Origin: Gilvimarinus algae
GTDB taxonomy: Bacteria > Pseudomonadota > Gammaproteobacteria > Pseudomonadales > Cellvibrionaceae
Reading direction: 5' to 3'
Length of the DNA: 64,000 bases
Assembly (NCBI RefSeq): GCF_030518215.1
Contig: NZ_JAULRT010000035.1
Coordinates: 124,001 to 188,000 of the forward strand
In this document: positions 1-64,000 of the stretch, one piece after another
How positions within the stretch are numbered: the stretch's first letter is position 1
Layout: each line of letters starts with the position of its first letter
Notes under the pieces: model-generated
Told to the model about the DNA's origin: nothing
Database searches by the model: none
What the model saw: the letters and a program-made list of their open reading frames with translations, nothing else
Made by a program: the position numbers and the translations under genes

Positions 1-639
1 GTGAGCATCACTTTCCCCGGTGGTGAAACACTGCGAAGCGACGACCCAGAGGCCAGCGAGCGGGTCTCGCAACTGGTCGGTCACAACAGCCTATTGCAAG
101 CGCGCAGGCCGGCCAGCGACAAAGACTTCTACCGCCGCTTTAAAAAAGACAATCACACCTGGCTGGAAGAGCTCAAAGCCACCTTTGAGCGCGAGCCAGG
201 CGAACCCTTACCCGATCTCGACAACTTGCCAAAAGACATGCAGGAGTACGTGTCAGTGGTGGGCAGCTTCTTTCTCGTCTCGCCGCTGCACATTCTCACC
301 ACCGCCAGCCTCGCCCAGATGAAAGCGCTCAATCCCGGCAGTGACTGGCACCTGGAGCGCTTTCGCCCCAACATCGTCATCGATACCGATCCCGCCATCC
401 AGGGCTTAGCCGAACAACACTGGCTCGACCACAAGATTCAAATTGGCAAAATCACCATCGACTGCAATGCCACCGCCCGGCGCTGCGGCGCCGTCATCCG
501 CGAGCAAGGCGCCTTACCGCAGGATAAAAGCATTCTGCGCAACATCGTTCGCGAAGCCGACCAGAATTTGGGAATTTATGGAAATGCTCCAAAAGGTGGG
601 GAAATCAAGGTAGGAGATGATGTGCTCTTGTTATCCTAA
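1..639 (+). CDS. MOSC domain protein, C-terminal part (cut by window edge)
   Basis: The frame is open from the first base, so this is most likely the 3' part of a longer gene; the GTG at base 1 is not necessarily a real start. The C-terminal half resembles the MOSC fold of molybdenum-cofactor sulfurase-like proteins: an RFRPNIVI segment near residues 120-127 is followed by a KIQIG strand and a cysteine-containing CNATARRCGAV stretch. The family normally has an N-terminal beta-barrel domain before MOSC; residues 1-110 would be its end or a linker. The protein probably handles sulfur or Mo-type ligands, but the substrate cannot be told. It converges on the FKBP gene. Confidence 0.7.
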   Translation: MSITFPGGETLRSDDPEASERVSQLVGHNSLLQARRPASDKDFYRRFKKDNHTWLEELKATFEREPGEPLPDLDNLPKDMQEYVSVVGSFFLVSPLHILTTASLAQMKALNPGSDWHLERFRPNIVIDTDPAIQGLAEQHWLDHKIQIGKITIDCNATARRCGAVIREQGALPQDKSILRNIVREADQNLGIYGNAPKGGEIKVGDDVLLLS

Positions 640-717
640 CCCACACAAGAGCTCGCCGATAGCTTTGCTCATCGCAAACGAAGCACAAAACCGTATTGCG
701 GACTTCATAGCAAACTT

Positions 718-1143
718 TTAAAACACCACCTTCAACAACCGCAGATCAAAAATCAGCACCGCATTGGGGCCGATTTTATTCCCCACGCCCTTTTTGCCCC
801 AGGCCAGCTCGGGCGGGACGACGAACTCGTAGCGGGCGCCCTCTTGCATCAGCTGCAGGCCCTCGCGGATGCCGGGGATGGCTTCTTTCATGGTGAATTC
901 GTCGGGCATGCCTTCTTTGTAGGTGTCGCCGATGATCTTACCGCCCACCAGCTGGATGCGCTGATTGACTTCAACGCTGTCGGCCTCGGTGGGGGTCAGG
1001 CCGCTGCCAGGCTCAATGACCCGATAGAGCAGGCCGCTGGCGGTTTGCTCTACGCCGTCTTTCTGGCGGTATTTGTCCATATAGTCCTCGCTGGCCTTGC
1101 GGTTCTGGCCGGAGGAGCCTTTATTGAGTTTGCTTTTTGCCAT
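718..1143 (-). CDS. FKBP-type peptidyl-prolyl cis-trans isomerase
   Basis: A 141-residue protein with one FKBP domain at about residues 50-141, showing the PGIREGLQLMQEGARYEFVVPPELAWG block and the closing VLIFDLRLLKV strand. No signal peptide is visible; the basic, polar N-terminus (MAKSKLNKGSSGQ) suggests a cytoplasmic enzyme, unlike periplasmic FkpA-type members. It should catalyse proline isomerisation during folding. Several core FKBP active-site aromatic residues are hard to assign by eye, so activity is inferred from family. It lies downstream of the DUF488 gene on the same strand. Confidence 0.85.
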   Translation of the reverse strand: MAKSKLNKGSSGQNRKASEDYMDKYRQKDGVEQTASGLLYRVIEPGSGLTPTEADSVEVNQRIQLVGGKIIGDTYKEGMPDEFTMKEAIPGIREGLQLMQEGARYEFVVPPELAWGKKGVGNKIGPNAVLIFDLRLLKVVF

Positions 1144-1183
1144 AACGGTTTTTCAGATGAAAAGCCGTTAGTTTACCACGCAC

Positions 1184-1603
1184 TTATCGTTGGTTTTGAT
1201 AGCACACGGGTGAGGCGACATCCTCGCAGTCTGCGCTGTCTTCGGCTTCCAGGGCGTCCAGCAGCGCGCGGCGCAGTATGGACAGGTGGGAGTTCTCTGG
1301 CTCGCGGCTGGCGGTGAGCAGGGTCAGGCGCCCGGCGCGGGCGGCGCGCATGAGCGGCAGCAGCGTTTGCGGCGCTTCGTCCAGCTGGTGGCGGTAGGCG
1401 TGGGCAAAGGCGTCCACGGTCAGCTCATCGCGGTGCCAGCACTGACGCAGGCCGGACGAGGGCGAAGCGTCTTTGTACCAGTCGTGAAGCGTGAGGTCTT
1501 CACGGCGCTGGCCGCGAGGCCAGAGCCGGTCCACCAGAATGCGGGTGCCGTCCGATGGATCGGCTTTTTGGTAAATACGTTTCAGGCAAATCTCATAGCT
1601 CAT
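1184..1603 (-). CDS. DUF488 family protein (YeaO-like)
   Basis: A 139-residue protein that begins with the family hallmark: a CLKRIYQ strand, then DGTRILVDRLWPRGQRREDL and a central tryptophan-rich WYKDASPSSGLRQCW block. Proteins of this family (E. coli YeaO type) are single-domain, about 115-140 residues long, and of unknown biochemical role. The C-terminal 20 residues after LRRALLDALEAED look like a non-conserved tail. It sits 24 bp downstream of the sodium:solute symporter gene on the same strand and could be the last gene of that transcript, with no obvious functional link. Confidence 0.85.
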   Translation of the reverse strand: MSYEICLKRIYQKADPSDGTRILVDRLWPRGQRREDLTLHDWYKDASPSSGLRQCWHRDELTVDAFAHAYRHQLDEAPQTLLPLMRAARAGRLTLLTASREPENSHLSILRRALLDALEAEDSADCEDVASPVCYQNQR

Positions 1604-1626
1604 GCCTTGAGCTTAACGGAACACAC

Positions 1627-3078
1627 TTACAATTCAATACCCTCCATCGCGTGGCGCTCGTCATCCAACACTTTTAGCGCCTGCTCGGGGGTAAGCTTGC
1701 TGGGCGCCGTCAGTAGCGATACGGCCACACCGGCCACCAGCGCCGAGAGCACGGCGGGGATCACCGGGTTGCCCCAGAAGTCCTTGTAGAAATTGACCAC
1801 AACCAGCGAGGCTGCCGAAGCCGCCAGCAGCGACGCGATGGCTCCCGGGGCGTTGTAGCGCGGCCAGAAACGTCCGAGCAGGCCGCAGACAAACATGCCC
1901 GCCATCACGGTGGAGATCATGGTGGTGATGTAACCAATGATGTCGTTGGACAGCAGCGCAAACGCCAGAGCAATGGCGATAACCAACACCAGCGACAGGC
2001 GTGAGTAGTGAATCACCCGCTCGCGTGCAGGCATGCGCCCGGTCACCAGCACGAAAATATCCCTAAGCAGCACGGCCACACCGGCAATGGCATCAGAGCT
2101 GGCGCTGGACATGGTGGCCGACAGGCCGGCGATCAAGACCACGACACCAATAGCCAGCGGCAGCACTTCAACGGCCAGGAACGGGAAGGCAAAATTGCGG
2201 TTGTCCAGCTCCGGGTTGAGCGCATAGGCGCCCATACCGATAATGGCCGGCACGCAGGAAAACAGCAGGTAGAGGGAGCCGGAAATGTAAAACGATTTGC
2301 GCACCGCGCTGACATTGTGTGAGGAATAAATCCGCTGACGGAACGAGGGCGTTGCCAGCACACCGACGGCGATAACCATGGCCAAAGACAGCGCGTGCAA
2401 ACCGCCAATGGATTCAATGGCCAGCAAGGACACATTCTCGGCCGGCTGCGCCGCCATTAGCTGGCTCCAGCCCCCGGCCGCATCCACTGCCAACACGGCC
2501 ATAAGAATAAAACCGACAAACAAAATAATCGCCTGCAGGGTGTCCGTCCAGACCACGGCGTTGTAACCGCCAATCACCACGTAGATAGCAAAACTGATGG
2601 CGATAATCACTTTCGCCAACTGTAAATCGATGTCGGCAATCCAGGCGAGGTACAAGCCACCCCCGAGAATGTGCGCACCCAACCAGCCGATACTGGCAAT
2701 AAAAATCAGCAGCGCGACGATGTTTTTAACCCAGCGGCTGGCGCCCACGTAGTAGGACAACTCTTCGCTCATGGTCATAAATTCCAGTTTGCGCACCGGC
2801 GCAAACCACCAGCCCAGCAAGAGTATGCCAATAGCGCCGCCCACACCGTAGAGCATGCCGCCCCAGCCGTTGGCGTAGCCGAAACCCACCGCCCCCATGG
2901 AAGAGCCCGTACCCACCATGGTGGCCACGGTTGTGCCTATGGTTAAAAACACCGGCAGGCCGCGCCCGGCCAGCAAAAAGTCTTCACCGCTTTTGTTGCC
3001 GCGGGAGACGTACCAACTCAGTACGATAAGAAACAGAATGTACAGGCCGAGAGCGGTGAGAAAAACAGATGCGTTCAT
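1627..3078 (-). CDS. Sodium:solute symporter (SSS family)
   Basis: A 483-residue polytopic inner-membrane protein with about 13 hydrophobic segments, the usual size and topology of the SSS family (PutP/SGLT type). The early RGLPVFLTIGTTVATMVGTGSSMGAVGFGY region and the GLSATMSSASSDAIAG segment near residues 315-330 match the sodium and substrate-binding helices of the family. It probably imports an amino acid, acyl-amino acid or sugar derivative with Na+. It is downstream of the D-aminoacylase and RidA genes but separated from RidA by a strong terminator-like hairpin, so its dose may be lower or set by an own promoter. Confidence 0.9.
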   Translation of the reverse strand: MNASVFLTALGLYILFLIVLSWYVSRGNKSGEDFLLAGRGLPVFLTIGTTVATMVGTGSSMGAVGFGYANGWGGMLYGVGGAIGILLLGWWFAPVRKLEFMTMSEELSYYVGASRWVKNIVALLIFIASIGWLGAHILGGGLYLAWIADIDLQLAKVIIAISFAIYVVIGGYNAVVWTDTLQAIILFVGFILMAVLAVDAAGGWSQLMAAQPAENVSLLAIESIGGLHALSLAMVIAVGVLATPSFRQRIYSSHNVSAVRKSFYISGSLYLLFSCVPAIIGMGAYALNPELDNRNFAFPFLAVEVLPLAIGVVVLIAGLSATMSSASSDAIAGVAVLLRDIFVLVTGRMPARERVIHYSRLSLVLVIAIALAFALLSNDIIGYITTMISTVMAGMFVCGLLGRFWPRYNAPGAIASLLAASAASLVVVNFYKDFWGNPVIPAVLSALVAGVAVSLLTAPSKLTPEQALKVLDDERHAMEGIEL

Positions 3079-3097
3079 AAAGCAATTCTATTGTTAT

Positions 3098-3121
3098 AAA
3101 AAAACGCCGCCCGAAGGCGGC
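3098..3121 (-). terminator. Rho-independent terminator or attenuator between ridA-like gene and symporter
   Basis: Read on the minus strand, a 6-bp GCCGCC/GGCGGC stem with a stable TTCG tetraloop is followed directly by seven T residues. It lies after the RidA stop codon and before the symporter start, so it would end most transcripts from the rpiR side and let only read-through reach the symporter. Confidence 0.85.
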
Positions 3122-3135
3122 AAGACAAACGGGAT

Positions 3136-3525
3136 TTATTCCGGCTTTTTGTAACAGACCACGCCGACTTCCACTTTGCAATCCACCACCAGGTCGCATA
3201 CCGAGCAGATACGCGCCGGCGGGTGGGCGCCGAAGTTTTCTTTAAACACTTTATTAAACGACTGAAAGTAACGCGCATCGGTGAGGATCACGGTCAGGTG
3301 CACGATGTGCTCTTTGTCGTAGCCGGCGTTGCGCATGATTTTCAGGCAGTTATCAATCGCCAGTTGCGATTGCTCGACCACCGAACCCTCGACCACTTCG
3401 CCATCGAGCATGGGGGTTTGGCCCGAGACATACAACCAACCAGCCGCTTCGGCCGCCAGCGAAAAGGGCAGGTGCTGCCCGCCGGTACCCACACTGCCCT
3501 CAGCGCCATAACGTGTAATACTCAC
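3136..3525 (-). CDS. RidA/YjgF/YER057c family protein
   Basis: A 129-residue protein of the RidA fold. Visible family features are GGQHLPFSLAAEAAGWLYVSGQTPM near the N-terminus, the conserved DARYFQSFNKVFKENFG helix and the ARICSVCDLVVDCKVEVG C-terminus, with the arginine that binds the substrate carboxylate in PPARICSV. Classical RidA hydrolyses reactive enamine/imine intermediates made by PLP-dependent dehydratases. This fits the PLP-dependent D-amino-acid enzyme encoded across the divergent promoter. It is a paralogue of the housekeeping ridA at 28920. The gene is 33 bp downstream of the D-aminoacylase gene, as part of the same operon. Confidence 0.9.
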   Translation of the reverse strand: MSITRYGAEGSVGTGGQHLPFSLAAEAAGWLYVSGQTPMLDGEVVEGSVVEQSQLAIDNCLKIMRNAGYDKEHIVHLTVILTDARYFQSFNKVFKENFGAHPPARICSVCDLVVDCKVEVGVVCYKKPE

Positions 3526-3558
3526 AATAACTCCTCCGATAGATAATTTTCGCCAGGC

Positions 3559-4989
3559 TCACTGGCGATACAAAAATTGTCCCGAGCGGCCAGTCACGTG
3601 AGTGCCGGGCTCGTAACTCAGTACGCCATTGACCCACACCTTTTCAACGCCCTTGGCAGCCTGCTTGGGGTTGGTGTAGTCGGCAGTGTCTTTAATGGTT
3701 TGAAAGTCAAACAACACGAGGTCAGCGCAGTAGCCGGGCTTGATCAGGCCGCGCTCGGCGAGGCGAAACTCGCTGGCCGACAGCCCTGTCATTTTGTGCA
3801 CCGCCTGCGGCAAATCCAGCGCGCCCAGGTCGCGACAATAGTGCCCCAGCACCCGAGGGAAGGCGCCCCACAATCTCGGGTGCGGGTGCGGGTCGTTGGG
3901 CAAGCCATCGGAGCCAATCATGGATCGGGGGTAGCTCACGATATTGGTCACGTCTTGTTCGTCCATACAGTAATAGACGGCGCCGGCAGGCAACAGGCGT
4001 TTGGCTGCAGAGATCAGATCGGTATCCCAGTCGGCGGCGATAGCTTTGAGGTAGCGGCCGGCCTGATCGGGACTGCCCTGGGACCAGGTGATAAAAATCT
4101 CCGTTTCGTCGGTCACCTGTGCCAAATCCAGGGTGCTGGAACTGGCCGCGTAGGGGTAGCAGTCGCAAGCGACTTTTTGTGCGGCGTTGGCCTGTTCAAT
4201 GTGGGTCAACAGTTCACCACTGCGGCCCCAATTGCCTTTGCCCGCACACTTGAGGTGAGAGATCACCAAAGGCACCTTGCCACTGCGGGCGGTTAAAAAA
4301 GCCTCGTTCATAGCCTCAAGCACCGCGTCAAACTCGGTGCGCAAGTGCGTGGTGTAGATCGCACCTTCGCGCCCGAGCTCTTTCACCAGCGCCATGACTT
4401 CTTCGGTACTGGAGCACTTGGCACTGCCGTAAGCGAGGCCCGAGCTCATACCCAGGGCGCCATCGCTGAGCGCGCCGCGTACATCCGCCATCATGGCTTC
4501 CAGCTCTGTGGCGGTGGCGGTGCGCTGCAGGTCATCCATATGGTTGTTGCGGATAGCGGTGTGTCCCACCAGTGCGCCCACATTCACACTTGGCTGTGCC
4601 TCAATGACTGCCTGGGCGTAGAGCGAGAAGCGCGGATAAGTGAAGGCCGTGCGGTTGCCAAGCAAATTAAGGGGGTCTGGCGGGTCGCCGGCCAAGGTGA
4701 CCGGGCTGGCGCTGATGCCACAATTACCGACGATCACGGTGGTCACACCCTGGCTGATTTTAGCCAGCATGTCCGGGTCCTGAATGACGTTAAGGTCATC
4801 GTGGGTATGGACGTCGATAAAACCGGGGGAGAGGCAGAGGCCATCGCCATCCACATGGTGGCGCGCCTCAGCATCAATGAAATTGGCGACCTCGGCAATC
4901 TTGCCGTCAGCGATGGCCAGGTCCGCGACATAGGGCGCGGCGCCACTGCCGTCTATCACCAGCGCTTTGCGTATCAGGGTATCGAACAA
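3559..4989 (-). CDS. N-acyl-D-amino-acid deacylase (D-aminoacylase)
   Basis: A 476-residue amidohydrolase-superfamily enzyme. The metal-binding HxH is visible in GFIDVHTHDDLN (about residues 57-68), the conserved cysteine in TTVIVGNCGIS, and further histidines in VGHTAIR, TTHLRTE and LVISHLKCAGK. The C-terminal RGLIKPGYCADLVLFD strand is typical of D-aminoacylase and dihydroorotase-like members. The enzyme should release free D-amino acids from N-acyl-D-amino acids. Its neighbours (RidA, symporter, RpiR regulator, PLP enzyme) make a coherent D-amino-acid catabolic unit. No signal peptide is seen, so the substrate is probably imported first. Confidence 0.92.
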   Translation of the reverse strand: MFDTLIRKALVIDGSGAAPYVADLAIADGKIAEVANFIDAEARHHVDGDGLCLSPGFIDVHTHDDLNVIQDPDMLAKISQGVTTVIVGNCGISASPVTLAGDPPDPLNLLGNRTAFTYPRFSLYAQAVIEAQPSVNVGALVGHTAIRNNHMDDLQRTATATELEAMMADVRGALSDGALGMSSGLAYGSAKCSSTEEVMALVKELGREGAIYTTHLRTEFDAVLEAMNEAFLTARSGKVPLVISHLKCAGKGNWGRSGELLTHIEQANAAQKVACDCYPYAASSSTLDLAQVTDETEIFITWSQGSPDQAGRYLKAIAADWDTDLISAAKRLLPAGAVYYCMDEQDVTNIVSYPRSMIGSDGLPNDPHPHPRLWGAFPRVLGHYCRDLGALDLPQAVHKMTGLSASEFRLAERGLIKPGYCADLVLFDFQTIKDTADYTNPKQAAKGVEKVWVNGVLSYEPGTHVTGRSGQFLYRQ

Positions 4990-5067
4990 CTTAAACCTCT
5001 TTACGGTTGCCAGCGGCGAACCAGTAAACCCTGAAAAGCAAAACCTGTGGGGCGACCAGGCCCCGGA

Positions 5068-5934
5068 CTAATCGCCCAGTGGCAGCCGATCCGCACCCTG
5101 CTTGTGATTGTCCAGAGTGTGCTTGATCCGCCGGAGTGTTTCCCGGCTTTTACGTTTGTGTCTTACAGCAAGCTCCATCACCAGTACATCGATCGCCGCC
5201 ATCATGACGTAGCGCGAAGCGCTGGGTTTGAAGATGTAATCTGTCTCTATCGGCTCCATGGGAACCAGATAATCCGCCTCGCCCGCCAGTGGCGAGCCCT
5301 GGGGCGTAATGGCCACCACCAGCGCACCGTACTCCCGGGCGATTTCCGCCGCCTCCTGCACATCGGGGCTGTACCCCCCGGCCGACAGGCAGATCACCAC
5401 GTCGTTGGCGTCTATGGCTGCGGCCGCCATGCGCATGAGCATGGGGTCCGAGTAGGCGGTAGCGGTAAAGCCCAGGCGAAAGAGCCGGTACTGACACTCC
5501 TGCGCCAAGACGGTGGAACCGCCGCCCACCCCAAAAATAATGATTTGCCTGGCCTCAGCCAGGGCGTCCACCGCCGGCTCGATGACCTCGTCGGTCACCA
5601 GCCTGGCGTTGTGGTCCAGTGCGGCCTTGACCGTTTCATAGACCGCGTGCAAACCGGCGGGCTCAGCCGGCACATCGGCGTAAAAGCGCTGCCCCACCGC
5701 CAGCGACTGCGCCAGGCGCAGCTTTAAATCCCTGACGTTTTTACAATCCACCGCCCGGGCAAAGCGGGTAATGGTGGCTTCACTTACCTCGGCGCGCAGC
5801 GCCAGTTCGCTGATACTGGCCTCCGAGGCAAAGGAAATATCCTCCAGAATCACTCTGGCAATTTTCTGCTCAGCATCGCGCAACTGGCCAAATAGGGCGT
5901 TAATGCGCGAGACAATATCCGGTTCGTGAGTCAC
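5068..5934 (-). CDS. MurR/RpiR family transcriptional regulator
   Basis: The N-terminal RpiR-type HTH spans about residues 10-75 (LALRAEVSEATITRFARAV recognition region) and a SIS sugar-isomerase-like sensor domain covers about residues 115-245 (IIFGVGGGSTVLAQ and ICLSAGGYSP). I prefer the GTG start at 5934 because an AAGGAG ribosome-binding site lies 7 bases before it; an in-frame ATG exists at 5952 but has no such site. Family members sense phosphorylated sugars. Here the genes around it point to N-acyl-D-amino-acid or amino-sugar catabolism. It is the first gene of the minus-strand operon and is divergent from the PLP-enzyme operon. Confidence 0.9.
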   Translation of the reverse strand: MTHEPDIVSRINALFGQLRDAEQKIARVILEDISFASEASISELALRAEVSEATITRFARAVDCKNVRDLKLRLAQSLAVGQRFYADVPAEPAGLHAVYETVKAALDHNARLVTDEVIEPAVDALAEARQIIIFGVGGGSTVLAQECQYRLFRLGFTATAYSDPMLMRMAAAAIDANDVVICLSAGGYSPDVQEAAEIAREYGALVVAITPQGSPLAGEADYLVPMEPIETDYIFKPSASRYVMMAAIDVLVMELAVRHKRKSRETLRRIKHTLDNHKQGADRLPLGD

Positions 5935-6001
5935 AGCCTGGCTCCTTTTCATCTCATCGTGGCAGCCCGGGCTGAGTCAGCCAGGGAATTATAATTCATT
6001 T

Positions 6002-6016
6002 TGTTATATACTAACA
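6002..6016. promoter_or_regulatory. Candidate RpiR-type operator, TGTTA-N5-TAACA
   Basis: Perfect 5-bp inverted arms with a 5-bp spacer lie just upstream of the -35 hexamer of the plus-strand promoter. The geometry resembles published RpiR/HexR sites (TGTAAT-like arms, 5-bp spacer). A second perfect palindrome, GAATTATAATTC, lies at 5986-5997. Assignment to the neighbouring regulator is inference. Confidence 0.45.
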
Positions 6017-6020
6017 GTTA

Positions 6021-6050
6021 TTGACCAATGAAAACGTTATTTTCTATCAT
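6021..6050 (+). promoter_or_regulatory. Sigma-70 promoter of the D-amino-acid/GH20 operon with LacI-like half-operator inside
   Basis: TTGACC (6021-6026) and TATCAT (6045-6050) are separated by 18 bp. Bases 6030-6041 (GAAAACGTTATT) match 10 of 12 positions of the palindrome GAAAACGTTTTC found in front of GH97 and the TonB receptor. A LacI-type repressor bound here would block RNA polymerase directly. The promoter also argues that the gene starts at 6103 and not at the ATG at 6028. Confidence 0.65.
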
Positions 6051-6102
6051 GTCGCTTGTGTCTGACCGGGCACAAAAACCCCTTTTTACGCCCAGGTGTA
6101 GC

Positions 6103-7341
6103 ATGAATCAAAAGATCACACTGCCATCGGTAACCGCCACCAAGGGAGCGGGTGACACAGCGGGCAAAGGCCTGAGTTTACTGCACGAATCCGTCAGCCT
6201 GCCAGCGGCGGTTGTCTACCGCTCGCGGCTCGACAACAATCTGAGCTGGATGCAGAGCTTTGCCGACAGCCAGGGGGTCAAACTCGCCCCCCACGGCAAA
6301 ACCACCATGACCCCGCGGTTTTTTCAGCTGCAGCGCGAGGCTGGCGCTTGGGCCCAAACCCTGGCCAGTGCCCCCCAGGCCGTTGCGGCCGCCGAGGCCG
6401 GTATCGGCCGTATAATTATGGCCAACCAGCTGGTGGGCAAGCGCAATATGGCGCTGGTCAGCGGGCTCAAGGCCGAGTGGGGCACAGAGTTCCACTGCCT
6501 TGTGGACTCGGCCGAGAACATTCGCGCACTGGGGGACTACTTCGCAGCGGCCGGCCAAACCCTCAACCTGTTGATTGAAATCGGCGTGCCGGGGGGGCGC
6601 TGCGGCTGTCGCAGTGACGCCGAGGCCGAGGCGCTGTGCGCTATTATCGCCGAATACGACTCGCTGCGGCTCACCGGTATTGAAACCTACGAAGGGGTAA
6701 TTGGCGGCCCCGAGGCGCCGGCCAAGATCCGTCGTCATCTGGAACAGGTACGCGATCTCACCCTCAAGCTCCATGCCCAGGGCCGCTTTGGCGGGCAGCG
6801 GGCCATTCTCACCGGCGCCGGCTCTGCTTGGTACGATCTGGTCGCCGAGGTGTTCGGCGGCGCCGACCAGAGCAAGGTCATCCCGGTGATCCGGCCGGGC
6901 TGCTACCTGATTCACGACAAAGGTATTTACCTGGAGGCTCAGCAGCAGGTGCGCGAGCGCCTCGGCGACAGCTGCGCCGTGCAGGGGGATTTACAATCCT
7001 CGCTGGAGGTTTGGGCCTATGTGCAGTCTATGCCCGAGCCTGGCCTCGCGATTTTAACGCTGGGCAAGCGCGATTGCGCCTTCGATGCCGGCCTGCCGCA
7101 ACCGGCGCTGCACTTCCGCCCGGGCTCTGCCCGCCCGGTAAAGGCCCCAGCCGGGTGGGAGGTCTTTCACATCATGGATCAGCACAGTGCCATGCGCTTG
7201 CCTGAAGACGCCGATGTGAAGGTCGGCGATATGATTGCCCTGTCCACCTCACACCCGTGTCTGACCTTTGATAAGTGGCGGGAAATACACCTAATCGACG
7301 ACGATTACACCATAATCGAGCAAGTTAACACCTGCTTTTAA
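6103..7341 (+). CDS. PLP-dependent D-amino-acid aldolase/deaminase (DSD1-like, fold type III)
   Basis: A 412-residue protein with the alanine-racemase-like N-terminal barrel; the PLP lysine is expected in the KLAPHGKTTMTP motif, followed by the conserved YEGVIGG and GGRCGCR segments. The C-terminal D-serine-dehydratase-like domain shows MDQHSAMR and the ALSTSHPCLTFDKW motif, whose His and Cys bind zinc in the family. Related enzymes deaminate D-serine or cleave D-threonine. The start at 6103 follows an AGGTG site and lies about 50 bp after the promoter; the longer frame from 6028 would begin inside the promoter. It pairs logically with the divergent D-aminoacylase and RidA. Confidence 0.88.
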   Translation: MNQKITLPSVTATKGAGDTAGKGLSLLHESVSLPAAVVYRSRLDNNLSWMQSFADSQGVKLAPHGKTTMTPRFFQLQREAGAWAQTLASAPQAVAAAEAGIGRIIMANQLVGKRNMALVSGLKAEWGTEFHCLVDSAENIRALGDYFAAAGQTLNLLIEIGVPGGRCGCRSDAEAEALCAIIAEYDSLRLTGIETYEGVIGGPEAPAKIRRHLEQVRDLTLKLHAQGRFGGQRAILTGAGSAWYDLVAEVFGGADQSKVIPVIRPGCYLIHDKGIYLEAQQQVRERLGDSCAVQGDLQSSLEVWAYVQSMPEPGLAILTLGKRDCAFDAGLPQPALHFRPGSARPVKAPAGWEVFHIMDQHSAMRLPEDADVKVGDMIALSTSHPCLTFDKWREIHLIDDDYTIIEQVNTCF

Positions 7342-7365
7342 CTCCACAACTGGCTGTCGCTGTAT

Positions 7366-9762
7366 ATGATGTTACGATCTTTGATACTGGCGGGCGGGCT
7401 CTGCACCGCCCTGCTGACCCCCACCACCTTCGCCACCACATCCGAATCTCTCAACCTCCTGCCCTGGCCGCAATCGGTAGAGACCAGCGAGCAATATCTG
7501 ACTCTAAAGGCTCTGCCGAGTGTTACCGTCAGCGGTGAGGACACGGAGCTGGTGAGGCAGGCGGGCGAGCGGTTTCTATCCCGCCTGCGCCAGCAAACCG
7601 GGCTGAAGGCCGGCGAATCATCACTGCCAATAAGCATCCGCGTTAGCGCCAAAGCCGAGCGCGCACTCGATACCGCCAGTGAAGCTTATACCCTGGCGGT
7701 CAGTAGCGAGGCCATTTCTCTAGACGCCGAGAGCTATCGCGGCGCACTGCACGGGCTGGAAACCCTGCTGCAATTGATCGGCATTCAGCACAAGGCTGAA
7801 AGCATCCGCCTGCCGGCACTGACAGTGACAGACTCACCCCGCTTTGCCTGGCGCGGCCTGCTGATTGACTCCGTGAGACACTTTTTCTCGCTTGAGACAC
7901 TCAAGCGCCAGATAGACGGCATGGCCGCCGCCAAGCTCAACGTGTTCCACTGGCACCTGACCGACGATCAGGGTTGGCGCCTTGAGTCGCCCAGCTACCC
8001 CAAGCTGCACGAACAGGCCTCGGGCGGGCAGTATTACACCCGGGCGCAGGTGCGCGAGCTGATCGACTACGCGGCGGCGCGCGGCATTCACGTGCTCCCC
8101 GAGATCGATATGCCCGGCCATGCCAGTGCCATCGCCGTGGCCTACCCCGAGCTGATGTCCGCCCCGGGCCCCTACCAACCAGAAGACCGCTGGGGCGTGC
8201 ACAAGCCGCTGCTGAACCCAGCCAACCCGGCGGTGTACGAGTTCGCAAGGGCCATACTGGGCGAAGTGGCCGAGCTGTTTCCCTTTCCCTATGTGCACAT
8301 TGGTGGCGATGAAGTCGACCCCGAGCACTGGGAAACCAACCAAGAGATTCAGGCCTTTCGCGAAAAACAAAAACTGGCCGACAGCCACGCGTTGCACGCC
8401 TACTTTAACCAGCGCCTGGCCGAGATACTGACTCAGCTCGACCGCAAAATGATTGGCTGGGACGAGGTGCTGCACCCCGATTTACCCAAGGGCACAGTGG
8501 TGCAATCCTGGCAGGGCCCGGATGCCTTGGGGCGGGCGATCAATATGGGCTTTCCCGCGCTCTTATCGACCGGCTTCTACCTCGACCAACCGCAGTACGC
8601 CAGTTATCACTACCGTGTGCGCCTGTTACCCGAGCCGGTGAAACTGGACACCACCCCCGCTGACGACGAAAGTTGGAGCACCTGGCGCTTTAGCGCTCCG
8701 CGCAAACGCGGCAGCGATGTTGCCGGCACCCTTTCTGTCATTACTCATGACAAGACCAGTCGCGGTTTTATCGATTTTAAAAACAAGTCGCGTCAGGTGC
8801 TGTCCGATGTGCGTTACGACGGCCAACACCTGAGCTTTACAGTGGACAGCTGGATGGGCCCTATCAGCGCCGAACTTGACAGCCACAATCACACACTCAG
8901 CGGACAATTGCTGGTGGGCAACGCCCCATACCTATTAACGGGTGAGAAAATAGCCGGCAGCGAGCTTGCAGGAAGCCAACTGCCGGAGCCGGTAAAAAAA
9001 GATCTGGTCGATGCCAGCAAAGAACCTTTGCTGCTCGGCGGTGAGGCCGCGCTCTGGGCTGAAATTATCGATGAAAACAGCATCGATCTGCGCCTCTGGC
9101 CGCGAGGCTTTGTGGTCGCCGAAAGGCTCTGGTCCGCGGAGGAGCTGCGCGATGAAAAGGCCCTCTACGCGCGCCTGGATAATGTATCCGAGTGGTCGGC
9201 GGTGTCGGCGGGGCTTGAGCACTTTCAACAGCAGCGCGACGCACTGCAGAGTCGCTACCCCGATGTGGCGCTCGATTCACTGTTGCAGCTGAGCTCGGCC
9301 ATGGAGCCGGCGCACTACTACCACCGCCACCACGAAAAATCCGAAAAAGAAACCTATTCGCGGCGCGACCCGCTGAATCGGTTTGTCGACAGTCTGCCCG
9401 CCGAGAGCCGCGCCAGCCAAGACTTTGTTGATCAGGTATCACAGTGGCTGGCACAGCCGGAAAACACAAGCGTGCAGCAGCGCCTCAACAAACAACTGCA
9501 GCAGTGGCAAGAAGCAGCGAAAGCGGTTGCCAAGGCCACGCAAGCGCCAGCACACCAGGAGCTACACCAGCTGGCTGACAACCTGAGCGAGGTCACCCGC
9601 TGGGGGCTCGCCGCCCTTGAGGCTCGCGCCAAGGGCAAGCCGTTGACGGTCGAACAGCGCAAAGAGGCGAACGCCGTTATCGATCGGGCACTGAACATTC
9701 AGTACGAGGTGATTGTGTCGGCGGCCTTTGGTGTCAAACAACTGCTTCATACACAACCCTAA
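7366..9762 (+). CDS. Beta-N-acetylhexosaminidase, GH20, with inserted segment
   Basis: A 798-residue secreted enzyme with a signal peptide (about 24 residues ending near TFATT). The GH20b N-domain is followed by the barrel, with WHLTDDQGWRLE, the EIDMPGHA block and the catalytic Asp315-Glu316 pair in HIGGDEVD. After the LSTGFYLDQ strand near residue 400, about 130-150 residues rich in beta strands separate it from LLGGEAALWAE near residue 556; in ordinary GH20 enzymes these lie much closer. It removes terminal GlcNAc or GalNAc from chitin, glycan or peptidoglycan fragments. It follows the PLP enzyme gene by 24 bp. Two adjacent ATGs (7366, 7369) are possible starts. Confidence 0.93.
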   Translation: MMLRSLILAGGLCTALLTPTTFATTSESLNLLPWPQSVETSEQYLTLKALPSVTVSGEDTELVRQAGERFLSRLRQQTGLKAGESSLPISIRVSAKAERALDTASEAYTLAVSSEAISLDAESYRGALHGLETLLQLIGIQHKAESIRLPALTVTDSPRFAWRGLLIDSVRHFFSLETLKRQIDGMAAAKLNVFHWHLTDDQGWRLESPSYPKLHEQASGGQYYTRAQVRELIDYAAARGIHVLPEIDMPGHASAIAVAYPELMSAPGPYQPEDRWGVHKPLLNPANPAVYEFARAILGEVAELFPFPYVHIGGDEVDPEHWETNQEIQAFREKQKLADSHALHAYFNQRLAEILTQLDRKMIGWDEVLHPDLPKGTVVQSWQGPDALGRAINMGFPALLSTGFYLDQPQYASYHYRVRLLPEPVKLDTTPADDESWSTWRFSAPRKRGSDVAGTLSVITHDKTSRGFIDFKNKSRQVLSDVRYDGQHLSFTVDSWMGPISAELDSHNHTLSGQLLVGNAPYLLTGEKIAGSELAGSQLPEPVKKDLVDASKEPLLLGGEAALWAEIIDENSIDLRLWPRGFVVAERLWSAEELRDEKALYARLDNVSEWSAVSAGLEHFQQQRDALQSRYPDVALDSLLQLSSAMEPAHYYHRHHEKSEKETYSRRDPLNRFVDSLPAESRASQDFVDQVSQWLAQPENTSVQQRLNKQLQQWQEAAKAVAKATQAPAHQELHQLADNLSEVTRWGLAALEARAKGKPLTVEQRKEANAVIDRALNIQYEVIVSAAFGVKQLLHTQP

Positions 9763-9802
9763 ATTCACGCTGCCTCGCTACGCGGCTTTGGAGAGAGCTT
9801 TT

Positions 9803-10720
9803 ATGATACGTTTCAGTGTTCGCCCGCTTTTGTCGCTGGGCCTGTTGGCAGCGACTCTGCCCAGTTTGGCTCAGGCCGGGCAAGAACCTTACACCAGTGA
9901 AGACTGGGTAGCCGAAAACACCTTTACCACCGGGGTGGAAGGACCAGTGGTCGGGCCCGATGGCACTCTCTACGCCGTCAACTACGAGCGCGAAGGCACC
10001 ATTGGTGCCGTGAGCGACAAAGGCCAGGCAAAGCTTTGGCTGGCGCTGCCCGAGGGCAGCACCGGCAATGCCTTGCGTTTAGGCCCGAACGGCCAAATGC
10101 TGGTGGCTGACTACACCGGGCACAATGTTTTAAGCATTGATACCGCTACCGGCGAGGTATCGGTCTTCGCCCACGAGGCGCGGATGAATCAGCCCAATGA
10201 CATTGTTGTTGCGGACGACGGCACCGTCTACGCCAGCGACCCCAACTGGGCCGAGAGCAGAGGCAACCTCTGGAAGATCGATGCCAATGGCACAGTAACG
10301 CTCCTGGAGAGCGACATGGGCACCACCAACGGCATTGAGTTGTCACCGGATGGGCGCAAGCTTTATGTGAATGAAAGTGTACAGCGCACTGTGTGGGTCT
10401 ACGATCGCAACGATGACGGCAGCGTGAGCAATAAAAAGCGCTTTTATCAATTCAGCGATCACGGTATGGATGGCATGAGCACCGACATCGAAGGCAACCT
10501 ATACATTGCCCGCTACGGCGCAGGAACAATTGCCGTCTTGTCCCCGGCCGGCGAGCTGATTCGGCAAATCACACTCACCGGACAGCACCCCACCAATATT
10601 ACCTTTGGCGGGGCCATGGGCACGCGTGCCTTCGTGACCATGCAAAAGCGCGGCAATATTGAATCCTTTATCAATGAGGTGCCGGGTTCAGACTGGCACA
10701 AAAGTCAGGCGCGACAATAA
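9803..10720 (+). CDS. Secreted SMP-30/gluconolactonase-like beta-propeller protein
   Basis: A 305-residue protein with a clear signal peptide (ends near LAQAG). The body is a six-bladed SMP-30/gluconolactonase/LRE-like propeller: the EGPVVGPDGTLYAVN entry strand, the NDIVVADDGTVYASDP metal-site asparagine/aspartate block, the GTTNGIELSPDGRKLYVNES blade and the DGMSTDIEGNLYIA blade. Members hydrolyse sugar lactones or related esters. The start at 9803 has a GGAGAGAG ribosome-binding site; upstream in-frame codons overlap the GH20 gene. It closes the plus-strand operon, just before a bidirectional terminator. Confidence 0.88.
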   Translation: MIRFSVRPLLSLGLLAATLPSLAQAGQEPYTSEDWVAENTFTTGVEGPVVGPDGTLYAVNYEREGTIGAVSDKGQAKLWLALPEGSTGNALRLGPNGQMLVADYTGHNVLSIDTATGEVSVFAHEARMNQPNDIVVADDGTVYASDPNWAESRGNLWKIDANGTVTLLESDMGTTNGIELSPDGRKLYVNESVQRTVWVYDRNDDGSVSNKKRFYQFSDHGMDGMSTDIEGNLYIARYGAGTIAVLSPAGELIRQITLTGQHPTNITFGGAMGTRAFVTMQKRGNIESFINEVPGSDWHKSQARQ

Positions 10721-10723
10721 AAA

Positions 10724-10775
10724 GCAACGCCTGTTCACGCAGTTGCCGTTACCTAGCGAGGACAGGCGTTAGGTT
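10724..10775. terminator. Bidirectional terminator between SMP-30 and lacI-type genes
   Basis: The arms AACGCCTGT (10726-10734) and ACAGGCGTT (10762-10770) pair over a 27-base loop. T-rich tracts follow on both strands (AGGTTTTT on plus; GCTTTTTATT on minus). The two flanking genes converge here, so it can serve both. Confidence 0.75.
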
Positions 10776-11779
10776 TTTACCGGCCCTGTACTCTCGCGGA
10801 TAATCAGGGTGTGATCGAGCACGATATTTTGAGCGACCATCGGCTCGCCACGCAGCTGTGGCAATAGCAATTCCATGCAAACCCGGCCGATATCGCTCAT
10901 GGGCTGCGCGATGGTCGTCAGTGAAGGGTTGCAGTAGTTGGCGTAGGATATATTGTCAAAACCCAGCACGGAGATATCGTCAGGCACCCGGTAACCACTC
11001 TTGCAAAGAGTCGCGATGCACGCCATGGCCATTTCATCGCTGAACGCGAAAATCGCCGTTGGCGGCTGGGGCTGTTTCATCAAACGGCGGGTAGCCTGTT
11101 CGGACTTTTCCAGTCCGTAGTCACCCACATCAATGCACTGCTCATCAATGGCAAGACCTGCCTGGCGCAGTGCATCTTTGTAGCCAGCCAAGCGATCTTT
11201 CGTGCTGGGGGACTTCAAATTGCCGGCAATTACACCAATACGTGTGTGTCCAAGCGACAGCAAATATTCCACGCCATCGCGCGCCGCGGCGCGGTTATCA
11301 ATGTTGACCTGAGGCAAACCATTGACGGGTACCAGCTCGCAAGCGTTGACCATAGGCGGCAGCTGATTGGCCAGCGGGATGGAGGGTTCCACATCAAAGG
11401 GCAGGCGAGGGCAGAACAGCAGTATGCCATCGGCCTGGCGCGAGCTGACCATGGCGGCAAAAGACCTCTCCCGGGTTTCCATTTCCTGAGTGTCGCCCAG
11501 CAGCAGAGAATAGCCATTTTCCAGCGCAATACTCTCCATGGCGCGAATCACAGGGTAATTAAAGGCACTGATGGCATCGGGAATAATGGCGACCAGCCTG
11601 TTGGTTTTGGCCTTACGCAGACTAACCCCGAGGCTGTTGGGGGTATACCCGGTGCGGTCAATCACCGCCTGTACCCGTTGGCGGCGCTCTTTGGAAACCA
11701 GCTCTGGATTACGAATCACACGCGACACAGTCGCCGGGGAAACTCCCGCTTCAATGGCGATTTCTCGAATGCCCGTCAC
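10769..11779 (-). CDS. LacI-family transcriptional regulator
   Basis: A 336-residue LacI/GalR repressor. The N-terminal HTH with recognition helix SPATVSRVIRNP (residues 14-25) and hinge-helix region NSLGVSLRKAKTN are followed by the periplasmic-binding-protein-like sensor (VAIIPD, DGILLFCPR, GVIAGNLKSPSTKDRLAGYKD, FAFSDEMAMA, SVLGFDNIS). The start is GTG, preceded by GAGGTGG. It lies downstream of GH97 on the same strand and is the only LacI-type gene in the window. It is the obvious candidate to bind the GAAAACGTTTTC palindromes before GH97 and the TonB receptor, which have the central CpG typical of LacI-family sites. Confidence 0.92.
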   Translation of the reverse strand: MTGIREIAIEAGVSPATVSRVIRNPELVSKERRQRVQAVIDRTGYTPNSLGVSLRKAKTNRLVAIIPDAISAFNYPVIRAMESIALENGYSLLLGDTQEMETRERSFAAMVSSRQADGILLFCPRLPFDVEPSIPLANQLPPMVNACELVPVNGLPQVNIDNRAAARDGVEYLLSLGHTRIGVIAGNLKSPSTKDRLAGYKDALRQAGLAIDEQCIDVGDYGLEKSEQATRRLMKQPQPPTAIFAFSDEMAMACIATLCKSGYRVPDDISVLGFDNISYANYCNPSLTTIAQPMSDIGRVCMELLLPQLRGEPMVAQNIVLDHTLIIRESTGPVKT

Positions 11780-12211
11780 GGGACCACCTCAGTATTGTTA
11801 TCGTTAGAATCTTTGCAAGGATAATAACCAATCGGACCTTCGGGGTAAACCGAAGGCCTACAGCGCCGCCGCTCAGTGGGAGGGCAAAAAAAGAGGCAGG
11901 GTGCTAACGAATCAATCGCCAACACGCGCTGCCTAAGGCGAGAGCCCGAACCTCTCGCCAGCATTGCCCTATACGCACTGGTGAGGTCGGAGGCCCCATG
12001 TAGTCGGTCGTACCGCTCTATCTATTAACCCGGCAATTATAATTTTCAGGTTAATAGCGGCGCAGGATGCGCAGCCGAAGGCGAGCGCAAGCCCTGTAAA
12101 ATCAAGGTTTCGCAAATTCCGCAGATTTTACGGGGCGACAATTAAGATGCTCAGGACGAGTATCTTAATTGCCAAGTTAATAGCCTTGCTGCAGAAGTGT
12201 TTGTGTATTGA
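11780..12211. other. Gene-free spacer between lacI-type gene and GH97, filled with inverted repeats
   Basis: The 432-bp region has no credible gene. It contains a 9-bp inverted repeat CTATTAACC (12022-12030)/GGTTAATAG (12049-12057), a 13-bp stem with one mismatch (12091-12103 with 12123-12135) and a second 13-bp stem with one mismatch (AATTAAGATGCTC with GAGTATCTTAATT, 12140-12170). Part of it is a copy of a dispersed repeat. Confidence 0.7.
12022..12184 (+). repeat. Dispersed intergenic repeat, copy A with two flanking partial copies
   Basis: Bases 12049-12140 align with 60524-60621: both begin GGTTAATAGCGGCGC, contain CAAG...CCCT and CGCAAA..CCGC in order, and end TTTTA..GGGCGACA. The inverse of 12022-12038 equals 60517-60533 over 17 bases, and 12167-12184 is a third, imperfect start sequence (AATTGCCAAGTTAATAGC). 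No open reading frame is present, so this is a non-coding element of unknown type. Confidence 0.6.
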
Positions 12212-14233
12212 TCACGGCAGCTTTTGCAAACTTACCGCAGCGCCACCTCCGGGCGCCAGCTGCAGGCTTAGGGTATCCGCCGCGCCCACCTCCCGGTGGC
12301 TAATGTGATAGGCAGCGGGATTATTACGGTAGTGCGCATCCTTTGCATCGGCGTAGATGATCGCCCGGTAACGCTCGCCCTCGCTGAGAAAATCCAGAGG
12401 CAGCGTCAAGGTTCGCTCCGTCTCGTTGGTAATGGCGCCCAAATACCAGTCATCCCCCCCGCGTTCGCGCCGGGCAATCGCAATGGATTCGCCAATTTCA
12501 CCGGCCAGCACCCGGGTCGTCTCCCAGTCCACCGGGACTTGCTTGATAAACTCAAAGGCGTCCGGGTGCCGCGCGTAATTTTGAGGCAGATCAGATGCCA
12601 TCTGCACCGGCGAATAAACGACAACATAAAGCGCCAATTGCTTTGCCAAGGTTGTGTTCACCTGATTGTTCGGGCGGCTTGGCAGGGTCAACTCAAAAGC
12701 GCCTGGGGTAAAATCCATAGGACCGGAGAGCAAGCGTGTATAAGGCAAAATTACCGTGTGTTCAGGCGGATTACCGCCGTCGTCCGACCAGGCATCGTAT
12801 TCCTGGCCACGGGCCACTTCACGGGATACCAGGTTCGGGTAGGTGCGGCGTTCGCCGGTATCTTTAACCGTTTCGTGCGCGACAACCATGACCTTGTGTT
12901 TCGCCGCCATTTTTGTCACGCGATCGGCATGACGCACAAAACGCTGACCGTGATGATAGTAGCCATTGGTCAAACGTTCTCCGGTTTCAACATAACCGGT
13001 TTTGACCGCCTTCATGCCATGATCGGCGAGAAACTGGTAGGCGTCTTCCAATTGACTCTCGTAATTGTCGACCGCCGCGCCGGTTTCATGATGACCAATA
13101 ATGTAGACTCCCTTGTCTTTTGCATAGTGGGTAACTTCCTCCACATCGTAATCCGGGTAGGCTTGGGTAAAATTGAACTCAGCGCCCTGGCCGTTAAACC
13201 ACTCACTGTCCCAACCAGTGTTCCAGCCCTCGACCAGCACACCGTCAAAGCCGTGCTTAGCCGCAAAATCGATGTATTTTTTGGCGTTTTCAGTGGTAGC
13301 GCCATGCTTGTCACCCTGGGACCAAGTGCCTTTTTCCAGGTGCAGCTCCCACCAAATACCCACGTACTTGCCTGGCTTTACCCAGGAAACATCGCCAAGG
13401 GCGTTGGGATCGTTCAGGTTGAGCGTTAAATAATTGGTAATCAGATCACCGGGTGCTTTCGCTACCTGCAGCGTACGCCAGGGAGTTGCAAAGGGTAAGT
13501 CCACCTGCGCCCGCACTTGAGTGTGCGGCGTCAGCGGAACCAGTTCGGCGGCCAGGGTGTGCGTACCGGTGCGCTTCAGGTTCATGGTGGAGTAATCGTG
13601 CAGAGCCGCCTCGTGCAACACCAGGTAGAGCCCCTTGCCAGTTTTGAACGTCACGGGGGTGTGTACAAGATCCATCTCTTCGACCGGTGTCTCGCGGTAC
13701 AAATATTCGTATTGATTGCCCGCCTGCGCCGGAGTCCACCAGGCGGTGTGATTGCCTGCCAGAGAAAATTCGGTTAATTCCCGGGTAACCGACACCGATG
13801 ATACACCGTCCGCAGCAGGCAACTCATAGCGGAAACCTAAGCCTTCATCGTAGAGCCGAAAAACAATATTGAGCTTTCGCTTAAGGCCCGACTCTTCATG
13901 TAGAGACACGAGAAGTTGATTATAGTGATTGCGAATGTAACGCTCTTCTCCCCAGGGCTGCTCCCAGGTTTGATCGAAACCGGTGCGCGACACACTTGCC
14001 AACGTCAAAGCTTTTGACAGTGGCGCCTGACCTTTAAAATCAAGCCCCAGCGCGGAATCAGCGATCACTTCGTCGCCGCGATAGCTCACCCGATACTGGG
14101 GATGCCCCTGATTATCGAGAAAAAATTGCAGTGTGATATCACCATTAGGGGACTGAGCCTGGATAATCTCAGAAGCTGTTACCGGATGAATGGTGAGCAT
14201 AAGCAGCGCTCCCAAAAGCAAGATCGTTTTCAT
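12212..14233 (-). CDS. Secreted GH97 glycoside hydrolase, predicted inverting alpha-glucosidase
   Basis: A 673-residue protein with a signal peptide (ends near VTASE), the normal GH97 length. An N-terminal beta-sandwich is followed by a barrel and a short C-terminal sheet. Glutamates at 383 (HHETG), 454 (AHETVKDTG), 472 and 478 (REVARGQEYD) have the spacing of the base, calcium-ligand and acid glutamates of the Bacteroides SusB alpha-glucosidase. This favours the inverting, alpha-glucoside-acting subgroup over the retaining alpha-galactosidases. Activity on maltodextrin-like substrates is inferred. The promoter region carries two LacI-type operators about 100-130 bp upstream, and the TonB receptor gene has the same pair. 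Confidence 0.92.
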   Translation of the reverse strand: MKTILLLGALLMLTIHPVTASEIIQAQSPNGDITLQFFLDNQGHPQYRVSYRGDEVIADSALGLDFKGQAPLSKALTLASVSRTGFDQTWEQPWGEERYIRNHYNQLLVSLHEESGLKRKLNIVFRLYDEGLGFRYELPAADGVSSVSVTRELTEFSLAGNHTAWWTPAQAGNQYEYLYRETPVEEMDLVHTPVTFKTGKGLYLVLHEAALHDYSTMNLKRTGTHTLAAELVPLTPHTQVRAQVDLPFATPWRTLQVAKAPGDLITNYLTLNLNDPNALGDVSWVKPGKYVGIWWELHLEKGTWSQGDKHGATTENAKKYIDFAAKHGFDGVLVEGWNTGWDSEWFNGQGAEFNFTQAYPDYDVEEVTHYAKDKGVYIIGHHETGAAVDNYESQLEDAYQFLADHGMKAVKTGYVETGERLTNGYYHHGQRFVRHADRVTKMAAKHKVMVVAHETVKDTGERRTYPNLVSREVARGQEYDAWSDDGGNPPEHTVILPYTRLLSGPMDFTPGAFELTLPSRPNNQVNTTLAKQLALYVVVYSPVQMASDLPQNYARHPDAFEFIKQVPVDWETTRVLAGEIGESIAIARRERGGDDWYLGAITNETERTLTLPLDFLSEGERYRAIIYADAKDAHYRNNPAAYHISHREVGAADTLSLQLAPGGGAAVSLQKLP

Positions 14234-14333
14234 AGTTATTACGTCGTTGTTGTGGTGACTAAAAATTCCAGCGATGAGTCAGTGTAATTTTCCGCTTTTT
14301 GGCTTACTACGGCAGTTACGTTTCTCGGACCAA

Positions 14334-14365
14334 GAAAACGTTTCCAACCCTTTGAAAACGTTTTC
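14334..14365. promoter_or_regulatory. Tandem LacI-type operators upstream of GH97
   Basis: GAAAACGTTTCC (14334-14345, 11 of 12 symmetrical consensus positions) and GAAAACGTTTTC (14354-14365, perfect palindrome) start exactly 20 bp apart, about two helical turns. They lie between the stop of the small secreted gene and the start of GH97. The same pair with the same spacing precedes the TonB receptor. Confidence 0.75.
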
Positions 14366-14386
14366 TTGAGGCGTTTCCTATCTACA

Positions 14387-14827
14387 TCAATTGCAAACAG
14401 CTCTCAATGTCGGCGGGGTGCTGTAACTCCCAGAATGTATCGTAGTGATTGTCGCGCCGCACTGACCGCAGAAATCCGCTACATACTCGTTTGGATAGCT
14501 CGTTGCCAAGCCTTGCCACGCTTGCTCACCAGAGTTGGGACAGTCGTAGGCCGATTGGACCACAAAGCTGGGGGACTGGCAGTCGCCCGAATTTTCATAG
14601 GGGGCATATACATTGATAGTACAGCTATTGACCTGGCCCGCCTTGATGGTTCGGTCCGCAACGACAGCACTGCCGTCTTTCGCCCTGTCCTGGCGTACCA
14701 ATTGGCTAGGACCGGATTGCTGATACACCACCTCCCAAGTCACAGGAACATCTCCTGCCAAGGCAGAGCCGCAACACAAGACAAAAGCAGTAAACGTTAA
14801 AGCGCTACAATTTTTTACTCTGAACAT
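14387..14827 (-). CDS. Small secreted cysteine-rich protein, unknown function
   Basis: A 146-residue protein with an N-terminal signal peptide (hydrophobic to about residue 24, cleavage near ALAGD). The mature part has six cysteines, in SCTINV, GDCQSP, YDCPNS, DFCGQC and the final AVCN, which suggests disulfides in the periplasm or outside the cell. I do not recognise a family. It lies between sapC and GH97 on the same strand, 130 bp after sapC, and ends just before the GH97 operator pair. Its place in a glycan uptake cluster hints at a binding or accessory role, but this is only context. Confidence 0.6.
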   Translation of the reverse strand: MFRVKNCSALTFTAFVLCCGSALAGDVPVTWEVVYQQSGPSQLVRQDRAKDGSAVVADRTIKAGQVNSCTINVYAPYENSGDCQSPSFVVQSAYDCPNSGEQAWQGLATSYPNEYVADFCGQCGATITTIHSGSYSTPPTLRAVCN

Positions 14828-14957
14828 AGCTATATCCTATTTTCCGGGGCTATTAGAAACACCCTTTTCCAATGGTCCCGCTCCTCAATGATTCAAGTCC
14901 CTCTGAAAAATTTTCACCTCAAAAAGTAGACAGTCGACACAAACGAGAATTTGTGAA

Positions 14958-15641
14958 TTATCCCGCCAATTCGGCTATTCTTGTCATGTTGTACAGCGAG
15001 AAATTCTGGGCATAAAGGTATCTGGAAATTTTCATAAATTGTGATCTTTTATTGTCGTCATCGATTCTCGCAACCCGGTTAATATCGACACTGTAGAGTC
15101 CTTCCATTGTGACTTTTCTGCCGTCTTTATAGGTGACCTCCGCCTGAAGCTTTGAAACAAGATCCATAGCCAATACATTCTGTATGTAATCCTCAGTCTC
15201 TTCACGCCCTCTATAAATCTCTCCCAGAGCAGCCATAGCGTCATTGAGAGCTGTAGCATTTTCACCGAATATCGGCTCACCTTTACCCACCCCCGGCGAG
15301 TCAATATCCAAACCTATTACAGGGTCCGATTCCGGGGAGGACTCCACAGCCACCAAAGGCAGTCTTTGAATGCTCAAAGGAAGAGCCCCATCATCAACGC
15401 GCCCTCTACTCAAAAGGGTAGATTCTTCTGAGATGCCAAGAAGCACCGAGCATGAGAATTTACCCGTCTGCCCATCTTTCACCAGAACGATTGGGTAGTG
15501 AAACATCAGCGTAGAAAACTCGGAAATCACAACCGGAACCAGCCGACGGTGAAAATAGGCTTTTCGTGCTTCAGAAAAGTCGACCCGTAACTGTCTATGA
15601 GAATGCTCTTCCAGGATTTCTACGCTAGGCATTGTCGTCAT
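14958..15641 (-). CDS. SapC family protein
   Basis: A 227-residue protein matching the SapC family: the early FSEARKAYFHRRLVPVVISEFSTLMFHYPIVLVKD block and the GEPIFGENATALNDAMAALGEIYRGREETEDYIQ segment are characteristic. It is named after a gene of the Campylobacter S-layer locus but the biochemical role of the family is unknown. The start codon overlaps the halogenase stop codon (ATGA), so translation of the two is probably coupled. In many polysaccharide-degrading Proteobacteria the trio TonB receptor, tryptophan-halogenase-like protein and SapC is found together, as here. Confidence 0.88.
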   Translation of the reverse strand: MTTMPSVEILEEHSHRQLRVDFSEARKAYFHRRLVPVVISEFSTLMFHYPIVLVKDGQTGKFSCSVLLGISEESTLLSRGRVDDGALPLSIQRLPLVAVESSPESDPVIGLDIDSPGVGKGEPIFGENATALNDAMAALGEIYRGREETEDYIQNVLAMDLVSKLQAEVTYKDGRKVTMEGLYSVDINRVARIDDDNKRSQFMKISRYLYAQNFSLYNMTRIAELAG

Positions 15642-17185
15642 ATTCGTTGTAATCCGTGCTCATTTATGGCATTCAAAAGGGTCCGATTTTGCGGCAAAAA
15701 CGCCAGAACTTTGTCGGTTTCTTTTCTGTACTGGTCAATTTTGGCTTGTATTTTCTCCAAGCGATTTTTTCCCGGATCATGGGTCGAGGTTTTAAAATTC
15801 ATCCCATACATGACGAAGCAGTAACTTTCCAAGGGAAAGACATCCGCTCTACTCAGAAAATCCAGAACAGAAGGACTCTTCTCCTTCCATCTTTCAAGCT
15901 TGTCGATCAGACTTGCAGGAATTGAGCTTGCGCTCGTATTGTCTCGCCAGAAGGGGGTGTCTTTCCGGCTGGACAGGCAATAGTGAAGCTTTAAGAACTC
16001 GATAATCGAGTTCCAGCGATACTGGAAGATGTCGTTGAACTGCTTCTCGCAGCGCCAAAGCTCAGAGCGCCGCAATGGTAGTTTTTCGGCTATCCAGTAA
16101 GCTGATAGCTCGACAAGCAGTATTGAAGATGCTTCCAGTGGCTCGACGAAACCGGCGGATAAGCCCACTGCAACACAGTTTTTGACCCAAAACCGCTCCC
16201 TGTGGCCGGGCGTATACCGAATTGATTTAATTGGTAGATCCCTGGATTTTTCCCCAAGGTGCCGTCTGAGCACCTGCTCAGCGTCGCTATCGCTGCAATA
16301 CCGGCTGGAGTAGACGTGACCAACTCCGCGCCGGCTTTGTAAACCGATATCCCATATCCAGCCAGATCCTGTCGCCGTTGACACCGTGTGACTGGCAATT
16401 GCTCCTGCTTGATCGTAAGGGCACTGAACCGCCAATGCTCGGTCACAGAAAAGCACTTCTGATCTGTCAGCAAAAGGAATATGGAAGTGCTTATCAATCA
16501 GCACACCACTGAAACCGGAACAATCGATATAGAAGTCTCCCGGCAGCTCAGTATTATCCTGCAGAATCAGAGAGGATATAGCGCCATCCTCCTCCGTACG
16601 AACGCCAGTTACATCACTGACTTTGTGAACAACGTTCAGCGTCTCAATGCAGTGTTTCTTAATAAATTCTGAGAACTTATGGGTATCCAAATGATAGGCG
16701 TAGTTGAGTACGCCTTGGTATTGCGGGGTGGTAATCGCTTTGGGCGCCAGCCCCGCTTCACATGCCGCCTCTTGGTAACAGGATGCCGTTGAATAGGATA
16801 GATCCTCAGTGTTTAAATCACAGCCTAACCAATGAATCAGTGAATTAAGAGGCGCAAAGTAGGCCGGCAGCATAAGCGGATGATAGTAAAAATCAGACTC
16901 CGAGCCATCGACCCAGCGATTAAAGCGCGCGCCTTGTTTGAAGGTTGCATCGCAAGCGCGTATAAAATCAGCTTCGCAAACACCCAAATCCTTAAGAGTC
17001 GTTCGCATAGACGGCCAGGTTCCCTCGCCGACCCCCACAGTGCCCACTGTGGGAGACTCCACTAGCGTAACGGTGAGATTCCGCCCTTGCTCTAAAGCAC
17101 ACTTGGCCGCGAGAATACCAGCTGTAATCCATCCGGCCGTGCCACCGCCGACTACTACTATGTTTTTTATACTATCGCTACGCAT
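15638..17185 (-). CDS. Flavin-dependent tryptophan-halogenase family protein
   Basis: A 515-residue flavoprotein of the PrnA/RebH family. It has the FAD-binding GGGTAGW (residues 13-19), a lysine at 83 (DATFKQGARF) where halogenases hold the HOCl-directing lysine, and a glutamate at 351 in EPLEASS where they hold the catalytic glutamate. The WxWxIP signature that keeps them from acting as monooxygenases appears as W276-I-W278-D-I-G281, so the proline is lost. The substrate is unknown; the genes around it (TonB receptor, SapC, GH97) do not suggest free tryptophan. It overlaps sapC by 4 bases and follows the receptor gene by 149 bp. Confidence 0.85.
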   Translation of the reverse strand: MRSDSIKNIVVVGGGTAGWITAGILAAKCALEQGRNLTVTLVESPTVGTVGVGEGTWPSMRTTLKDLGVCEADFIRACDATFKQGARFNRWVDGSESDFYYHPLMLPAYFAPLNSLIHWLGCDLNTEDLSYSTASCYQEAACEAGLAPKAITTPQYQGVLNYAYHLDTHKFSEFIKKHCIETLNVVHKVSDVTGVRTEEDGAISSLILQDNTELPGDFYIDCSGFSGVLIDKHFHIPFADRSEVLFCDRALAVQCPYDQAGAIASHTVSTATGSGWIWDIGLQSRRGVGHVYSSRYCSDSDAEQVLRRHLGEKSRDLPIKSIRYTPGHRERFWVKNCVAVGLSAGFVEPLEASSILLVELSAYWIAEKLPLRRSELWRCEKQFNDIFQYRWNSIIEFLKLHYCLSSRKDTPFWRDNTSASSIPASLIDKLERWKEKSPSVLDFLSRADVFPLESYCFVMYGMNFKTSTHDPGKNRLEKIQAKIDQYRKETDKVLAFLPQNRTLLNAINEHGLQRI

Positions 17186-17276
17186 TTTTTCTTAAGAGCC
17201 AAGTTGGAGTTTCCCATGGACTGTCTTTTAGTCATGACAGCCCCACCTTGCAAAAGCGAGGGTCAGGCCAGTACGG

Positions 17277-17315
17277 GAGAAACTTTGGCACCGTTAACAC
17301 GCGCCAAAGTTTCTC
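17277..17315 (-). other. Perfect 13-bp hairpin between TonB receptor and halogenase genes
   Basis: GAGAAACTTTGGC (17277-17289) and GCCAAAGTTTCTC (17303-17315) are perfect inverse copies around a 13-base loop. The hairpin sits about 20 bases after the receptor stop codon on the minus strand. No T tract follows, so it more likely protects the receptor mRNA end or lowers read-through than acts as a classic terminator. Confidence 0.7.
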
Positions 17316-17334
17316 TGTCGCCTAGACGTCGAGG

Positions 17335-20292
17335 CTAGAAAGTGGCGCGAACCCCCACCGAGTAGCGCGGCCCGCTCTCTTCAGCCAATAGGAACTGGTT
17401 GGAGAACCGCCCGTGCCACTTGGTTTCCTCTCCGGTCAGATTGATGCCTTCCAGGAAAATCGAAACATTGTCTGTCAGGTTGTAGTTAGCGCTGATATCC
17501 AACTGACCATAACCCTCAACAAAAGTAGGTTCCGCCACCCCGCCTTGATCAAGCGATTGCAAGAACTCGTCCCGGTAGTTATAGGCAAGCCGTGCAGAAT
17601 AGGTCTCATTTTCGTAGAACCCGACAATATTGTAGGAATCGCTTAACCCAACTAGGGCAAAGCCCTGATCAAACTTAGACCTGTCGTACTCCGCATTGGT
17701 ATCGACAAACGTCGCGTTAGCCATCATGCCAAAGCCGCTGCCGCCAAACATATGCTGGACTGACAACTCATAGCCGTTCACATCAGCGGTTTCCACGTTT
17801 GACGGCTTGGTAACCGAAAACTCAATCACTTCGTCGTTGGGATCGACGATATCCGAGGGCGCGCCACCCGGCGGAATCAAGTTAATGCTTCCCGTTGCCG
17901 GGTCGGTAATCGGCTCGCCGTCTTCGCCGATAAAGGTCTGACCGCTGGTTGCATTGACGATGAAGTTGTCAACCTGCTTGTAGAAAACCCCGATCGAGGC
18001 GTAGCTTCCGGGAGCGTAGTACCACTCCAGAGAGAGGTCGATATTGTCAGACTCCAGCGGTTTCAGATCAGGGTTACCCGCCGTAACGGGATAAGGGCCA
18101 TTCTGCTTAAGATCCCTGAACTCAAGGTTTGGCCGAAGCTCCTGCATGGATGGCCGTGTAATGGTCTTGGAATAGGCTGCGCGTGCGACCAACTCTTCCG
18201 TTAAATCAATTTTGAAGCTCACATTGGGCAAGAAGACGGCATAATCGGACTCAAGCTGCGTAGGCGTGACAGGGGATAGAACTTCATTCAGAACTTCTGC
18301 GCCCTCAGCCTCTACCCTAAGAATAGACGCCAGGTTACCGGTAATTGTAAGATCGGTTTTTTCGTATCGAAGGCCCGCTACCACGTCATAGGGAAGCCCG
18401 CCAAGATCACCGGCAAACTCCAGCTGCGTATAAAGCGCTAAAATGTCTTCTTCAACGTCGTAAGATTCCGAAGGGACTTCAGCCGTTGTGAAGGGGATAC
18501 CAACATGGCCTTCATAAATTTCACGAAACTCATCATGATCAAATTCAAGCCACTGAGTCTGTATGTTGCCGCTACCGCTGACGCCGCTTAGAAAATCAGA
18601 CCCGGCATCAAGCACCGATATTTGCGGCGGTGTAATTTCTGTCCAGAAATACTCGCCACCACAGAACATGCAGTTCAATGTGGCACCCGGACCGACATAA
18701 GCCCGCGGCTCGTTCTCAGCGACAATTGCCGCCTCTTGTTCGGTCAGCCCACGGCCGGTCGTAAACTGCTGTCGGTCTTTTGCACGACTTTTAAACGAAA
18801 GGCCAAAATCCGCCTTTATTAAACCCGAGGAATCGTTGGAATCAAACGCCCCGGCGATCTTCAGTTGATCGATGGTGTCATTGACTACACGGCCGTTGCG
18901 GATGGTAAAGCCAGGCCGCAGGTTGTCAGGATCAAGATAGTCACTGTTGGGAATGGTCAGCTGGCCATTTGCGTCGGGCTGATAAGGAACCGAACCCGTG
19001 CCTGACTCAAACCCGGAAATCGCCGGAATAAATCCATCACCCAAATCCCAGGTTAAACGATTACGATAGCCCATCGTCACTTGAGAATTACCGAAGCCCA
19101 TAGGATCGTCGTACTCAGATTCAGAGCGATACGCATCTACAGAAAGGCTGAGGGTGTCGGTGATATTCCAACCTAGATTCAAACCGCCAACCAAAGTGTT
19201 GGATTTCCGGTTCTCTTTAATCGCATTGAACTCCGTCGCCTGAACAACGCCCTCACCCTCGCGCCGATCGGCGATAAAGTGAGTCACAGTGCCATTTTCA
19301 TCAGCAACCACATCTCGCCAATCTGGCCGACTGCCGAACCAATGGACCAGCATATTCTGATCGCGCAAGAGCTCAAACTCGGAGTAGAGTACATCCGCTG
19401 TCAGGGTAAGGTCTTCCGTCGGAGCAAACTGCAGCACTAAATTGGCGTTGTCTCGGGTGCGCTTATCGCGCTGCACCTGAATAAAGTGGTTCTGCGGCAG
19501 GTATAGACGCCCCTCGGGGTTGGCATTGGAGCGAAGCTCTGACGCATCCGGGTATAGGTTTGACCCCGAATCGGCTTCCACCCGAGCCCAGTTGGCATTG
19601 GTAACACGGTTCACGGTGGATTTGCGCTCGAAATGATTGTAGGCGAAGAGTACGCCCAGAGTATCGTCTGCAAAATTACCACTATAGAGAATAGAGGCTT
19701 GCGGACTGCCCTCTTCGGCTAAAGTTTCGTAACTGTACTTGACGGTGCCGGCCACTTTGTTGCCAACATCAAAAGGACGGGGGGTTTGTAAGTCAATGAC
19801 CGAACCAATACCACCAGAGTCCGTAAGAGCAGAGCCTGTTTTGTTGACCACGATAGAGCTGACCATCTCTGATGCCAGGGTATCAAACTCAAAGTCGCGG
19901 TTGATATTCTCTGAAGTCAGCTGACGACCGTTCAGTGTCACCACGTTAAAACCGGGACCAAAACCGCGAACGGTAACAAATTTACCCTCGCCGCCTTCGC
20001 GATTAATTGAAACCCCTGGAATTCGCTGCAAGGACTCCGCCAAGTTGGTATCGGGAAACTTACCAATGTCCTCTGCGTTAATGACATCCACGACGCCAGA
20101 AGCATCACGTTTTTCATCCATAGCCGAGGTCAAGGCTTGTCTTACACCCGTAACGATAACTTCTTCAAGCATTGATGCGCCTTGCGCTTGCTCGCCTTCC
20201 TGGGCAATGGCCAATTGCCCCACACCTGCCAGGGCACAGCCCGCTACGGCACTGGCCAGGAGATTTCGTTTGAATCGTGTATGAGATTTCAT
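17335..20292 (-). CDS. TonB-dependent outer-membrane receptor (large carbohydrate-type)
   Basis: A 985-residue protein with a signal peptide (ends near AIAQE), a TonB-box-like EEVIVTG stretch around residues 43-49, a plug domain (about 50-170: SLQRIPGVSINREGGEGKF, TVRGFGPGFNVVTLNGRQL) and a long beta-barrel ending in the outer-membrane signature VGVRATF with terminal Phe. Its length and plug resemble the Xanthomonas/Caulobacter carbohydrate receptors. It probably imports a glucan or maltodextrin-like oligosaccharide, judged from the adjacent GH97. A cysteine pair (NCMFCGG, about residue 545) sits in an extracellular loop region. Transcription likely starts after the tandem operators at 20523-20554, giving a structured leader of about 200 bases. 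Confidence 0.92.
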   Translation of the reverse strand: MKSHTRFKRNLLASAVAGCALAGVGQLAIAQEGEQAQGASMLEEVIVTGVRQALTSAMDEKRDASGVVDVINAEDIGKFPDTNLAESLQRIPGVSINREGGEGKFVTVRGFGPGFNVVTLNGRQLTSENINRDFEFDTLASEMVSSIVVNKTGSALTDSGGIGSVIDLQTPRPFDVGNKVAGTVKYSYETLAEEGSPQASILYSGNFADDTLGVLFAYNHFERKSTVNRVTNANWARVEADSGSNLYPDASELRSNANPEGRLYLPQNHFIQVQRDKRTRDNANLVLQFAPTEDLTLTADVLYSEFELLRDQNMLVHWFGSRPDWRDVVADENGTVTHFIADRREGEGVVQATEFNAIKENRKSNTLVGGLNLGWNITDTLSLSVDAYRSESEYDDPMGFGNSQVTMGYRNRLTWDLGDGFIPAISGFESGTGSVPYQPDANGQLTIPNSDYLDPDNLRPGFTIRNGRVVNDTIDQLKIAGAFDSNDSSGLIKADFGLSFKSRAKDRQQFTTGRGLTEQEAAIVAENEPRAYVGPGATLNCMFCGGEYFWTEITPPQISVLDAGSDFLSGVSGSGNIQTQWLEFDHDEFREIYEGHVGIPFTTAEVPSESYDVEEDILALYTQLEFAGDLGGLPYDVVAGLRYEKTDLTITGNLASILRVEAEGAEVLNEVLSPVTPTQLESDYAVFLPNVSFKIDLTEELVARAAYSKTITRPSMQELRPNLEFRDLKQNGPYPVTAGNPDLKPLESDNIDLSLEWYYAPGSYASIGVFYKQVDNFIVNATSGQTFIGEDGEPITDPATGSINLIPPGGAPSDIVDPNDEVIEFSVTKPSNVETADVNGYELSVQHMFGGSGFGMMANATFVDTNAEYDRSKFDQGFALVGLSDSYNIVGFYENETYSARLAYNYRDEFLQSLDQGGVAEPTFVEGYGQLDISANYNLTDNVSIFLEGINLTGEETKWHGRFSNQFLLAEESGPRYSVGVRATF

Positions 20293-20599
20293 TGGCGGCT
20301 CCTCGTTATTATGTAGTCGCTGTTATTGTGATTGGATAAGACATTCGTAGGTCGCGCCGTACATGGACGGCTTAACTCTGCAACCTGACCTGCGAATACT
20401 TTCTGTCAGCGTTCAGTCACGCTGATCTTGTCGGCCGGTTTTATTTGTATGGCGGTACCGACTCGGCAATCCTAATGCGGCGCATTTAAGGGTGTCTATA
20501 CAACGGAAGTGGGGACATACCTGAAAACGTTTTCAGGTACTGGAAAACGTTTTCAGACAGGCGGTTTCGGTCAAGCGCCGAGGGGTTTAAAGCGGGTAT
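20293..20599 (-). other. Structured 5' leader and control region of the TonB receptor gene
   Basis: Besides the tandem operators, this gene-free stretch contains two hairpins on the receptor strand: TCAGCGT/ACGCTGA (20406-20425, perfect 7-bp stem, 6-base loop) and a nested one with outer arms 20344-20353/20387-20396 (10 bp, one G-T type mismatch) and inner arms GCCGT/ACGGC (20356-20371). No known riboswitch class is recognised. Confidence 0.5.
20523..20554. promoter_or_regulatory. Tandem LacI-type operators upstream of the TonB receptor
   Basis: Two perfect GAAAACGTTTTC palindromes (20523-20534 and 20543-20554) start exactly 20 bp apart. The first extends to CTGAAAACGTTTTCAG. Spacing and core match the pair before GH97, which implies one regulator for both genes; the LacI-type gene at 10769-11779 is the likely one. 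Confidence 0.8.
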
Positions 20600-21505
20600 T
20601 TAACGAGCGAAAAAGAACAAATAGATCAGCAGAGCGTAGAGCGCGTACTGCAAGCTGTAGTACAAACGCGTGTTGTAGGCCTTCAGCTTTTTACCTAGGC
20701 GCCTCAATTGATACACATGCGCAAAACTGCGATTGAGCCAACCCACTTTATCACCCGGCAGGTTTTTCGTCGCCGTCGCCGACATGACCAACTGCGAGAA
20801 GGCCCGATTAAGCCAATCAACCGGCGCAAAAGTGACCGGCCGCTTTATATCCAGAAATAACACAATGCGATTGCAATCGGTTTTATTCTCGGCGTAGTGA
20901 ATATAGGTTTCATCAAACATCACCGCTTCACCGTCGCGCCAGTGGTAGCGCTCGCCGTCCACGTCGATGTAACACTCTGGAACGTTAGGCGTTACCAGCC
21001 CCAGATGATAGCGCAGAGATCCGGCATAGGGGTCCCGATGCTTTACCAGGCGCGCTCCGGGGGGCAGCATGGCAAACATGGCCCCCTTGACACTGGGCAG
21101 CCCCGCCAGCAACTGCGTGGTTTTGGGACACAGACGCGCCGCCGAGGTGACGGGCTCGCCATACCAGCTCAAGTAGAAGCGCTTCCAACCTGTGCGAAAG
21201 AAAGAATTAAAGCCCAGATCGTCCAGCTGATCCGAGGCTTTGATCTCGCGGGTGCGATCAAGTGCCAATGCTTCATCGCGAATGAGCTGCCAGTTATCCT
21301 GTAAAACAGACAACTCGGAAAAGGTTGCAACGTCGATGTAGGGCTGACGCTTGACCGCCGAGAACGCATAGAACAGGCAGTTTAACGGTGCCATCAGGTT
21401 GGAATGATCGGTCAGTCGGCGTGTCAAACGCTCGTGACGAACCTTACCTCGCAGCTGTACATAACAGGCCGAAGCAACAAACAGAGCAAATATCAGCAGT
21501 CCCAT
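20600..21505 (-). CDS. Membrane-anchored aspartyl/asparaginyl beta-hydroxylase (LpxO-like)
   Basis: A 301-residue Fe(II)/2-oxoglutarate oxygenase. The iron-binding HRDP motif with the following SLRYHLGL strand, WRDGEAVMFDETYIHYAEN with a second histidine, and RIVLFLDI match the family. A hydrophobic N-terminal helix (MGLLIFALFVASACYVQ) and a C-terminal one (QYALYALLIYLFFF) anchor it in the membrane, as in LpxO, which hydroxylates lipid A acyl chains. The start at 21505 is chosen for its GGAGAGG ribosome-binding site; the frame extends 16 codons further. It is transcribed toward the TonB receptor but separated from it by the operator region. Confidence 0.87.
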   Translation of the reverse strand: MGLLIFALFVASACYVQLRGKVRHERLTRRLTDHSNLMAPLNCLFYAFSAVKRQPYIDVATFSELSVLQDNWQLIRDEALALDRTREIKASDQLDDLGFNSFFRTGWKRFYLSWYGEPVTSAARLCPKTTQLLAGLPSVKGAMFAMLPPGARLVKHRDPYAGSLRYHLGLVTPNVPECYIDVDGERYHWRDGEAVMFDETYIHYAENKTDCNRIVLFLDIKRPVTFAPVDWLNRAFSQLVMSATATKNLPGDKVGWLNRSFAHVYQLRRLGKKLKAYNTRLYYSLQYALYALLIYLFFFAR

Positions 21506-21728
21506 GTAATACCTCTCCATGCTGGGAAAATGCCACGGGCGAACGCACGGCACTGGGCTCAGCGCAGAGCGAAGTCGCTTTTGGAATTATTTTTTGGGCG
21601 GGATAAATCGAAGGTTGTGACCGCCAGTCGGCGGGTAGCCATAAATTAGCTCAGCGGCATTGCGCACGCAAGCACCAGCGTATAAAAGAGTGTTAAGCCC
21701 CTCGCAAACCGGGTATGAGCTCGGAGCA

Positions 21729-22670
<942 letters not shown>

Positions 22671-22828
22671 CCGCGATTGACACTTCCCCTGTTGGGCAAT
22701 TTGTGTACAATATCGCCCCCGCTCGCGACCGCCCTCACTGGCTCTTATCGCCCCGGTAGCGCATAATAGCCCCAAAGGCTGCGATCATCGCGAGCACCCG
22801 ATCACTCCTGAGTAACAACGGAAGACAT

Positions 22829-23086
22829 ATGGCACGTATTACTGTTGAAGATTGCCTCGACCACGTGGACAACCGCTTTGAACTGGTTATGGTGGGCAGC
22901 AAACGCGCTCGCCAGCTTGCGGTTGGCGGCAAAGACCCCCATGTACCGGAAGAGAATGACAAGCCCACGGTTATTGCCCTGCGCGAAATCGAAGAGGGCT
23001 TTATTGACGCCAGCATCCTGGCCGAGCGCGACGAACCGGCGCCCGCCCCGCAGCTGGAAGAGCACAATTTCGACCAGCAGATATAG
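22829..23086 (+). CDS. rpoZ: RNA polymerase omega subunit
   Basis: An 85-residue protein with the family signature [30 protein letters not shown] and [12 protein letters not shown]. Omega helps assemble RNA polymerase by binding beta-prime, and in Proteobacteria it forms part of a ppGpp-binding site. The C-terminus is short and acidic. It is 24 bp upstream of spoT, which makes ppGpp, so enzyme and target subunit are co-transcribed. Confidence 0.97.
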
Positions 23087-23110
23087 GACCCGACAGATCG
23101 GAGGACGACG

Positions 23111-25225
23111 TTGTTAACCATTGAGGCACTGAGCCACCGGCTTTCGTCTTACTTGGAACCCCCTCAGATCGATCAGGTCAGGCGTGCCTATTACTACGCC
23201 GAACAGGCGCACGACGGCCAGAAGCGCCGCTCGGGTGAGGACTACATTACTCACCCTCTGGCCGTCGCCGATATCCTCACCAGCATGCACATGGACCATC
23301 AGAGCCTGATGGCGGCCATGCTGCACGACGTGATTGAAGACACCGGCATTCCCAAAAAAGCCATCGCCAAGCAATTTGGTGATCCGGTGGCTGAACTGGT
23401 TGACGGTGTCAGCAAGCTCACCCAGATTGAGTTTGAATCCCAAGCCGAAAAGCAAGCCGAAAACTTCCAGAAAATGGCCCTGGCCATGGCCAATGACCTG
23501 CGGGTCATCCTGGTCAAGCTCGCCGACCGGCTGCACAACATGCGCACCCTGGGCGCTATGCCGCCGCACAAGAAGCGTCGCATTGCCAAAGAGACCCTGG
23601 AAATCTACGCCCCCATTGCCCACCGGCTGGGCATGAACGACCTGCGCCTGGAGTTTGAAGACCGAGGCTTCTACGCTATGTACCCGCTGCGAGCCACTCG
23701 CATGCAGGCCGCCCTGAAAACCGCCCGCGGCAATCGCAAGGAGCTGGTGGAACAAATTCAGACCGCCATTGAAAAGCGCCTGGGTCGGGAGAGCGTCAAT
23801 GCGGTGGTGATTGGCCGCGAAAAACACCTTTACAGCATCTACCAGAAGATGCGCCAGAAGAAGAAATTCTTTAAAGAGATTATGGACGTCTACGCCTTCC
23901 GCATTATTGTGGACAGCGTGGACGCCTGCTACCGCGCCCTGGGTGTGATTCACAATTTGTACAAACCCGTGGCCGGTGAATTCAAAGATTACATTGCCAT
24001 CCCCAAGGCCAACGGTTACCAGTCACTGCACACGGTTCTGGTGGGCATGCACGGTGTGCCGATAGAGGTGCAAATTCGCACCAAAGAAATGGACGAGATG
24101 GCCAATACCGGCATCGCCGCCCACTTTCTCTACAAATCCAACAGCGACGACGCCCTGAGCAGCAGCCACAACCGCGCGCGCCAATGGGTGCAAGGCCTAC
24201 TGGAAATGCAGCGTCGGGCCGGCGACTCGCTGGAGTTTATCGAGAACGTCAAAATTGATCTCTTCCCGGACGAGGTCTATGTCTTCACACCCAAAGGCCG
24301 CATCGTCGAGCTACCCCACGGCGCGACCGCAGTGGATTTTGCCTATGCGGTGCACACCGACATCGGCAACACCTGTGTGGCCTGCCGCATCAATGGCCGC
24401 TTAGCGCCGCTTTCCCAGCCGCTGCAAAGCGGCCAGAAGGTGACGATCATTACCGCGCCCGGAGCCCAACCCAATCCCAATTGGCTCAACTTTACCATCT
24501 CTGGTAAAGCGCGCAGCGCCATACGCCACTACCTGAAAAACCAGCGCCATCACCACTCAGTTGCCTTGGGCAAAAAAATGCTCGGCCGGGCACTGGCGGA
24601 CATCGACCTTGACGTGGACAACCTCAGCGACGAGCACAAAGACAAGCTGCAAAAGTCCACCGGCGCGGCCTCCATGGAAGCACTGTTCGAGGACATTGGC
24701 CTGGGTAACCGCATCGCCTACGCCGTGGCAAAACTGCTGCAACCGGACGCCGACATCAAGCCCCGCGGCGGCAGCATCTATTCGCCACTGACCATCGACA
24801 GCTCAGATGGCGTGCTGATTACCTTTGCCAAGTGCTGCCGGCCCATTCCCGGAGATCCCATTATCGGCCACATCAGTTCCGGCAAAGGCCTGGTCATTCA
24901 TCAGGAAACCTGCCACAACCTGGCCGAAATCCGCCACAACCCCGAAAAAATCAGCCACGTCAACTGGGCGCCGACCGTCTCGGGGGAGTTTTTGGTAGAC
25001 ATTCGGGCAGAGGTAGAATCCGAGCGCGGCATTATCGCCACCCTGGCCACCCGCGTTACCGAACAGGGCGGCAATATCGAACACATACACGTCAACGAAC
25101 GCGACGCTCACAACAGCGTTATCAACCTGTGTATCGGCGTGCAGAATCGTATCCACCTGGCCAATATCATGCGGCGCATCCGCAACCTGAGCTTTGTCAT
25201 TCGCATCCACAGAGCGAAGAATTAG
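23111..25225 (+). CDS. spoT: Bifunctional (p)ppGpp synthetase/hydrolase
   Basis: A 704-residue RelA/SpoT protein. The HD hydrolase domain is intact (YITHPLAVADIL and MLHDVIEDTG, about residues 40-75); the synthetase domain shows VYAFRIIVDSVDACYRALG and FKDYIAIPKANGYQSLHT (about 240-320). TGS (VYVFTPKGRIVELPHGATAVDFAYAVH) and a C-terminal ACT domain follow. The start is TTG at 23111 with a GGAGG site 5-9 bases before it. In Pseudomonas-like genomes spoT is directly followed by ridA; here a foreign-looking block of about 3 kb intervenes. Confidence 0.96.
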   Translation: MLTIEALSHRLSSYLEPPQIDQVRRAYYYAEQAHDGQKRRSGEDYITHPLAVADILTSMHMDHQSLMAAMLHDVIEDTGIPKKAIAKQFGDPVAELVDGVSKLTQIEFESQAEKQAENFQKMALAMANDLRVILVKLADRLHNMRTLGAMPPHKKRRIAKETLEIYAPIAHRLGMNDLRLEFEDRGFYAMYPLRATRMQAALKTARGNRKELVEQIQTAIEKRLGRESVNAVVIGREKHLYSIYQKMRQKKKFFKEIMDVYAFRIIVDSVDACYRALGVIHNLYKPVAGEFKDYIAIPKANGYQSLHTVLVGMHGVPIEVQIRTKEMDEMANTGIAAHFLYKSNSDDALSSSHNRARQWVQGLLEMQRRAGDSLEFIENVKIDLFPDEVYVFTPKGRIVELPHGATAVDFAYAVHTDIGNTCVACRINGRLAPLSQPLQSGQKVTIITAPGAQPNPNWLNFTISGKARSAIRHYLKNQRHHHSVALGKKMLGRALADIDLDVDNLSDEHKDKLQKSTGAASMEALFEDIGLGNRIAYAVAKLLQPDADIKPRGGSIYSPLTIDSSDGVLITFAKCCRPIPGDPIIGHISSGKGLVIHQETCHNLAEIRHNPEKISHVNWAPTVSGEFLVDIRAEVESERGIIATLATRVTEQGGNIEHIHVNERDAHNSVINLCIGVQNRIHLANIMRRIRNLSFVIRIHRAKN

Positions 25226-25390
25226 CCAGCCGTAGTAAGCTTCTCCCTCCTAGCACAAAGACCATAAATCGCTTTTTGACACAGAGCCCTGAAAGGCAAT
25301 CTGACGCGAACAAAACGCTGGCATATTGGCAGGCGTTATGGAAATATGGGACATACATCACAAAACCTCACCGCCATAGACGGAGATTTT

Positions 25391-25981
25391 ATGACTGCTA
25401 CCAACCGAAAAGTAAGGATTCTACTGGCCTCACTCTCCCTGCTCGTGCTCGCGCCCTTTACCGTTGCACAAGGAGTAGGCAGCGGCGGCTTCGAGGCCGC
25501 TGCCTTACCTGCGACCAGCACAATAGGCCTCTCTGTCGCCGTTATAATTCTGTCTATTGCCGCTTTTTGTGTGCTGCGCAAACGCAACTTCGCAGCGGCA
25601 CTGGTGGGCCCGACCCTGGTACTGGCCGGCGCCACGGCAATAGTGGCCAGCCCAGAGTTACGGGCGCAAATGGGCCTGCAGCAGTTTACCAACCCCAATG
25701 GCGAATACATCAGCGTCGAATCGCAGTTTGCGGCAGGCATACCGGTTTTTGAATTCACCAACGTCTCAGGTCAGCCCCTAAAAATTGTCCGTGTACAGGA
25801 AGCCAGCCCCCAGGCTTGCCTGGATTTTGTCCTGGCCCCAGGCAAGCCCCAAACTGAAGCCCTAAAAGGTGATATGCGTCTGCAAGACGCGGGGTTTCCC
25901 GACTGCATGGTCGGCGAGACACTTGAGAACGGTGCCACCTGCCGGGTCGACTTTTATCTGTTCTGCACGGGGTATACTTGA
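25391..25981 (+). CDS. Probable midcut-by-XrtH protein (exosortase H sorting substrate)
   Basis: A 196-residue protein with an N-terminal signal peptide (ends near TVAQG), then after a short Gly/Ala spacer the sequence LPATSTIGL, a hydrophobic helix and a basic stop (LRKRN). This resembles the tripartite IPTLSxWGL-CTERM sorting signal of exosortase H substrates, but lies in the middle of the protein (residues 38-68), followed by a second hydrophobic stretch and a C-terminal domain with four cysteines. NCBI models call such proteins midcut-by-XrtH. The start at 25391 has a GGAG site. No exosortase gene is in the window. The assignment rests on pattern recognition. Confidence 0.6.
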   Translation: MTATNRKVRILLASLSLLVLAPFTVAQGVGSGGFEAAALPATSTIGLSVAVIILSIAAFCVLRKRNFAAALVGPTLVLAGATAIVASPELRAQMGLQQFTNPNGEYISVESQFAAGIPVFEFTNVSGQPLKIVRVQEASPQACLDFVLAPGKPQTEALKGDMRLQDAGFPDCMVGETLENGATCRVDFYLFCTGYT

Positions 25982-26094
25982 TAACGACATTGGTGCAGAA
26001 GCCGCTAGGATTTGCCCATTACTTCGCCACCTCAGGCCAATCAAACTCTTAAGAAATTTGCCCGTCTCCAATAAATCGGGGGTGGGCCTTTCAG

Positions 26095-26802
26095 CTATAG
26101 ACTTTTTAGCGCTCTAAACGCCAGGCTCTGGCGCCGGGACATTTCCACCGCAATGCCCGAGCGTAGTCGGGCCTCAATATTACCGTTTACCGCCGTCTCA
26201 ATGTCGAGAATATGATCGAGATTGACAATAAACTGGCGACTGGCGCGAAAGAAGTATTGCTCCGGCAATCGGGCTTCCAACTGATTGAGTGAGCGCCGAA
26301 TCAAGGGTTTGTGGCCGTCAAAATACACGCGGCTGTAGTTGCCGATGGATTCAAACGCCGATATGTCCTGCAAGCGCACAAACCAGCAGCGCTCGTCTTC
26401 CCTGAGAAAGACCTTTTCAGACAAGGCCAAAGGCGCCGCGGCATCCGGCTGCTCGCGCTCAAGGTTCAGTTTGCTTAACGCTTGAGACAAGCGGGCCGGG
26501 TCTACGGGCTTGAGCAGGTAATCAAGAGCGCTCGCCTCAAAAGCGCGCAGGGCGTACTGGTCGTAGGCGGTAACAAAAATCACCTCCGGGCCGGGACCGA
26601 GCTCCTCTAGCAGCTCAAAACCGTTCTTGCCGGGCATTTGAATATCGAGAAATAACAACTCCGGCGCGAGCGCCTGAATCTGCTCAAGGGCTTGATGAGC
26701 GTTCTCAGCCTCACCAACAATTTCAATCTGCGGGTGCTGGGCCAACAGAGACCGGAGCTCGTTGCGGGCGAGGCGCTCATCATCAACAATGAGTGCTCTC
26801 AC
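26095..26802 (-). CDS. LytTR-type response regulator
   Basis: A 235-residue regulator with a receiver domain (LIVDDERLARNEL, phosphoacceptor Asp in LLFLDIQMPGKNG, conserved Lys in YLLKPVD) and a C-terminal LytTR DNA-binding domain (about 140-235: WFVRLQDISAFESIGNYSRVYF, FRASRQFIVNLDHI). It overlaps its sensor kinase by 4 bases (ATGA-type overlap), so the two form an operon. Its target genes cannot be named; LytTR regulators often control cell-surface or competence functions. It converges on the midcut-by-XrtH-like gene. Confidence 0.94.
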   Translation of the reverse strand: MRALIVDDERLARNELRSLLAQHPQIEIVGEAENAHQALEQIQALAPELLFLDIQMPGKNGFELLEELGPGPEVIFVTAYDQYALRAFEASALDYLLKPVDPARLSQALSKLNLEREQPDAAAPLALSEKVFLREDERCWFVRLQDISAFESIGNYSRVYFDGHKPLIRRSLNQLEARLPEQYFFRASRQFIVNLDHILDIETAVNGNIEARLRSGIAVEMSRRQSLAFRALKSL

Positions 26803-27845
26803 GCTCGCTCCACCCGTATCACCGCCTCCACCCGCTGCTCGTCTGCCTGTCTGAGCTCGACGCCCGAGCGCTCGCCAAAAGCCATATGCAACCTCTCCCG
26901 GGTGTTTTTTAACCCTAAACCATTGCCGTCTCCGGGCGCTAAGCGCCCGGGGTTTTCAATATGGATCACTAGTGCCCGCTCCTCGCGGCGCGCCCTGATG
27001 CTGAGCATGCCGCCCGCCGGGTGCTGGCTGATACCGTGCTTGATGGCGTTTTCTACCAAAGTCTGCAGGCTCATGGGCAGTACCGGCTCTTGCAGCAGAT
27101 CGGCGGCAATATCAATCTGATATTCCAGGCGCTGCTCAAAGCGCACTTTTTCAATTGCCAGGTAGGCTTGAACGCTTTCAAGCTCCTGCCCAAGAGAGAC
27201 CGTGGCCGATTGCGGATCGCTCAAGGCGTGGCGCAAAAGGCCAGCCAATTGCGTCACCATTTCCCGGGCACGCGCAGGGTTTTCGTTGATCATAGCACGC
27301 ACGCTGTTGAGCGAATTGAATAAGAAATGCGGGTTCATTTGCCATTTTAAATTTTGCAGCTGGGACTCTTTTAGCGAGAGTTCCAGCTTGAGCTTTTCCA
27401 TGGCTTCGCGCTTGCGCGCTAGCAACATTTTGCTGGCGAAGTACACCATGCTCCACAAACTGAGGGCAACAAAATAGTAGTAGTACCAGAAAACAGCTGC
27501 AGGCTTGCTCATGCTATCCCAGTCGTAGAGTTTGAGCATCCCCATGTGTAAAACAAATACAATCAGCGCCTCCCACAAGGCGGTCGCTATCGCCACACAG
27601 ATCAACGCGCGGGCAATCAACAGTGCCATGCGCTCTAGCTTAAACCAGCGGGTGCGGTAGCACTGACGCAACAAATGCGAACAGAGAAAACCCGCCGCCC
27701 CGATAAAGCCGCCGTTAAAGACCACGGCCATATCAAACGGCAGATACATGGCCGAAAAAAGCACGTGCATCGCGGAAAAAAACAGCCAGCCAATCAGTTG
27801 CAGGGCGTAGTACAGCCGGCTGTCAATGTGCGCTCTCATAGGCAT
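26799..27845 (-). CDS. LytS/YehU-type sensor histidine kinase
   Basis: A 348-residue kinase with four to five membrane helices in residues 1-150, then a His_kinase domain: LKWQMNPHFLFNSLNSVRAMI carries the phosphoacceptor histidine of this family and the C-terminal ATPase shows VENAIKHGISQHPAGG and GNGLGLKNTRERL. I chose ATG 27845 because a GAAG site precedes it and the longer frame (to 27959) would overlap the upstream hydrolase gene. It pairs with the adjacent LytTR regulator. The sensor has no periplasmic domain, so it probably senses within or at the membrane. Confidence 0.92.
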   Translation of the reverse strand: MPMRAHIDSRLYYALQLIGWLFFSAMHVLFSAMYLPFDMAVVFNGGFIGAAGFLCSHLLRQCYRTRWFKLERMALLIARALICVAIATALWEALIVFVLHMGMLKLYDWDSMSKPAAVFWYYYYFVALSLWSMVYFASKMLLARKREAMEKLKLELSLKESQLQNLKWQMNPHFLFNSLNSVRAMINENPARAREMVTQLAGLLRHALSDPQSATVSLGQELESVQAYLAIEKVRFEQRLEYQIDIAADLLQEPVLPMSLQTLVENAIKHGISQHPAGGMLSIRARREERALVIHIENPGRLAPGDGNGLGLKNTRERLHMAFGERSGVELRQADEQRVEAVIRVERA

Positions 27846-27867
27846 GTATTGCTTCGTGTCTCTTTGG

Positions 27868-28737
27868 TTAATGTAAAAAGCCGTCCACTTTTTCCATTGT
27901 CCACTGCGGATCGTCGAGCATAATAAAGTGCCGGGCCTGTTCATGCATAACGATCTCAACCTCCGGCAAATGCTCGTACTGCATACTAAACTGCGCCTTT
28001 ACTGAATCGATGGTACCACCAAAGTTTTTTGCCGAGTACCAACTGCCGAGCACCAATGTCGGCACCTCTATGCGCGCCAGATCATCGCGCAGGTCGGTGG
28101 TGAACATGGTGTACATGGACTGCGCCGTCATCGCCGGGTCCGACGCCACACCCCAGCCGGTGATTCTGCGTGCATCCTCTTCAGAGGTAACAAGTCCCGG
28201 TACACTGCCTTGGTAATACTGGCGGCGCCCCTCAACCGAGGCACTGGCAATGCCTTGCGTTTGCTGGCGGGCCAAGGGCTCCATGGACGCCTCGGTCGCT
28301 GCGGGGTTGAAGATCAAAGGGAAGAACGGCAGGCTATCCACAATCACAAGTTTACCCACAGACTTCGGCGCATCACTGGCCACCCAGAGCGACAAAAAGC
28401 CGCCGAGGCTGTGTCCCACCAGCACGGGTTTGTTCAGTTGCTTGTCTTTGAGGTAGGCCATGAGTCCATTCTTTACTGCCTCAAGGGACGGCTCCGCGGT
28501 CATTGGCTCGCCGGCAAACCCCTTGAGGGTCAGTGTGTGGGTTTGATAGCGGCCTCGGTAATGCGCCTCCACCTCGGCCCAGACCTCGCCAGGGGTATTC
28601 AAACCCGGAATCAATACCATGGGCGGCCCCTCACCCCGCACCTCGGCGACAAACCCATAGTCCTCTGCCTGGCTGCTTGCCGCGATGCAGATCGCCAAGC
28701 CAAGAGTGAGCATTACGGTCATTTTTAAACCTTTCAT
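27868..28737 (-). CDS. Secreted alpha/beta hydrolase
   Basis: A 289-residue protein with a signal peptide (ends near SSQAEDY). The nucleophile elbow is GHSLGG (about residues 108-113), the oxyanion region is MVLIPGLNTPGEVW, and the catalytic histidine is in HEQARHFIMLDDP near the C-terminus, where a family alpha/beta-hydrolase fold enzyme has its His. Substrate unknown; esterase or lactonase activity is plausible. It lies 22 bp upstream of the LytS-type kinase on the same strand and may be co-transcribed with the two-component genes. Confidence 0.88.
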   Translation of the reverse strand: MKGLKMTVMLTLGLAICIAASSQAEDYGFVAEVRGEGPPMVLIPGLNTPGEVWAEVEAHYRGRYQTHTLTLKGFAGEPMTAEPSLEAVKNGLMAYLKDKQLNKPVLVGHSLGGFLSLWVASDAPKSVGKLVIVDSLPFFPLIFNPAATEASMEPLARQQTQGIASASVEGRRQYYQGSVPGLVTSEEDARRITGWGVASDPAMTAQSMYTMFTTDLRDDLARIEVPTLVLGSWYSAKNFGGTIDSVKAQFSMQYEHLPEVEIVMHEQARHFIMLDDPQWTMEKVDGFLH

Positions 28738-28919
28738 GGAGAAACTCCTTCGCTGTGAATGACATCAACAGCCTAAGAGCAACTCGCTGTAGTAAGGGTG
28801 AAAAAGGGATCAGCGGCGCGAGCACGCCATAAGCGGTATGCGTGTGATCAACGGCGCGCGACTTGGCCGAGAGAAACTCCGGGTTTATACTCGGTGGTTT
28901 TTTCATCGACGGATTTATC

Positions 28920-29309
28920 ATGCCCAACAAAGCAGTCATACACACCGACAAGGCGCCCCAGGCGATAGGCACCTACTCTCAGGCCGTTAAAGTCAACGGC
29001 ACGGTTTATCTTTCCGGTCAGATCCCGCTGGATCCGGACACCATGGAAATGGTCACCGGGGGCTTTGCCGCCGAGGCCGATCAGGTTTTTAAGAACTTGG
29101 CGGCGGTCTGCGAAGAAGCGGGCGGCAGTTTGAAAGACATCGTCAAGCTCAATATTTACCTGACCGACCTTGGCAACTTTCCCGTCGTTAACGAAGTCAT
29201 GGCGCGTTACTTCAACGAGCCCTATCCCGCGCGCGCCGCTATTGGCATTAGCCAGCTGCCCAAGGGCGCTCAGGTTGAGGCCGACGGCATTATGGTGACC
29301 GCTGGATAA
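28920..29309 (+). CDS. ridA: RidA, enamine/imine deaminase (housekeeping copy)
   Basis: A 129-residue Rid[30 protein letters not shown], the [17 protein letters not shown] helix, and the signature [24 protein letters not shown] with the substrate-binding arginine. It hydrolyses 2-aminoacrylate-type intermediates from serine/threonine dehydratases and so protects PLP enzymes. The start at 28920 gives the standard [17 protein letters not shown] beginning. In Pseudomonas this copy follows spoT. Its 3' end overlaps the convergent NAD-binding protein gene by 20 bp. Confidence 0.95.
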
Positions 29310-30129
29310 GCTCGGCAAACCCCTCCGTAAAACTCTCATAACGTAGTCGATAACCGGTAGAGAGCATTCGCCGGTTGTCGATGCGCTTATTCAAATCACC
29401 GTCCGCATCGCCAGGCGGCGGCTCTGCCACCCCCAGTGCCCCAGCCAGCCAGCGCACCACCTGTGCCTTGGTCGGCGATTCACCGTCGCTGACCAGGTAT
29501 AGTGGCGCCACTGGTCCGACCTCGGTCAACAGGTAAGCGATAAATCCTGCGGCATCCTCTGCGTGAATCCGGTTGGTATAGGCTTGGCTGGCGCGCGCCC
29601 GAGCGCTTCTGACGCTGTCGAGCAAACGGTCGCGCCCCGGCCCGTAGATACCGGCCAGGCGCAGCACCGTCAGCGGGAGACCGGCATCGGCTAGCAGCGC
29701 CTCGGCCTCAAGAATACGCCGGCCGTTAAATTTGCTGGGCAGAGCCTCTGCCTGCTCATCAATCCATTCGCCGTGGTTTTGTCCATACACTGAGGTACTG
29801 CTCACCATGACCACCTTCTTCGGTGCGGGACTCGCCGCCAATGCCTGCACCAGCGCCCGACAAGGCGCCAGATAGCCGCGCTCATACCCCTCATCGGTGC
29901 GCGCTGTGGGCGTCGGGGTCATAACGATGTAGTCGTAGCCGCTCGCCAGTATTTGTTGCAATGCCGAGGCATCTGCCGCATCGGCACTGACGTAGGTTAA
30001 GCCCTCGTGAGGCGTATGAGGCGGGTGTCGCCTGAGGCCGGTGACCTGCACTGAGCTATCGTTGAGATGATGGGCCAGACGGCGACCCAGGTCACCACAG
30101 CCGATTACTAATAGTTTTTCGCTATCCAT
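29290..30129 (-). CDS. NAD(P)-binding epimerase-like protein (YeeZ-type SDR)
   Basis: A 279-residue extended-SDR relative. It has a Rossmann [10 protein letters not shown] motif (residues 10-19), the [15 protein letters not shown] strand with the SDR serine and tyrosine, and the conserved [13 protein letters not shown] and [16 protein letters not shown] blocks. Proteins of this type (E. coli YeeZ) have an unknown substrate. It is divergent from oxyR with 44 bp between the starts, a spacing that suggests a shared control region. Confidence 0.88.
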
Positions 30130-30173
30130 TTTGCTAGATTGTTACCTTTCATAAACTCGAGACGCTGCTTTCC

Positions 30174-31109
30174 ATGACTCTGACAGAATTGCGCTACATC
30201 GTCACCCTCGCCCAGGAACAGCACTTTGGCCGCGCCGCCGAGCGCTGCTTTGTCAGCCAGCCAACGCTGAGTATTGCCGTAAAAAAGCTGGAAGAAGAGC
30301 TGGGTGTGGCGCTGTTTGAGCGCTCCAAGTCGCGAGTGTCCGCCACGCCTCTGGGAGAGAAGATCGTCGCTCAGGCAAACCTGGTGCTCGAGCAAACCGC
30401 CGCCATCAAGGACATTGCCAACGAGGGTAAGGATCAACTGTCGAGCCCGCTAAGCATCGGTGCGATTTTTACCATTGGCCCCTATCTTTTGCCTTACTTT
30501 ATCCCAGAGCTGCAAAAAGAGGCCAGCGCCATGCCCCTGTACGTGGAGGAGGGCTATACGGCGACCTTGCGCACCAAGCTGCGCAAGGGCGAGCTCGATG
30601 TGATTATCGTCGCCCTGCCATTCACCGAGGCCGATGTGGTCACCCAGCCGCTCTACGAAGAGCCTTTTGTAGTGCTGATGCGCAAGGATCATCCGCTGGC
30701 CGCATCCAAGGCCATTGATCCGGCCGCCCTAGATGAAGAGGAAGTACTGCTGCTCGGGGAGGGCCACTGCTTCCGCGACCAGGTGCTGGAAACTTGCCCC
30801 AATCTTAAGCCCTCCATTGAAGGGAGCAACGGCAAGGTGCGCACCGCCGCCGAAGGCAGCTCACTGGAAACCCTGCGCCACATGGTGGCCTCGGGTCTGG
30901 GCATCACTATATTGCCGGTCTCCGCCGCCAGTATGACCGGCTACAGCGAGGACGTTCTGGTCACCCGGCCCTTTTCCGGCCACGGCCCCAAACGCACAGT
31001 CGCACTCGCCTGGCGCGCGAGCTTCCCGCGCTTCAAAGCCGTGGATGCGCTGAGGGGAGCCATACGCCGCTGTCAGCACGACAACCCGTTGATCTCACTG
31101 ATTCGCTGA
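30174..31109 (+). CDS. oxyR: Hydrogen-peroxide sensor OxyR (LysR family)
   Basis: A 311-residue LysR-type regulator with N-terminal HTH (YIVTLAQEQHFGRAAERCFVSQPTLSIAVKKLEEELG). The redox cysteines are visible as Cys199 in GEGHCFRDQ and Cys208 in LETCPN, the same numbers as E. coli OxyR, so it should form the peroxide-induced disulfide. Target genes would be catalase and peroxiredoxin genes outside the window. It is followed at 4 bp by recG, the gene order of Pseudomonas. Confidence 0.95.
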   Translation: MTLTELRYIVTLAQEQHFGRAAERCFVSQPTLSIAVKKLEEELGVALFERSKSRVSATPLGEKIVAQANLVLEQTAAIKDIANEGKDQLSSPLSIGAIFTIGPYLLPYFIPELQKEASAMPLYVEEGYTATLRTKLRKGELDVIIVALPFTEADVVTQPLYEEPFVVLMRKDHPLAASKAIDPAALDEEEVLLLGEGHCFRDQVLETCPNLKPSIEGSNGKVRTAAEGSSLETLRHMVASGLGITILPVSAASMTGYSEDVLVTRPFSGHGPKRTVALAWRASFPRFKAVDALRGAIRRCQHDNPLISLIR

Positions 31110-31113
31110 TCCT

Positions 31114-33201
31114 GTGCCGCCCGCGAGCCTGCCCCTCGCCACCCGCCCGATAACCACCCTCAAGGGCGTGGGGCCGGCGCTCGCCGAAAAACTCGCCCGT
31201 CTCGGCATTCTCACCGTGCAGCAGCTGCTCTTCCACCTGCCGAGCCGCTATCTTGACCGCACTCGGGTACAGCCCATTGGCGGCCTGCAGCCGGGCGTCA
31301 GTGCGGTGATTGAAGCTGATATACGGGCCGCCGACGTGGTCTACGGACGGCGCCGCTCGCTGGTGTGCCGCGTGCAAGACACCACCGGCACCCTAACCCT
31401 GCGATTTTTCCACTTTTCGGCCGCGCAGAAGCAGCGGCTCAGCGCTGGCAGCCGCGTGCGCTGTTTTGGCGAGGCGCGGCGCGGCGGCTCGGGGCTGGAG
31501 ATGATCCATCCGGAATACGAGTATCTGGATGGCGATTCGGTCAAACCACTGGCTGGGACTCTCACCCCCCATTACCCGACAACCGATGGTTTGACTCAGC
31601 CGCGACTGCGAACGTTGATGAGCGAGGCGTTAACGCTTTTGAGCGTTCAACCCATCGACGAGCTCTTACCGGCGCAGGTGCGCCAGTCGCTCGATCAAAT
31701 TCCGCTGGCCGAGGCGCTAAAACTTCTGCACCAGCCGCCGGCCGATGTGAATCTGCAGCAGCTCGCCGAGGGGGTTCACCCTTTTCAGCAGCGCCTGGCT
31801 TTTGAAGAGCTGCTCGCCCACCAGTTGAGCATGCTGCAATTTCGCCAGCGCATAAGACGCCAGCGCGCACCGACTTTGCAGCGTGACAACCGATTGAGCG
31901 AGCGCTTTTTGCAACAGCTGGCCTTCGAGTTAACCGCTGCTCAAGCGCGCGTCGATGGCGAAATTGCCACCGACCTCGCACGCCCCGAGCCCATGCTTCG
32001 GCTGGTTCAGGGCGATGTAGGTTCGGGCAAGACCGTCGTTGCGGCGCTGGCGGCGCTCAACGCGGTCGCCGCCGGCAAGCAGGTCGCCGTCATGGCGCCT
32101 ACGGAAATTCTCGCGGAACAACACCGCATCAACTTCAGCGACTGGCTGGCGCCCCTGGGCGTCGCAACCTGCTTTCTCAGCGGCCGGCTGAAAGCGCGGG
32201 AAAAGCGCGAGGCGCTCGCCGCCATCGCCTCGGGTGAAGCTCAGGTAGTAATCGGCACTCACGCGCTGTTTCAGCCGGAGGTGGCCTTTGACGATTTGGC
32301 TCTGGCGATCATTGACGAGCAGCACCGCTTTGGTGTGCACCAGCGCCTGGCATTGGGGGAGAAGGCGAGGTCCGGCTTCACCCCGCACCAATTGATCATG
32401 ACTGCCACCCCCATACCGCGCACTCTGGCCATGAGTGCCTATGCCGATCTGGACTGCTCGGTCATTGACGAGTTACCGCCGGGGCGCACCCCCGTCGCTA
32501 CCGCCGTGGTCTCGGACCAGCGGCGCGAAGAGGTCGTGGAGCGGGTCAGGGCGGCCTGTGCCCAGGGTCGTCAGGCCTACTGGGTGTGCACGCTGATTGA
32601 AGAGTCGGAGGCGCTGGAAGCCCAGGCGGCCGAAGCAACGGCGCAACTGCTCAGCGAACAACTGCCGGGGCTAAATGTGGCCTTGGTTCACGGGCGGCTC
32701 AAGAACGCCGAGAAAGAGGCGGTTATGACGGCCTTCAAAACCGGGGAGGCCGACCTGCTGGTGGCCACCACAGTGATCGAGGTGGGCGTCGATGTGCCCA
32801 ACGCCAGCCTGATGATCATTGAAAACCCCGAGCGCCTCGGCTTGTCGCAACTTCATCAGCTGCGCGGCCGGGTAGGGCGTGGCGCCTCGGCGAGCCACTG
32901 CGTGTTGCTCTATGGCTCTCCCCTGTCCAACCACAGTAAACAGCGGCTGCGGGTCATGCGCGAGAGTACCGATGGTTTTTACATCGCCGAGCAAGACCTT
33001 GAGCTGCGCGGTCCGGGTGAGGTGTTGGGCACCCGCCAGACCGGACAAATGGAGTTTCGCATCGCTGAGCTGGCTCGCGATGCCCACCTGCTACCCAGCG
33101 TGCGACGGGCCGCCGAGTACATGCTCTCACACCATAAAGAGCACTCGGCAGCGGTGGTTGAACGCTGGCTGGGCGGACGCGAACGCTACCTTGGCGCATG
33201 A
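31114..33201 (+). CDS. recG: ATP-dependent DNA helicase RecG
   Basis: A 695-residue superfamily-2 helicase that reverses stalled replication forks. The N-terminal wedge domain (LKGVGPALAEKLARLGI) precedes the helicase core: Walker A GDVGSGKTVVAA, DEQHRFGVHQR (DExH-type motif II), TATPIPRTLAMS (motif III), HGRLKNAEKEAVM, and the motif VI-like HQLRGRVGRG. Length is normal. The start is GTG 4 bp after oxyR stop, so it is probably translated from the oxyR transcript. Confidence 0.96.
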   Translation: MPPASLPLATRPITTLKGVGPALAEKLARLGILTVQQLLFHLPSRYLDRTRVQPIGGLQPGVSAVIEADIRAADVVYGRRRSLVCRVQDTTGTLTLRFFHFSAAQKQRLSAGSRVRCFGEARRGGSGLEMIHPEYEYLDGDSVKPLAGTLTPHYPTTDGLTQPRLRTLMSEALTLLSVQPIDELLPAQVRQSLDQIPLAEALKLLHQPPADVNLQQLAEGVHPFQQRLAFEELLAHQLSMLQFRQRIRRQRAPTLQRDNRLSERFLQQLAFELTAAQARVDGEIATDLARPEPMLRLVQGDVGSGKTVVAALAALNAVAAGKQVAVMAPTEILAEQHRINFSDWLAPLGVATCFLSGRLKAREKREALAAIASGEAQVVIGTHALFQPEVAFDDLALAIIDEQHRFGVHQRLALGEKARSGFTPHQLIMTATPIPRTLAMSAYADLDCSVIDELPPGRTPVATAVVSDQRREEVVERVRAACAQGRQAYWVCTLIEESEALEAQAAEATAQLLSEQLPGLNVALVHGRLKNAEKEAVMTAFKTGEADLLVATTVIEVGVDVPNASLMIIENPERLGLSQLHQLRGRVGRGASASHCVLLYGSPLSNHSKQRLRVMRESTDGFYIAEQDLELRGPGEVLGTRQTGQMEFRIAELARDAHLLPSVRRAAEYMLSHHKEHSAAVVERWLGGRERYLGA

Positions 33202-33382
33202 GACGACGTTTATCTGAAAAACATGCACTCGGTCACATCCCGCGTAGAATTGACGCCTATAAAACACTATATTTACTGCTACTCTGCATAAGGGTCCGTC
33301 CGGTTTGCTTCTACACTTTCTATAGGATGGAAAGAAAAAACGACGGCCCGCGCAGAGCCCGCAAGATCACAGGAGACACACA

Positions 33383-34783
33383 GTGCCAGTACCCACCAGC
33401 GTAGAAACGCTGCTCAGCAGCCAGAATATTCACTATGACATCGCCGCCACGCCCCTGGGCAGTGATGACCGCTTGGTATGGCACGACCAACATTTGCGCA
33501 ACGTCGGCGCCGCCCGCTCCATACTTTTACAAGACGAGATCGGCCGCGTGCAGGTCGTGATTGCCGCCAACAGCCTGCTGGACGTGGCGGCCGTCAATCG
33601 CCACCTCAACCGGGACTTGCGCGCCGCCGGCGAGCAGGAGCTCAAACAGTTCTGCGAAGCCAATCAGTTTCACTCGGTGCCGGCCCTGCCTCAGGTGGCA
33701 GGGTTGCTGACGCTGGTAGACAACCAGCTGCTGGAAAAAGACGACCTGCTGCTCGACTCGGGCGATGAAGAACAACTGATTCGCGTGCACGGCACGGAGT
33801 TTCAGCAGACCTTAAAAGATGCCATTGTCTGCGAGATATCCGTACCACTTGAGCCGCTGGAAACAGACCCAGGCAGCGCCGAGGACACCGCCCAAATCGA
33901 GGGCGCTATTCGCAACTTCACCCAACTTCGCATCAAGCAGCGGCTGGAAGAAACCCTGGAACTGCCGCCACTGTCGGATACCGCGCAGCGCATCATCAAG
34001 CTTCGGGTGGACCCCAATGCCGACATCTCCGACCTGGCACAAATCGTCGAAACAGACCCCAGCCTCGCGGCCCAGGTGGTCAGCTGGGCGGCGTCGCCCT
34101 ATTACTCGGCACCGGGCAAAATCAAGTCTATCCACGACGCCATCGTTCGCGTACTGGGCTTTGATATGGTCCTCAACCTGGCACTGGGGCTAGCGCTCGG
34201 CAAAACCATCTCAATGCCCAAAAGTGGCCCCTGTGGCGAGCTGCCCTACTGGCAGCAAGCGGTGTATATGGCAGCCACCATTGAGGGGCTGGTAACCGCC
34301 ATCCCCCGCGATTACCGCCCGAGCTTTGGCATGGCCTACCTGACAGGATTACTGCACAATTTCGGCGTCTTGATCATGGCAGAGGTCTTCCCGCCCCACT
34401 ACGAGCAGTACTGCAAGCTCTGCGAAGCCAACCCACACACCACACCCCAGGCTATCGAGCGCCACATTCTCGGCGTTAACCGCGATCAGATTGCCGGCAC
34501 ACTGATGGAGCTCTGGTCCATGCCCGAAGAGGTGGTGGTGGGGCTGCGCCATCAGCAAAACCCCGCTTATCGCGGTGAGCACGCCATCTACGCCAAGCTG
34601 ATTTACGTGGCCAAAGCGCTACTGCGCCAGCACGGCATAGGCCTGGGCCCAAAAGAAGCCGTGCCCGACGCCCTATTCGACGAGCTGCACCTGAAGCGGG
34701 ACAAGGCGGAAGCGACCATAGCCAATATTATCGAATCAACCGACGAGCTGGAGCACATCGCCAACGCGCTCAACCCCGGCTGA
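33383..34783 (+). CDS. YbaK-like/HDOD fusion protein
   Basis: A 466-residue protein with two parts. Residues about 1-150 resemble the YbaK/prolyl-tRNA-editing domain, but the segment AARSILLQDEIGRVQVVIAA has Arg where YbaK holds its catalytic Lys (as in FKTL), so editing activity is doubtful. Residues about 165-400 are an HDOD domain (LPPLSDTAQRIIKLRVDP, IVETDPSLAAQVVSWAASPYY, GFDMVLNLALGLALG, GLLHNFGVLIM), a signalling fold related to inactive HD phosphohydrolases. The protein is likely a non-enzymatic signalling protein. A terminator follows at 34810. Confidence 0.85.
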   Translation: MPVPTSVETLLSSQNIHYDIAATPLGSDDRLVWHDQHLRNVGAARSILLQDEIGRVQVVIAANSLLDVAAVNRHLNRDLRAAGEQELKQFCEANQFHSVPALPQVAGLLTLVDNQLLEKDDLLLDSGDEEQLIRVHGTEFQQTLKDAIVCEISVPLEPLETDPGSAEDTAQIEGAIRNFTQLRIKQRLEETLELPPLSDTAQRIIKLRVDPNADISDLAQIVETDPSLAAQVVSWAASPYYSAPGKIKSIHDAIVRVLGFDMVLNLALGLALGKTISMPKSGPCGELPYWQQAVYMAATIEGLVTAIPRDYRPSFGMAYLTGLLHNFGVLIMAEVFPPHYEQYCKLCEANPHTTPQAIERHILGVNRDQIAGTLMELWSMPEEVVVGLRHQQNPAYRGEHAIYAKLIYVAKALLRQHGIGLGPKEAVPDALFDELHLKRDKAEATIANIIESTDELEHIANALNPG

Positions 34784-34809
34784 AGGGGACTTTGATGGTA
34801 AATACCCAG

Positions 34810-34839
34810 TAAACCCGGCCAAGGCCGGGTTTATTTTTT
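34810..34839 (+). terminator. Rho-independent terminator after the HDOD gene
   Basis: A hairpin of AAACCCGGCC/GGCCGGGTTT (arms 34811-34820 and 34823-34832) with a 2-base loop is followed by TTATTTTTTA. It separates the plus-strand HDOD gene from the convergent symporter gene. Confidence 0.85.
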
Positions 34840-34853
34840 ATGAGCGGCGGATG

Positions 34854-36101
34854 TTAATCTGCGGCGAAGCGCTCACGATCAAGCAGAGATTCACTGTTGG
34901 CCACCACCGTAGTGACCGCTGCATCACCTGTGATGTTCACAGACGTACGCAGCATATCCAGTAGCCGGTCAACACCGATGATCAGGGCTATCCCCTCTTC
35001 AATCGGCAATCCCGCCTGCTGCAACACCATGGTCAGAGTCACCATACCCACACCGGGCACACCAGCGGTGCCAATGGAGGCCAGAGTGGCCGTCAATACC
35101 ACCATGAGATAACCCGTAACACCCACATCAATACCATAGGCCTGGGCGATAAACACCGTCGCCACCCCCTGCATAATCGAGGTGCCGTCCATATTCACCG
35201 TCGCCCCCAGCGGCAAGGTAAAAGAGGCGACCTTATTATCCACCCCCAGCTTGTCTTTCACCGTACTCAGGGTAAAAGGCAGTGTGGCATTGCTGGACGC
35301 CGTGCTGAAACCGAACACCTGTACGGGGTACATTTTGCGAAAGAAGACAAAAGGATTCAGACCGGCAAACACCTTCAGCAACCCCGGATACACCACCAGG
35401 CACTGCAGCAGCAAAACGCCGATAACGGTAAAAAAGTAAAAGAGCAAATCTTCGAAGACCGCAAACCCCATAGTGGCAAAGAGTTTGGCCAGCAGGCAGA
35501 AAACACCGTAGGGCGCCAACTGAACCAACATCATGATCATTTTCATGACCACCTGGTTGAGGTTCTCAAAGAAATCCACCATGGGCCGGGCGCTGTCGCC
35601 ACTGCGCGCAATGGCAATACCGAGCAAGACCGAGAAGATGATCACCTGCAACATATTGCCCTCGGCCATGGCCTTGACAGGATTGTCGGGAAAAATATTG
35701 ACCAGTGTCTCCTTCACCGACAGGCCAACATCCACATCGGTACCCACGGGAGCCTTAAGCCCCAACTCAGAGCCCGGCCCAAGCAGGCTGGCCACGCCGA
35801 TCGCCAGGGTGATGGCGATGGCGGTGGTCATTAAGTAAAGACCGATGGTTTTTATCGCCAGAGATCCCATTCTGGTGTGATTGCCCAAGGTGGCCGTACC
35901 GCAGACCAGCGAGACAAATACCAGTGGCACCACCAGTAGCTTGAGTGAGGCGACAAAAATGGTGCCCACCGCATCAAACACCCCCTGAACCAGAAAAACC
36001 TGAATCCAGCCGCTTGGGCTATCGCTGCTCATTAGGTTGAGCACCAGCCCCAGGGCGATACCCAGCACCATCGCGAGCAAAATACGCTTAGTCAGAGTCA
36101 C
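34854..36101 (-). CDS. Dicarboxylate/amino-acid:cation symporter (DAACS family)
   Basis: A 415-residue membrane protein of the GltP/DctA family. The re-entrant substrate loop (FGFSTASSNATLPFTL, with the serine-rich SSSxNAT signature as STASSNAT) and NMDGTSIMQGVATVFIA are diagnostic, with the DxxxD-like SVNITGDAAVTTVVA C-terminal motif. It imports glutamate, aspartate or C4-dicarboxylates with Na+ or H+. The first bases overlap the end of the HU gene by 4 bp, which suggests co-transcription with HU. Confidence 0.94.
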   Translation of the reverse strand: MTLTKRILLAMVLGIALGLVLNLMSSDSPSGWIQVFLVQGVFDAVGTIFVASLKLLVVPLVFVSLVCGTATLGNHTRMGSLAIKTIGLYLMTTAIAITLAIGVASLLGPGSELGLKAPVGTDVDVGLSVKETLVNIFPDNPVKAMAEGNMLQVIIFSVLLGIAIARSGDSARPMVDFFENLNQVVMKMIMMLVQLAPYGVFCLLAKLFATMGFAVFEDLLFYFFTVIGVLLLQCLVVYPGLLKVFAGLNPFVFFRKMYPVQVFGFSTASSNATLPFTLSTVKDKLGVDNKVASFTLPLGATVNMDGTSIMQGVATVFIAQAYGIDVGVTGYLMVVLTATLASIGTAGVPGVGMVTLTMVLQQAGLPIEEGIALIIGVDRLLDMLRTSVNITGDAAVTTVVANSESLLDRERFAAD

Positions 36102-36385
36102 AGTGCACCTCCGGCCAGGACAGCCTGGCGCAAAGCGGTGGCCGGGCGAAACCGGATGCCACGGCTGGCTGCCACTTCAATTCTCTGCCCTGTGCGCGGG
36201 TGATGCTGCCAGCGCGCACGGCGCTCGGTGACAACAAATGAACCCAGCCGCGCGAGCGTCAGGGAACCGCCGCGGCCCAGCGCTAAGGTCACCTGGGCTG
36301 TGAACTCTTCGATCACCGTATCGGCCTCGGCGAGGCTCAGGCCTGCCTGCTGAGCCACCAAAGCCACCAGCTCGGGTTTACGCAT
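36098..36385 (-). CDS. HU/IHF-family DNA-binding protein (divergent)
   Basis: A 95-residue nucleoid-type protein: MRKPELVALVAQQAGLSLAEADTVIEEFTAQV (dimerising helices) and the LARLGSFVVTERRARWQHHPRTGQRIEVAA arm, in which the family's proline-tipped beta ribbon (RNPxTGE) is HPRTGQ. It binds and bends DNA as a dimer. It is more divergent than housekeeping HU-beta and has a short C-terminal extension (LRQAVLAGGAL). In Pseudomonas a similar HU-like gene lies between recG and ubiC; the same order is kept here. Confidence 0.88.
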   Translation of the reverse strand: MRKPELVALVAQQAGLSLAEADTVIEEFTAQVTLALGRGGSLTLARLGSFVVTERRARWQHHPRTGQRIEVAASRGIRFRPATALRQAVLAGGAL

Positions 36386-36457
36386 CTTGTTATACCTGTT
36401 GTTAACGCTTGGCAGCGGCCATTAAACCAAGGGCGCCGGAACGGGTAAAGCCGCGCA

Positions 36458-37117
36458 GTGCGCAATCGGCCCTTTCCCAAGGCGTCGGGCCTGTTAAAAT
36501 GCGTCCAGCGTATACCCCGTCGGACAGAGGTTTTTTTGCCACCAGCTACCGCCACACCCATTCACTCCCCTTTTCTCAGGCGCGGATATGGCCTATGGCG
36601 CCCGGCCAATAAGGCTCAGGCGCTGCCCGGGCCTCTGAGAGGCTGGCTGCTCGACCCGGGCTCGCTGACGGCCAAACTGCGCCAGCTGAGCGGAGGACAC
36701 CTGAGTGTACAGATTTTGCGGCAGGCTTGGGGCAGACCCCAATTAAGCGAAGCCCGTGAGTTGGGCGTGCCCACCTCACGCCGCTGCCTAATTCGCGAAG
36801 TGGTGCTGCGCGGCCCGGCCAATGAGGCCTGGGTGTTCGCCCGCAGCCTGTTTCCCGCCTCCAGCCTGACCGGCGAACTGCGTCATTTGCGGCAGCTGGA
36901 TAATCGCCCCCTGGGAGGGTATCTTTTCAGCCATCCGGATTTGGGGCGCTCGCCCATGGCCATTGCCGAATTGGCATCGCCCTCTGTGGTGCCCGCAAAG
37001 TTGCAGAAGGGGCAAACCCTGTGGGGACGTCGCTCGGTCTTCACCCTGAAGGGCAAGCCACTGCTGGTCAGTGAAATTTTTTTGCCGACGTTTGCGCCCA
37101 ACGACCAAGGACACTAA
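36458..37117 (+). CDS. ubiC: Chorismate pyruvate-lyase
   Basis: The C-terminal 170 residues match UbiC, the first enzyme of ubiquinone synthesis, which cuts chorismate into 4-hydroxybenzoate and pyruvate. Visible are [53 protein letters not shown] and [23 protein letters not shown]. The first 35 residues of the frame (GTG at 36458) are not conserved and no ATG lies in frame near the expected start, so the real start is uncertain and may be a rarer codon near 36545-36570. It is followed at 5 bp by ubiA. Confidence 0.88.
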
Positions 37118-37122
37118 CCGCT

Positions 37123-37995
37123 ATGGCACAGCAGATCCCTGAAAAGCTTAAGCTCTACGCGCAGCTCACCCGCCTCAACCGGCCCATCGGCTGGCTCTTG
37201 GTACTCTGGCCCACGCTCTGGGGGCTATGGCTGGCCTCTGAGGGAGTGCCGAGGCTGGACCTTTTGCTGATCTACGCACTGGGCGCCATAGTGATGCGCT
37301 CGGCAGGCTGCGTGATCAACGACTACGCCGATCGCCACTTTGATGGTCACGTCAAGCGCACTCAAGACCGGCCGCTGGCCACAGGCAAAATCCACGTCAG
37401 CGAGGCCTGGGCTGTGTTTGCCACGCTGATTTTCCTGGCGTTTATTCTGGTGTTGCTCACCAACACTCTGACCTTGCTGCTGTCCCTTGGCGGGCTTGCC
37501 CTCGCCTGCAGCTACCCGTTTATGAAACGCTACACCCACCTGCCGCAGGTGGTGTTGGGAGCCGCTTTTGCCTGGGGTATTCCCATGGCGTTTGCCAGCG
37601 TGCGCAACGAGGTGCCGGCTGAGGCCTGGCTGATTTACTTTACGGTGCTACTCTGGACCGTGGTCTACGACACCTTCTACGCCATGGTCGACAGGGACGA
37701 TGACGTGCGAATCGGCATCAAGTCCACCGCCGTGCTCTTTGGCGATCAGGACCGAGTCATCACCGCCACCTTACAAATACTCGTGGTCTTCGGTTTGGTA
37801 ATGATAGGCCAGCGCTTCGAGCTCAACAGCGGCTATTACCTAGGCGTCGCGGTTGCGGCGGGGCTGTTCATTTACCAGCAACGGCTGATTCGGTATCGCC
37901 AACGAGGCCCGTGTTTTTCGGCATTCTTAAACAACAACTGGGTCGGTGTTGCGGTCTTTGCCGGGATCATCGTAGGAACGATCCAGCTCGGGTGA
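37123..37995 (+). CDS. ubiA: 4-hydroxybenzoate octaprenyltransferase
   Basis: A 290-residue membrane enzyme with about eight helices. It has the two aspartate-rich motifs of the family: [20 protein letters not shown] and [22 protein letters not shown], which bind the magnesium-polyprenyl diphosphate. It transfers the polyprenyl chain to 4-hydroxybenzoate made by the upstream UbiC. The two genes overlap nearly end to start, as a translational pair. Normal length. Confidence 0.96.
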
Positions 37996-38027
37996 CTGGC
38001 GCACACACGGAGAAATTCGGCGCCGAA

Positions 38028-38060
38028 CTGTCATAAATATGCAACAATTAATACATTAAA
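38028..38060 (+). promoter_or_regulatory. Candidate Pho box and promoter of phoB
   Basis: CTGTCAT (38028-38034), 4 bases and ATGCAAC (38039-38045) fit the layout of a PhoB site with a perfect first half and a weak second half (4 of 7). A TACATT hexamer follows about 8-10 bp later (near 38053) as -10 candidate. PhoB usually activates its own gene. Confidence 0.45.
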
Positions 38061-38177
38061 TACGCTTGCACGGGAGGAGCCCGGCGCGAGGTTTGCACCC
38101 ATCCTCCACGCCACTGTGCCTTGCGCACCCCTCTTACTCCGATTTTCCGCACAATTGATGGATCACAGGCAGGCAAT

Positions 38178-38873
38178 ATGACAAGTCGCACCATCCTCAT
38201 CGTTGACGACGAATCCGCCATTCGCGACATGCTGCGCATAGCGCTGGAAATGGCCGAGTACCGGTGTCTGGAAGCGAGCAACGCTCAAGATGCTCACGGC
38301 TTGATCATCGATGAAAAGCCCGACTTGATCCTGCTGGACTGGATGATGCCCGGCACCAGTGGCATCGAGCTGGCCCGCCGTTTGAAGCGCGATGAAGTCA
38401 CCGCCAACATCCCGATCATCATGCTGACCGCCAAAGGCGAGGAAGACAACAAAATTCAAGGACTGGAGGTCGGCGCCGACGACTACATCACCAAGCCATT
38501 TTCTCCACGGGAACTAGTGGCGCGCCTGAAAGCGGTGCTGCGCCGGGCAGACCCTCAGTCGTCCAGCCAGCCCATCAAGGTGCAGGGCCTGTGCCTGGAC
38601 CCGGCGAGCCACCGCGTGACCATCAACGACCGCGAGGTGGATATGGGCCCGACCGAATTCCGCCTGTTGCAGTTCTTCCTGACCCATCAGGAGCGCGCCT
38701 ACACCCGAAGCCAATTGTTGGATCATGTCTGGGGTGGTAACGTTTATGTTGAAGAGCGCACCGTGGATGTTCATATTCGTCGACTGCGCAAAGCGCTGAC
38801 GGTGGATCAACACGAGAATCTGGTGCAGACGGTGCGCGGCACCGGCTACCGCTTTTCTACCAAGGCCAGCTAA
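38178..38873 (+). CDS. phoB: Phosphate regulon response regulator PhoB
   Basis: A 231-residue OmpR-family regulator. Receiver domain with Asp10-Asp11, phosphoacceptor Asp54 (LILLDWMMPG) and KPFSPRELVARL; the C-terminal winged helix shows EFRLLQFFLTHQERAYTRSQLLDHVWGGN and VDVHIRRLRKAL. Under phosphate limitation it activates Pho genes. The start at 38178 is preceded by AGGCA; the longer frame is not conserved. phoR follows after 63 bp. Confidence 0.95.
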   Translation: MTSRTILIVDDESAIRDMLRIALEMAEYRCLEASNAQDAHGLIIDEKPDLILLDWMMPGTSGIELARRLKRDEVTANIPIIMLTAKGEEDNKIQGLEVGADDYITKPFSPRELVARLKAVLRRADPQSSSQPIKVQGLCLDPASHRVTINDREVDMGPTEFRLLQFFLTHQERAYTRSQLLDHVWGGNVYVEERTVDVHIRRLRKALTVDQHENLVQTVRGTGYRFSTKAS

Positions 38874-38936
38874 ACTTAGCCTTGAGTCTGCGCAGCCGCA
38901 CAGACTCCGGATTTCACTGGCCCCAAGGGTTCGATT

Positions 38937-40241
38937 TTGCTGCAGGGATTTCACGCCGAGTTAAAGCGTTTGGTAGTGGTGCTGACCATTGCCGTGGTCA
39001 TTGGCCTTCTCATCGATCAACTCGCCTGGACGCTGATTCTGTTCGGTGCCTGGTATATCGGCTGGAATTTGTGGCAGATGCTGCGCCTGAACATTTGGCT
39101 GCAGGGCAAGCGCAAAAGCCAGCCCCCGGAGTCCTCCGGTCTGTGGGGCGAAGTCTTCGATGCGATCTACCACTTGCAGCGCCGCCAGAAACGCGAGAAA
39201 AAGAATCTGCAGGCGGTCATCAACCGTGTGCAGGAGACTACTTCCGCACTCAAGGACGGCGTCATCCTGCTGGACTGGCGCGGCCATCTGGACTGGTGGA
39301 ACCCGGCCGCTCAGCGCTTGCTGGGGTTTTACAATTCCGACCAGGGCCAGTCGGTCATCAATTTCGTGCGCCACCCACGATTTGTCGACTACTTTGAAGC
39401 TGGCGACTATGTCGAGCCGCTGGATATCCCCTCACCGCGCTTCCCGGACAAACGGCTGCAGTTTCAAATTACCCGCTTCGGTAAGAACGAGCGCCTGATT
39501 GTGGTGCGCGACATCACTCAGATCTACCATCTGGAGCAGATGCGCAAGGACTTCGTTGCCAACGTCTCCCACGAGCTGCGCACCCCGCTGACGGTGATCA
39601 GCGGCTATCTGGAAACCATGGCGGACAACAACACCATACCCACCTGGGAAAAGCCGCTTGAGCAGATGCAGCAGCAATCCAAGCGTATGTCGCTGTTAAT
39701 CAACGATTTAATCATGCTCTCCAAGCTCGAGACCGCCGATACCGGCTTTAATCAAAAACGCCTGCCACTCGTCCCTTTGCTGCAAAGCATCAAATCTGAG
39801 GCCATGGTGCTGGCCAGCGAAAAGCAGCAGACCATCACCCTCGACTGCGCGCCGGAGATCAGCGTCATCGGCAACGAGAAAGAATTGCACAGCGCCTTTT
39901 CCAACCTAGTGATCAATGCCGTCAAGTACACGCCCGAGGGGGGCAAGATTGCCATGCGCCTCTGGCGCAGCGGACCCCATGTGTACTTTTCGGTCACAGA
40001 CAACGGCGTGGGCTTCGAGGCCAAACACATCCCCCACCTGACCGAGCGCTTCTACCGGGTCGACGCCAGCCGCAACAGTAAAACCGGCGGCACCGGCCTC
40101 GGCCTCGCCATCGTCAAGCACGTGCTGCTGCGCCACGACGCCGAACTGCAAATCAACTCGGAAGTGGGCAAGGGCAGCGTGTTCACTTGCATCTTTCCGG
40201 CAAACGACGGCCGCACTGGCCTGAGGCCAGCGGACAAGTAG
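38937..40241 (+). CDS. phoR: Phosphate regulon sensor kinase PhoR
   Basis: A 434-residue histidine kinase: two N-terminal membrane helices, a PAS-like domain (about 100-200: VILLDWRGHLDWWNPAAQRLLG), the H-box FVANVSHELRTPLT, N-box NLVINAVKYTPEGG and G-boxes DNGVGFEAKHI and GTGLGLAIVKH. Start is TTG at 38937, the first codon that gives the family N-terminus. It phosphorylates PhoB when phosphate is low, with the Pst system as input. Confidence 0.93.
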   Translation: MLQGFHAELKRLVVVLTIAVVIGLLIDQLAWTLILFGAWYIGWNLWQMLRLNIWLQGKRKSQPPESSGLWGEVFDAIYHLQRRQKREKKNLQAVINRVQETTSALKDGVILLDWRGHLDWWNPAAQRLLGFYNSDQGQSVINFVRHPRFVDYFEAGDYVEPLDIPSPRFPDKRLQFQITRFGKNERLIVVRDITQIYHLEQMRKDFVANVSHELRTPLTVISGYLETMADNNTIPTWEKPLEQMQQQSKRMSLLINDLIMLSKLETADTGFNQKRLPLVPLLQSIKSEAMVLASEKQQTITLDCAPEISVIGNEKELHSAFSNLVINAVKYTPEGGKIAMRLWRSGPHVYFSVTDNGVGFEAKHIPHLTERFYRVDASRNSKTGGTGLGLAIVKHVLLRHDAELQINSEVGKGSVFTCIFPANDGRTGLRPADK

Positions 40242-40288
40242 ACACACACGAGGTACACTAGGGGCTCAAGCGCGAGAGTAGAGTGTCT

Positions 40289-41266
40289 ATGAGCTTCAAG
40301 GGTTTAATCCTGTCACTGCTGTTTCTGTCATCCATCGCCCGGGCCGAGACTGGCACCTTCACCGTCAAGGGGCGTTTTCTGTACGACAGCTGCAATGCCC
40401 CTGTGGTGCTTATGGGCCCAAACCGCATGGTCTACTGGCTCGATCGCACAGGCCTGTCCAGTTTTAGCGAAATTGCCAAAACCGGCTCCAATACGGTCCG
40501 TATCGTCTGGACCACCGAGGGTAAGCCCGAAGAGCTGGACACGGTTCTGAAAAACGCCCGCCGCTTTGAATTAATTCCCATTATTGAGTTGCACGATGCC
40601 ACCGGCGACTGGTCCAAACTCAAGCAGCTGGTGGATTATTGGACGCGACCCGACATTGCCGCCACCATCGAAAAGCACCAGCGCTACACCATTGTTAATA
40701 TCGGCAACGAGGTCGGCGACAAGGTGGCGCTGGAAGACTATGTCAAAGGCTACAGCCGAGCGATTACCCGCATGCGCGAAGCCGGTTACCAGACGCCACT
40801 GATGATCGATGCGCCCGGCTGGGGCAAAGACATAGACACGTTGCAGGCCGCTGGACCGGCACTGATAGCGGCTGACCCCAAACACAATATTCTGTTGTCA
40901 GTGCATATGTGGTGGCCTGCCATGTGGGGCTACACCCCGGAGCGAATACGCGCGGAAATTGAAGAGTCGGTCGAGGCGGGTCTGCCGCTGGTGATAGGCG
41001 AGTTCGGTAATCGCTGGGACGATACCGAGGGCGGCGCCATTGCCTATCGCGAGATCATCAAAACTGCCTTGGAACACAAGATTGGCTTTTTGCCTTGGTC
41101 CTGGGGACCAGGGAACAAGCCACAAAAGCATCTGGACATGAGCGAAGACGGCTCTGCCGCCGGCCTCACAGGCTGGGGTAGGGAGGTTATGCTGGACGAG
41201 TCCTATTCCATCGCCAACAATGCGGTGAAACCAGACTGGCAATGCCTTCTCGGCGCTGTCGAGTGA
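40289..41266 (+). CDS. Secreted GH5-type glycoside hydrolase (mannanase/cellulase-like)
   Basis: A 325-residue protein with a signal peptide ending near ARAET. The two catalytic glutamates are in VNIGNEVGD (acid/base) and LVIGEFGNRW (nucleophile), and the HMWWPAMWG and WSWGPGN motifs fit a small GH5 catalytic domain of the GH5_8-like mannanase type. The full substrate range cannot be told; beta-mannan is likelier than cellulose. The start at 40289 (ATG) is preferred to GTG 40283. It follows phoR by about 50 bp. Confidence 0.85.
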   Translation: MSFKGLILSLLFLSSIARAETGTFTVKGRFLYDSCNAPVVLMGPNRMVYWLDRTGLSSFSEIAKTGSNTVRIVWTTEGKPEELDTVLKNARRFELIPIIELHDATGDWSKLKQLVDYWTRPDIAATIEKHQRYTIVNIGNEVGDKVALEDYVKGYSRAITRMREAGYQTPLMIDAPGWGKDIDTLQAAGPALIAADPKHNILLSVHMWWPAMWGYTPERIRAEIEESVEAGLPLVIGEFGNRWDDTEGGAIAYREIIKTALEHKIGFLPWSWGPGNKPQKHLDMSEDGSAAGLTGWGREVMLDESYSIANNAVKPDWQCLLGAVE

Positions 41267-41293
41267 GCGCAGAGCGGACCGAACGAGTATTTT

Positions 41294-41572
41294 ATGTCAC
41301 TACCGGAAAATGAGCTGAGACCCGAAAAGCGTCGCAATGTCCTCAGACGCAGCTATGATAAGGTGCGGCAAAAATACACTCGCAAAATTCGCGACAAAGC
41401 CATTGAGCGGGCGAAGACGCGCATCTATCTGCACGGCAGAAAGCCCGAAGACTACGACGCCGAGATCTTAGAAACCATCGTTAAGGAAGAAGAAGACAAG
41501 ATCATCAGCGAATACAAATCCCGCGGCATGGTGGCCCTGGTGGCGGCCCTCGGCCTAAGTTTGTTCCCGTAA
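41294..41572 (+). CDS. Small conserved basic protein, unknown
   Basis: A 92-residue protein rich in Arg, Lys and Glu over residues 1-75 (RRNVLRRSYDKVRQKYTRKIRDKAIERAKTRIYLHG), predicted helical, with a short hydrophobic C-terminus (MVALVAALGLSLFP). No recognisable domain. It is followed by another small gene after 9 bp. Such proteins may peripherally bind the membrane or a nucleic acid, but nothing proves this. Confidence 0.6.
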   Translation: MSLPENELRPEKRRNVLRRSYDKVRQKYTRKIRDKAIERAKTRIYLHGRKPEDYDAEILETIVKEEEDKIISEYKSRGMVALVAALGLSLFP

Positions 41573-41581
41573 GGTCTAACC

Positions 41582-42004
41582 GTGTTTCGTTTTCTTGCCA
41601 AATCGGCCCTCGCCACCGTCATCTGGAAGCGCTATCACCGGCCCATAGTCGCGACCTTATCGCTGCTCCTGGGGTATTTTTTGGTCTCGATGGTTCACGG
41701 CGACTATGTCGACTACAGTCGAGGCGCCGGCGATACCGCCCACCTCTGGCTGTCGTATCTCATTAAATGGCTGGCCTTGCTTGGCCTGACGCTGTTGTAC
41801 TACATCTACATGCGAAGGGTGCTTGCACCCGCCGCTAAAACCGCGCCTCAAGCCAAGGCGCAGCGGCGGGAAAAGGCATCCACGCCACCCCCAGAGCAGA
41901 CCGAACAAGCCACCGAGCAGCAAGACCCCTTTGCCCAGATACGCCGCAAAGACAAACTGACAAGCCGCGCCGATCTGGCCCTCAATAAGCACCGCCAACC
42001 TTAA
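41582..42004 (+). CDS. Small membrane protein with two helices, unknown
   Basis: A 140-residue protein starting with GTG. Two hydrophobic helices (about residues 22-40 and 60-80, IVATLSLLLGYFLVSMV and YLIKWLALLGLTLLYYIY) are followed by a polar, Ala/Gln/Lys/Glu-rich cytoplasmic tail (about 85-140). I do not recognise a family. It is in a four-gene plus-strand run with the previous small protein and the DUF885 gene 9 bp downstream. Confidence 0.65.
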   Translation: MFRFLAKSALATVIWKRYHRPIVATLSLLLGYFLVSMVHGDYVDYSRGAGDTAHLWLSYLIKWLALLGLTLLYYIYMRRVLAPAAKTAPQAKAQRREKASTPPPEQTEQATEQQDPFAQIRRKDKLTSRADLALNKHRQP

Positions 42005-42013
42005 GGACGCCCC

Positions 42014-43804
42014 ATGGGACTCGCCCTGCCACGCCTTTGCCTGGCCCTGTTACTCATACCTCTAAGTGCTCTCGCCACCGATCGCCAAGCGCTGGAAAAT
42101 GCCCGCGCCAGAGCGCTGTTTGAACGCGTTTTTGAAGAGCAGGTCTCTCTCAGCCCCATGTATCAAACCCATCTAGGGCGAAAAACCCACTACGGTGAGT
42201 GGGACGATATCAGCCCCGCCGCCGAAGAGCTGGAGCAGCGGCTCTACGCCGATCAGCTGCGCCGGGTCGAAGCACTGGATGCGGAATTGCTATCGGAAGA
42301 GAACCGCCTGAACCAGGCACTGCTCGCACGCGAACTACGCCAAAACCAGGCGCATTATCGCTGGCGCGATCACAGCTACCCGGTCAATCAGATGTTCGGC
42401 CTACACGCCGGTATCGCCTCGTTTCTGATCAACTCGCACCGCGTAGACAATCCGGCCGATGCCGAGGCCTACATCCAGCGGCTGCGCGGGGTCTCCGATC
42501 TGATCACCCAACTTATCGACAACCTGGAGCGCCGGGCGCAAAAGGGAGTTCTCGCTCCGGCCTTCGTCTACCCCTATGTCATCAGCGACAGCCGCAACCT
42601 GATTCAGGGGGCGCCTTTCACTCGGGAGGGCATAAGCCCGCTGATGGCAGATTTCACCCACAAGGTCTCCGCGCTTGAGCTGACCCCTGCTGAGCAGAAA
42701 AAGCTAGAGCACAGAGCCGCAGAGGCACTGCGAACAGAGCTGGAACCCGCCTACCAGACCCTGATCAGCAAGCTAGAGCAGTTGGCCTTGCGCGCCGACA
42801 ACCGCGCCGGGGTCTGGAAGCTACCAAATGGCAACGCCTATTACCAGGCTCGCCTGCAAGCCATGACCACCACAGAGATGAGCGCCGAAGAAGTTCACCA
42901 GTTCGGTTTGAGTGAGGTTGCGCGTATCCACGATGAGATGCGCAACCTTATCGCCAACATTGGCTTTGAGGGCTCATTGGCCGCGTTTTTCGGTCACATC
43001 AAAGACGATCCAGCACTCTACTACCCGGATACCACTGCGGGGCGCAAGCGGTATTTGCAGGACACCCGCGAGATTATCGATGGCATGCGTCAGGCGCTGC
43101 CGCAGCTGTTTGGTCATTTGCCCGAGGCCGATCTGCACGTCAAAGCGGTCGAGCCCTTTCGAGAAAAATCCGCCGGCAAGGCGTTTTACCAAGCGCCCGC
43201 CGAGGACGGCTCCCGCCCCGGTATTTACTACGTCAACCTCCACGACCTCTCCGCCATGCCGCGCTACCAGATGGAAGCCTTGGCCTACCACGAGGCGCTG
43301 CCAGGTCACCACATGCAAATCGCTATTGCCCAGGAAATGGACGAGCTGCCCGCCTTTCGCCGCCACGGCCATTACACCGCCTACATTGAGGGTTGGGGGC
43401 TCTACGCCGAGCGGGTTCCCAAAGAGCTCGGTTTTTACCGGGACCCCTATTCGGACTTCGGGCGGCTGAGCTTTGAGCTCTGGCGCGCTATACGCCTGGT
43501 GGTGGATACCGGCATCCACCACTACCGCTGGAGCCGGGATGAGGCCATCACCTACTTTATCGATAACTCCCCCATGAACCAAGCGGATGCAACCCGGGAA
43601 GTGGAGCGCTACATCGTTATGCCCGGTCAAGCGACCAGCTACAAGATCGGACTGGAAAAAATCCTCCGACTGCGCGAGAAAGCGCGCGCGGAACTCGGAG
43701 GGAGATTTAAACTCAGAGAGTTCCACGACCAGGTGCTCTCCAGCGGCGCACTGCCTCTGGACATACTGGAACAATCCATTGACGACTGGATAGCATCGAA
43801 ATAG
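42014..43804 (+). CDS. Secreted DUF885 family protein (putative metallopeptidase)
   Basis: A 596-residue protein with a signal peptide (ends near ALATD). The family zinc signature is visible as YHEALPGHHMQ (about residue 430) with a downstream GLYAERV (YIEGWGLYAE) where a third ligand Glu is expected. Proteins of this family (PF05960) are called metallopeptidases or dipeptidyl hydrolases, but substrates are mostly unknown. The HEALPGH stretch with GWGLYAERV supports activity. Confidence 0.85.
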   Translation: MGLALPRLCLALLLIPLSALATDRQALENARARALFERVFEEQVSLSPMYQTHLGRKTHYGEWDDISPAAEELEQRLYADQLRRVEALDAELLSEENRLNQALLARELRQNQAHYRWRDHSYPVNQMFGLHAGIASFLINSHRVDNPADAEAYIQRLRGVSDLITQLIDNLERRAQKGVLAPAFVYPYVISDSRNLIQGAPFTREGISPLMADFTHKVSALELTPAEQKKLEHRAAEALRTELEPAYQTLISKLEQLALRADNRAGVWKLPNGNAYYQARLQAMTTTEMSAEEVHQFGLSEVARIHDEMRNLIANIGFEGSLAAFFGHIKDDPALYYPDTTAGRKRYLQDTREIIDGMRQALPQLFGHLPEADLHVKAVEPFREKSAGKAFYQAPAEDGSRPGIYYVNLHDLSAMPRYQMEALAYHEALPGHHMQIAIAQEMDELPAFRRHGHYTAYIEGWGLYAERVPKELGFYRDPYSDFGRLSFELWRAIRLVVDTGIHHYRWSRDEAITYFIDNSPMNQADATREVERYIVMPGQATSYKIGLEKILRLREKARAELGGRFKLREFHDQVLSSGALPLDILEQSIDDWIASK

Positions 43805-43861
43805 ACACTGCGAAAATGCTAGAATGCCAAGCTCGATAACCGCTAAAACGTATTTTCTTTT

Positions 43862-44314
43862 ATGATCAATTCGCGATTACTGACCAAAATTGTATGTTTC
43901 TTGACTATTAGCCTCGCCTGCAGCCCGGCGTCTGCAAGCCTCAAGCAAATGGGCCTGGACTACCGCAGCCTGCTTTCGAATCATGTCATGCTGAGCGATA
44001 TTAAAAAGCGTTGCGCTGACATTCAGATGCCTGAAGTAGCGAGTAAACCTTCTGTCGAAATCATGATGCAGCAAAAAGTTGGCATTGAAGCTTTCGCTAA
44101 CTTAATGATAAACATCCAGAGGTCTGATTTAGAAGCCAGCGCACTGGCGACCATAGAAAAGCTTTTTACGCAGATTGACGGATGCGAAGACCCAAGACTT
44201 CAGGCAGCTCTGGGGCGCATCGCTGCGGTTCACTCAGAAGCATACCAACGACTAAAAGCAGAGCCCGCCCTGGTGAAACCCCAGAACGTGCCTGTCCCGA
44301 TGCGCCGCAACTGA
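43862..44314 (+). CDS. Secreted small protein, unknown
   Basis: A 150-residue protein with a signal peptide (hydrophobic LTKIVCFLTISLACSPASA). The mature protein is helical and has two cysteines (KRCADIQ and DGCEDPR). It could be a periplasmic accessory, but no domain is recognised. It stands alone between the DUF885 gene and the DUF2147 gene. AT content here is slightly higher than in neighbours. Confidence 0.6.
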   Translation: MINSRLLTKIVCFLTISLACSPASASLKQMGLDYRSLLSNHVMLSDIKKRCADIQMPEVASKPSVEIMMQQKVGIEAFANLMINIQRSDLEASALATIEKLFTQIDGCEDPRLQAALGRIAAVHSEAYQRLKAEPALVKPQNVPVPMRRN

Positions 44315-44652
44315 GTTGCGCTCGACGTTAAAACATTATTCGAAAAACGAAGCCTCCGGGTCATTAAGCCCGTGTGCTAAGCGGGCAAAACACCTTCTCG
44401 CGCCATCCGCAAAAACAAGCGCGCACCCCAGGCTGGGAATTAGCCAAATGCTGGCAGTCCGCCATTTGAGCCGACTCTTTGCCTGAACGCCTTTTCAATG
44501 ACACCTAGAATCTCGCTAAGCGGCGCCACTCTTTGCAAGTCAGCTTAGTAAAACTACCCGGAAGCGGCACCCACAGGGCTGGTTGTCAACTGGAAAACCC
44601 GCAGTACCGCGCTATAGTTGAAGGGTCTACCCTTGGAAGTGGAGGTGCCGAT
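44315..44652. other. Gene-free spacer upstream of the DUF2147 gene
   Basis: No gene is seen in these 338 bp. Two details stand out: a TATAGT hexamer (44613-44618) that could be a -10 box, and just after it a perfect palindrome-like AAGGGT-CT-ACCCTT (44621-44634) that could be an operator. Neither has supporting context. Confidence 0.35.
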
Positions 44653-45105
44653 ATGCCCAGTCCAATATATCGCTTCGCGATCGCCTGTATGATTTTTTCA
44701 GGCTCACTGCTCGCCAAGGCCGCTCCCGTAGAGGGTCAATGGATGACTGTAGACGACAAAGATGGCACCAAAAAAAGCATTGTCGAGCTACGCGTCACGG
44801 AGGAGGGCAGCCTTGAAGGAAGGATCCTGACTCTGCTGCAAGAAAAGAGCAAAGGCAAAACCTGCGAAAAGTGCCCGGGTGAGTTTAGAGACAAACCACT
44901 GGAAGGCCTGAGGTTTATGTGGGGTCTAACTCAAGAAGAAACCGGACAGTGGACCGAGGGACAAATTCTGGACCCGAAATCCGGCAAAGTCTATAAGGCG
45001 AAAGTGAGCTTAAGTGACGATGGGCAGACTCTGACGGTTCGCGGCTTTATCGGCTTTTCCCTTTTTGGTCGCAGCCAGGTCTGGCAGCGTCATGATGCCC
45101 TTTAA
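44653..45105 (+). CDS. DUF2147 domain secreted protein
   Basis: A 150-residue protein with a signal peptide ending near AKAAP. The mature part is a small beta-barrel with the DUF2147 pattern VEGQWMTVDDKDGTKKSIVELRV, the CEKCPGEFRDKPLEGLRFMWGL insert and GFIGFSLFGRSQVW at the end. The family is common in Gram-negatives and its role is unknown. Start at 44653 has an ideal GGAGG site. It converges on the mipA-like gene. Confidence 0.88.
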   Translation: MPSPIYRFAIACMIFSGSLLAKAAPVEGQWMTVDDKDGTKKSIVELRVTEEGSLEGRILTLLQEKSKGKTCEKCPGEFRDKPLEGLRFMWGLTQEETGQWTEGQILDPKSGKVYKAKVSLSDDGQTLTVRGFIGFSLFGRSQVWQRHDAL

Positions 45106-45201
45106 AACAACGCGCACTATACAAAACTTGGGCAGAGCTGCACCGCCTGCCTCATGAACTCCTTCGTGAATTCAGCGTGATGAGAAACCGCTGAAACTAA
45201 C

Positions 45202-45996
45202 TTACAAAAACACCCAGCTAATGGCAAAGCCGGCGGTCACATTGTGTTCGGTTTCGACCAAGGGGCTATCGAGAAAATTCGTGCCCTGAATGTTGGAGTA
45301 TCGCGCGTAAAAGGCGTACCAATAGTCCGAGAACCGACGACTCAAAGCAAGCTGACCGTTAAAGCCATTGTAACCGCTGGAAGCCTCAAAGGCAGGCCGC
45401 TCTGGCAGAGCGTATTGAGGTTTTACGGTGTAGTAGTAGTCGTGATACTTGCCGCTGGCAAAAACGGGGCCGGTGCGCAGCGTCCAGCGCCATCCTCCTT
45501 TAAAGGCCCTGCGATAAACCAGAGAAGGCGCACTCACCAAGCCGATATAATCCGGCGAGCCATCACCCAGAGCGATAACTGCTCGCAAGGGTATGGTCAC
45601 CGACAAACCGTCGGAGAAACTTTCGCCCGTGAGATTGATATTAAATGCCGGCCCTGCTTCAAGGGTTGAGGTCAGCTCCGGCATGCCTTCGCGCAGGGAG
45701 TTTTTATCGCTGTCCGGCGTGACCGATAGTGCCATGCTGGCGTTCAACTCAAACCGTTCTGTTCGCAAAAAATCCCCGCGCACACCATCGCGGTCCGTAC
45801 GAAACACCGGCCCACGGTAAACCACATAGGGAATGGGTGCGATATAGTCACGGTAGCTCTCAGAGCCTTTATAATCCGGCGAGACAATTCCGCCAACACC
45901 TATACCAGCCTCCCACCGTTTTTCAGTGGGCGGCTCAGCGAAAACCATACTCGATAACACGCCAGCGAGGACACAACAATAGCGAAGGGTTTTCAT
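45202..45996 (-). CDS. MipA/OmpV family outer-membrane protein
   Basis: A 264-residue beta-barrel protein with signal peptide (ends near VFAEP). The MipA/OmpV pattern is visible in WEAGIGVGGIVSPDYKGSESYRDYIAPIPYVVYR and the C-terminal GFAISWVFL. MipA is reported as a scaffold for murein synthesis enzymes; OmpV members also bind host surfaces. It starts one base inside the hslO stop codon (TGATG), so the two are translationally coupled. Confidence 0.9.
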   Translation of the reverse strand: MKTLRYCCVLAGVLSSMVFAEPPTEKRWEAGIGVGGIVSPDYKGSESYRDYIAPIPYVVYRGPVFRTDRDGVRGDFLRTERFELNASMALSVTPDSDKNSLREGMPELTSTLEAGPAFNINLTGESFSDGLSVTIPLRAVIALGDGSPDYIGLVSAPSLVYRRAFKGGWRWTLRTGPVFASGKYHDYYYTVKPQYALPERPAFEASSGYNGFNGQLALSRRFSDYWYAFYARYSNIQGTNFLDSPLVETEHNVTAGFAISWVFL

Positions 45997-46871
45997 CAGT
46001 GCAGGGTATCCTCACCGAACATCTCGCGGACATCGGACGTATCAAAACGGTAGTGTTGATTGCAAAACTGGCAGTCAATATCGATCGCACCCTGCTCCAC
46101 CAATAACTGCTCGACCTCCTCTCTGCCAAGAGACTGCAAAGCGGCCAGGCTGCGCTCGCGCGAGCAGCTGCAGGAAAAGCGCAGCTGCGCCGGACTGAAA
46201 AGACGGACCGATTGCTCATGGAAGAGCCTGTACAACAGCTGACTGTGCTCAACGCCCAAAAGTTCGTCTCGAGTCAGTGTGTCGGCCAGGGCAACAGCGG
46301 TCTGCCATTGATCGCGATTGACTTCGACACTGTCAGCGACCTGCAGGGGCAATGCCTGAAGCAGCAAACCGGCGGCGGCCTGGTCATTTGCCTCCAACCA
46401 AAAGCGGGTCTCGAGCTGCTCGGATTGACGGAAATAGTGCTCAAGGCAACCGGCCAGCGTCGGGGCGTCCAGAGGCACCACGCCCTGGTAGCGCTCACCC
46501 TGAGCCGGGTCGAGAGTAATCGCCAAAACGCCCTTACCCAGTAGCTGCACAAGAGAGAGATTGTCTTGATCAATTTCAACTCCGGGGCGGGGACGGACAA
46601 TGGCGCGCACCTCGTTGTGATGCGTGCACTCGGCCATAATCAGCGCCAAATCACCTTCGCCACGCGCCTGCAATGTGATCACACCGTCAAACTTCAAGGT
46701 GCTGGAGAGCAGGGCAACGGCTGCCACAAACTCTCCTAGCAGTTGCTGAACCGCCACCGGGTAGTCATTGTGCTGCAGTACTTCGCGGTAACTGGTGGTT
46801 AAAGTTACCAGTTCACCGCGGATATCACATTGGTCAAAGATAAAGCGATGCAACAAATCTGTGCTGATCAT
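45996..46871 (-). CDS. hslO: Redox-regulated chaperone Hsp33
   Basis: A 291-residue protein: N-terminal domain (about 1-180), then the C-terminal zinc site CSCSRERS with a downstream CQFCNQHYRF, giving the CxC...CxxC set of Hsp33. Oxidation releases zinc and activates the holdase. The order yrfG-hslR-hslO of E. coli is kept, though a DUF4124 gene sits between hslR and hslO. The outer-membrane mipA-like gene is coupled to its end. Confidence 0.96.
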   Translation of the reverse strand: MISTDLLHRFIFDQCDIRGELVTLTTSYREVLQHNDYPVAVQQLLGEFVAAVALLSSTLKFDGVITLQARGEGDLALIMAECTHHNEVRAIVRPRPGVEIDQDNLSLVQLLGKGVLAITLDPAQGERYQGVVPLDAPTLAGCLEHYFRQSEQLETRFWLEANDQAAAGLLLQALPLQVADSVEVNRDQWQTAVALADTLTRDELLGVEHSQLLYRLFHEQSVRLFSPAQLRFSCSCSRERSLAALQSLGREEVEQLLVEQGAIDIDCQFCNQHYRFDTSDVREMFGEDTLH

Positions 46872-46882
46872 AAAACCTCAAG

Positions 46883-47338
46883 TCAGTTGGACGCGACACC
46901 CGAGCAATGCTTCTCGACGTAGGCTTCCATTTCTGCCTGACGTTCCTGGCGTTCGCGCTCGGAAACATCCACCATTTCTCCGTTTTCATCGATAAATTGA
47001 ACGGGGCCACTCACTGCACGCAAGTACTCGCGCGCCTTACGGCAGTGCTCTTTCAATGCTTGCTCCCTCTCAGAAGCCTGGCGCTGCTCGGCCGGGCTCG
47101 GCTCCAGTGGCTCATCTGGAAATACGTGCCGCAAAGCCTCGCGCTCCTCGTGGCTATCGTCGATGTTGACGGGCTTAAGCTTGTCGTCAATCACCTCGGC
47201 ATCTTTGGCCGAGTTGTCCGCGGGCTGCCTATCGCTGTAATGCACCTTACCGTTGGCGTCTGTCCAGCGGTACAGTTCTGCACTTGCCCCCGCACTCAGC
47301 AATAACACCAGGGCACCAATTACTCCGGAATACGTCAT
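46883..47338 (-). CDS. DUF4124 domain protein
   Basis: A 151-residue periplasmic protein with signal peptide (ends near ASAELYRW). The DUF4124 signature is ELYRWTDANGKVHYSDRQP at residues 22-40; the rest is charged and probably helical. The family has no known role. It lies between hslR and hslO in the same orientation. Confidence 0.85.
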   Translation of the reverse strand: MTYSGVIGALVLLLSAGASAELYRWTDANGKVHYSDRQPADNSAKDAEVIDDKLKPVNIDDSHEEREALRHVFPDEPLEPSPAEQRQASEREQALKEHCRKAREYLRAVSGPVQFIDENGEMVDVSERERQERQAEMEAYVEKHCSGVASN

Positions 47339-47353
47339 TATGCTCTCCTTTGC

Positions 47354-47749
47354 TTAATCCTGTTGGTCATCCATATCGCGTTTAAAACGGTGAATTTGAC
47401 GACGTTGCTTTTTGGTTGGTCGCTGCTCACTGATGATAAAGCTGCCCAAGCCCGCCTTGCGCTCCAAAGCGCGTTTTTCTCGCAGCGCTATGCTGCCATC
47501 GGTCTCACGATAGAGCCTTTGGGCCTCCGGAGCACCACGGCGCTGGTCGGACAGGGCGATCACCTCAACCGTTTTATCGTCCCATCCCTGGCGAATCGTC
47601 AGCATCACACCCGTTCCAATTTCGCGACTGGGCTTGATTTTCTGACCGTCAACCGCGATTTTACCACCCTCAATGGCCTGTTTGGCGATACTGCGGGTTT
47701 TGAAAAAGCGCGCCGCCCACAGCCACTTATCGATTCGAACTTTTTCCAT
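47354..47749 (-). CDS. hslR: Heat-shock RNA-binding protein Hsp15
   Basis: A 131-residue S4-domain protein: VRIDKWLWAARFFKTRSIAKQAIEGGKIAVDGQKIKPS (residues 4-41), then a basic C-terminal tail. Hsp15 binds stalled 50S subunits that carry a nascent chain and helps recycle them. It follows yrfG with 4 bases between the genes. Confidence 0.94.
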   Translation of the reverse strand: MEKVRIDKWLWAARFFKTRSIAKQAIEGGKIAVDGQKIKPSREIGTGVMLTIRQGWDDKTVEVIALSDQRRGAPEAQRLYRETDGSIALREKRALERKAGLGSFIISEQRPTKKQRRQIHRFKRDMDDQQD

Positions 47750-47753
47750 ACGA

Positions 47754-48416
47754 TCAGGAACTCACCGGCGGCGGCATAATCTCACTGAAATGCTCTATGG
47801 CCGGATAGCCTTCAACGCGTCGTTCGATCTGGCTGTCGGGCTGATGAATGGCCAACAGGTGCGCGATGCCATAGTCCCTGGCCGAATCGAGCACGCGCAG
47901 AGTGTCATCGATAAACAAGGTGCGATCAGCATCGAATGCTTCGCGCTCGGACAGGGCCTGCCAAAACTCCTGGGCTTCTTTGGGATGGAGGAACTCATGG
48001 GACGACACGATCAAGTCCATGCGCCGATCAATTTGAGTAACATCAAACTTGAGAGACATGCTCTGCGGATGGGCATTGGTCACGAGCATGACCTGTTTGC
48101 CATGGTCCCGCAGCCGGTCGAGAAAATCCTCCACATGAGGCCGGATCTGGATCTTGTGCTTTATTTCTTCCTTGAGCGCGCGGATATCGAGTTTCAGGGT
48201 CTCTGACCAAAACTCCAGGCAGTACCACTGCAAGCTGCCCTGGCGGGAGGCTATCTGGCCCGCCAGCTCTTCTCGCACCAGATCAAACGGGCGCCCGTGG
48301 ATCTCGGCGTAGCGCTCTGGCAGGTGTTGCACCCAGAAATAATTGTCAAAGTGCAAATCAAGCAGGGTACCGTCCATATCCAGCATGACGGTGTCTATCG
48401 CCTGCCAGTCGATCAT
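47754..48416 (-). CDS. yrfG: GMP/IMP nucleotidase (HAD family)
   Basis: A 220-residue HAD phosphatase with VMLDMDGTLLDL as motif I, LVTNAHPQ as motif II region, and the DRTLFIDDTLRVLDSARDYG motif IV region. Like E. coli YrfG it should dephosphorylate purine nucleotides. The characteristic FWVQHLPERYAEIHG block after motif I identifies the subgroup. It heads the yrfG-hslR unit on the minus strand. Confidence 0.92.
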   Translation of the reverse strand: MIDWQAIDTVMLDMDGTLLDLHFDNYFWVQHLPERYAEIHGRPFDLVREELAGQIASRQGSLQWYCLEFWSETLKLDIRALKEEIKHKIQIRPHVEDFLDRLRDHGKQVMLVTNAHPQSMSLKFDVTQIDRRMDLIVSSHEFLHPKEAQEFWQALSEREAFDADRTLFIDDTLRVLDSARDYGIAHLLAIHQPDSQIERRVEGYPAIEHFSEIMPPPVSS

Positions 48417-48451
48417 ACATCACCTCCGAGCGCCCGGGCGGTTGTCTCATT

Positions 48452-49525
48452 TCACAGTTCCTTGATTTTATCACTTTCCTTAAGCCCAGACACAATTTCG
48501 ATCTGAATGCCGTCAGAGAGTCCAGTGGTCACTTCTCGACGCTCAAACTGCTGAGGCCCCGTCTGCACCTCCACATAGTGTTTATCGTTTTCAATTATCA
48601 GGTTACCCTCATTGATAGCGATAACCGCTTCACGCTTGTCCAGCACAATGTCCGCATTAGCGCTGTAGTTGGCCCGGAGGAACAGCTGTTCACGCAAGTC
48701 GACCGCTGCACGAATCTGAAATTTAATCGTTCCCTGATCCTGCACGCCTTTGGGCGAGATGTATTCCAGCACCGCGGAGAAGGGCTCCCCTTCTAAAGCC
48801 CCAACGTCCAGCAGCAACTCCATCCCCTCTCGGATTTTCCCCACCTCGGCCTCATCCACCATACCCTCAAAAATCATGTCATTCATATCCGCCAGGGTTG
48901 CTACCGTGGTGCCGGAGCCAAAGGTACTGGATTCAACGATAAACGCCCCCTCTTTGTTCGGCACGTCGAGGATCATGCCGTCGCTGGTGGCCCGGATGAC
49001 ATTGGACACCAGATCGGACTTTTTGGTGGCCCCTTCTTTAATCAGCAACAGGTTGTTCTCCGCCGAGTTCACTCTTTCGCGCTTGAGCTCGTAATCAAGC
49101 TGAAATCTATTGTATTCAGACGCTGAGATTAGCTTTTCCTGCATAAGGTTTTTTTGCCGCTCGAGTTCCTGCTCGGCATTTGCCAGGCTGATCCGCGCAC
49201 TCTCTAACTGGGACTCGGCATTATTCAGGGCAATCATATTTGGTGCCAGAGAAATTCTGGCGATTACATCACCTTTTTCTACCGTGTCGCCGGCGATCAC
49301 AAACAGCTGATCAACCACACCGGAAACCTGCGAAGTGACATTGACTTCCTTTCTGGGAATCACCTTTCCGGTAGCCACCGTCTTTTTCACAATATCGGTG
49401 ACATAGGGTGAAACCACCTCAAACACCTCGGGCTTTTCCCTGGATTTATTAAACAAAAAGACCCCAGTGCCAACAAACACAGCAAGCACGATAAGCGAAA
49501 GAAAAATTAAAAAGACTTTTTTCAT
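48452..49525 (-). CDS. HlyD/MacA-type periplasmic adaptor
   Basis: A 357-residue adaptor with an N-terminal membrane anchor (LIFLSLIVLAVFVGTGVFLF), barrel-sandwich lipoyl half-motifs, a coiled-coil hairpin (about residues 120-180, ESARISLANAEQELERQKNLMQEKLISASEYNRF) and a beta-barrel domain with GTTVATLADMNDMIFEGMV. It should bridge the inner-membrane ABC permeases to an outer-membrane channel (not in the window). It is the last gene of the ATPase-permease-permease-adaptor operon. Confidence 0.92.
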   Translation of the reverse strand: MKKVFLIFLSLIVLAVFVGTGVFLFNKSREKPEVFEVVSPYVTDIVKKTVATGKVIPRKEVNVTSQVSGVVDQLFVIAGDTVEKGDVIARISLAPNMIALNNAESQLESARISLANAEQELERQKNLMQEKLISASEYNRFQLDYELKRERVNSAENNLLLIKEGATKKSDLVSNVIRATSDGMILDVPNKEGAFIVESSTFGSGTTVATLADMNDMIFEGMVDEAEVGKIREGMELLLDVGALEGEPFSAVLEYISPKGVQDQGTIKFQIRAAVDLREQLFLRANYSANADIVLDKREAVIAINEGNLIIENDKHYVEVQTGPQQFERREVTTGLSDGIQIEIVSGLKESDKIKEL

Positions 49526-49543
49526 AGTGATTTCCAGTTTCTG

Positions 49544-50812
49544 TTATTCGTCCTGCAAAGCGACAATGGGATCTACCTTGGCCGCTTTGCTCGCCGGCAG
49601 CAAAGAGGCCAGCAACCCCGAGACAATCAATACCCCCACCGCAATCAAAGCGGTAGAAAAATCCACTTCGGGCCGGCGAAACATATCTGAGCCACCAGTG
49701 GCCTCGAGCCCCATAGAGACAAGCTCCAACAAGAGCACGCCAACCACCAGCCCACAGTAGCCCGCCACCGCGGTAATCAACACCGACTCCTGAACAATCA
49801 AGCTGACAATGGATGCCGGCGTAGCACCCAGCGCTTTGCGCACGCCTATTTCGCGCGTGCGCTCTTTGACCACGATCAGCATGATATTACCCACACCAAT
49901 GGCGCCAGCCATGATCGTACCTACGGCCACCAGCCAGCTGAAAAAGCTGATACCGGTAAACAGGCCCTGAATTTTGTCGTACTCTTTTTGCAGATTGAAG
50001 CTCCCCAATACACCCTGATCGTCCGGGTGAATGCGTTTGCGCTCTTTCAAAAAGGCTTTTACGTCCTCCTCAGCCTTTGCTGCATGCACGCCCTCGGCCG
50101 GCAGAATAAACAAACTACCCAGCCAACCGACTTGGTTGAACGCGTACCTCAGGGTGTCGTTAGGCACGTAAATTTTTTCCTCTTCCTGAGTGGTGTTTCC
50201 CTGCGACAACGATTTAAAGGTTCCTATCACCTGAAAACTGATGCCATTGATAGTGATATTTTCGCCAATCACAGGCGAGTCTGGCTCAAACAATTGCTCT
50301 TTGACGCGCGAGCCAATAACGGCCACCTTGCGTCTTTCATCGGTATCAATTTTATTCAGGTAGCGGCCGTCAGTGACTTTCAGTGAGTGCATGAGCGCCA
50401 TACCCTCGTGCGACCCCTGCACAAAGAAAGTACCATTATTATCTTTGTATACCGTATAAGGCGGCGTTCCGTTCCAGATGCCGACGCTGTTCTGCCCGCG
50501 CACATAAGCGGCACTCTCAACGTTTTGCAGCACTGCCTCTACATCTTCTGGCAATAGGGTGACGCGCCGGCCAATGCTCATGCCTTTATACGGGATCTGC
50601 GTTTCTCCCGCCGACCAAATCCACACACCATTAGGCACTTTGGGGAAGCCATCCATGACCCCATTTTCAAGCCCCTTGCCCGCACCGAGTAGAATTGAGA
50701 GCATAAAGATGCCCCAGAAAACCCCGAAGGCCGTCAGCGCTGTACGCAACTTGTGTTGACTCAGCGTGATGAATATTTCTCGCCACTTGTCGCCGTCAAT
50801 CAGCTGCATCAC
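49544..50812 (-). CDS. MacB/FtsX-type ABC transporter permease (2 of 2)
   Basis: A 422-residue MacB-like permease without an ATPase domain: N-terminal helix (LTAFGVFWGIFMLSILLGAGKG), periplasmic MacB_PCD domain (about 45-275), then three helices with the coupling motif RTREIGVRKALGATPASI in the FtsX domain. It pairs with the next permease gene and overlaps it by 4 bases. Exported substrate unknown; peptides, lipids or antibiotics are possible. Confidence 0.92.
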   Translation of the reverse strand: MMQLIDGDKWREIFITLSQHKLRTALTAFGVFWGIFMLSILLGAGKGLENGVMDGFPKVPNGVWIWSAGETQIPYKGMSIGRRVTLLPEDVEAVLQNVESAAYVRGQNSVGIWNGTPPYTVYKDNNGTFFVQGSHEGMALMHSLKVTDGRYLNKIDTDERRKVAVIGSRVKEQLFEPDSPVIGENITINGISFQVIGTFKSLSQGNTTQEEEKIYVPNDTLRYAFNQVGWLGSLFILPAEGVHAAKAEEDVKAFLKERKRIHPDDQGVLGSFNLQKEYDKIQGLFTGISFFSWLVAVGTIMAGAIGVGNIMLIVVKERTREIGVRKALGATPASIVSLIVQESVLITAVAGYCGLVVGVLLLELVSMGLEATGGSDMFRRPEVDFSTALIAVGVLIVSGLLASLLPASKAAKVDPIVALQDE

Positions 50813-52053
50813 TCCGCCCTCATCGCTTCTACGGGCGGAATTTTGGCCGCCCGCATGGCTGGCATAAATCCGGCCAGCGCCCCTACAGCCACCAAAAGAG
50901 TAAGCGCGGTTACCGCTACCGAAAAATTCACTTCGGGACGTTTAAAAAACTCCATTTCGGCGCCGCTAACTTGTATGCCGTAGGCCATCAGCTCCACCAG
51001 AGCCACCCCAAGCACCAAGCCTGCATAACCGGCAATACTGGTTACCAATATGGATTCCAACAAGAGTGTGCTGACAATGGAAAAGGGGGTAGCTCCCAGC
51101 GCCTTGCGGATACCGATTTCGCGGGTTCGCTCCTTAACGGTAATGATCATGATATTGCTGATGCCGACAATGCCGGCCATTAAAGTGCCGAGTCCGACAA
51201 ACCAAATAAAGGCATTGATGGCCACAAACAAGCCTTTCACCATTTTCGCGGGCTCGGCGAAGTTAAACGACTGAATGGCCCGCCGGTCATCGGGCGAGAC
51301 GCCATGACGCTTTTTCAGCAGCGCGATAATATCCTGCTCCAATGCAAAGCCATCAACACCGTCTTTGGGCCGAGCCCATATGACGTGCACTTGATTACCG
51401 CGACCAAACGTCTTGGTAAAGGTACTGTAGGGTACATACAGCCTTTCAGAATCCCTGCCATTGTTGTTGCGATCGTGAAAAACCCCAATAACGGTGAGAT
51501 TGATGTTGTTCACCTGAATCATTTTTCCCACCGGATTGGCATCGGCGCCAAAGAGCCGATCCCGTACTGCAGTGCCAATCACAGCAACCTTACGTGTCTG
51601 GTGGTCATCGAGCAGGTTGATTGAGCGCCCGCTGGGAATCGGCACCTGATCGCGAATCTGGAAATACTTGTCGTCGATACCGAAGACATCAAAAAAGCCG
51701 GTCTTCTGCTCGTAGGTAACCGTGCCTTCACCCATCGAGTTGGCGCCGGTCACAAAGCGCACACCATCAAGCTGTTGGCGAATCGCCGCTATGTCGTCAT
51801 CGGTATAGGCAATACGTCGACCCAGCCCATGCCCCTTGTAAGCAACGGCCGTGGTGCCGCTCCAGACAATAATGGTGTCCAACGCATTATCGGCAAAGCT
51901 GTCGAGCACACCATTTTGCATACCTCTGCCCGCACCGAGCAGCAGTATCAACATAAAGATGCCCCAGAACACCCCAAAGGCCGTGAGCGCCGTACGCAGT
52001 TTATTCTGGCGCAGGGTGTAGAGAATTTCCTGCAGGCCGTCAATCATGGCCAA
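50809..52053 (-). CDS. MacB/FtsX-type ABC transporter permease (1 of 2)
   Basis: A 414-residue permease with the same architecture as the following one (MacB_PCD plus FtsX domain with RTREIGIRKALGATPFSI). The two are related over the whole length and presumably form a heterodimer. It overlaps the ATPase gene by 14 bp at its start, so translation is coupled. One copy would be expected for MacB; two half-dimers are an established but less common arrangement. Confidence 0.92.
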   Translation of the reverse strand: MAMIDGLQEILYTLRQNKLRTALTAFGVFWGIFMLILLLGAGRGMQNGVLDSFADNALDTIIVWSGTTAVAYKGHGLGRRIAYTDDDIAAIRQQLDGVRFVTGANSMGEGTVTYEQKTGFFDVFGIDDKYFQIRDQVPIPSGRSINLLDDHQTRKVAVIGTAVRDRLFGADANPVGKMIQVNNINLTVIGVFHDRNNNGRDSERLYVPYSTFTKTFGRGNQVHVIWARPKDGVDGFALEQDIIALLKKRHGVSPDDRRAIQSFNFAEPAKMVKGLFVAINAFIWFVGLGTLMAGIVGISNIMIITVKERTREIGIRKALGATPFSIVSTLLLESILVTSIAGYAGLVLGVALVELMAYGIQVSGAEMEFFKRPEVNFSVAVTALTLLVAVGALAGFMPAMRAAKIPPVEAMRAE

Positions 52054-52744
52054 AGGCCTCAGGCGTCGCCGCTTCAGTCACCGCATCCACAACTTGTCCG
52101 TCGCGCAAGACGATGCAGCGCTCGGTTTGGTTGGCGATATCCTGCTCATGGGTGACGATAACAATGGTGTTGCCGAGGCTGTGGACATGCTTCATAACAG
52201 CCATGACTTCAGCTGTGGTGCGGCTATCTAGCGCACCCGTGGGCTCATCGGCAAGAATCACTTTGGGCCGGGTAACCAGCGCACGCGCCATGGCGACTCG
52301 TTGTTTTTGCCCACCTGAAAGCTGGTTGGGCATATGGTCAGCCCGATCACCCAACCCCATCATTTCCAGGTATTCGGCGGCCCGGCGATTGCGCTCGCGC
52401 CGGCCGATTTTTTGGTAATAGAGCGGCAAAGCCACATTCTCAAGCGCCGATTTAAACGGCAATAAATTAAACGACTGAAAGACAAAGCCGATAAACTCGT
52501 TGCGCAGTAGCGCCGCCTGACGCTCTTTCAGGTGCTTGATTTCACGGCCTGCAAGGCGGTAAACCCCCTCGTCATGAGAATCCAACACACCGAGTATATT
52601 GAGCAGCGTCGACTTACCCGAGCCTGACGACCCCATAATCGATACCAACTCCCCCTCACGGATATGCAGATTGACCCCTTTGAGCACGTGCAAGCGCTGA
52701 TCGCCTGTCTGATAGGACTTGTGAACATTCTCTAGCCTGATCAT
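52040..52744 (-). CDS. MacB/LolD-type ABC transporter ATPase
   Basis: A 234-residue ATPase: Walker A GSSGSGKSTLLN, Q-loop in FVFQSFNLLPF, signature LSGGQKQRVAMARALV, Walker B VILADEPTGALD and the H-loop VTHEQD. This set is typical of the MacB/LolD/FtsE branch. It is the first gene of the export operon. Energy for two permeases and the adaptor comes from this subunit. Confidence 0.95.
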   Translation of the reverse strand: MIRLENVHKSYQTGDQRLHVLKGVNLHIREGELVSIMGSSGSGKSTLLNILGVLDSHDEGVYRLAGREIKHLKERQAALLRNEFIGFVFQSFNLLPFKSALENVALPLYYQKIGRRERNRRAAEYLEMMGLGDRADHMPNQLSGGQKQRVAMARALVTRPKVILADEPTGALDSRTTAEVMAVMKHVHSLGNTIVIVTHEQDIANQTERCIVLRDGQVVDAVTEAATPEAFGHD

Positions 52745-52904
52745 GGCCGGTCTTTCCTGTTGTCTCTTATATGATGTCGCGCACTGGGACGCTGCCGGCG
52801 GTCATAAAGTTGCATCGGCGTGTGATACTATTTCGCATCAACGGTGTCCGAGCACAGCGGATTGCGGAGCCGTCACCTAAGCCAACGGAGCCAGACCCCA
52901 GCCC

Positions 52905-53465
52905 ATGCCTGAAAAGCCCAGCATCCTCAAGCGCGCCACCGTCGCCAAGAGCCGACTCTTTCGTGCCGATGAATTACACCTCCAGTTCAGCAACGGCGAA
53001 GAGCGCATCTACGAAAAACTCTGCAGCGGCGGCCCGGGTGCGGTATTGATGGTCCCGATACTCGATGATTCAACCGTGCTTATGGTACGCGAATACGCGG
53101 GCGGACTGGAGGACTACCACCTGGCCCTGCCCAAGGGCGCCATCGACCGTGGCGAAACCCCGGAACAAGCGGCCAACCGCGAGCTGAAAGAGGAGGTCGG
53201 CTATGGCGCAGCCTCGATTCACTGGCTGAAAAAAATCTATCTCTCGCCAGCGTATATGGAGCACCGCATTGATGTGCTGATCATGCGCGACCTCTACCCC
53301 GAAAGACTACCGGGTGACGAGCCCGAGCCTATTGAGGTTGTCCCCTGCGATATCAATAACCTGCTCGAACTGGTAATGCGCGAGGAGGTGGTGGAGGGAC
53401 GAACCATCGCAGCTCTATTTATGGCAAAAGCCTGGCTGGCGCAAAACGCCTCAAAGGCGATATAA
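52905..53465 (+). CDS. nudE: ADP compounds hydrolase NudE
   Basis: A 186-residue Nudix hydrolase with the box GAIDRGETPEQAANRELKEEVGY (about residues 80-102). NudE acts on ADP-ribose, NADH and Ap3A-like ADP compounds. The flanking segments LPKGAIDRG and YLSPAYMEHRIDVLIMRDLYPERLPGDEPEPIEVVP fit NudE better than NudF. It is divergent from the export operon with 160 bp between. Confidence 0.92.
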   Translation: MPEKPSILKRATVAKSRLFRADELHLQFSNGEERIYEKLCSGGPGAVLMVPILDDSTVLMVREYAGGLEDYHLALPKGAIDRGETPEQAANRELKEEVGYGAASIHWLKKIYLSPAYMEHRIDVLIMRDLYPERLPGDEPEPIEVVPCDINNLLELVMREEVVEGRTIAALFMAKAWLAQNASKAI

Positions 53466-53601
53466 CGCAAGCTTAGGCCAGTTAAATTCACTACCGCAAA
53501 TTCGTCTAACGCAACCAAGGCACCCGTGCTAAGCTCAACGCTTAGACCATAATTCTTATTCACCTGACAGAACTTTGTTCGCGACACAACGGAAGGTTGC
53601 T

Positions 53602-53835
53602 ATGGCACAGGCACGGCCGCACGCGCGGGACAACTTTGGCATCTCCATCAACATTACCCACACTGGCCGCCTGCGTCGCCAGCTGATCTCGGAAATTACC
53701 GGCCTCGAGCGCCAGGTGCACGAGCTCAAATTACAGGGCAAAGCGGTGGATTTTTCTCTGATGGCTTCCTACAAGGAGCTGATCACCAGCCGTAAAAAAA
53801 TGCTCAAGCAGCTGCCCAGCTCCTGGTGCTGGTAA
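53602..53835 (+). CDS. Small conserved hypothetical protein
   Basis: A 77-residue soluble protein (MAQARPHARDNFGISINITHTGRLRRQ...), predicted beta-helix-helix, with basic patches (SRKKMLKQL) and a final WCW. A GGAAGG ribosome-binding site 5 bases before ATG 53602 supports this start over one nine codons upstream. No family recognised. Confidence 0.6.
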   Translation: MAQARPHARDNFGISINITHTGRLRRQLISEITGLERQVHELKLQGKAVDFSLMASYKELITSRKKMLKQLPSSWCW

Positions 53836-53857
53836 GCCTTAGTCTCAGCAGGCCCTA

Positions 53858-55057
53858 TTACCACTGCGCGAGGGGCAGCACCTGCACCAGCTCGCCGGGC
53901 GAGATGCTTGCGCCTGCAGGTATGCACACCAGGCACTCAGCCCACACCACTGACGAGAGGGCGCCGGAACTCTGCTGCGGGTAGAGTTCTACTCGCCCAT
54001 CGCTGACGCGAGCTCTGGCATACTCATCGCGCCGCCCTGCTCTAGGCCAATGGAAAGCCGCCGGTAACTGACGGTACTCCAACTCGCTCACCCGCTGCCC
54101 GCCAAGTGCCTGCAGCAAGGGCCGCACCAACAGTTGAAAAGCCACATACGCCGAGACCGGATTGCCGGGTAAACCCACCAGAGGCACTGAGCCCACCCGA
54201 CCAAAGGCCAATGGCTTGCCCGGCTTCATGGCAATTTTCCACAAGCTCAATTCCCCAAGCGCCTGCACTGCCGCTTTGACATGGTCCTCATCACCCACCG
54301 AGACACCGCCGGTGGTAACAATCAGATCCGCCCCCTCGGCCGCCCGGCTCAGCATTTGCCGCGTCTGCGCGGCATCGTCCGCGACCCGATCCTGCGACAC
54401 CACCTGACACCCGCACTGGCTGAGCAAGGCGGCGAGCATGGGTCGGTTGGAATTGTAGATTTGCCCGGGTTTGAGCTCCGCTCCCGGCTCGACCAGCTCG
54501 CTGCCGGTGGACAACAAAGCCACCTTAATGGGCTGATAGACAGATACGCGGTCACGGTTAATCGAGGCGAGCAGCCCCAAATCCTGCGGCCGCAACCTGT
54601 GACCGGCGGACAGCACCCGACTGTGCCGGGCAATATCCTGGCCCCGCGGGCGGATGTTGTCGCCGGGACGAGCCGCTGCCCGAAGCTCAATCACATCGCC
54701 GGTTCGCTCGACCTCTTCCTGAATCACTACTGCATCGGCCCCGGGGGGCAACTCGGCGCCGGTGAGAATCCGCGCCGCGCTACCCACTGCCAGGGGCGCG
54801 GGCAGGGTACCGGCCGCCACCGTTTGGCTAACCGGCAGGATCACACCTAAGAGGGCCTCTTGTGCGCGCACTGCGTAACCGTCCATGGCGCTGTTGTCGG
54901 CTGGCGGGACGTCAATGCCCGAGACAATATCCTCGGCCAGCACTCTGCCGAGCGCCTGCTCCAGAGGCACAGACTCCACCACCCCTCCGCGCCGCGCGAG
55001 GCCCTCGGCAATGATTGTTTGGCGCGCCTGTTCGACACTGAGCAGCTGGTTGGTCAC
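53858..55057 (-). CDS. moeA: Molybdopterin molybdenumtransferase
   Basis: A 399-residue MoeA. Key blocks are VPPADNSAMDGYAVRA, VRIL-like ARILTGAELPPGADAVVIQEE, IYNSNRPMLAALL, TTGGVSVGDEDHVKAA and GLPGNPVSAYVAFQLLVRP. It inserts molybdate into adenylylated molybdopterin. Start GTG 55057 with GGAAG site is chosen; a longer frame to 55114 overlaps moaB. It lies downstream of moaB. Confidence 0.94.
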   Translation of the reverse strand: MTNQLLSVEQARQTIIAEGLARRGGVVESVPLEQALGRVLAEDIVSGIDVPPADNSAMDGYAVRAQEALLGVILPVSQTVAAGTLPAPLAVGSAARILTGAELPPGADAVVIQEEVERTGDVIELRAAARPGDNIRPRGQDIARHSRVLSAGHRLRPQDLGLLASINRDRVSVYQPIKVALLSTGSELVEPGAELKPGQIYNSNRPMLAALLSQCGCQVVSQDRVADDAAQTRQMLSRAAEGADLIVTTGGVSVGDEDHVKAAVQALGELSLWKIAMKPGKPLAFGRVGSVPLVGLPGNPVSAYVAFQLLVRPLLQALGGQRVSELEYRQLPAAFHWPRAGRRDEYARARVSDGRVELYPQQSSGALSSVVWAECLVCIPAGASISPGELVQVLPLAQW

Positions 55058-55070
55058 GCTCTTGCTTCCG

Positions 55071-55574
55071 TCACACCAGTTGGCCAACAAAATTACACGG
55101 CCTATGACGCGCATCCAGCTGTTCTGCGATGATCGTCCAGGCCGTTTTACAGGCGCCCGTGGAGCCGGGCAGACAAAATATCAAGGTTCGGTTGGCCAGC
55201 CCCGCCGTGGCCCGGGACTGGATCGTGGACGAGCCAATTTCTTCATAGGAAATCTGGCGGAACAGCTCCCCAAAACCCACCACCGTCTTGTCAAAGAGTG
55301 GCTCCACCGCCTCGACCGTGGAATCGCGGCCAGCGAACCCAGTCCCCCCGGTGATGACGATAACCTGGCAGGCTGTATCGGCTATCCAATGGGAAACGCG
55401 CGCCCGAATCTGGTAGATGTCGTCTTTCACCAGCGCCCGATCAAACAGGCGGTGTCCAACGTGCGTCAGCAGCTCCACCAGAGCCTGCCCGGAGGTGTCT
55501 GTGGCGGCTGTGCGGGTATCGGATACCGTCAGCACACTGATACTCAGCGGAATAAATTCACTCGTTGCGCTCAT
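55071..55574 (-). CDS. moaB: Molybdenum cofactor biosynthesis protein MoaB
   Basis: A 167-residue MPT-binding domain protein: LSISVLTVSDTRTAATDTSGQ, VIVITGGTGFAGRDST (MPT-binding GGTG) and FCLPGSTGACKTAWTII. It adenylylates molybdopterin (as MogA does in E. coli). It lies between moaA and moeA on the same strand, in a compact MoCo operon. Confidence 0.94.
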   Translation of the reverse strand: MSATSEFIPLSISVLTVSDTRTAATDTSGQALVELLTHVGHRLFDRALVKDDIYQIRARVSHWIADTACQVIVITGGTGFAGRDSTVEAVEPLFDKTVVGFGELFRQISYEEIGSSTIQSRATAGLANRTLIFCLPGSTGACKTAWTIIAEQLDARHRPCNFVGQLV

Positions 55575-55620
55575 TTTGGGCTCTTAGCGGATACTGAAAT
55601 TGGGCGACCAAGAAAACGTA

Positions 55621-56637
55621 TTAACCACCGGTCGCGTTCATAAACCGGACAATCTGCGGCTCATCGGCACTGAGGTCAAAGGTGTGCTCCCTGGGCTTGA
55701 TAGCCACCGCCTCGCGTATGGCCTGCTGCAGATAACGGTCATCGGCGTGATTGCGCAGCACCTGCCGCAAATCCCGGCTGTGTTCCTGACCCAGGCACAG
55801 CAACAAGCGGCCGGTGGCCGTGAGTCTCACACGATTGCAGCTGGCGCAAAAGTTCTGACTGTGCGGGGAAATAAAACCGATGCGCGAATCGTAGCCCGGA
55901 CTGCTCCAATAGCGCGCGGGCCCGCCCGATTGCGCTGCGCTGGCGACCAGCGTAAATTCACCCGCAATCTGTTCTCTGAGCTCGGCACTGGAGACAAACT
56001 CCGCCGCCCGACCGTGACTGTCGATTTTCCCGAGGGGCATCTCTTCAATAAAACTGATGTCCAGACCGCGCTCAAGCGCAAAGCGCACTAAATCCTTTGC
56101 CTCGTCGGCATTGCGATGCTTGAGTGCCACACAGTTAATTTTTATCCGCGCAAAGCCGGCTTGCTGGGCCGCTTGAATACCATCGAGCACCTTTCGCAAA
56201 TCGCCAAAACGCGTAAGAGCGCGGAAGCGCTCAGCGTTTAACGTATCGAGACTAATATTAAGACGGTCGAGCCCCGCCTGCTTTAGAGGCGCAGCAAACT
56301 GATCGAGCCGCGTACCATTGGTCGTCATGCACAGCTCATCAATGCCCTCCAGTGCCGCCAGTTTTTCTACTAGGGTCACAATACCCTGGCGCACTAGCGG
56401 CTCACCACCGGTCAGGCGAATTTTGTTCACGCCAAGGCCGGCAAACACCCTCGCTGTGCGGACGAACTCCTCAATGCTCAACACCTCTGAGCGCGGTAAA
56501 AAGGTCATCTCTTCCGCCATGCAATAGACACAGCGAAGGTCACAGCGATCCGTCACCGACATGCGCAAGTAGCGGACCGTCCGATCAAATGGGTCCACCA
56601 GCGGTCCGGACACCTTCTCTTCAGCCTGCAAGGGCAT
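55621..56637 (-). CDS. moaA: GTP 3',8-cyclase MoaA
   Basis: A 338-residue radical-SAM enzyme, first step of molybdenum cofactor synthesis. The radical-SAM cluster is CDLRCVYC, the second 4Fe-4S site is [18 protein letters not shown], and the C-terminal GG needed for the reaction is present (NATGG). Start ATG 56637 has GAGG before it; GTG 56664 and ATG 56655 are alternatives. Two 13-bp direct repeats lie directly upstream. Confidence 0.95.
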
Positions 56638-56789
56638 AGCAACCTCGTAGCTCATCGATAGCACTCTCTAGCAAGACACCGTGCTAGCAAGACACCTTCC
56701 AACTTACCAGTTTAACAGCACTCGCCCACATTCTCAGGGGTTTCACAGCCACCGCACAGAGACTACCGCCCCAAGAGCGCCCAAACTGG

Positions 56790-56881
56790 TGCACCAAGTT
56801 GGGCTTATAGGGTCGAGACAGCCTCAATTTGCACCACTTTGGACACACCAAAGTCAGCACCAATATCCCGACAATGGTGCA
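56790..56881 (+). promoter_or_regulatory. Candidate NtrC enhancer sites upstream of cobA-nirBD
   Basis: TGCACCA-N3-TGG occurs at 56790-56802 and 56830-56842, 40 bp apart, and inverse TGGTGCA half-site at 56875-56881. The NtrC consensus is TGCACCA-N3-TGGTGCA; only left halves are perfect. They lie about 130-225 bp upstream of the sigma-54 promoter, the usual enhancer distance. Confidence 0.5.
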
Positions 56882-57012
56882 TATGACGGTGCGCGCCGCC
56901 CCATTGTGAATCAGAGTCGGCATTTGAATTTTCTCTGTCCATTAAAACGTGTAAATCATAACGCACTGTTTTTTATTGGGAAAATTCGCATTCCAAGCCA
57001 TTTTTTGGCGAC

Positions 57013-57028
57013 TGGCACCGTCCTTGCT
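57013..57028 (+). promoter_or_regulatory. Sigma-54 (RpoN) promoter of cobA-nirBD
   Basis: TGGCAC-N5-TTGCT (57013-57018 and 57024-57028) matches every invariant base of the -24/-12 consensus, with GG and GC exactly 12 bp apart. It lies 65 bp before the cobA start. This marks the operon as nitrogen-controlled. Confidence 0.85.
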
Positions 57029-57092
57029 CTTACCCAAGTCAAGCAACCAGCCTTCTGTGGGCTGGCCTGATAACCGCAAACGAGATTGCACC

Positions 57093-57932
57093 ATGCACAA
57101 CTTCAGCACACACAAGCCCGCGACGGTCGTCTCCCTGGCGCCGCAAACGCGTCCGACCCAAGGCAAAGTCTGGCTGGTGGGCGCCGGCCCAGGCGACGCC
57201 GAGCTGTTGACGATCAAAGCCCTGCGGGCCATAGAAAGTGCCGATGTGATTTTCTTTGACCAACTTGTGAGTCAGGAAATCCGTGAGCTCTTTCCCCGGG
57301 GCGTGCCCAGCATCTACGTGGGCAAGGTGAAGAACTGTCACAGCGTGGCCCAGACCGATCTCAATCAAATGTTGGTGGATCACGCCCAACGCGGCTTGAC
57401 CGTTTGTCGCGTGAAAGGTGGCGACCCCTTTGTCTTCGGTCGCGGCGGTGAAGAGCTGTTGCAGCTGCGCCAGGCAGGCTGCGATGCCGAGGTAATCCCG
57501 GGTATTACGGCGGCCTCAGGCTGCTCAACCTCGGCGGATATACCGCTGACCCACCGCGGTGTTTCGCAGGGCTGCACGCTGGTGACCGGTCACGGCGAGA
57601 GAGAGCTGAACCTCAGCTGGAGCGCTCTCGCCCAGCTCAACCACACACTGGTGTTTTATATGGGTGTCAGCCGCGCTGAATTAATCAGCGAACAACTCAT
57701 CCGTGCGGGAATGGCCATCACCACGCCTGCTGCCATCATTGAGAACGGCTGCCGTGACAACCAGCGCGTTATCAGCACAGAGCTCAGCTCACTGCAACAG
57801 GCTGTCGAGGAACACAAGGTGCAGTCACCCGCACTGATCATGGTGGGCGAGGTCGTCAATCTCGCGCAACAACTCAAAGCCATAGAACCGCAACTATCAG
57901 CAACAGGCCAGTATCAGAGCCTGAGCGCCTAA
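57093..57932 (+). CDS. cobA: Uroporphyrinogen-III C-methyltransferase
   Basis: A 279-residue SUMT: VGAGPGDAELLTIKALRAI (SAM-binding), VVSQEIRELFP, RVKGGDPFVFGRGGEEL, IPGITAASGCSTSADIPLTHRG and LVTGHG are all the family's blocks. It makes precorrin-2 for siroheme, the cofactor of the nitrite reductase encoded next. The start at 57093 avoids an unconserved 39-codon lead. A dehydrogenase/ferrochelatase domain is absent, so another enzyme must complete siroheme. Confidence 0.95.
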   Translation: MHNFSTHKPATVVSLAPQTRPTQGKVWLVGAGPGDAELLTIKALRAIESADVIFFDQLVSQEIRELFPRGVPSIYVGKVKNCHSVAQTDLNQMLVDHAQRGLTVCRVKGGDPFVFGRGGEELLQLRQAGCDAEVIPGITAASGCSTSADIPLTHRGVSQGCTLVTGHGERELNLSWSALAQLNHTLVFYMGVSRAELISEQLIRAGMAITTPAAIIENGCRDNQRVISTELSSLQQAVEEHKVQSPALIMVGEVVNLAQQLKAIEPQLSATGQYQSLSA

Positions 57933-57956
57933 CCGAATTAGCCAGAGGTATTCGCC

Positions 57957-60503
57957 ATGAGTAAACAACGCGTCATCGTCGTCGGTAACGGCATGGTTGG
58001 TCACAAGTTTATTGACAATGTCATCAACAGCGACAGCGCCGACAAATACGAAATCTTAACGTTTTCAGAAGAGCCCAGGCTGGCTTACGATCGGGTGAAG
58101 CTGTCGAGCTATTTTTCCGGTTCCACCGTAGACGACCTGATGCTCACGAGCGAAGAGCACTATCAAAGCGCGGGCGTGGTCTACACATTGAACGACAAAG
58201 TTGTGGATTTAGACCACGACAACAAAACCGTGAAGCTGGCCTCGGGTAAAGTCGAGCGCTATGACAAACTCGTTCTGGCAACCGGCTCCTACCCATTTGT
58301 GCCGCCCATTCCCGGCAAAGATCAGCCTCACTGCCTGGTGTATCGCACCATTGAGGATCTCGAGGCAATTACCGCCTCTGCCCAGGAAAGTAAAGTGGGC
58401 GTGGTAGTCGGTGGCGGACTTCTGGGCCTGGAAGCGGCCAATGCACTGAAAAACTTGGGGCTGGAAACTCACGTGGTGGAGTTCGCACCACGTCTGATGG
58501 CGGTACAGCTCGATGAAGGCGGCGGTAACCTTCTGCGCCGGAAAGTTGAAGCGCTGGATGTGAATGTCCACACCGAAAAGAACACCAAAAATATTACCGC
58601 CGGGGAAAAGCATCGCTACCGTATGGAGTTTGCCGACGGCAGCTATTTAGAGACCGACATGATTCTCTTCTCCGCCGGTATTCGCCCGCAGGACGAGCTG
58701 GCTCGAAATTGCGGCATTGATGTTGGCGAGCGCGGTGGCATTATTATCGATAACTACTGCCGTACTTCGATAGAAGACATCTACGCCATTGGTGAATGCG
58801 CTTTGTGGGACAGTAAGATTTTTGGCCTGGTAGCGCCCGGGTACCAAATGGCGAAAGTCGCCCTCTCTCACATAGACGGCGGCCCCGAGGAGTTTACCGG
58901 TGCCGATATGAGCACCAAACTCAAACTGCTGGGCGTTGACGTTGCCAGCGTGGGCGATGCCCACGCACGCACCCCCGGTGCGCAAACCTACACCTACGAA
59001 GACGGCGTAAATGAAGTCTACAAGCGCCTGATCGTCAGTGAGGATCGTAAGAAACTTCTCGGCGCCGTACTGGTGGGCGATGTAGAAGCCTATGGCACTT
59101 TGCAGCAGATGTGTGTCAACAGCATGGATTTGCCCGGCTCGCCCGAGCAATTGATACTGCCGCAATCCGACGGTAGCGCCAGCGCCGCCATGGGCGTTGA
59201 CGCACTGCCCGACACCGCACAGCTATGCTCTTGCCTAGACGTCACCAAGGGCGATATCGTCAATGCCGTGCAAGGCGGTTGCTGCAACATGGGCGATATT
59301 AAATCGACCACGGGCGCATCCACCGGTTGTGGCGGCTGCGCCGCCCTGGTGAAAAGCGTCATGGATAAAGAGTTGGCCAACCTCGGCGTGGAGGTGAACA
59401 ACCATATTTGCGAACACTTTGAGTACTCGCGCGCTGAACTCGCCGATATCATTCGGGTAAAGAAAATCGAATCCTTTGACGAGCTACTGGACAGTCACGG
59501 CAAAGGCCTTGGCTGTGACATCTGCAAACCAGCGGTGGGATCCATTCTCGCCTCTTACTGGAATGATTATGTGCTCGAAGAAAAGCACATGGGCTTGCAG
59601 GACACCAACGATATTTACCTTGGCAACATGCAAAAAGACGGCACTTACTCCATCGTGCCCCGAGTGGCCGGCGGTGAAATCACCCCCGACAAATTGATTG
59701 TCCTGGGTGAAGTCGCCAAGGAGTTTAACCTTTACACCAAAATCACTGGCGGCCAGCGGATCGATTTATTCGGTGCCCAACTGCACGAGCTTCCGGTTAT
59801 CTGGAAAAAGCTCGTGGATGCCGGCTTTGAAACTGGGCACGCCTATGGCAAGTCTGTGCGCACGGTGAAGTCTTGCGTAGGCAGCACCTGGTGCCGCTAT
59901 GGTGTACAGGACAGCGTGGGCATGGCCATTGCCATTGAGAACCGCTACAAAGGTTTACGCTCGCCCCACAAACTCAAGTTTGCCGTATCGGGCTGCACCC
60001 GCGAGTGCGCCGAGGCACAATCGAAAGACATCGGGGTTATTGCCACGGAGAATGGCTGGAACCTCTACGTTTGTGGTAACGGCGGCATGCGTCCGCGTCA
60101 CGCCGACTTGTTCGCCACAGATCTCGACGACGAAACCCTGGTGAAGTACATCGATCGTGTATTGATGTTTTATATTCGCACAGCCGACCGTCTGCAGCGT
60201 ACCTCGGTATGGCTGGAAAATCTGGAAGGCGGCCTGGACTATCTCCGTGAAGTCGTCATTGATGACAAGCTGAACATCGCCCAGGAACTGGAAAATGAAA
60301 TGACCAGCAACATCGGCAAGTACCAATGCGAGTGGAAAACCACCATTGAGAATCCGGAAAAACTCAAGCGCTTTCGCCACTTTATCAACAGCGAAGAGAC
60401 CGACGCGAACTTGGCCTATGTGGTCGAGCGCGAGCAGCGTCGCCCGGCGAACGAGCAAGAGCGCAAAGACCAGATTCCCGCCATGGAAATCACGACCAAT
60501 TAA
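57957..60503 (+). CDS. nirB: NADH-dependent nitrite reductase, large subunit
   Basis: An 848-residue flavoprotein with an N-terminal FAD/NADH domain (VIVVGNGMVGHKF, VGVVVGGGLLGLEAANALKNLG), a BFD-like 2Fe-2S domain (CSCLDVTKGDIVNAV and TGCGGCAALV) and a C-terminal siroheme/4Fe-4S half (CVGSTWCRYGVQDS and SGCTRECAEAQSKDIG). It reduces nitrite to ammonia for assimilation. It follows cobA by 24 bp. Length is normal. Confidence 0.96.
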   Translation: MSKQRVIVVGNGMVGHKFIDNVINSDSADKYEILTFSEEPRLAYDRVKLSSYFSGSTVDDLMLTSEEHYQSAGVVYTLNDKVVDLDHDNKTVKLASGKVERYDKLVLATGSYPFVPPIPGKDQPHCLVYRTIEDLEAITASAQESKVGVVVGGGLLGLEAANALKNLGLETHVVEFAPRLMAVQLDEGGGNLLRRKVEALDVNVHTEKNTKNITAGEKHRYRMEFADGSYLETDMILFSAGIRPQDELARNCGIDVGERGGIIIDNYCRTSIEDIYAIGECALWDSKIFGLVAPGYQMAKVALSHIDGGPEEFTGADMSTKLKLLGVDVASVGDAHARTPGAQTYTYEDGVNEVYKRLIVSEDRKKLLGAVLVGDVEAYGTLQQMCVNSMDLPGSPEQLILPQSDGSASAAMGVDALPDTAQLCSCLDVTKGDIVNAVQGGCCNMGDIKSTTGASTGCGGCAALVKSVMDKELANLGVEVNNHICEHFEYSRAELADIIRVKKIESFDELLDSHGKGLGCDICKPAVGSILASYWNDYVLEEKHMGLQDTNDIYLGNMQKDGTYSIVPRVAGGEITPDKLIVLGEVAKEFNLYTKITGGQRIDLFGAQLHELPVIWKKLVDAGFETGHAYGKSVRTVKSCVGSTWCRYGVQDSVGMAIAIENRYKGLRSPHKLKFAVSGCTRECAEAQSKDIGVIATENGWNLYVCGNGGMRPRHADLFATDLDDETLVKYIDRVLMFYIRTADRLQRTSVWLENLEGGLDYLREVVIDDKLNIAQELENEMTSNIGKYQCEWKTTIENPEKLKRFRHFINSEETDANLAYVVEREQRRPANEQERKDQIPAMEITTN

Positions 60504-60677
60504 CTCTGCGCTGGAAATTGCCGGGTTAATAGCGGCGCTGGAACGCGCCGCCAAAGATCATAAATTCAAGTGCGCCCTTGCAATCCTTGGCGCGCAAAAC
60601 CGCCTACTTTTAAGGGCGACACACCAGCACATCGAGACGATCTGCGGTGTACCAGGACAATCACAGGAGACACGCTC
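60504..60677 (+). repeat. nirB-nirD spacer with copy B of the dispersed repeat
   Basis: Bases 60517-60621 contain AATTGCCGGGTTAATAG and continue as a 98-bp element (60524-60621) similar to the one at 12049-12140. It folds into GCGGCGC/GCGCCGC and GCGCC/GGCGC hairpins. It lies inside an operon, so it could affect nirD expression by mRNA processing. Confidence 0.6.
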
Positions 60678-61034
60678 ATGAACGCCCATGCCGCAAGCAG
60701 CGAAGAAACCATTCAGTGGACCCCCGTCTGCGATAAGCAGGCACTGACTGCCGACACCGGCGTGTGTGCCTTGATTAAAGGCCGCCAGATCGCCCTTTTC
60801 TACTCAGGCAAACTGGATGAAGTCTTTGCAGTCGATAACTTTGATCCGATCGGCAAAGCCAATGTATTGTCGCGAGGCATTATCGGCTCGCAAGGTGAGC
60901 GCATCTGTGTCGCTTCGCCTCTGTACAAGCAGCACTTCGACCTGAAAACCGGCGAGTGTCTGGAGGAGCCGGAACATCGGCTCACCGCCTACGCGGTAAA
61001 AATCGACAACGGCAAAGTCTACGTCGCGGTCTAA
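60678..61034 (+). CDS. nirD: Nitrite reductase, small subunit
   Basis: A 118-residue Rieske-fold protein, with QIALFYSGKLDEVFAVDNFDPIGKANVLSRGIIGSQGERICVASPLYKQHFDLKTGECLE. As in NirD, the Rieske cysteines and histidines for 2Fe-2S binding are lacking or altered; the domain is non-catalytic. Start 60678 follows an AGGAG site. A terminator follows at 61136. Confidence 0.94.
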   Translation: MNAHAASSEETIQWTPVCDKQALTADTGVCALIKGRQIALFYSGKLDEVFAVDNFDPIGKANVLSRGIIGSQGERICVASPLYKQHFDLKTGECLEEPEHRLTAYAVKIDNGKVYVAV

Positions 61035-61135
61035 CCGCGCCTTCTCGATCATCGATCACAAGGAAACACACCTCGCCGGCCGCTGCCAGCGCCCCGACAG
61101 TTTCTTCCCCCGATAGCTTCATGATATCGGACTTC

Positions 61136-61164
61136 GGGATAGCCATTGGCTATCCCTTTTTTTT
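61136..61164 (+). terminator. Rho-independent terminator after nirD
   Basis: GGGATAGCC (61136-61144) and GGCTATCCC (61148-61156) form a 9-bp stem with ATT loop, followed by eight T residues. It ends the cobA-nirBD transcript about 100 bp after nirD. Confidence 0.9.
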
Positions 61165-61169
61165 CCCGC

Positions 61170-61409
61170 TTAATCACCACCTCCATCACTGCCGCCTAAA
61201 TCCTGGTGATCAAACACATCCAGCGCCGAGCGGCTGGTGTTGCCACTGCGCCTTTCGGCGAGCGCAAAGACCAGCCAAAACAAGAACGCAATCACAAAAA
61301 GCAGGACGCACAGTGGCATAAACAGGTTAAAGAACCCGTTTTGCGAACGTACATCGGTCAGAAACCAGCAAACCACCATACCGGCGAGAATGACCCCGAG
61401 AGATTTCAT
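61170..61409 (-). CDS. Small two-helix membrane protein, unknown
   Basis: A 79-residue protein with two hydrophobic helices (KSLGVILAGMVVCWFLTDV and FMPLCVLLFVIAFLFWLVFAL), then a short cytoplasmic tail ending in DLGGSDGGGD. No family is recognised. It is divergent from the CsgG-like gene with about 200 bp between. Its role is unknown. Confidence 0.6.
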   Translation of the reverse strand: MKSLGVILAGMVVCWFLTDVRSQNGFFNLFMPLCVLLFVIAFLFWLVFALAERRSGNTSRSALDVFDHQDLGGSDGGGD

Positions 61410-61608
61410 AATCCTTACCCTTAGCGCATCTGGGCTCTATTTTGAAACCGCAGGCGATCTTTGTACACCGCCGGCCATCCGCGATACGCGCTCACCGGTC
61501 GGAAATAGAGCGCTGCCCAAGGTAGAAATAAGACGGCAGTCTAGCCTATTATTGTGGCTACAAGAGGGGCCGCTTGGTCCCGACAACACAGATAAGAGGG
61601 AGTTGACT

Positions 61609-62490
61609 ATGTACCGTCATGTTTGGGGAAAGCTGTGGCTTTTGGCAGCAGTGTTGATTGCGGCGCCACTGGCCTGGTCCGCACCGCGTATCGCGGTGAT
61701 GGATTTTGAAAACAAAAGCCAGCACGGCGGCTGGCAAGTCGGACGCGGCGCAGCGGACATGCTCACCACCGAGCTGGTCAAAGGCACCGACTACGATATT
61801 TTTGAGCGCGACCGCCTCAACAGCATTATCCAGGAGCAAAACCTCGGCAGCTCGGGCCGGGTAGACCCGGCAACCGCGGCCAAAATCGGTAAAATCATCG
61901 GCGTTGAATACATCGTTACCGGTGCTGTCACCGAGTATGGCCAGAGCAACGCCGGGGGCGGGGGCGGCGGCGTACATGTGGGCAAGAAGGGCTACCACGC
62001 GACCGTGGATGTTCGCATCATTGACGTCAACACGTCCCGCATTCTCTTTGCCGATACCGGCAGTGCCTCCAAGTCATCCATGAACGTCCGGGTATTCGGC
62101 TTTGGCGGCGGCGAGAGCTGGAATGAAAAAAGCGCCACAGAAGCCCTGCGCGGCGCCATCGACGAGCTGGTGGGCAAACTGGCCAGCGCCGACCTGAAAG
62201 CCTCAGGCAGTGGTGGCTCGGCGACCAGCTCCGAGCCGGTTTTGCTGGCCGACGTGACTGGCAAAAATGTCATTCTCAACGCCGGCAGCAGCGCCGGCCT
62301 GACCAGCGGCCAAACACTAACCGTTAAGCGCAAAGGGCGTGAGATCAAAGACCCGGCCACAGGCGCCGTGCTCAAGGTCACCTACGAGACCTTGGGTAAG
62401 ATCAAACTGACCAATGTTGAGTCTGCCTACGCCGAGGGCAATGTTGTCAGCGGCAGCGGCTTTAAAGTCGGGGATCTCGCCGAACCCTGA
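61609..62490 (+). CDS. CsgG-like secreted/lipid-envelope protein
   Basis: A 293-residue protein with a signal peptide (ends near AWSAP) and a CsgG fold: PRIAVMDFENKSQHGGWQVGRGAADMLTTELVKG, YDIFERDRLNSIIQEQNLGSSGRVDP and YIVTGAVTEYG. A Gly-rich loop (NAGGGGGGVHVG) is inserted, and the C-terminal beta domain (about 220-293) is extra. Curli CsgG is a lipoprotein pore with a lipobox; no lipobox Cys is seen here and no csg genes are near, so it is a CsgG-family protein of unknown role. Confidence 0.85.
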   Translation: MYRHVWGKLWLLAAVLIAAPLAWSAPRIAVMDFENKSQHGGWQVGRGAADMLTTELVKGTDYDIFERDRLNSIIQEQNLGSSGRVDPATAAKIGKIIGVEYIVTGAVTEYGQSNAGGGGGGVHVGKKGYHATVDVRIIDVNTSRILFADTGSASKSSMNVRVFGFGGGESWNEKSATEALRGAIDELVGKLASADLKASGSGGSATSSEPVLLADVTGKNVILNAGSSAGLTSGQTLTVKRKGREIKDPATGAVLKVTYETLGKIKLTNVESAYAEGNVVSGSGFKVGDLAEP

Positions 62491-62511
62491 CGGACAGGAT
62501 TCGACCGCCAT

Positions 62512-62538
62512 TAAAGGGCCGCCGAGCGGCCCTTTTTT
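62512..62538 (+). terminator. Rho-independent terminator after the CsgG-like gene
   Basis: AAAGGGCCGC and GCGGCCCTTT arms (about 62513-62522 and 62526-62535) with a short loop are followed by T residues. It separates the CsgG-like gene from the HAD gene. Confidence 0.9.
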
Positions 62539-62584
62539 ATGTCGACCTCATGCTACAATCGGCGCCTTTTGGGGGCCCAAGGCA

Positions 62585-63241
62585 ATGATAAAAGGCGTTA
62601 TTTTTGACCACGACGGAACCCTGGTCGATTCCGAGCGTAAACACTACGGACTCTGGGTCGATTTACTGGCAGAGTTTGGCGTCGAGTTTCCCGAAGAGGA
62701 ATACAAGGCCCACCTGGCCGGTGTTCCCACCCATTTCAACGCCGAGTACCTCGTCCAACGGTACAACTTACCCATCAGCGCTGAAACACTGTTCAACAAA
62801 CGTGAAAATGCCACTCGGGCGAGCCTGGGCCTAACCGCCTGCCCCCTGATTCCCGGTGCCCGCGAGTGCGTTGAATGGGTAGTTGCCCGCGGACTGCAAA
62901 CCGCCATTGCCACGGGTGCTTCACTCGCAGAAGTAAAACCCACACTGGAGCAGCACGAATTGGGGCGCTACTTCGCCATCGTCGCCAGTCGCGACCAGGT
63001 GGCAAGGGCCAAGCCGGCACCGGATGTCTATCAATACGCCCTCGATCAACTCGGTCTTAACGCCGATGAATGTATCGCTATAGAAGACAGCGCCACCGGG
63101 CTCACCTCGGCACTGGCCTGCGGCCTTGAGTGCATTGTCGTTGAAAACGACTACTCGAAAGGCCACGACTTTACCGGGGCCGCCGCTGTCTTCGAGGACA
63201 TGAGTGCCGCGCAGCGCTGGCTGGACACACGCATTTTGTAA
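62585..63241 (+). CDS. HAD-family phosphatase (beta-phosphoglucomutase-like subgroup)
   Basis: A 218-residue HAD enzyme: FDHDGTLVDSE (motif I), ATGASLAEVK (motif II threonine/serine), AKPAPDVYQYAL (motif III lysine) and CIAIEDSATGLTSALACG (motif IV). The cap domain (about 18-85) is of the four-helix type. It may act on a sugar phosphate or phosphoglycolate-like compound; the substrate is unknown. Start at 62585 gives MIKGVIFDHDGT. Confidence 0.9.
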   Translation: MIKGVIFDHDGTLVDSERKHYGLWVDLLAEFGVEFPEEEYKAHLAGVPTHFNAEYLVQRYNLPISAETLFNKRENATRASLGLTACPLIPGARECVEWVVARGLQTAIATGASLAEVKPTLEQHELGRYFAIVASRDQVARAKPAPDVYQYALDQLGLNADECIAIEDSATGLTSALACGLECIVVENDYSKGHDFTGAAAVFEDMSAAQRWLDTRIL

Positions 63242-63368
63242 ACCTCACAGCTTTTTGCAAGCCGTGCACCGCCAAACCAGCCCAACCCCTTAAAAACCGC
63301 AATTCACAAGCAGGACCAATAATTGCAGTAGCCCTTGTGACAATCACTGTCGACGAGAGGAGGTAATT

Positions 63369-63932
63369 ATGTCTAAGTCAGTGAAAGGCAAACAGGTCGC
63401 CATTTTGGCTACCGATGGTTTTGAAGAGTCTGAACTTACCTCGCCGCGCGAAGCATTAAAAGCGGCGGGAGTCGAGGTGGATATTGTGTCCCTCAAAAGC
63501 GGCAAAATCACCAGTTGGGCCAAAACCAACTGGGGTAAGGAATACCCGGTGGATAAAACCCTGGAAGAGGCCAGCAGCGAAGATTACGACATGCTGGTCC
63601 TGCCCGGTGGTTTATTCAACCCCGATACCCTGCGCAGTAACGACGACGCCCTGGATTTTACCCGCGAATTCTTTGAGCAGCACAAGCCGGTGGCAGCCAT
63701 TTGTCACGCCCCTTGGGTGCTGATCAGCGCTGGTGTCATCGGCGGGCGCGATCTTACGTCCTACCACACGGTTAAAGATGATGTGGTCAATGCCGGGGGC
63801 ACTTGGCACGATCAGGCCGTCGTATGCGACAGCGGCTTGGTCACTAGCCGTAGTCCAGACGACCTTGAGGCCTTTAACAGTAAACTGCTGGAAGAGCTGG
63901 CCGAAGGCAAGCACAGTCGCCAAGTAGCCTAA
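63369..63932 (+). CDS. DJ-1/PfpI family protein (YhbO-like)
   Basis: A 187-residue protein with the catalytic cysteine in AAICHAPWVLISAG (residue about 113), an early FEESELTSPREALKAAG segment with the conserved glutamate, and DVVNAGGTWHDQAVVCDSGLVTSRSPDDLEAF. Members act as glyoxalase III, deglycase or protease-like stress proteins. It has a strong GAGGAGGT ribosome-binding site before ATG. Confidence 0.93.
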   Translation: MSKSVKGKQVAILATDGFEESELTSPREALKAAGVEVDIVSLKSGKITSWAKTNWGKEYPVDKTLEEASSEDYDMLVLPGGLFNPDTLRSNDDALDFTREFFEQHKPVAAICHAPWVLISAGVIGGRDLTSYHTVKDDVVNAGGTWHDQAVVCDSGLVTSRSPDDLEAFNSKLLEELAEGKHSRQVA

Positions 63933-63947
63933 TCATTCACCGACTCT

Positions 63948-63967
63948 GCGCCCGCTGACGCGGGCGC
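63948..63967 (+). other. Strong hairpin after the DJ-1/PfpI gene
   Basis: GCGCCCGC (63948-63955) and GCGGGCGC (63960-63967) pair perfectly over a TGAC loop. No T tract follows (TATTAC), so it is a weak terminator or mRNA end at best. Confidence 0.55.
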
Positions 63968-63985
63968 TATTACAGGAAACAACAC

Positions 63986-64000
63986 ATGGACCTCATTCGC
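63986..64000 (+). CDS. First codons of an unidentified gene (cut by window edge)
   Basis: ATG at 63986 follows an AGGA site by 10 bases and reads MDLIR to the window end. Only five codons are visible, so neither the product nor the reality of the gene can be confirmed. Confidence 0.35.

Follow-up and report, generated by a model that had tools for sequence, protein, structure and literature searches.

A probable alpha-glucan uptake regulon in Gilvimarinus algae carrying a receptor-linked halogenase homologue and SapC cassette

Introduction

Carbohydrate utilisation loci built around a TonB-dependent transporter (PUL/CUT-like) are the closest described counterpart of the genes reported here. 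In common with them, the locus in our window (the whole 64,000-nucleotide stretch of Gilvimarinus algae DNA that was analysed) unites a TonB-dependent receptor (TBDR), an exported-looking glycosidase and a LacI-family regulator with shared operator-like sites. It differs from such loci by an added cassette, encoding a flavin-dependent halogenase homologue (FDH) and a SapC family protein.

For the halogenase homologue, the enzymes BrvH and Xcc4156 provide the point of reference. Both have an open site and do not act on free tryptophan, and peptides have been proposed as their substrates; BrvH and its X. campestris relatives accept free indole in vitro, whereas what these enzymes act on in the cell was still unknown in 2020, according to PMC7336383. 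The window FDH shares with BrvH, Xcc4156 and 2pyx the PF04820 family, the halogenase Lys and Glu residues and the GxGxxG motif. It has WxWxIG in place of WxWxIP, and it is closer to 2pyx, 9ltb and 9lu2 than to BrvH or Xcc4156.

A literature search, mainly of open texts, returned no description of a cassette combining the receptor, FDH and SapC. As a whole, the locus is best explained by LacI-regulated alpha-glucan uptake together with a receptor-tied FDH-SapC cassette that would act on a constant peptide or protein, most simply the receptor itself, an explanation that we advance tentatively, as plausible and somewhat short of probable.

Organisation of the locus

The preliminary description reported five genes in one direction, with ATGA coupling of the halogenase homologue and SapC. 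Both observations were reproduced: the five open reading frames all lie on the minus strand, and the FDH and SapC genes overlap by 4 bases (15641-15638). The features of the locus and its surroundings are as follows.

20600..21553, minus strand: LpxO-like lipid A hydroxylase homologue, a neighbour (PF05118, 166.4 bits; NF033391, 432.9 bits, cut-off 500)
20523..20554, no strand: operator-like pair upstream of the receptor, two copies of GAAAACGTTTTC
17335..20292, minus strand: TBDR of the TonB-Xanth-Caul family, 985 aa (TIGR01782, 674 bits, cut-off 310; Pfam barrel and plug)
17277..17315, minus strand: RNA hairpin between the receptor and FDH genes, from folding of the junction
15638..17185, minus strand: FDH, WxWxIG subclass, 515 aa (PF04820, 412.3 bits, cut-off 21)
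14958..15641, minus strand: SapC family protein, 227 aa (PF07277, 125.2 bits, cut-off 28.9)
14387..14827, minus strand: orphan Cys-rich protein, 146 aa, secreted-looking, with a putative signal peptide (by eye) followed by six Cys
14334..14365, no strand: operator-like pair upstream of GH97, two GAAAACGTTTTC-type copies, one with a mismatch
12212..14233, minus strand: GH97 of alpha-glucosidase type, 673 aa, with a putative signal peptide on visual inspection (three GH97 domains, Pfam 350.8 bits, cut-off 32.5)
10769..11779, minus strand: LacI-family regulator (PF00356 and PF13377 over cut-off)

The receptor barrel scores 132.1 bits with Pfam (cut-off 27), and DUF6445 and Cupin_8 are absent from the window locus. 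The SapC, FDH, receptor, Cys-rich and GH97 genes have a G+C content of 0.465 to 0.546, compared with 0.573 for the window outside the cluster; since other fetched loci of the same genome (mostly receptor loci) average 0.553, this contrast is modest except for SapC and FDH.

Two genes that had been considered possible parts of the same system were set aside. In 68 named loci selected by FDH similarity (up to 10 kb on each side, some cut by contig ends), neither the Cys-rich protein nor the upstream Asp/Asn hydroxylase was found, nor was GH97. The Cys-rich protein has no Pfam or NCBIfam match; it was found in its own genome only, both among 38 relatives and, at E ≤ 0.001, among 293 genomes of the order, where three weak matches (0.003-0.006, two with an internal stop) followed. 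It was absent from two genomes with near loci, in a search run without a positive control, and from the syntenic locus L186 described below. On these grounds this singleton was rejected as a component of the conserved system. The hydroxylase (20600-21553) was likewise rejected, as LpxO-like and present in none of the 68 related loci; its score lies below the NCBIfam LpxO cut-off (432.9 against 500), and it is hence named LpxO-like only.

Operators, synteny and the likely sugar

The palindrome GAAAACGTTTTC occurs twice upstream of the receptor, at 20523 and 20543, and twice upstream of GH97, at 14334 (one mismatch) and 14354, with starts 20 bp apart in both pairs. At no more than one mismatch, the 64-kb window contains 4 matches against 0.16 expected, a number reached by none of 100 shuffles. 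In L186, a locus of a Cellvibrio MAG (the same genome as L075), two one-mismatch copies (4401 and 4421) with the same 20 bp spacing precede GH97, and about 4.0 Mb of fetched loci outside the window and L186 contained no further pair so spaced. No operator match was seen upstream of the window LacI gene, in the 139 bp before the GH97 of L185 or in the 239 bp before the receptor of L074.

L186 also shows the gene order of the window, with LacI, GH97, SapC and FDH on one strand (67.3%, 64%, 48% and, for part of FDH, 57% identity). A second MAG, from Cellvibrionaceae, carries the trio on contig L074 (TBDR 65%, FDH 62% and SapC 45% identical to the window), which stops after SapC; on its contig L185, 139 bp lie between the contig end and a GH97 of 62% identity, which is followed by an alpha-1,3-glucanase and then LacI. 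The ends of L074 and L185 do not overlap, and the trio likely adjoins this GH97.

As operator pairs are common to the window and L186, and the second window pair lies at the receptor, the receptor operon and GH97 probably form one alpha-glucan regulon. The locus is thus probably an alpha-glucan uptake regulon carrying a receptor-linked FDH-SapC cassette, with the LacI-family regulator probably acting on the operator pairs. The original idea of one alpha-glucan-type uptake locus is supported for the receptor, FDH, SapC, GH97 and LacI, by the L186 order, the operator-like pairs and the affinity of GH97, and is unsupported for the Cys-rich protein and the hydroxylase. The expected co-occurrence of GH97 and LacI with SapC and FDH was found in L186 and, for GH97, in none of the 68 FDH-selected loci; since several of these are cut by contig ends, we limit the GH97 link to one relative and likely a second. 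Separately, in the Cellvibrio-related MAG loci L187, L189 and L190, GH97 is joined to a receptor, FDH and GH13 enzymes, and SapC is absent.

The nearest solved GH97 is the alpha-glucosidase 5hq4 (689.5 bits over residues 26-670), against 218.7 bits for the retaining alpha-galactosidase 5e1q; the NCBIfam model for retaining alpha-galactosidases gives 314, below its cut-off of 800. The window enzyme is predicted from these similarities to be of alpha-glucosidase type. In one relative (L185), GH97 is paired with alpha-1,3-glucanase domains. Because this glucanase lies between GH97 and LacI, alpha-1,3-linked glucan is a possible source of the oligosaccharide; the G. algae genome encodes one alpha-1,3-glucanase-type protein, on a different contig.

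In the mechanism that we propose, the LacI regulator would occupy the tandem operators of the receptor operon and GH97, and their joint induction by an alpha-gluco-oligosaccharide is probable. Judging from the protein families, the receptor would import the oligosaccharide, possibly derived from alpha-1,3-linked glucan, to the periplasm, and the exported GH97 would split it.

The halogenase homologue and its partners

The solved structures nearest to FDH are 2pyx (461.4 bits), 9ltb (432) and 9lu2 (425), compared with 246 bits for Xcc4156 (6y1w) and 240 for BrvH (6frl). The PF04820 cut-off of 21 bits is low, and other flavoproteins also match it, for example in an E. coli control. FDH keeps the GxGxxG FAD motif (GGGTAG, near the N-terminus), the catalytic K83 and the Glu of the EPLE segment (E348, E351), which we take to be equivalent to K79 and E346 of PrnA. 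Loss of the catalytic Lys was ruled out by alignments to solved halogenases and by an alignment of 240 homologues, 230 of which, the window protein included, retain it. In place of WxWxIP the window protein has WIWDIG, and we therefore call it a halogenase homologue, with putative halogenase activity; the motif ends in G (WxWxIG) in 88 of the 240. By eye, FDH has no signal peptide. Two further copies in the same genome, L036:9980-11437 and L038:10728-12260, lack the catalytic Lys and Glu in the alignment and are flanked by intact copies.

The window SapC exceeds the PF07277 cut-off (125.2 against 28.9) but is a divergent member of the family: apart from its 45% and 48% identity to the L074 and L186 proteins, it is at most 31% identical to SapC in other genomes compared and at most 29% in seven congeners. 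It was aligned with 52 references, L099 being left out of 53. The AlphaFold2 model (pLDDT 89.6, pTM 0.86) found no match in a fold search of the PDB (best E 0.17), which leaves an assignment of SapC as an oxygenase or cupin unsupported. Solo SapC genes, for which the 17-20 kb fetched showed neither a receptor nor FDH nor an oxygenase, were also seen in L219, L223, L225, L227, L234, L240, L245, L254 and L264-L268, and in the same genome at L030:11094-11858.

DUF6445, a partner in other loci, has an invariant HxD and H in the alignment, with Arg in at least 90% of sequences. The PDB matches of its AlphaFold2 model (pLDDT 92.3) are 2-oxoglutarate/iron oxygenases, 25 of them at E ≤ 0.001 and with TM-scores of 0.25-0.47 by query length, and the model predicts a 2-oxoglutarate/iron oxygenase fold. 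This fold in a partner, like the WxWxIG motif, would suit a flavin monooxygenase or hydroxylase in place of a halogenase, which would work jointly with SapC and on the same target, a peptide or protein; as FDH retains the halogenase Lys and Glu, we regard this reading as possible but unlikely.

Distribution of the cassette

Receptor, FDH and SapC constitute a widespread cassette. A TBDR is present in 67 of the 68 named loci retrieved by the window FDH and SapC in 56, together with DUF6445 (30), Cupin_8 (20), GH3 (17), LacI (13), GH13 (4) and GH20 (2), and the same order recurs in loci named as alpha-, beta- and gammaproteobacteria. Further regions were fetched from among the matches listed, 100 of the 136 planned. 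Caulobacter vibrioides, which served as a control, also has genes matching PF04820 and PF07277. The neighbours of SapC loci, 130 proteins from up to 47 loci (open reading frames of at least 300 aa within 3.5 kb of cassettes), include at least 12 GH3, 5 GH16, 3 agarase-type CBM, 2 alpha-amylase, 10 FecR and 5 LacI proteins, lower bounds from the 25 commonest families per half; one neighbour is a GH5 cellulase.

FecR was present in all three SapC loci checked gene by gene. One variant of the cassette is preceded by FecR (L077:4515-6238, L079:5005-6614 and L088:5697-6818) and, in the scanned L077 and L079, also by a sigma-70-like factor; genes of similar size occur in other loci. A sigma-70-like factor and FecR ahead of the cassette suggest cell-surface signalling through the receptor. 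Another glycan setting was seen in L028:3339-5909, L139, L307 and others, where receptors lie beside FDH and GH20 chitobiase-type genes.

The variation in neighbouring glycosidases implies that the glycan changes and the cassette stays constant, and 46 of 49 SapC-linked receptors fall into one clade of 55 rows (FastTree). A changing set of glycosidases and a cassette that mostly tracks one receptor clade together argue against chemistry on the sugar. The preliminary description had suggested that an imported alpha-glucan derivative may be modified, and more generally an aromatic group on an imported glycan or glycoside might be halogenated or hydroxylated by FDH and SapC in the cytoplasm. The cassette does sit in uptake loci, and FDH retains its halogenase Lys and Glu. 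However, because the same cassette adjoins GH3, GH16, agarase-type, GH5, GH13 and GH97 genes as well as FecR loci, and plain glucans have no aromatic group, modification of the alpha-glucan is disfavoured and ligand modification in general appears distinctly unlikely.

Since FDH and SapC accompany this receptor class whatever the sugar, their role may lie with the receptor itself or with a related protein. We infer, with moderate strength, that the function of the cassette is directed at the receptor or some other constant protein and not at the sugar, and we favour a tailoring reaction whose substrate is a peptide or protein, possibly the receptor; the other alternative raised at the outset, a surface factor modified for uptake, comes close to this. 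Comparison among loci shows FDH-SapC to be an accessory cassette that goes mostly with one receptor clade, not with one sugar. In the least certain step of the mechanism, FDH and SapC would act in the cytoplasm on a peptide or protein constant to these loci, modifying one of its aromatic side chains; the simplest candidate is the receptor chain prior to export. In loci that have them (the window does not), Cupin_8 and DUF6445 would carry out oxygenase chemistry on the same target. Should the receptor indeed be the target, this would be a new type of modification of an outer-membrane protein.

Alternatively, FDH might produce a halogenated indole or comparable small molecule that diffuses away and acts as a signal or in defence once sugar is found. 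This would accord with the in vitro use of free indole by BrvH and X. campestris relatives (PMC7336383). The locus showed no further biosynthetic gene, and the receptor linkage in 67 of 68 loci also speaks against such a product, which we consider more doubtful still than a modified ligand.

Linkage to the receptor

Halogenase homologues of this kind are numerous. The G. algae genome contains 21 full FDH genes in 12 clusters (L027-L038), often two or three in a row; they derive from 23 PF04820 matches, two weak pieces (50.8 and 36.7 bits) being left out. Both pieces belong to a single 420-aa frame (C26:35.3-36.3 kb), and L039 showed no TBDR next to it. All 21 lie within 3.3 kb of one of 49 over-cut-off TBDR barrels, although the stretches within 5 kb of such a barrel make up no more than 13% of the genome. 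Among these many cases, the window locus is a small, apparently regulated and testable one, with a receptor, FDH, SapC, operator-like sites and a likely inducer class.

Distance correlations over the same 22 loci were 0.71 for receptor-SapC, 0.61 for receptor-GH3 and 0.78 for SapC-GH3. The mirror-tree test was accordingly discarded as a sign of a cassette-receptor tie, the cassette correlations not being set apart from those of GH3. This lack of a clear excess over GH3 would agree with a historical linkage, with neither FDH nor SapC functionally connected to the receptor, but the proximity of all 21 full genes to receptors and the shared order in loci named as alpha-, beta- and gammaproteobacteria make this highly improbable.

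Within the favoured reading, a specific receptor residue was considered. From 187 receptors, sets of 184, 182 and finally 110 were obtained by leaving out cut or weak sequences, copies and those more than 70% identical. A first small alignment already pointed to W318 (window numbering). A fast alignment of the 182 placed unrelated Trp residues in this column (19 of 51 receptors with FDH only, 10 of 24 without a downstream cassette gene) and was replaced by a local-pair alignment of the 110. There, Trp occupies the position in 46 of 48 receptors whose operon includes SapC and in 3 of 6 that have SapC nearby, in 4 of 7 with Cupin_8 or DUF6445 and no SapC, in 3 of 36 for which FDH is the sole cassette family, and in 1 of 13 without a cassette, which makes W318 the most discriminating of 142 conserved columns. 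One of the three in the FDH-only class, L031_13868, has SapC further along its array, beyond the fetched end, and was moved to the SapC-linked class for the tree. Two SapC-linked receptors, L255 and L263, have Phe instead.

The tree places 5 changes in SapC and 4 in W318; among the 4 independent pairs, a difference in SapC is accompanied on average by one in W318 in 1 pair and is not in 3. Clade receptors of L033, L109, L282, L297 and L314 have W318 without SapC, with L271, on a short contig, as the exception. With only 4-5 independent contrasts and W318 unchanged in most, shared descent explains the residue equally well; W318 behaves as a clade marker and was rejected as proof of receptor modification. 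A maturation system in which FDH, SapC and the oxygenase partners would halogenate or hydroxylate a receptor side chain before export and so tune its grip on the sugar, the candidate being W318, placed by visual inspection at the outward end of a barrel strand, is in our view rather unlikely in this specific form.

Against the overall explanation of a receptor-tied cassette acting on a constant peptide or protein, we count this clade-marker behaviour, the GH3-like correlations, SapC genes without a receptor or FDH (e.g. L219, L223 and L264), the SapC model without a fold match, the WxWxIG motif, the operator matches missing upstream of LacI and in the L185 and L074 flanks, and the non-overlapping ends of those two contigs.

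A hairpin between receptor and halogenase homologue

The 155-nt receptor-FDH junction of the window folds at -57.9 kcal/mol (z = -5.18 against shuffles). Across the receptor-cassette junctions, 67 of 78 have a folding z below -2, 10 of 88 having been left out for length. In the 110 nt after the receptor stop codon, z falls below -2 for 36 of 49 receptors linked to SapC and for 32 of 35 linked to FDH alone, compared with 2 of 13 that lack a cassette. The putative hairpin may lower enzyme expression relative to the receptor, or protect the receptor message; in the proposed mechanism it may thereby permit an excess of receptor over the enzymes. After SapC genes, z was below -2 in 30 of 116 stretches.
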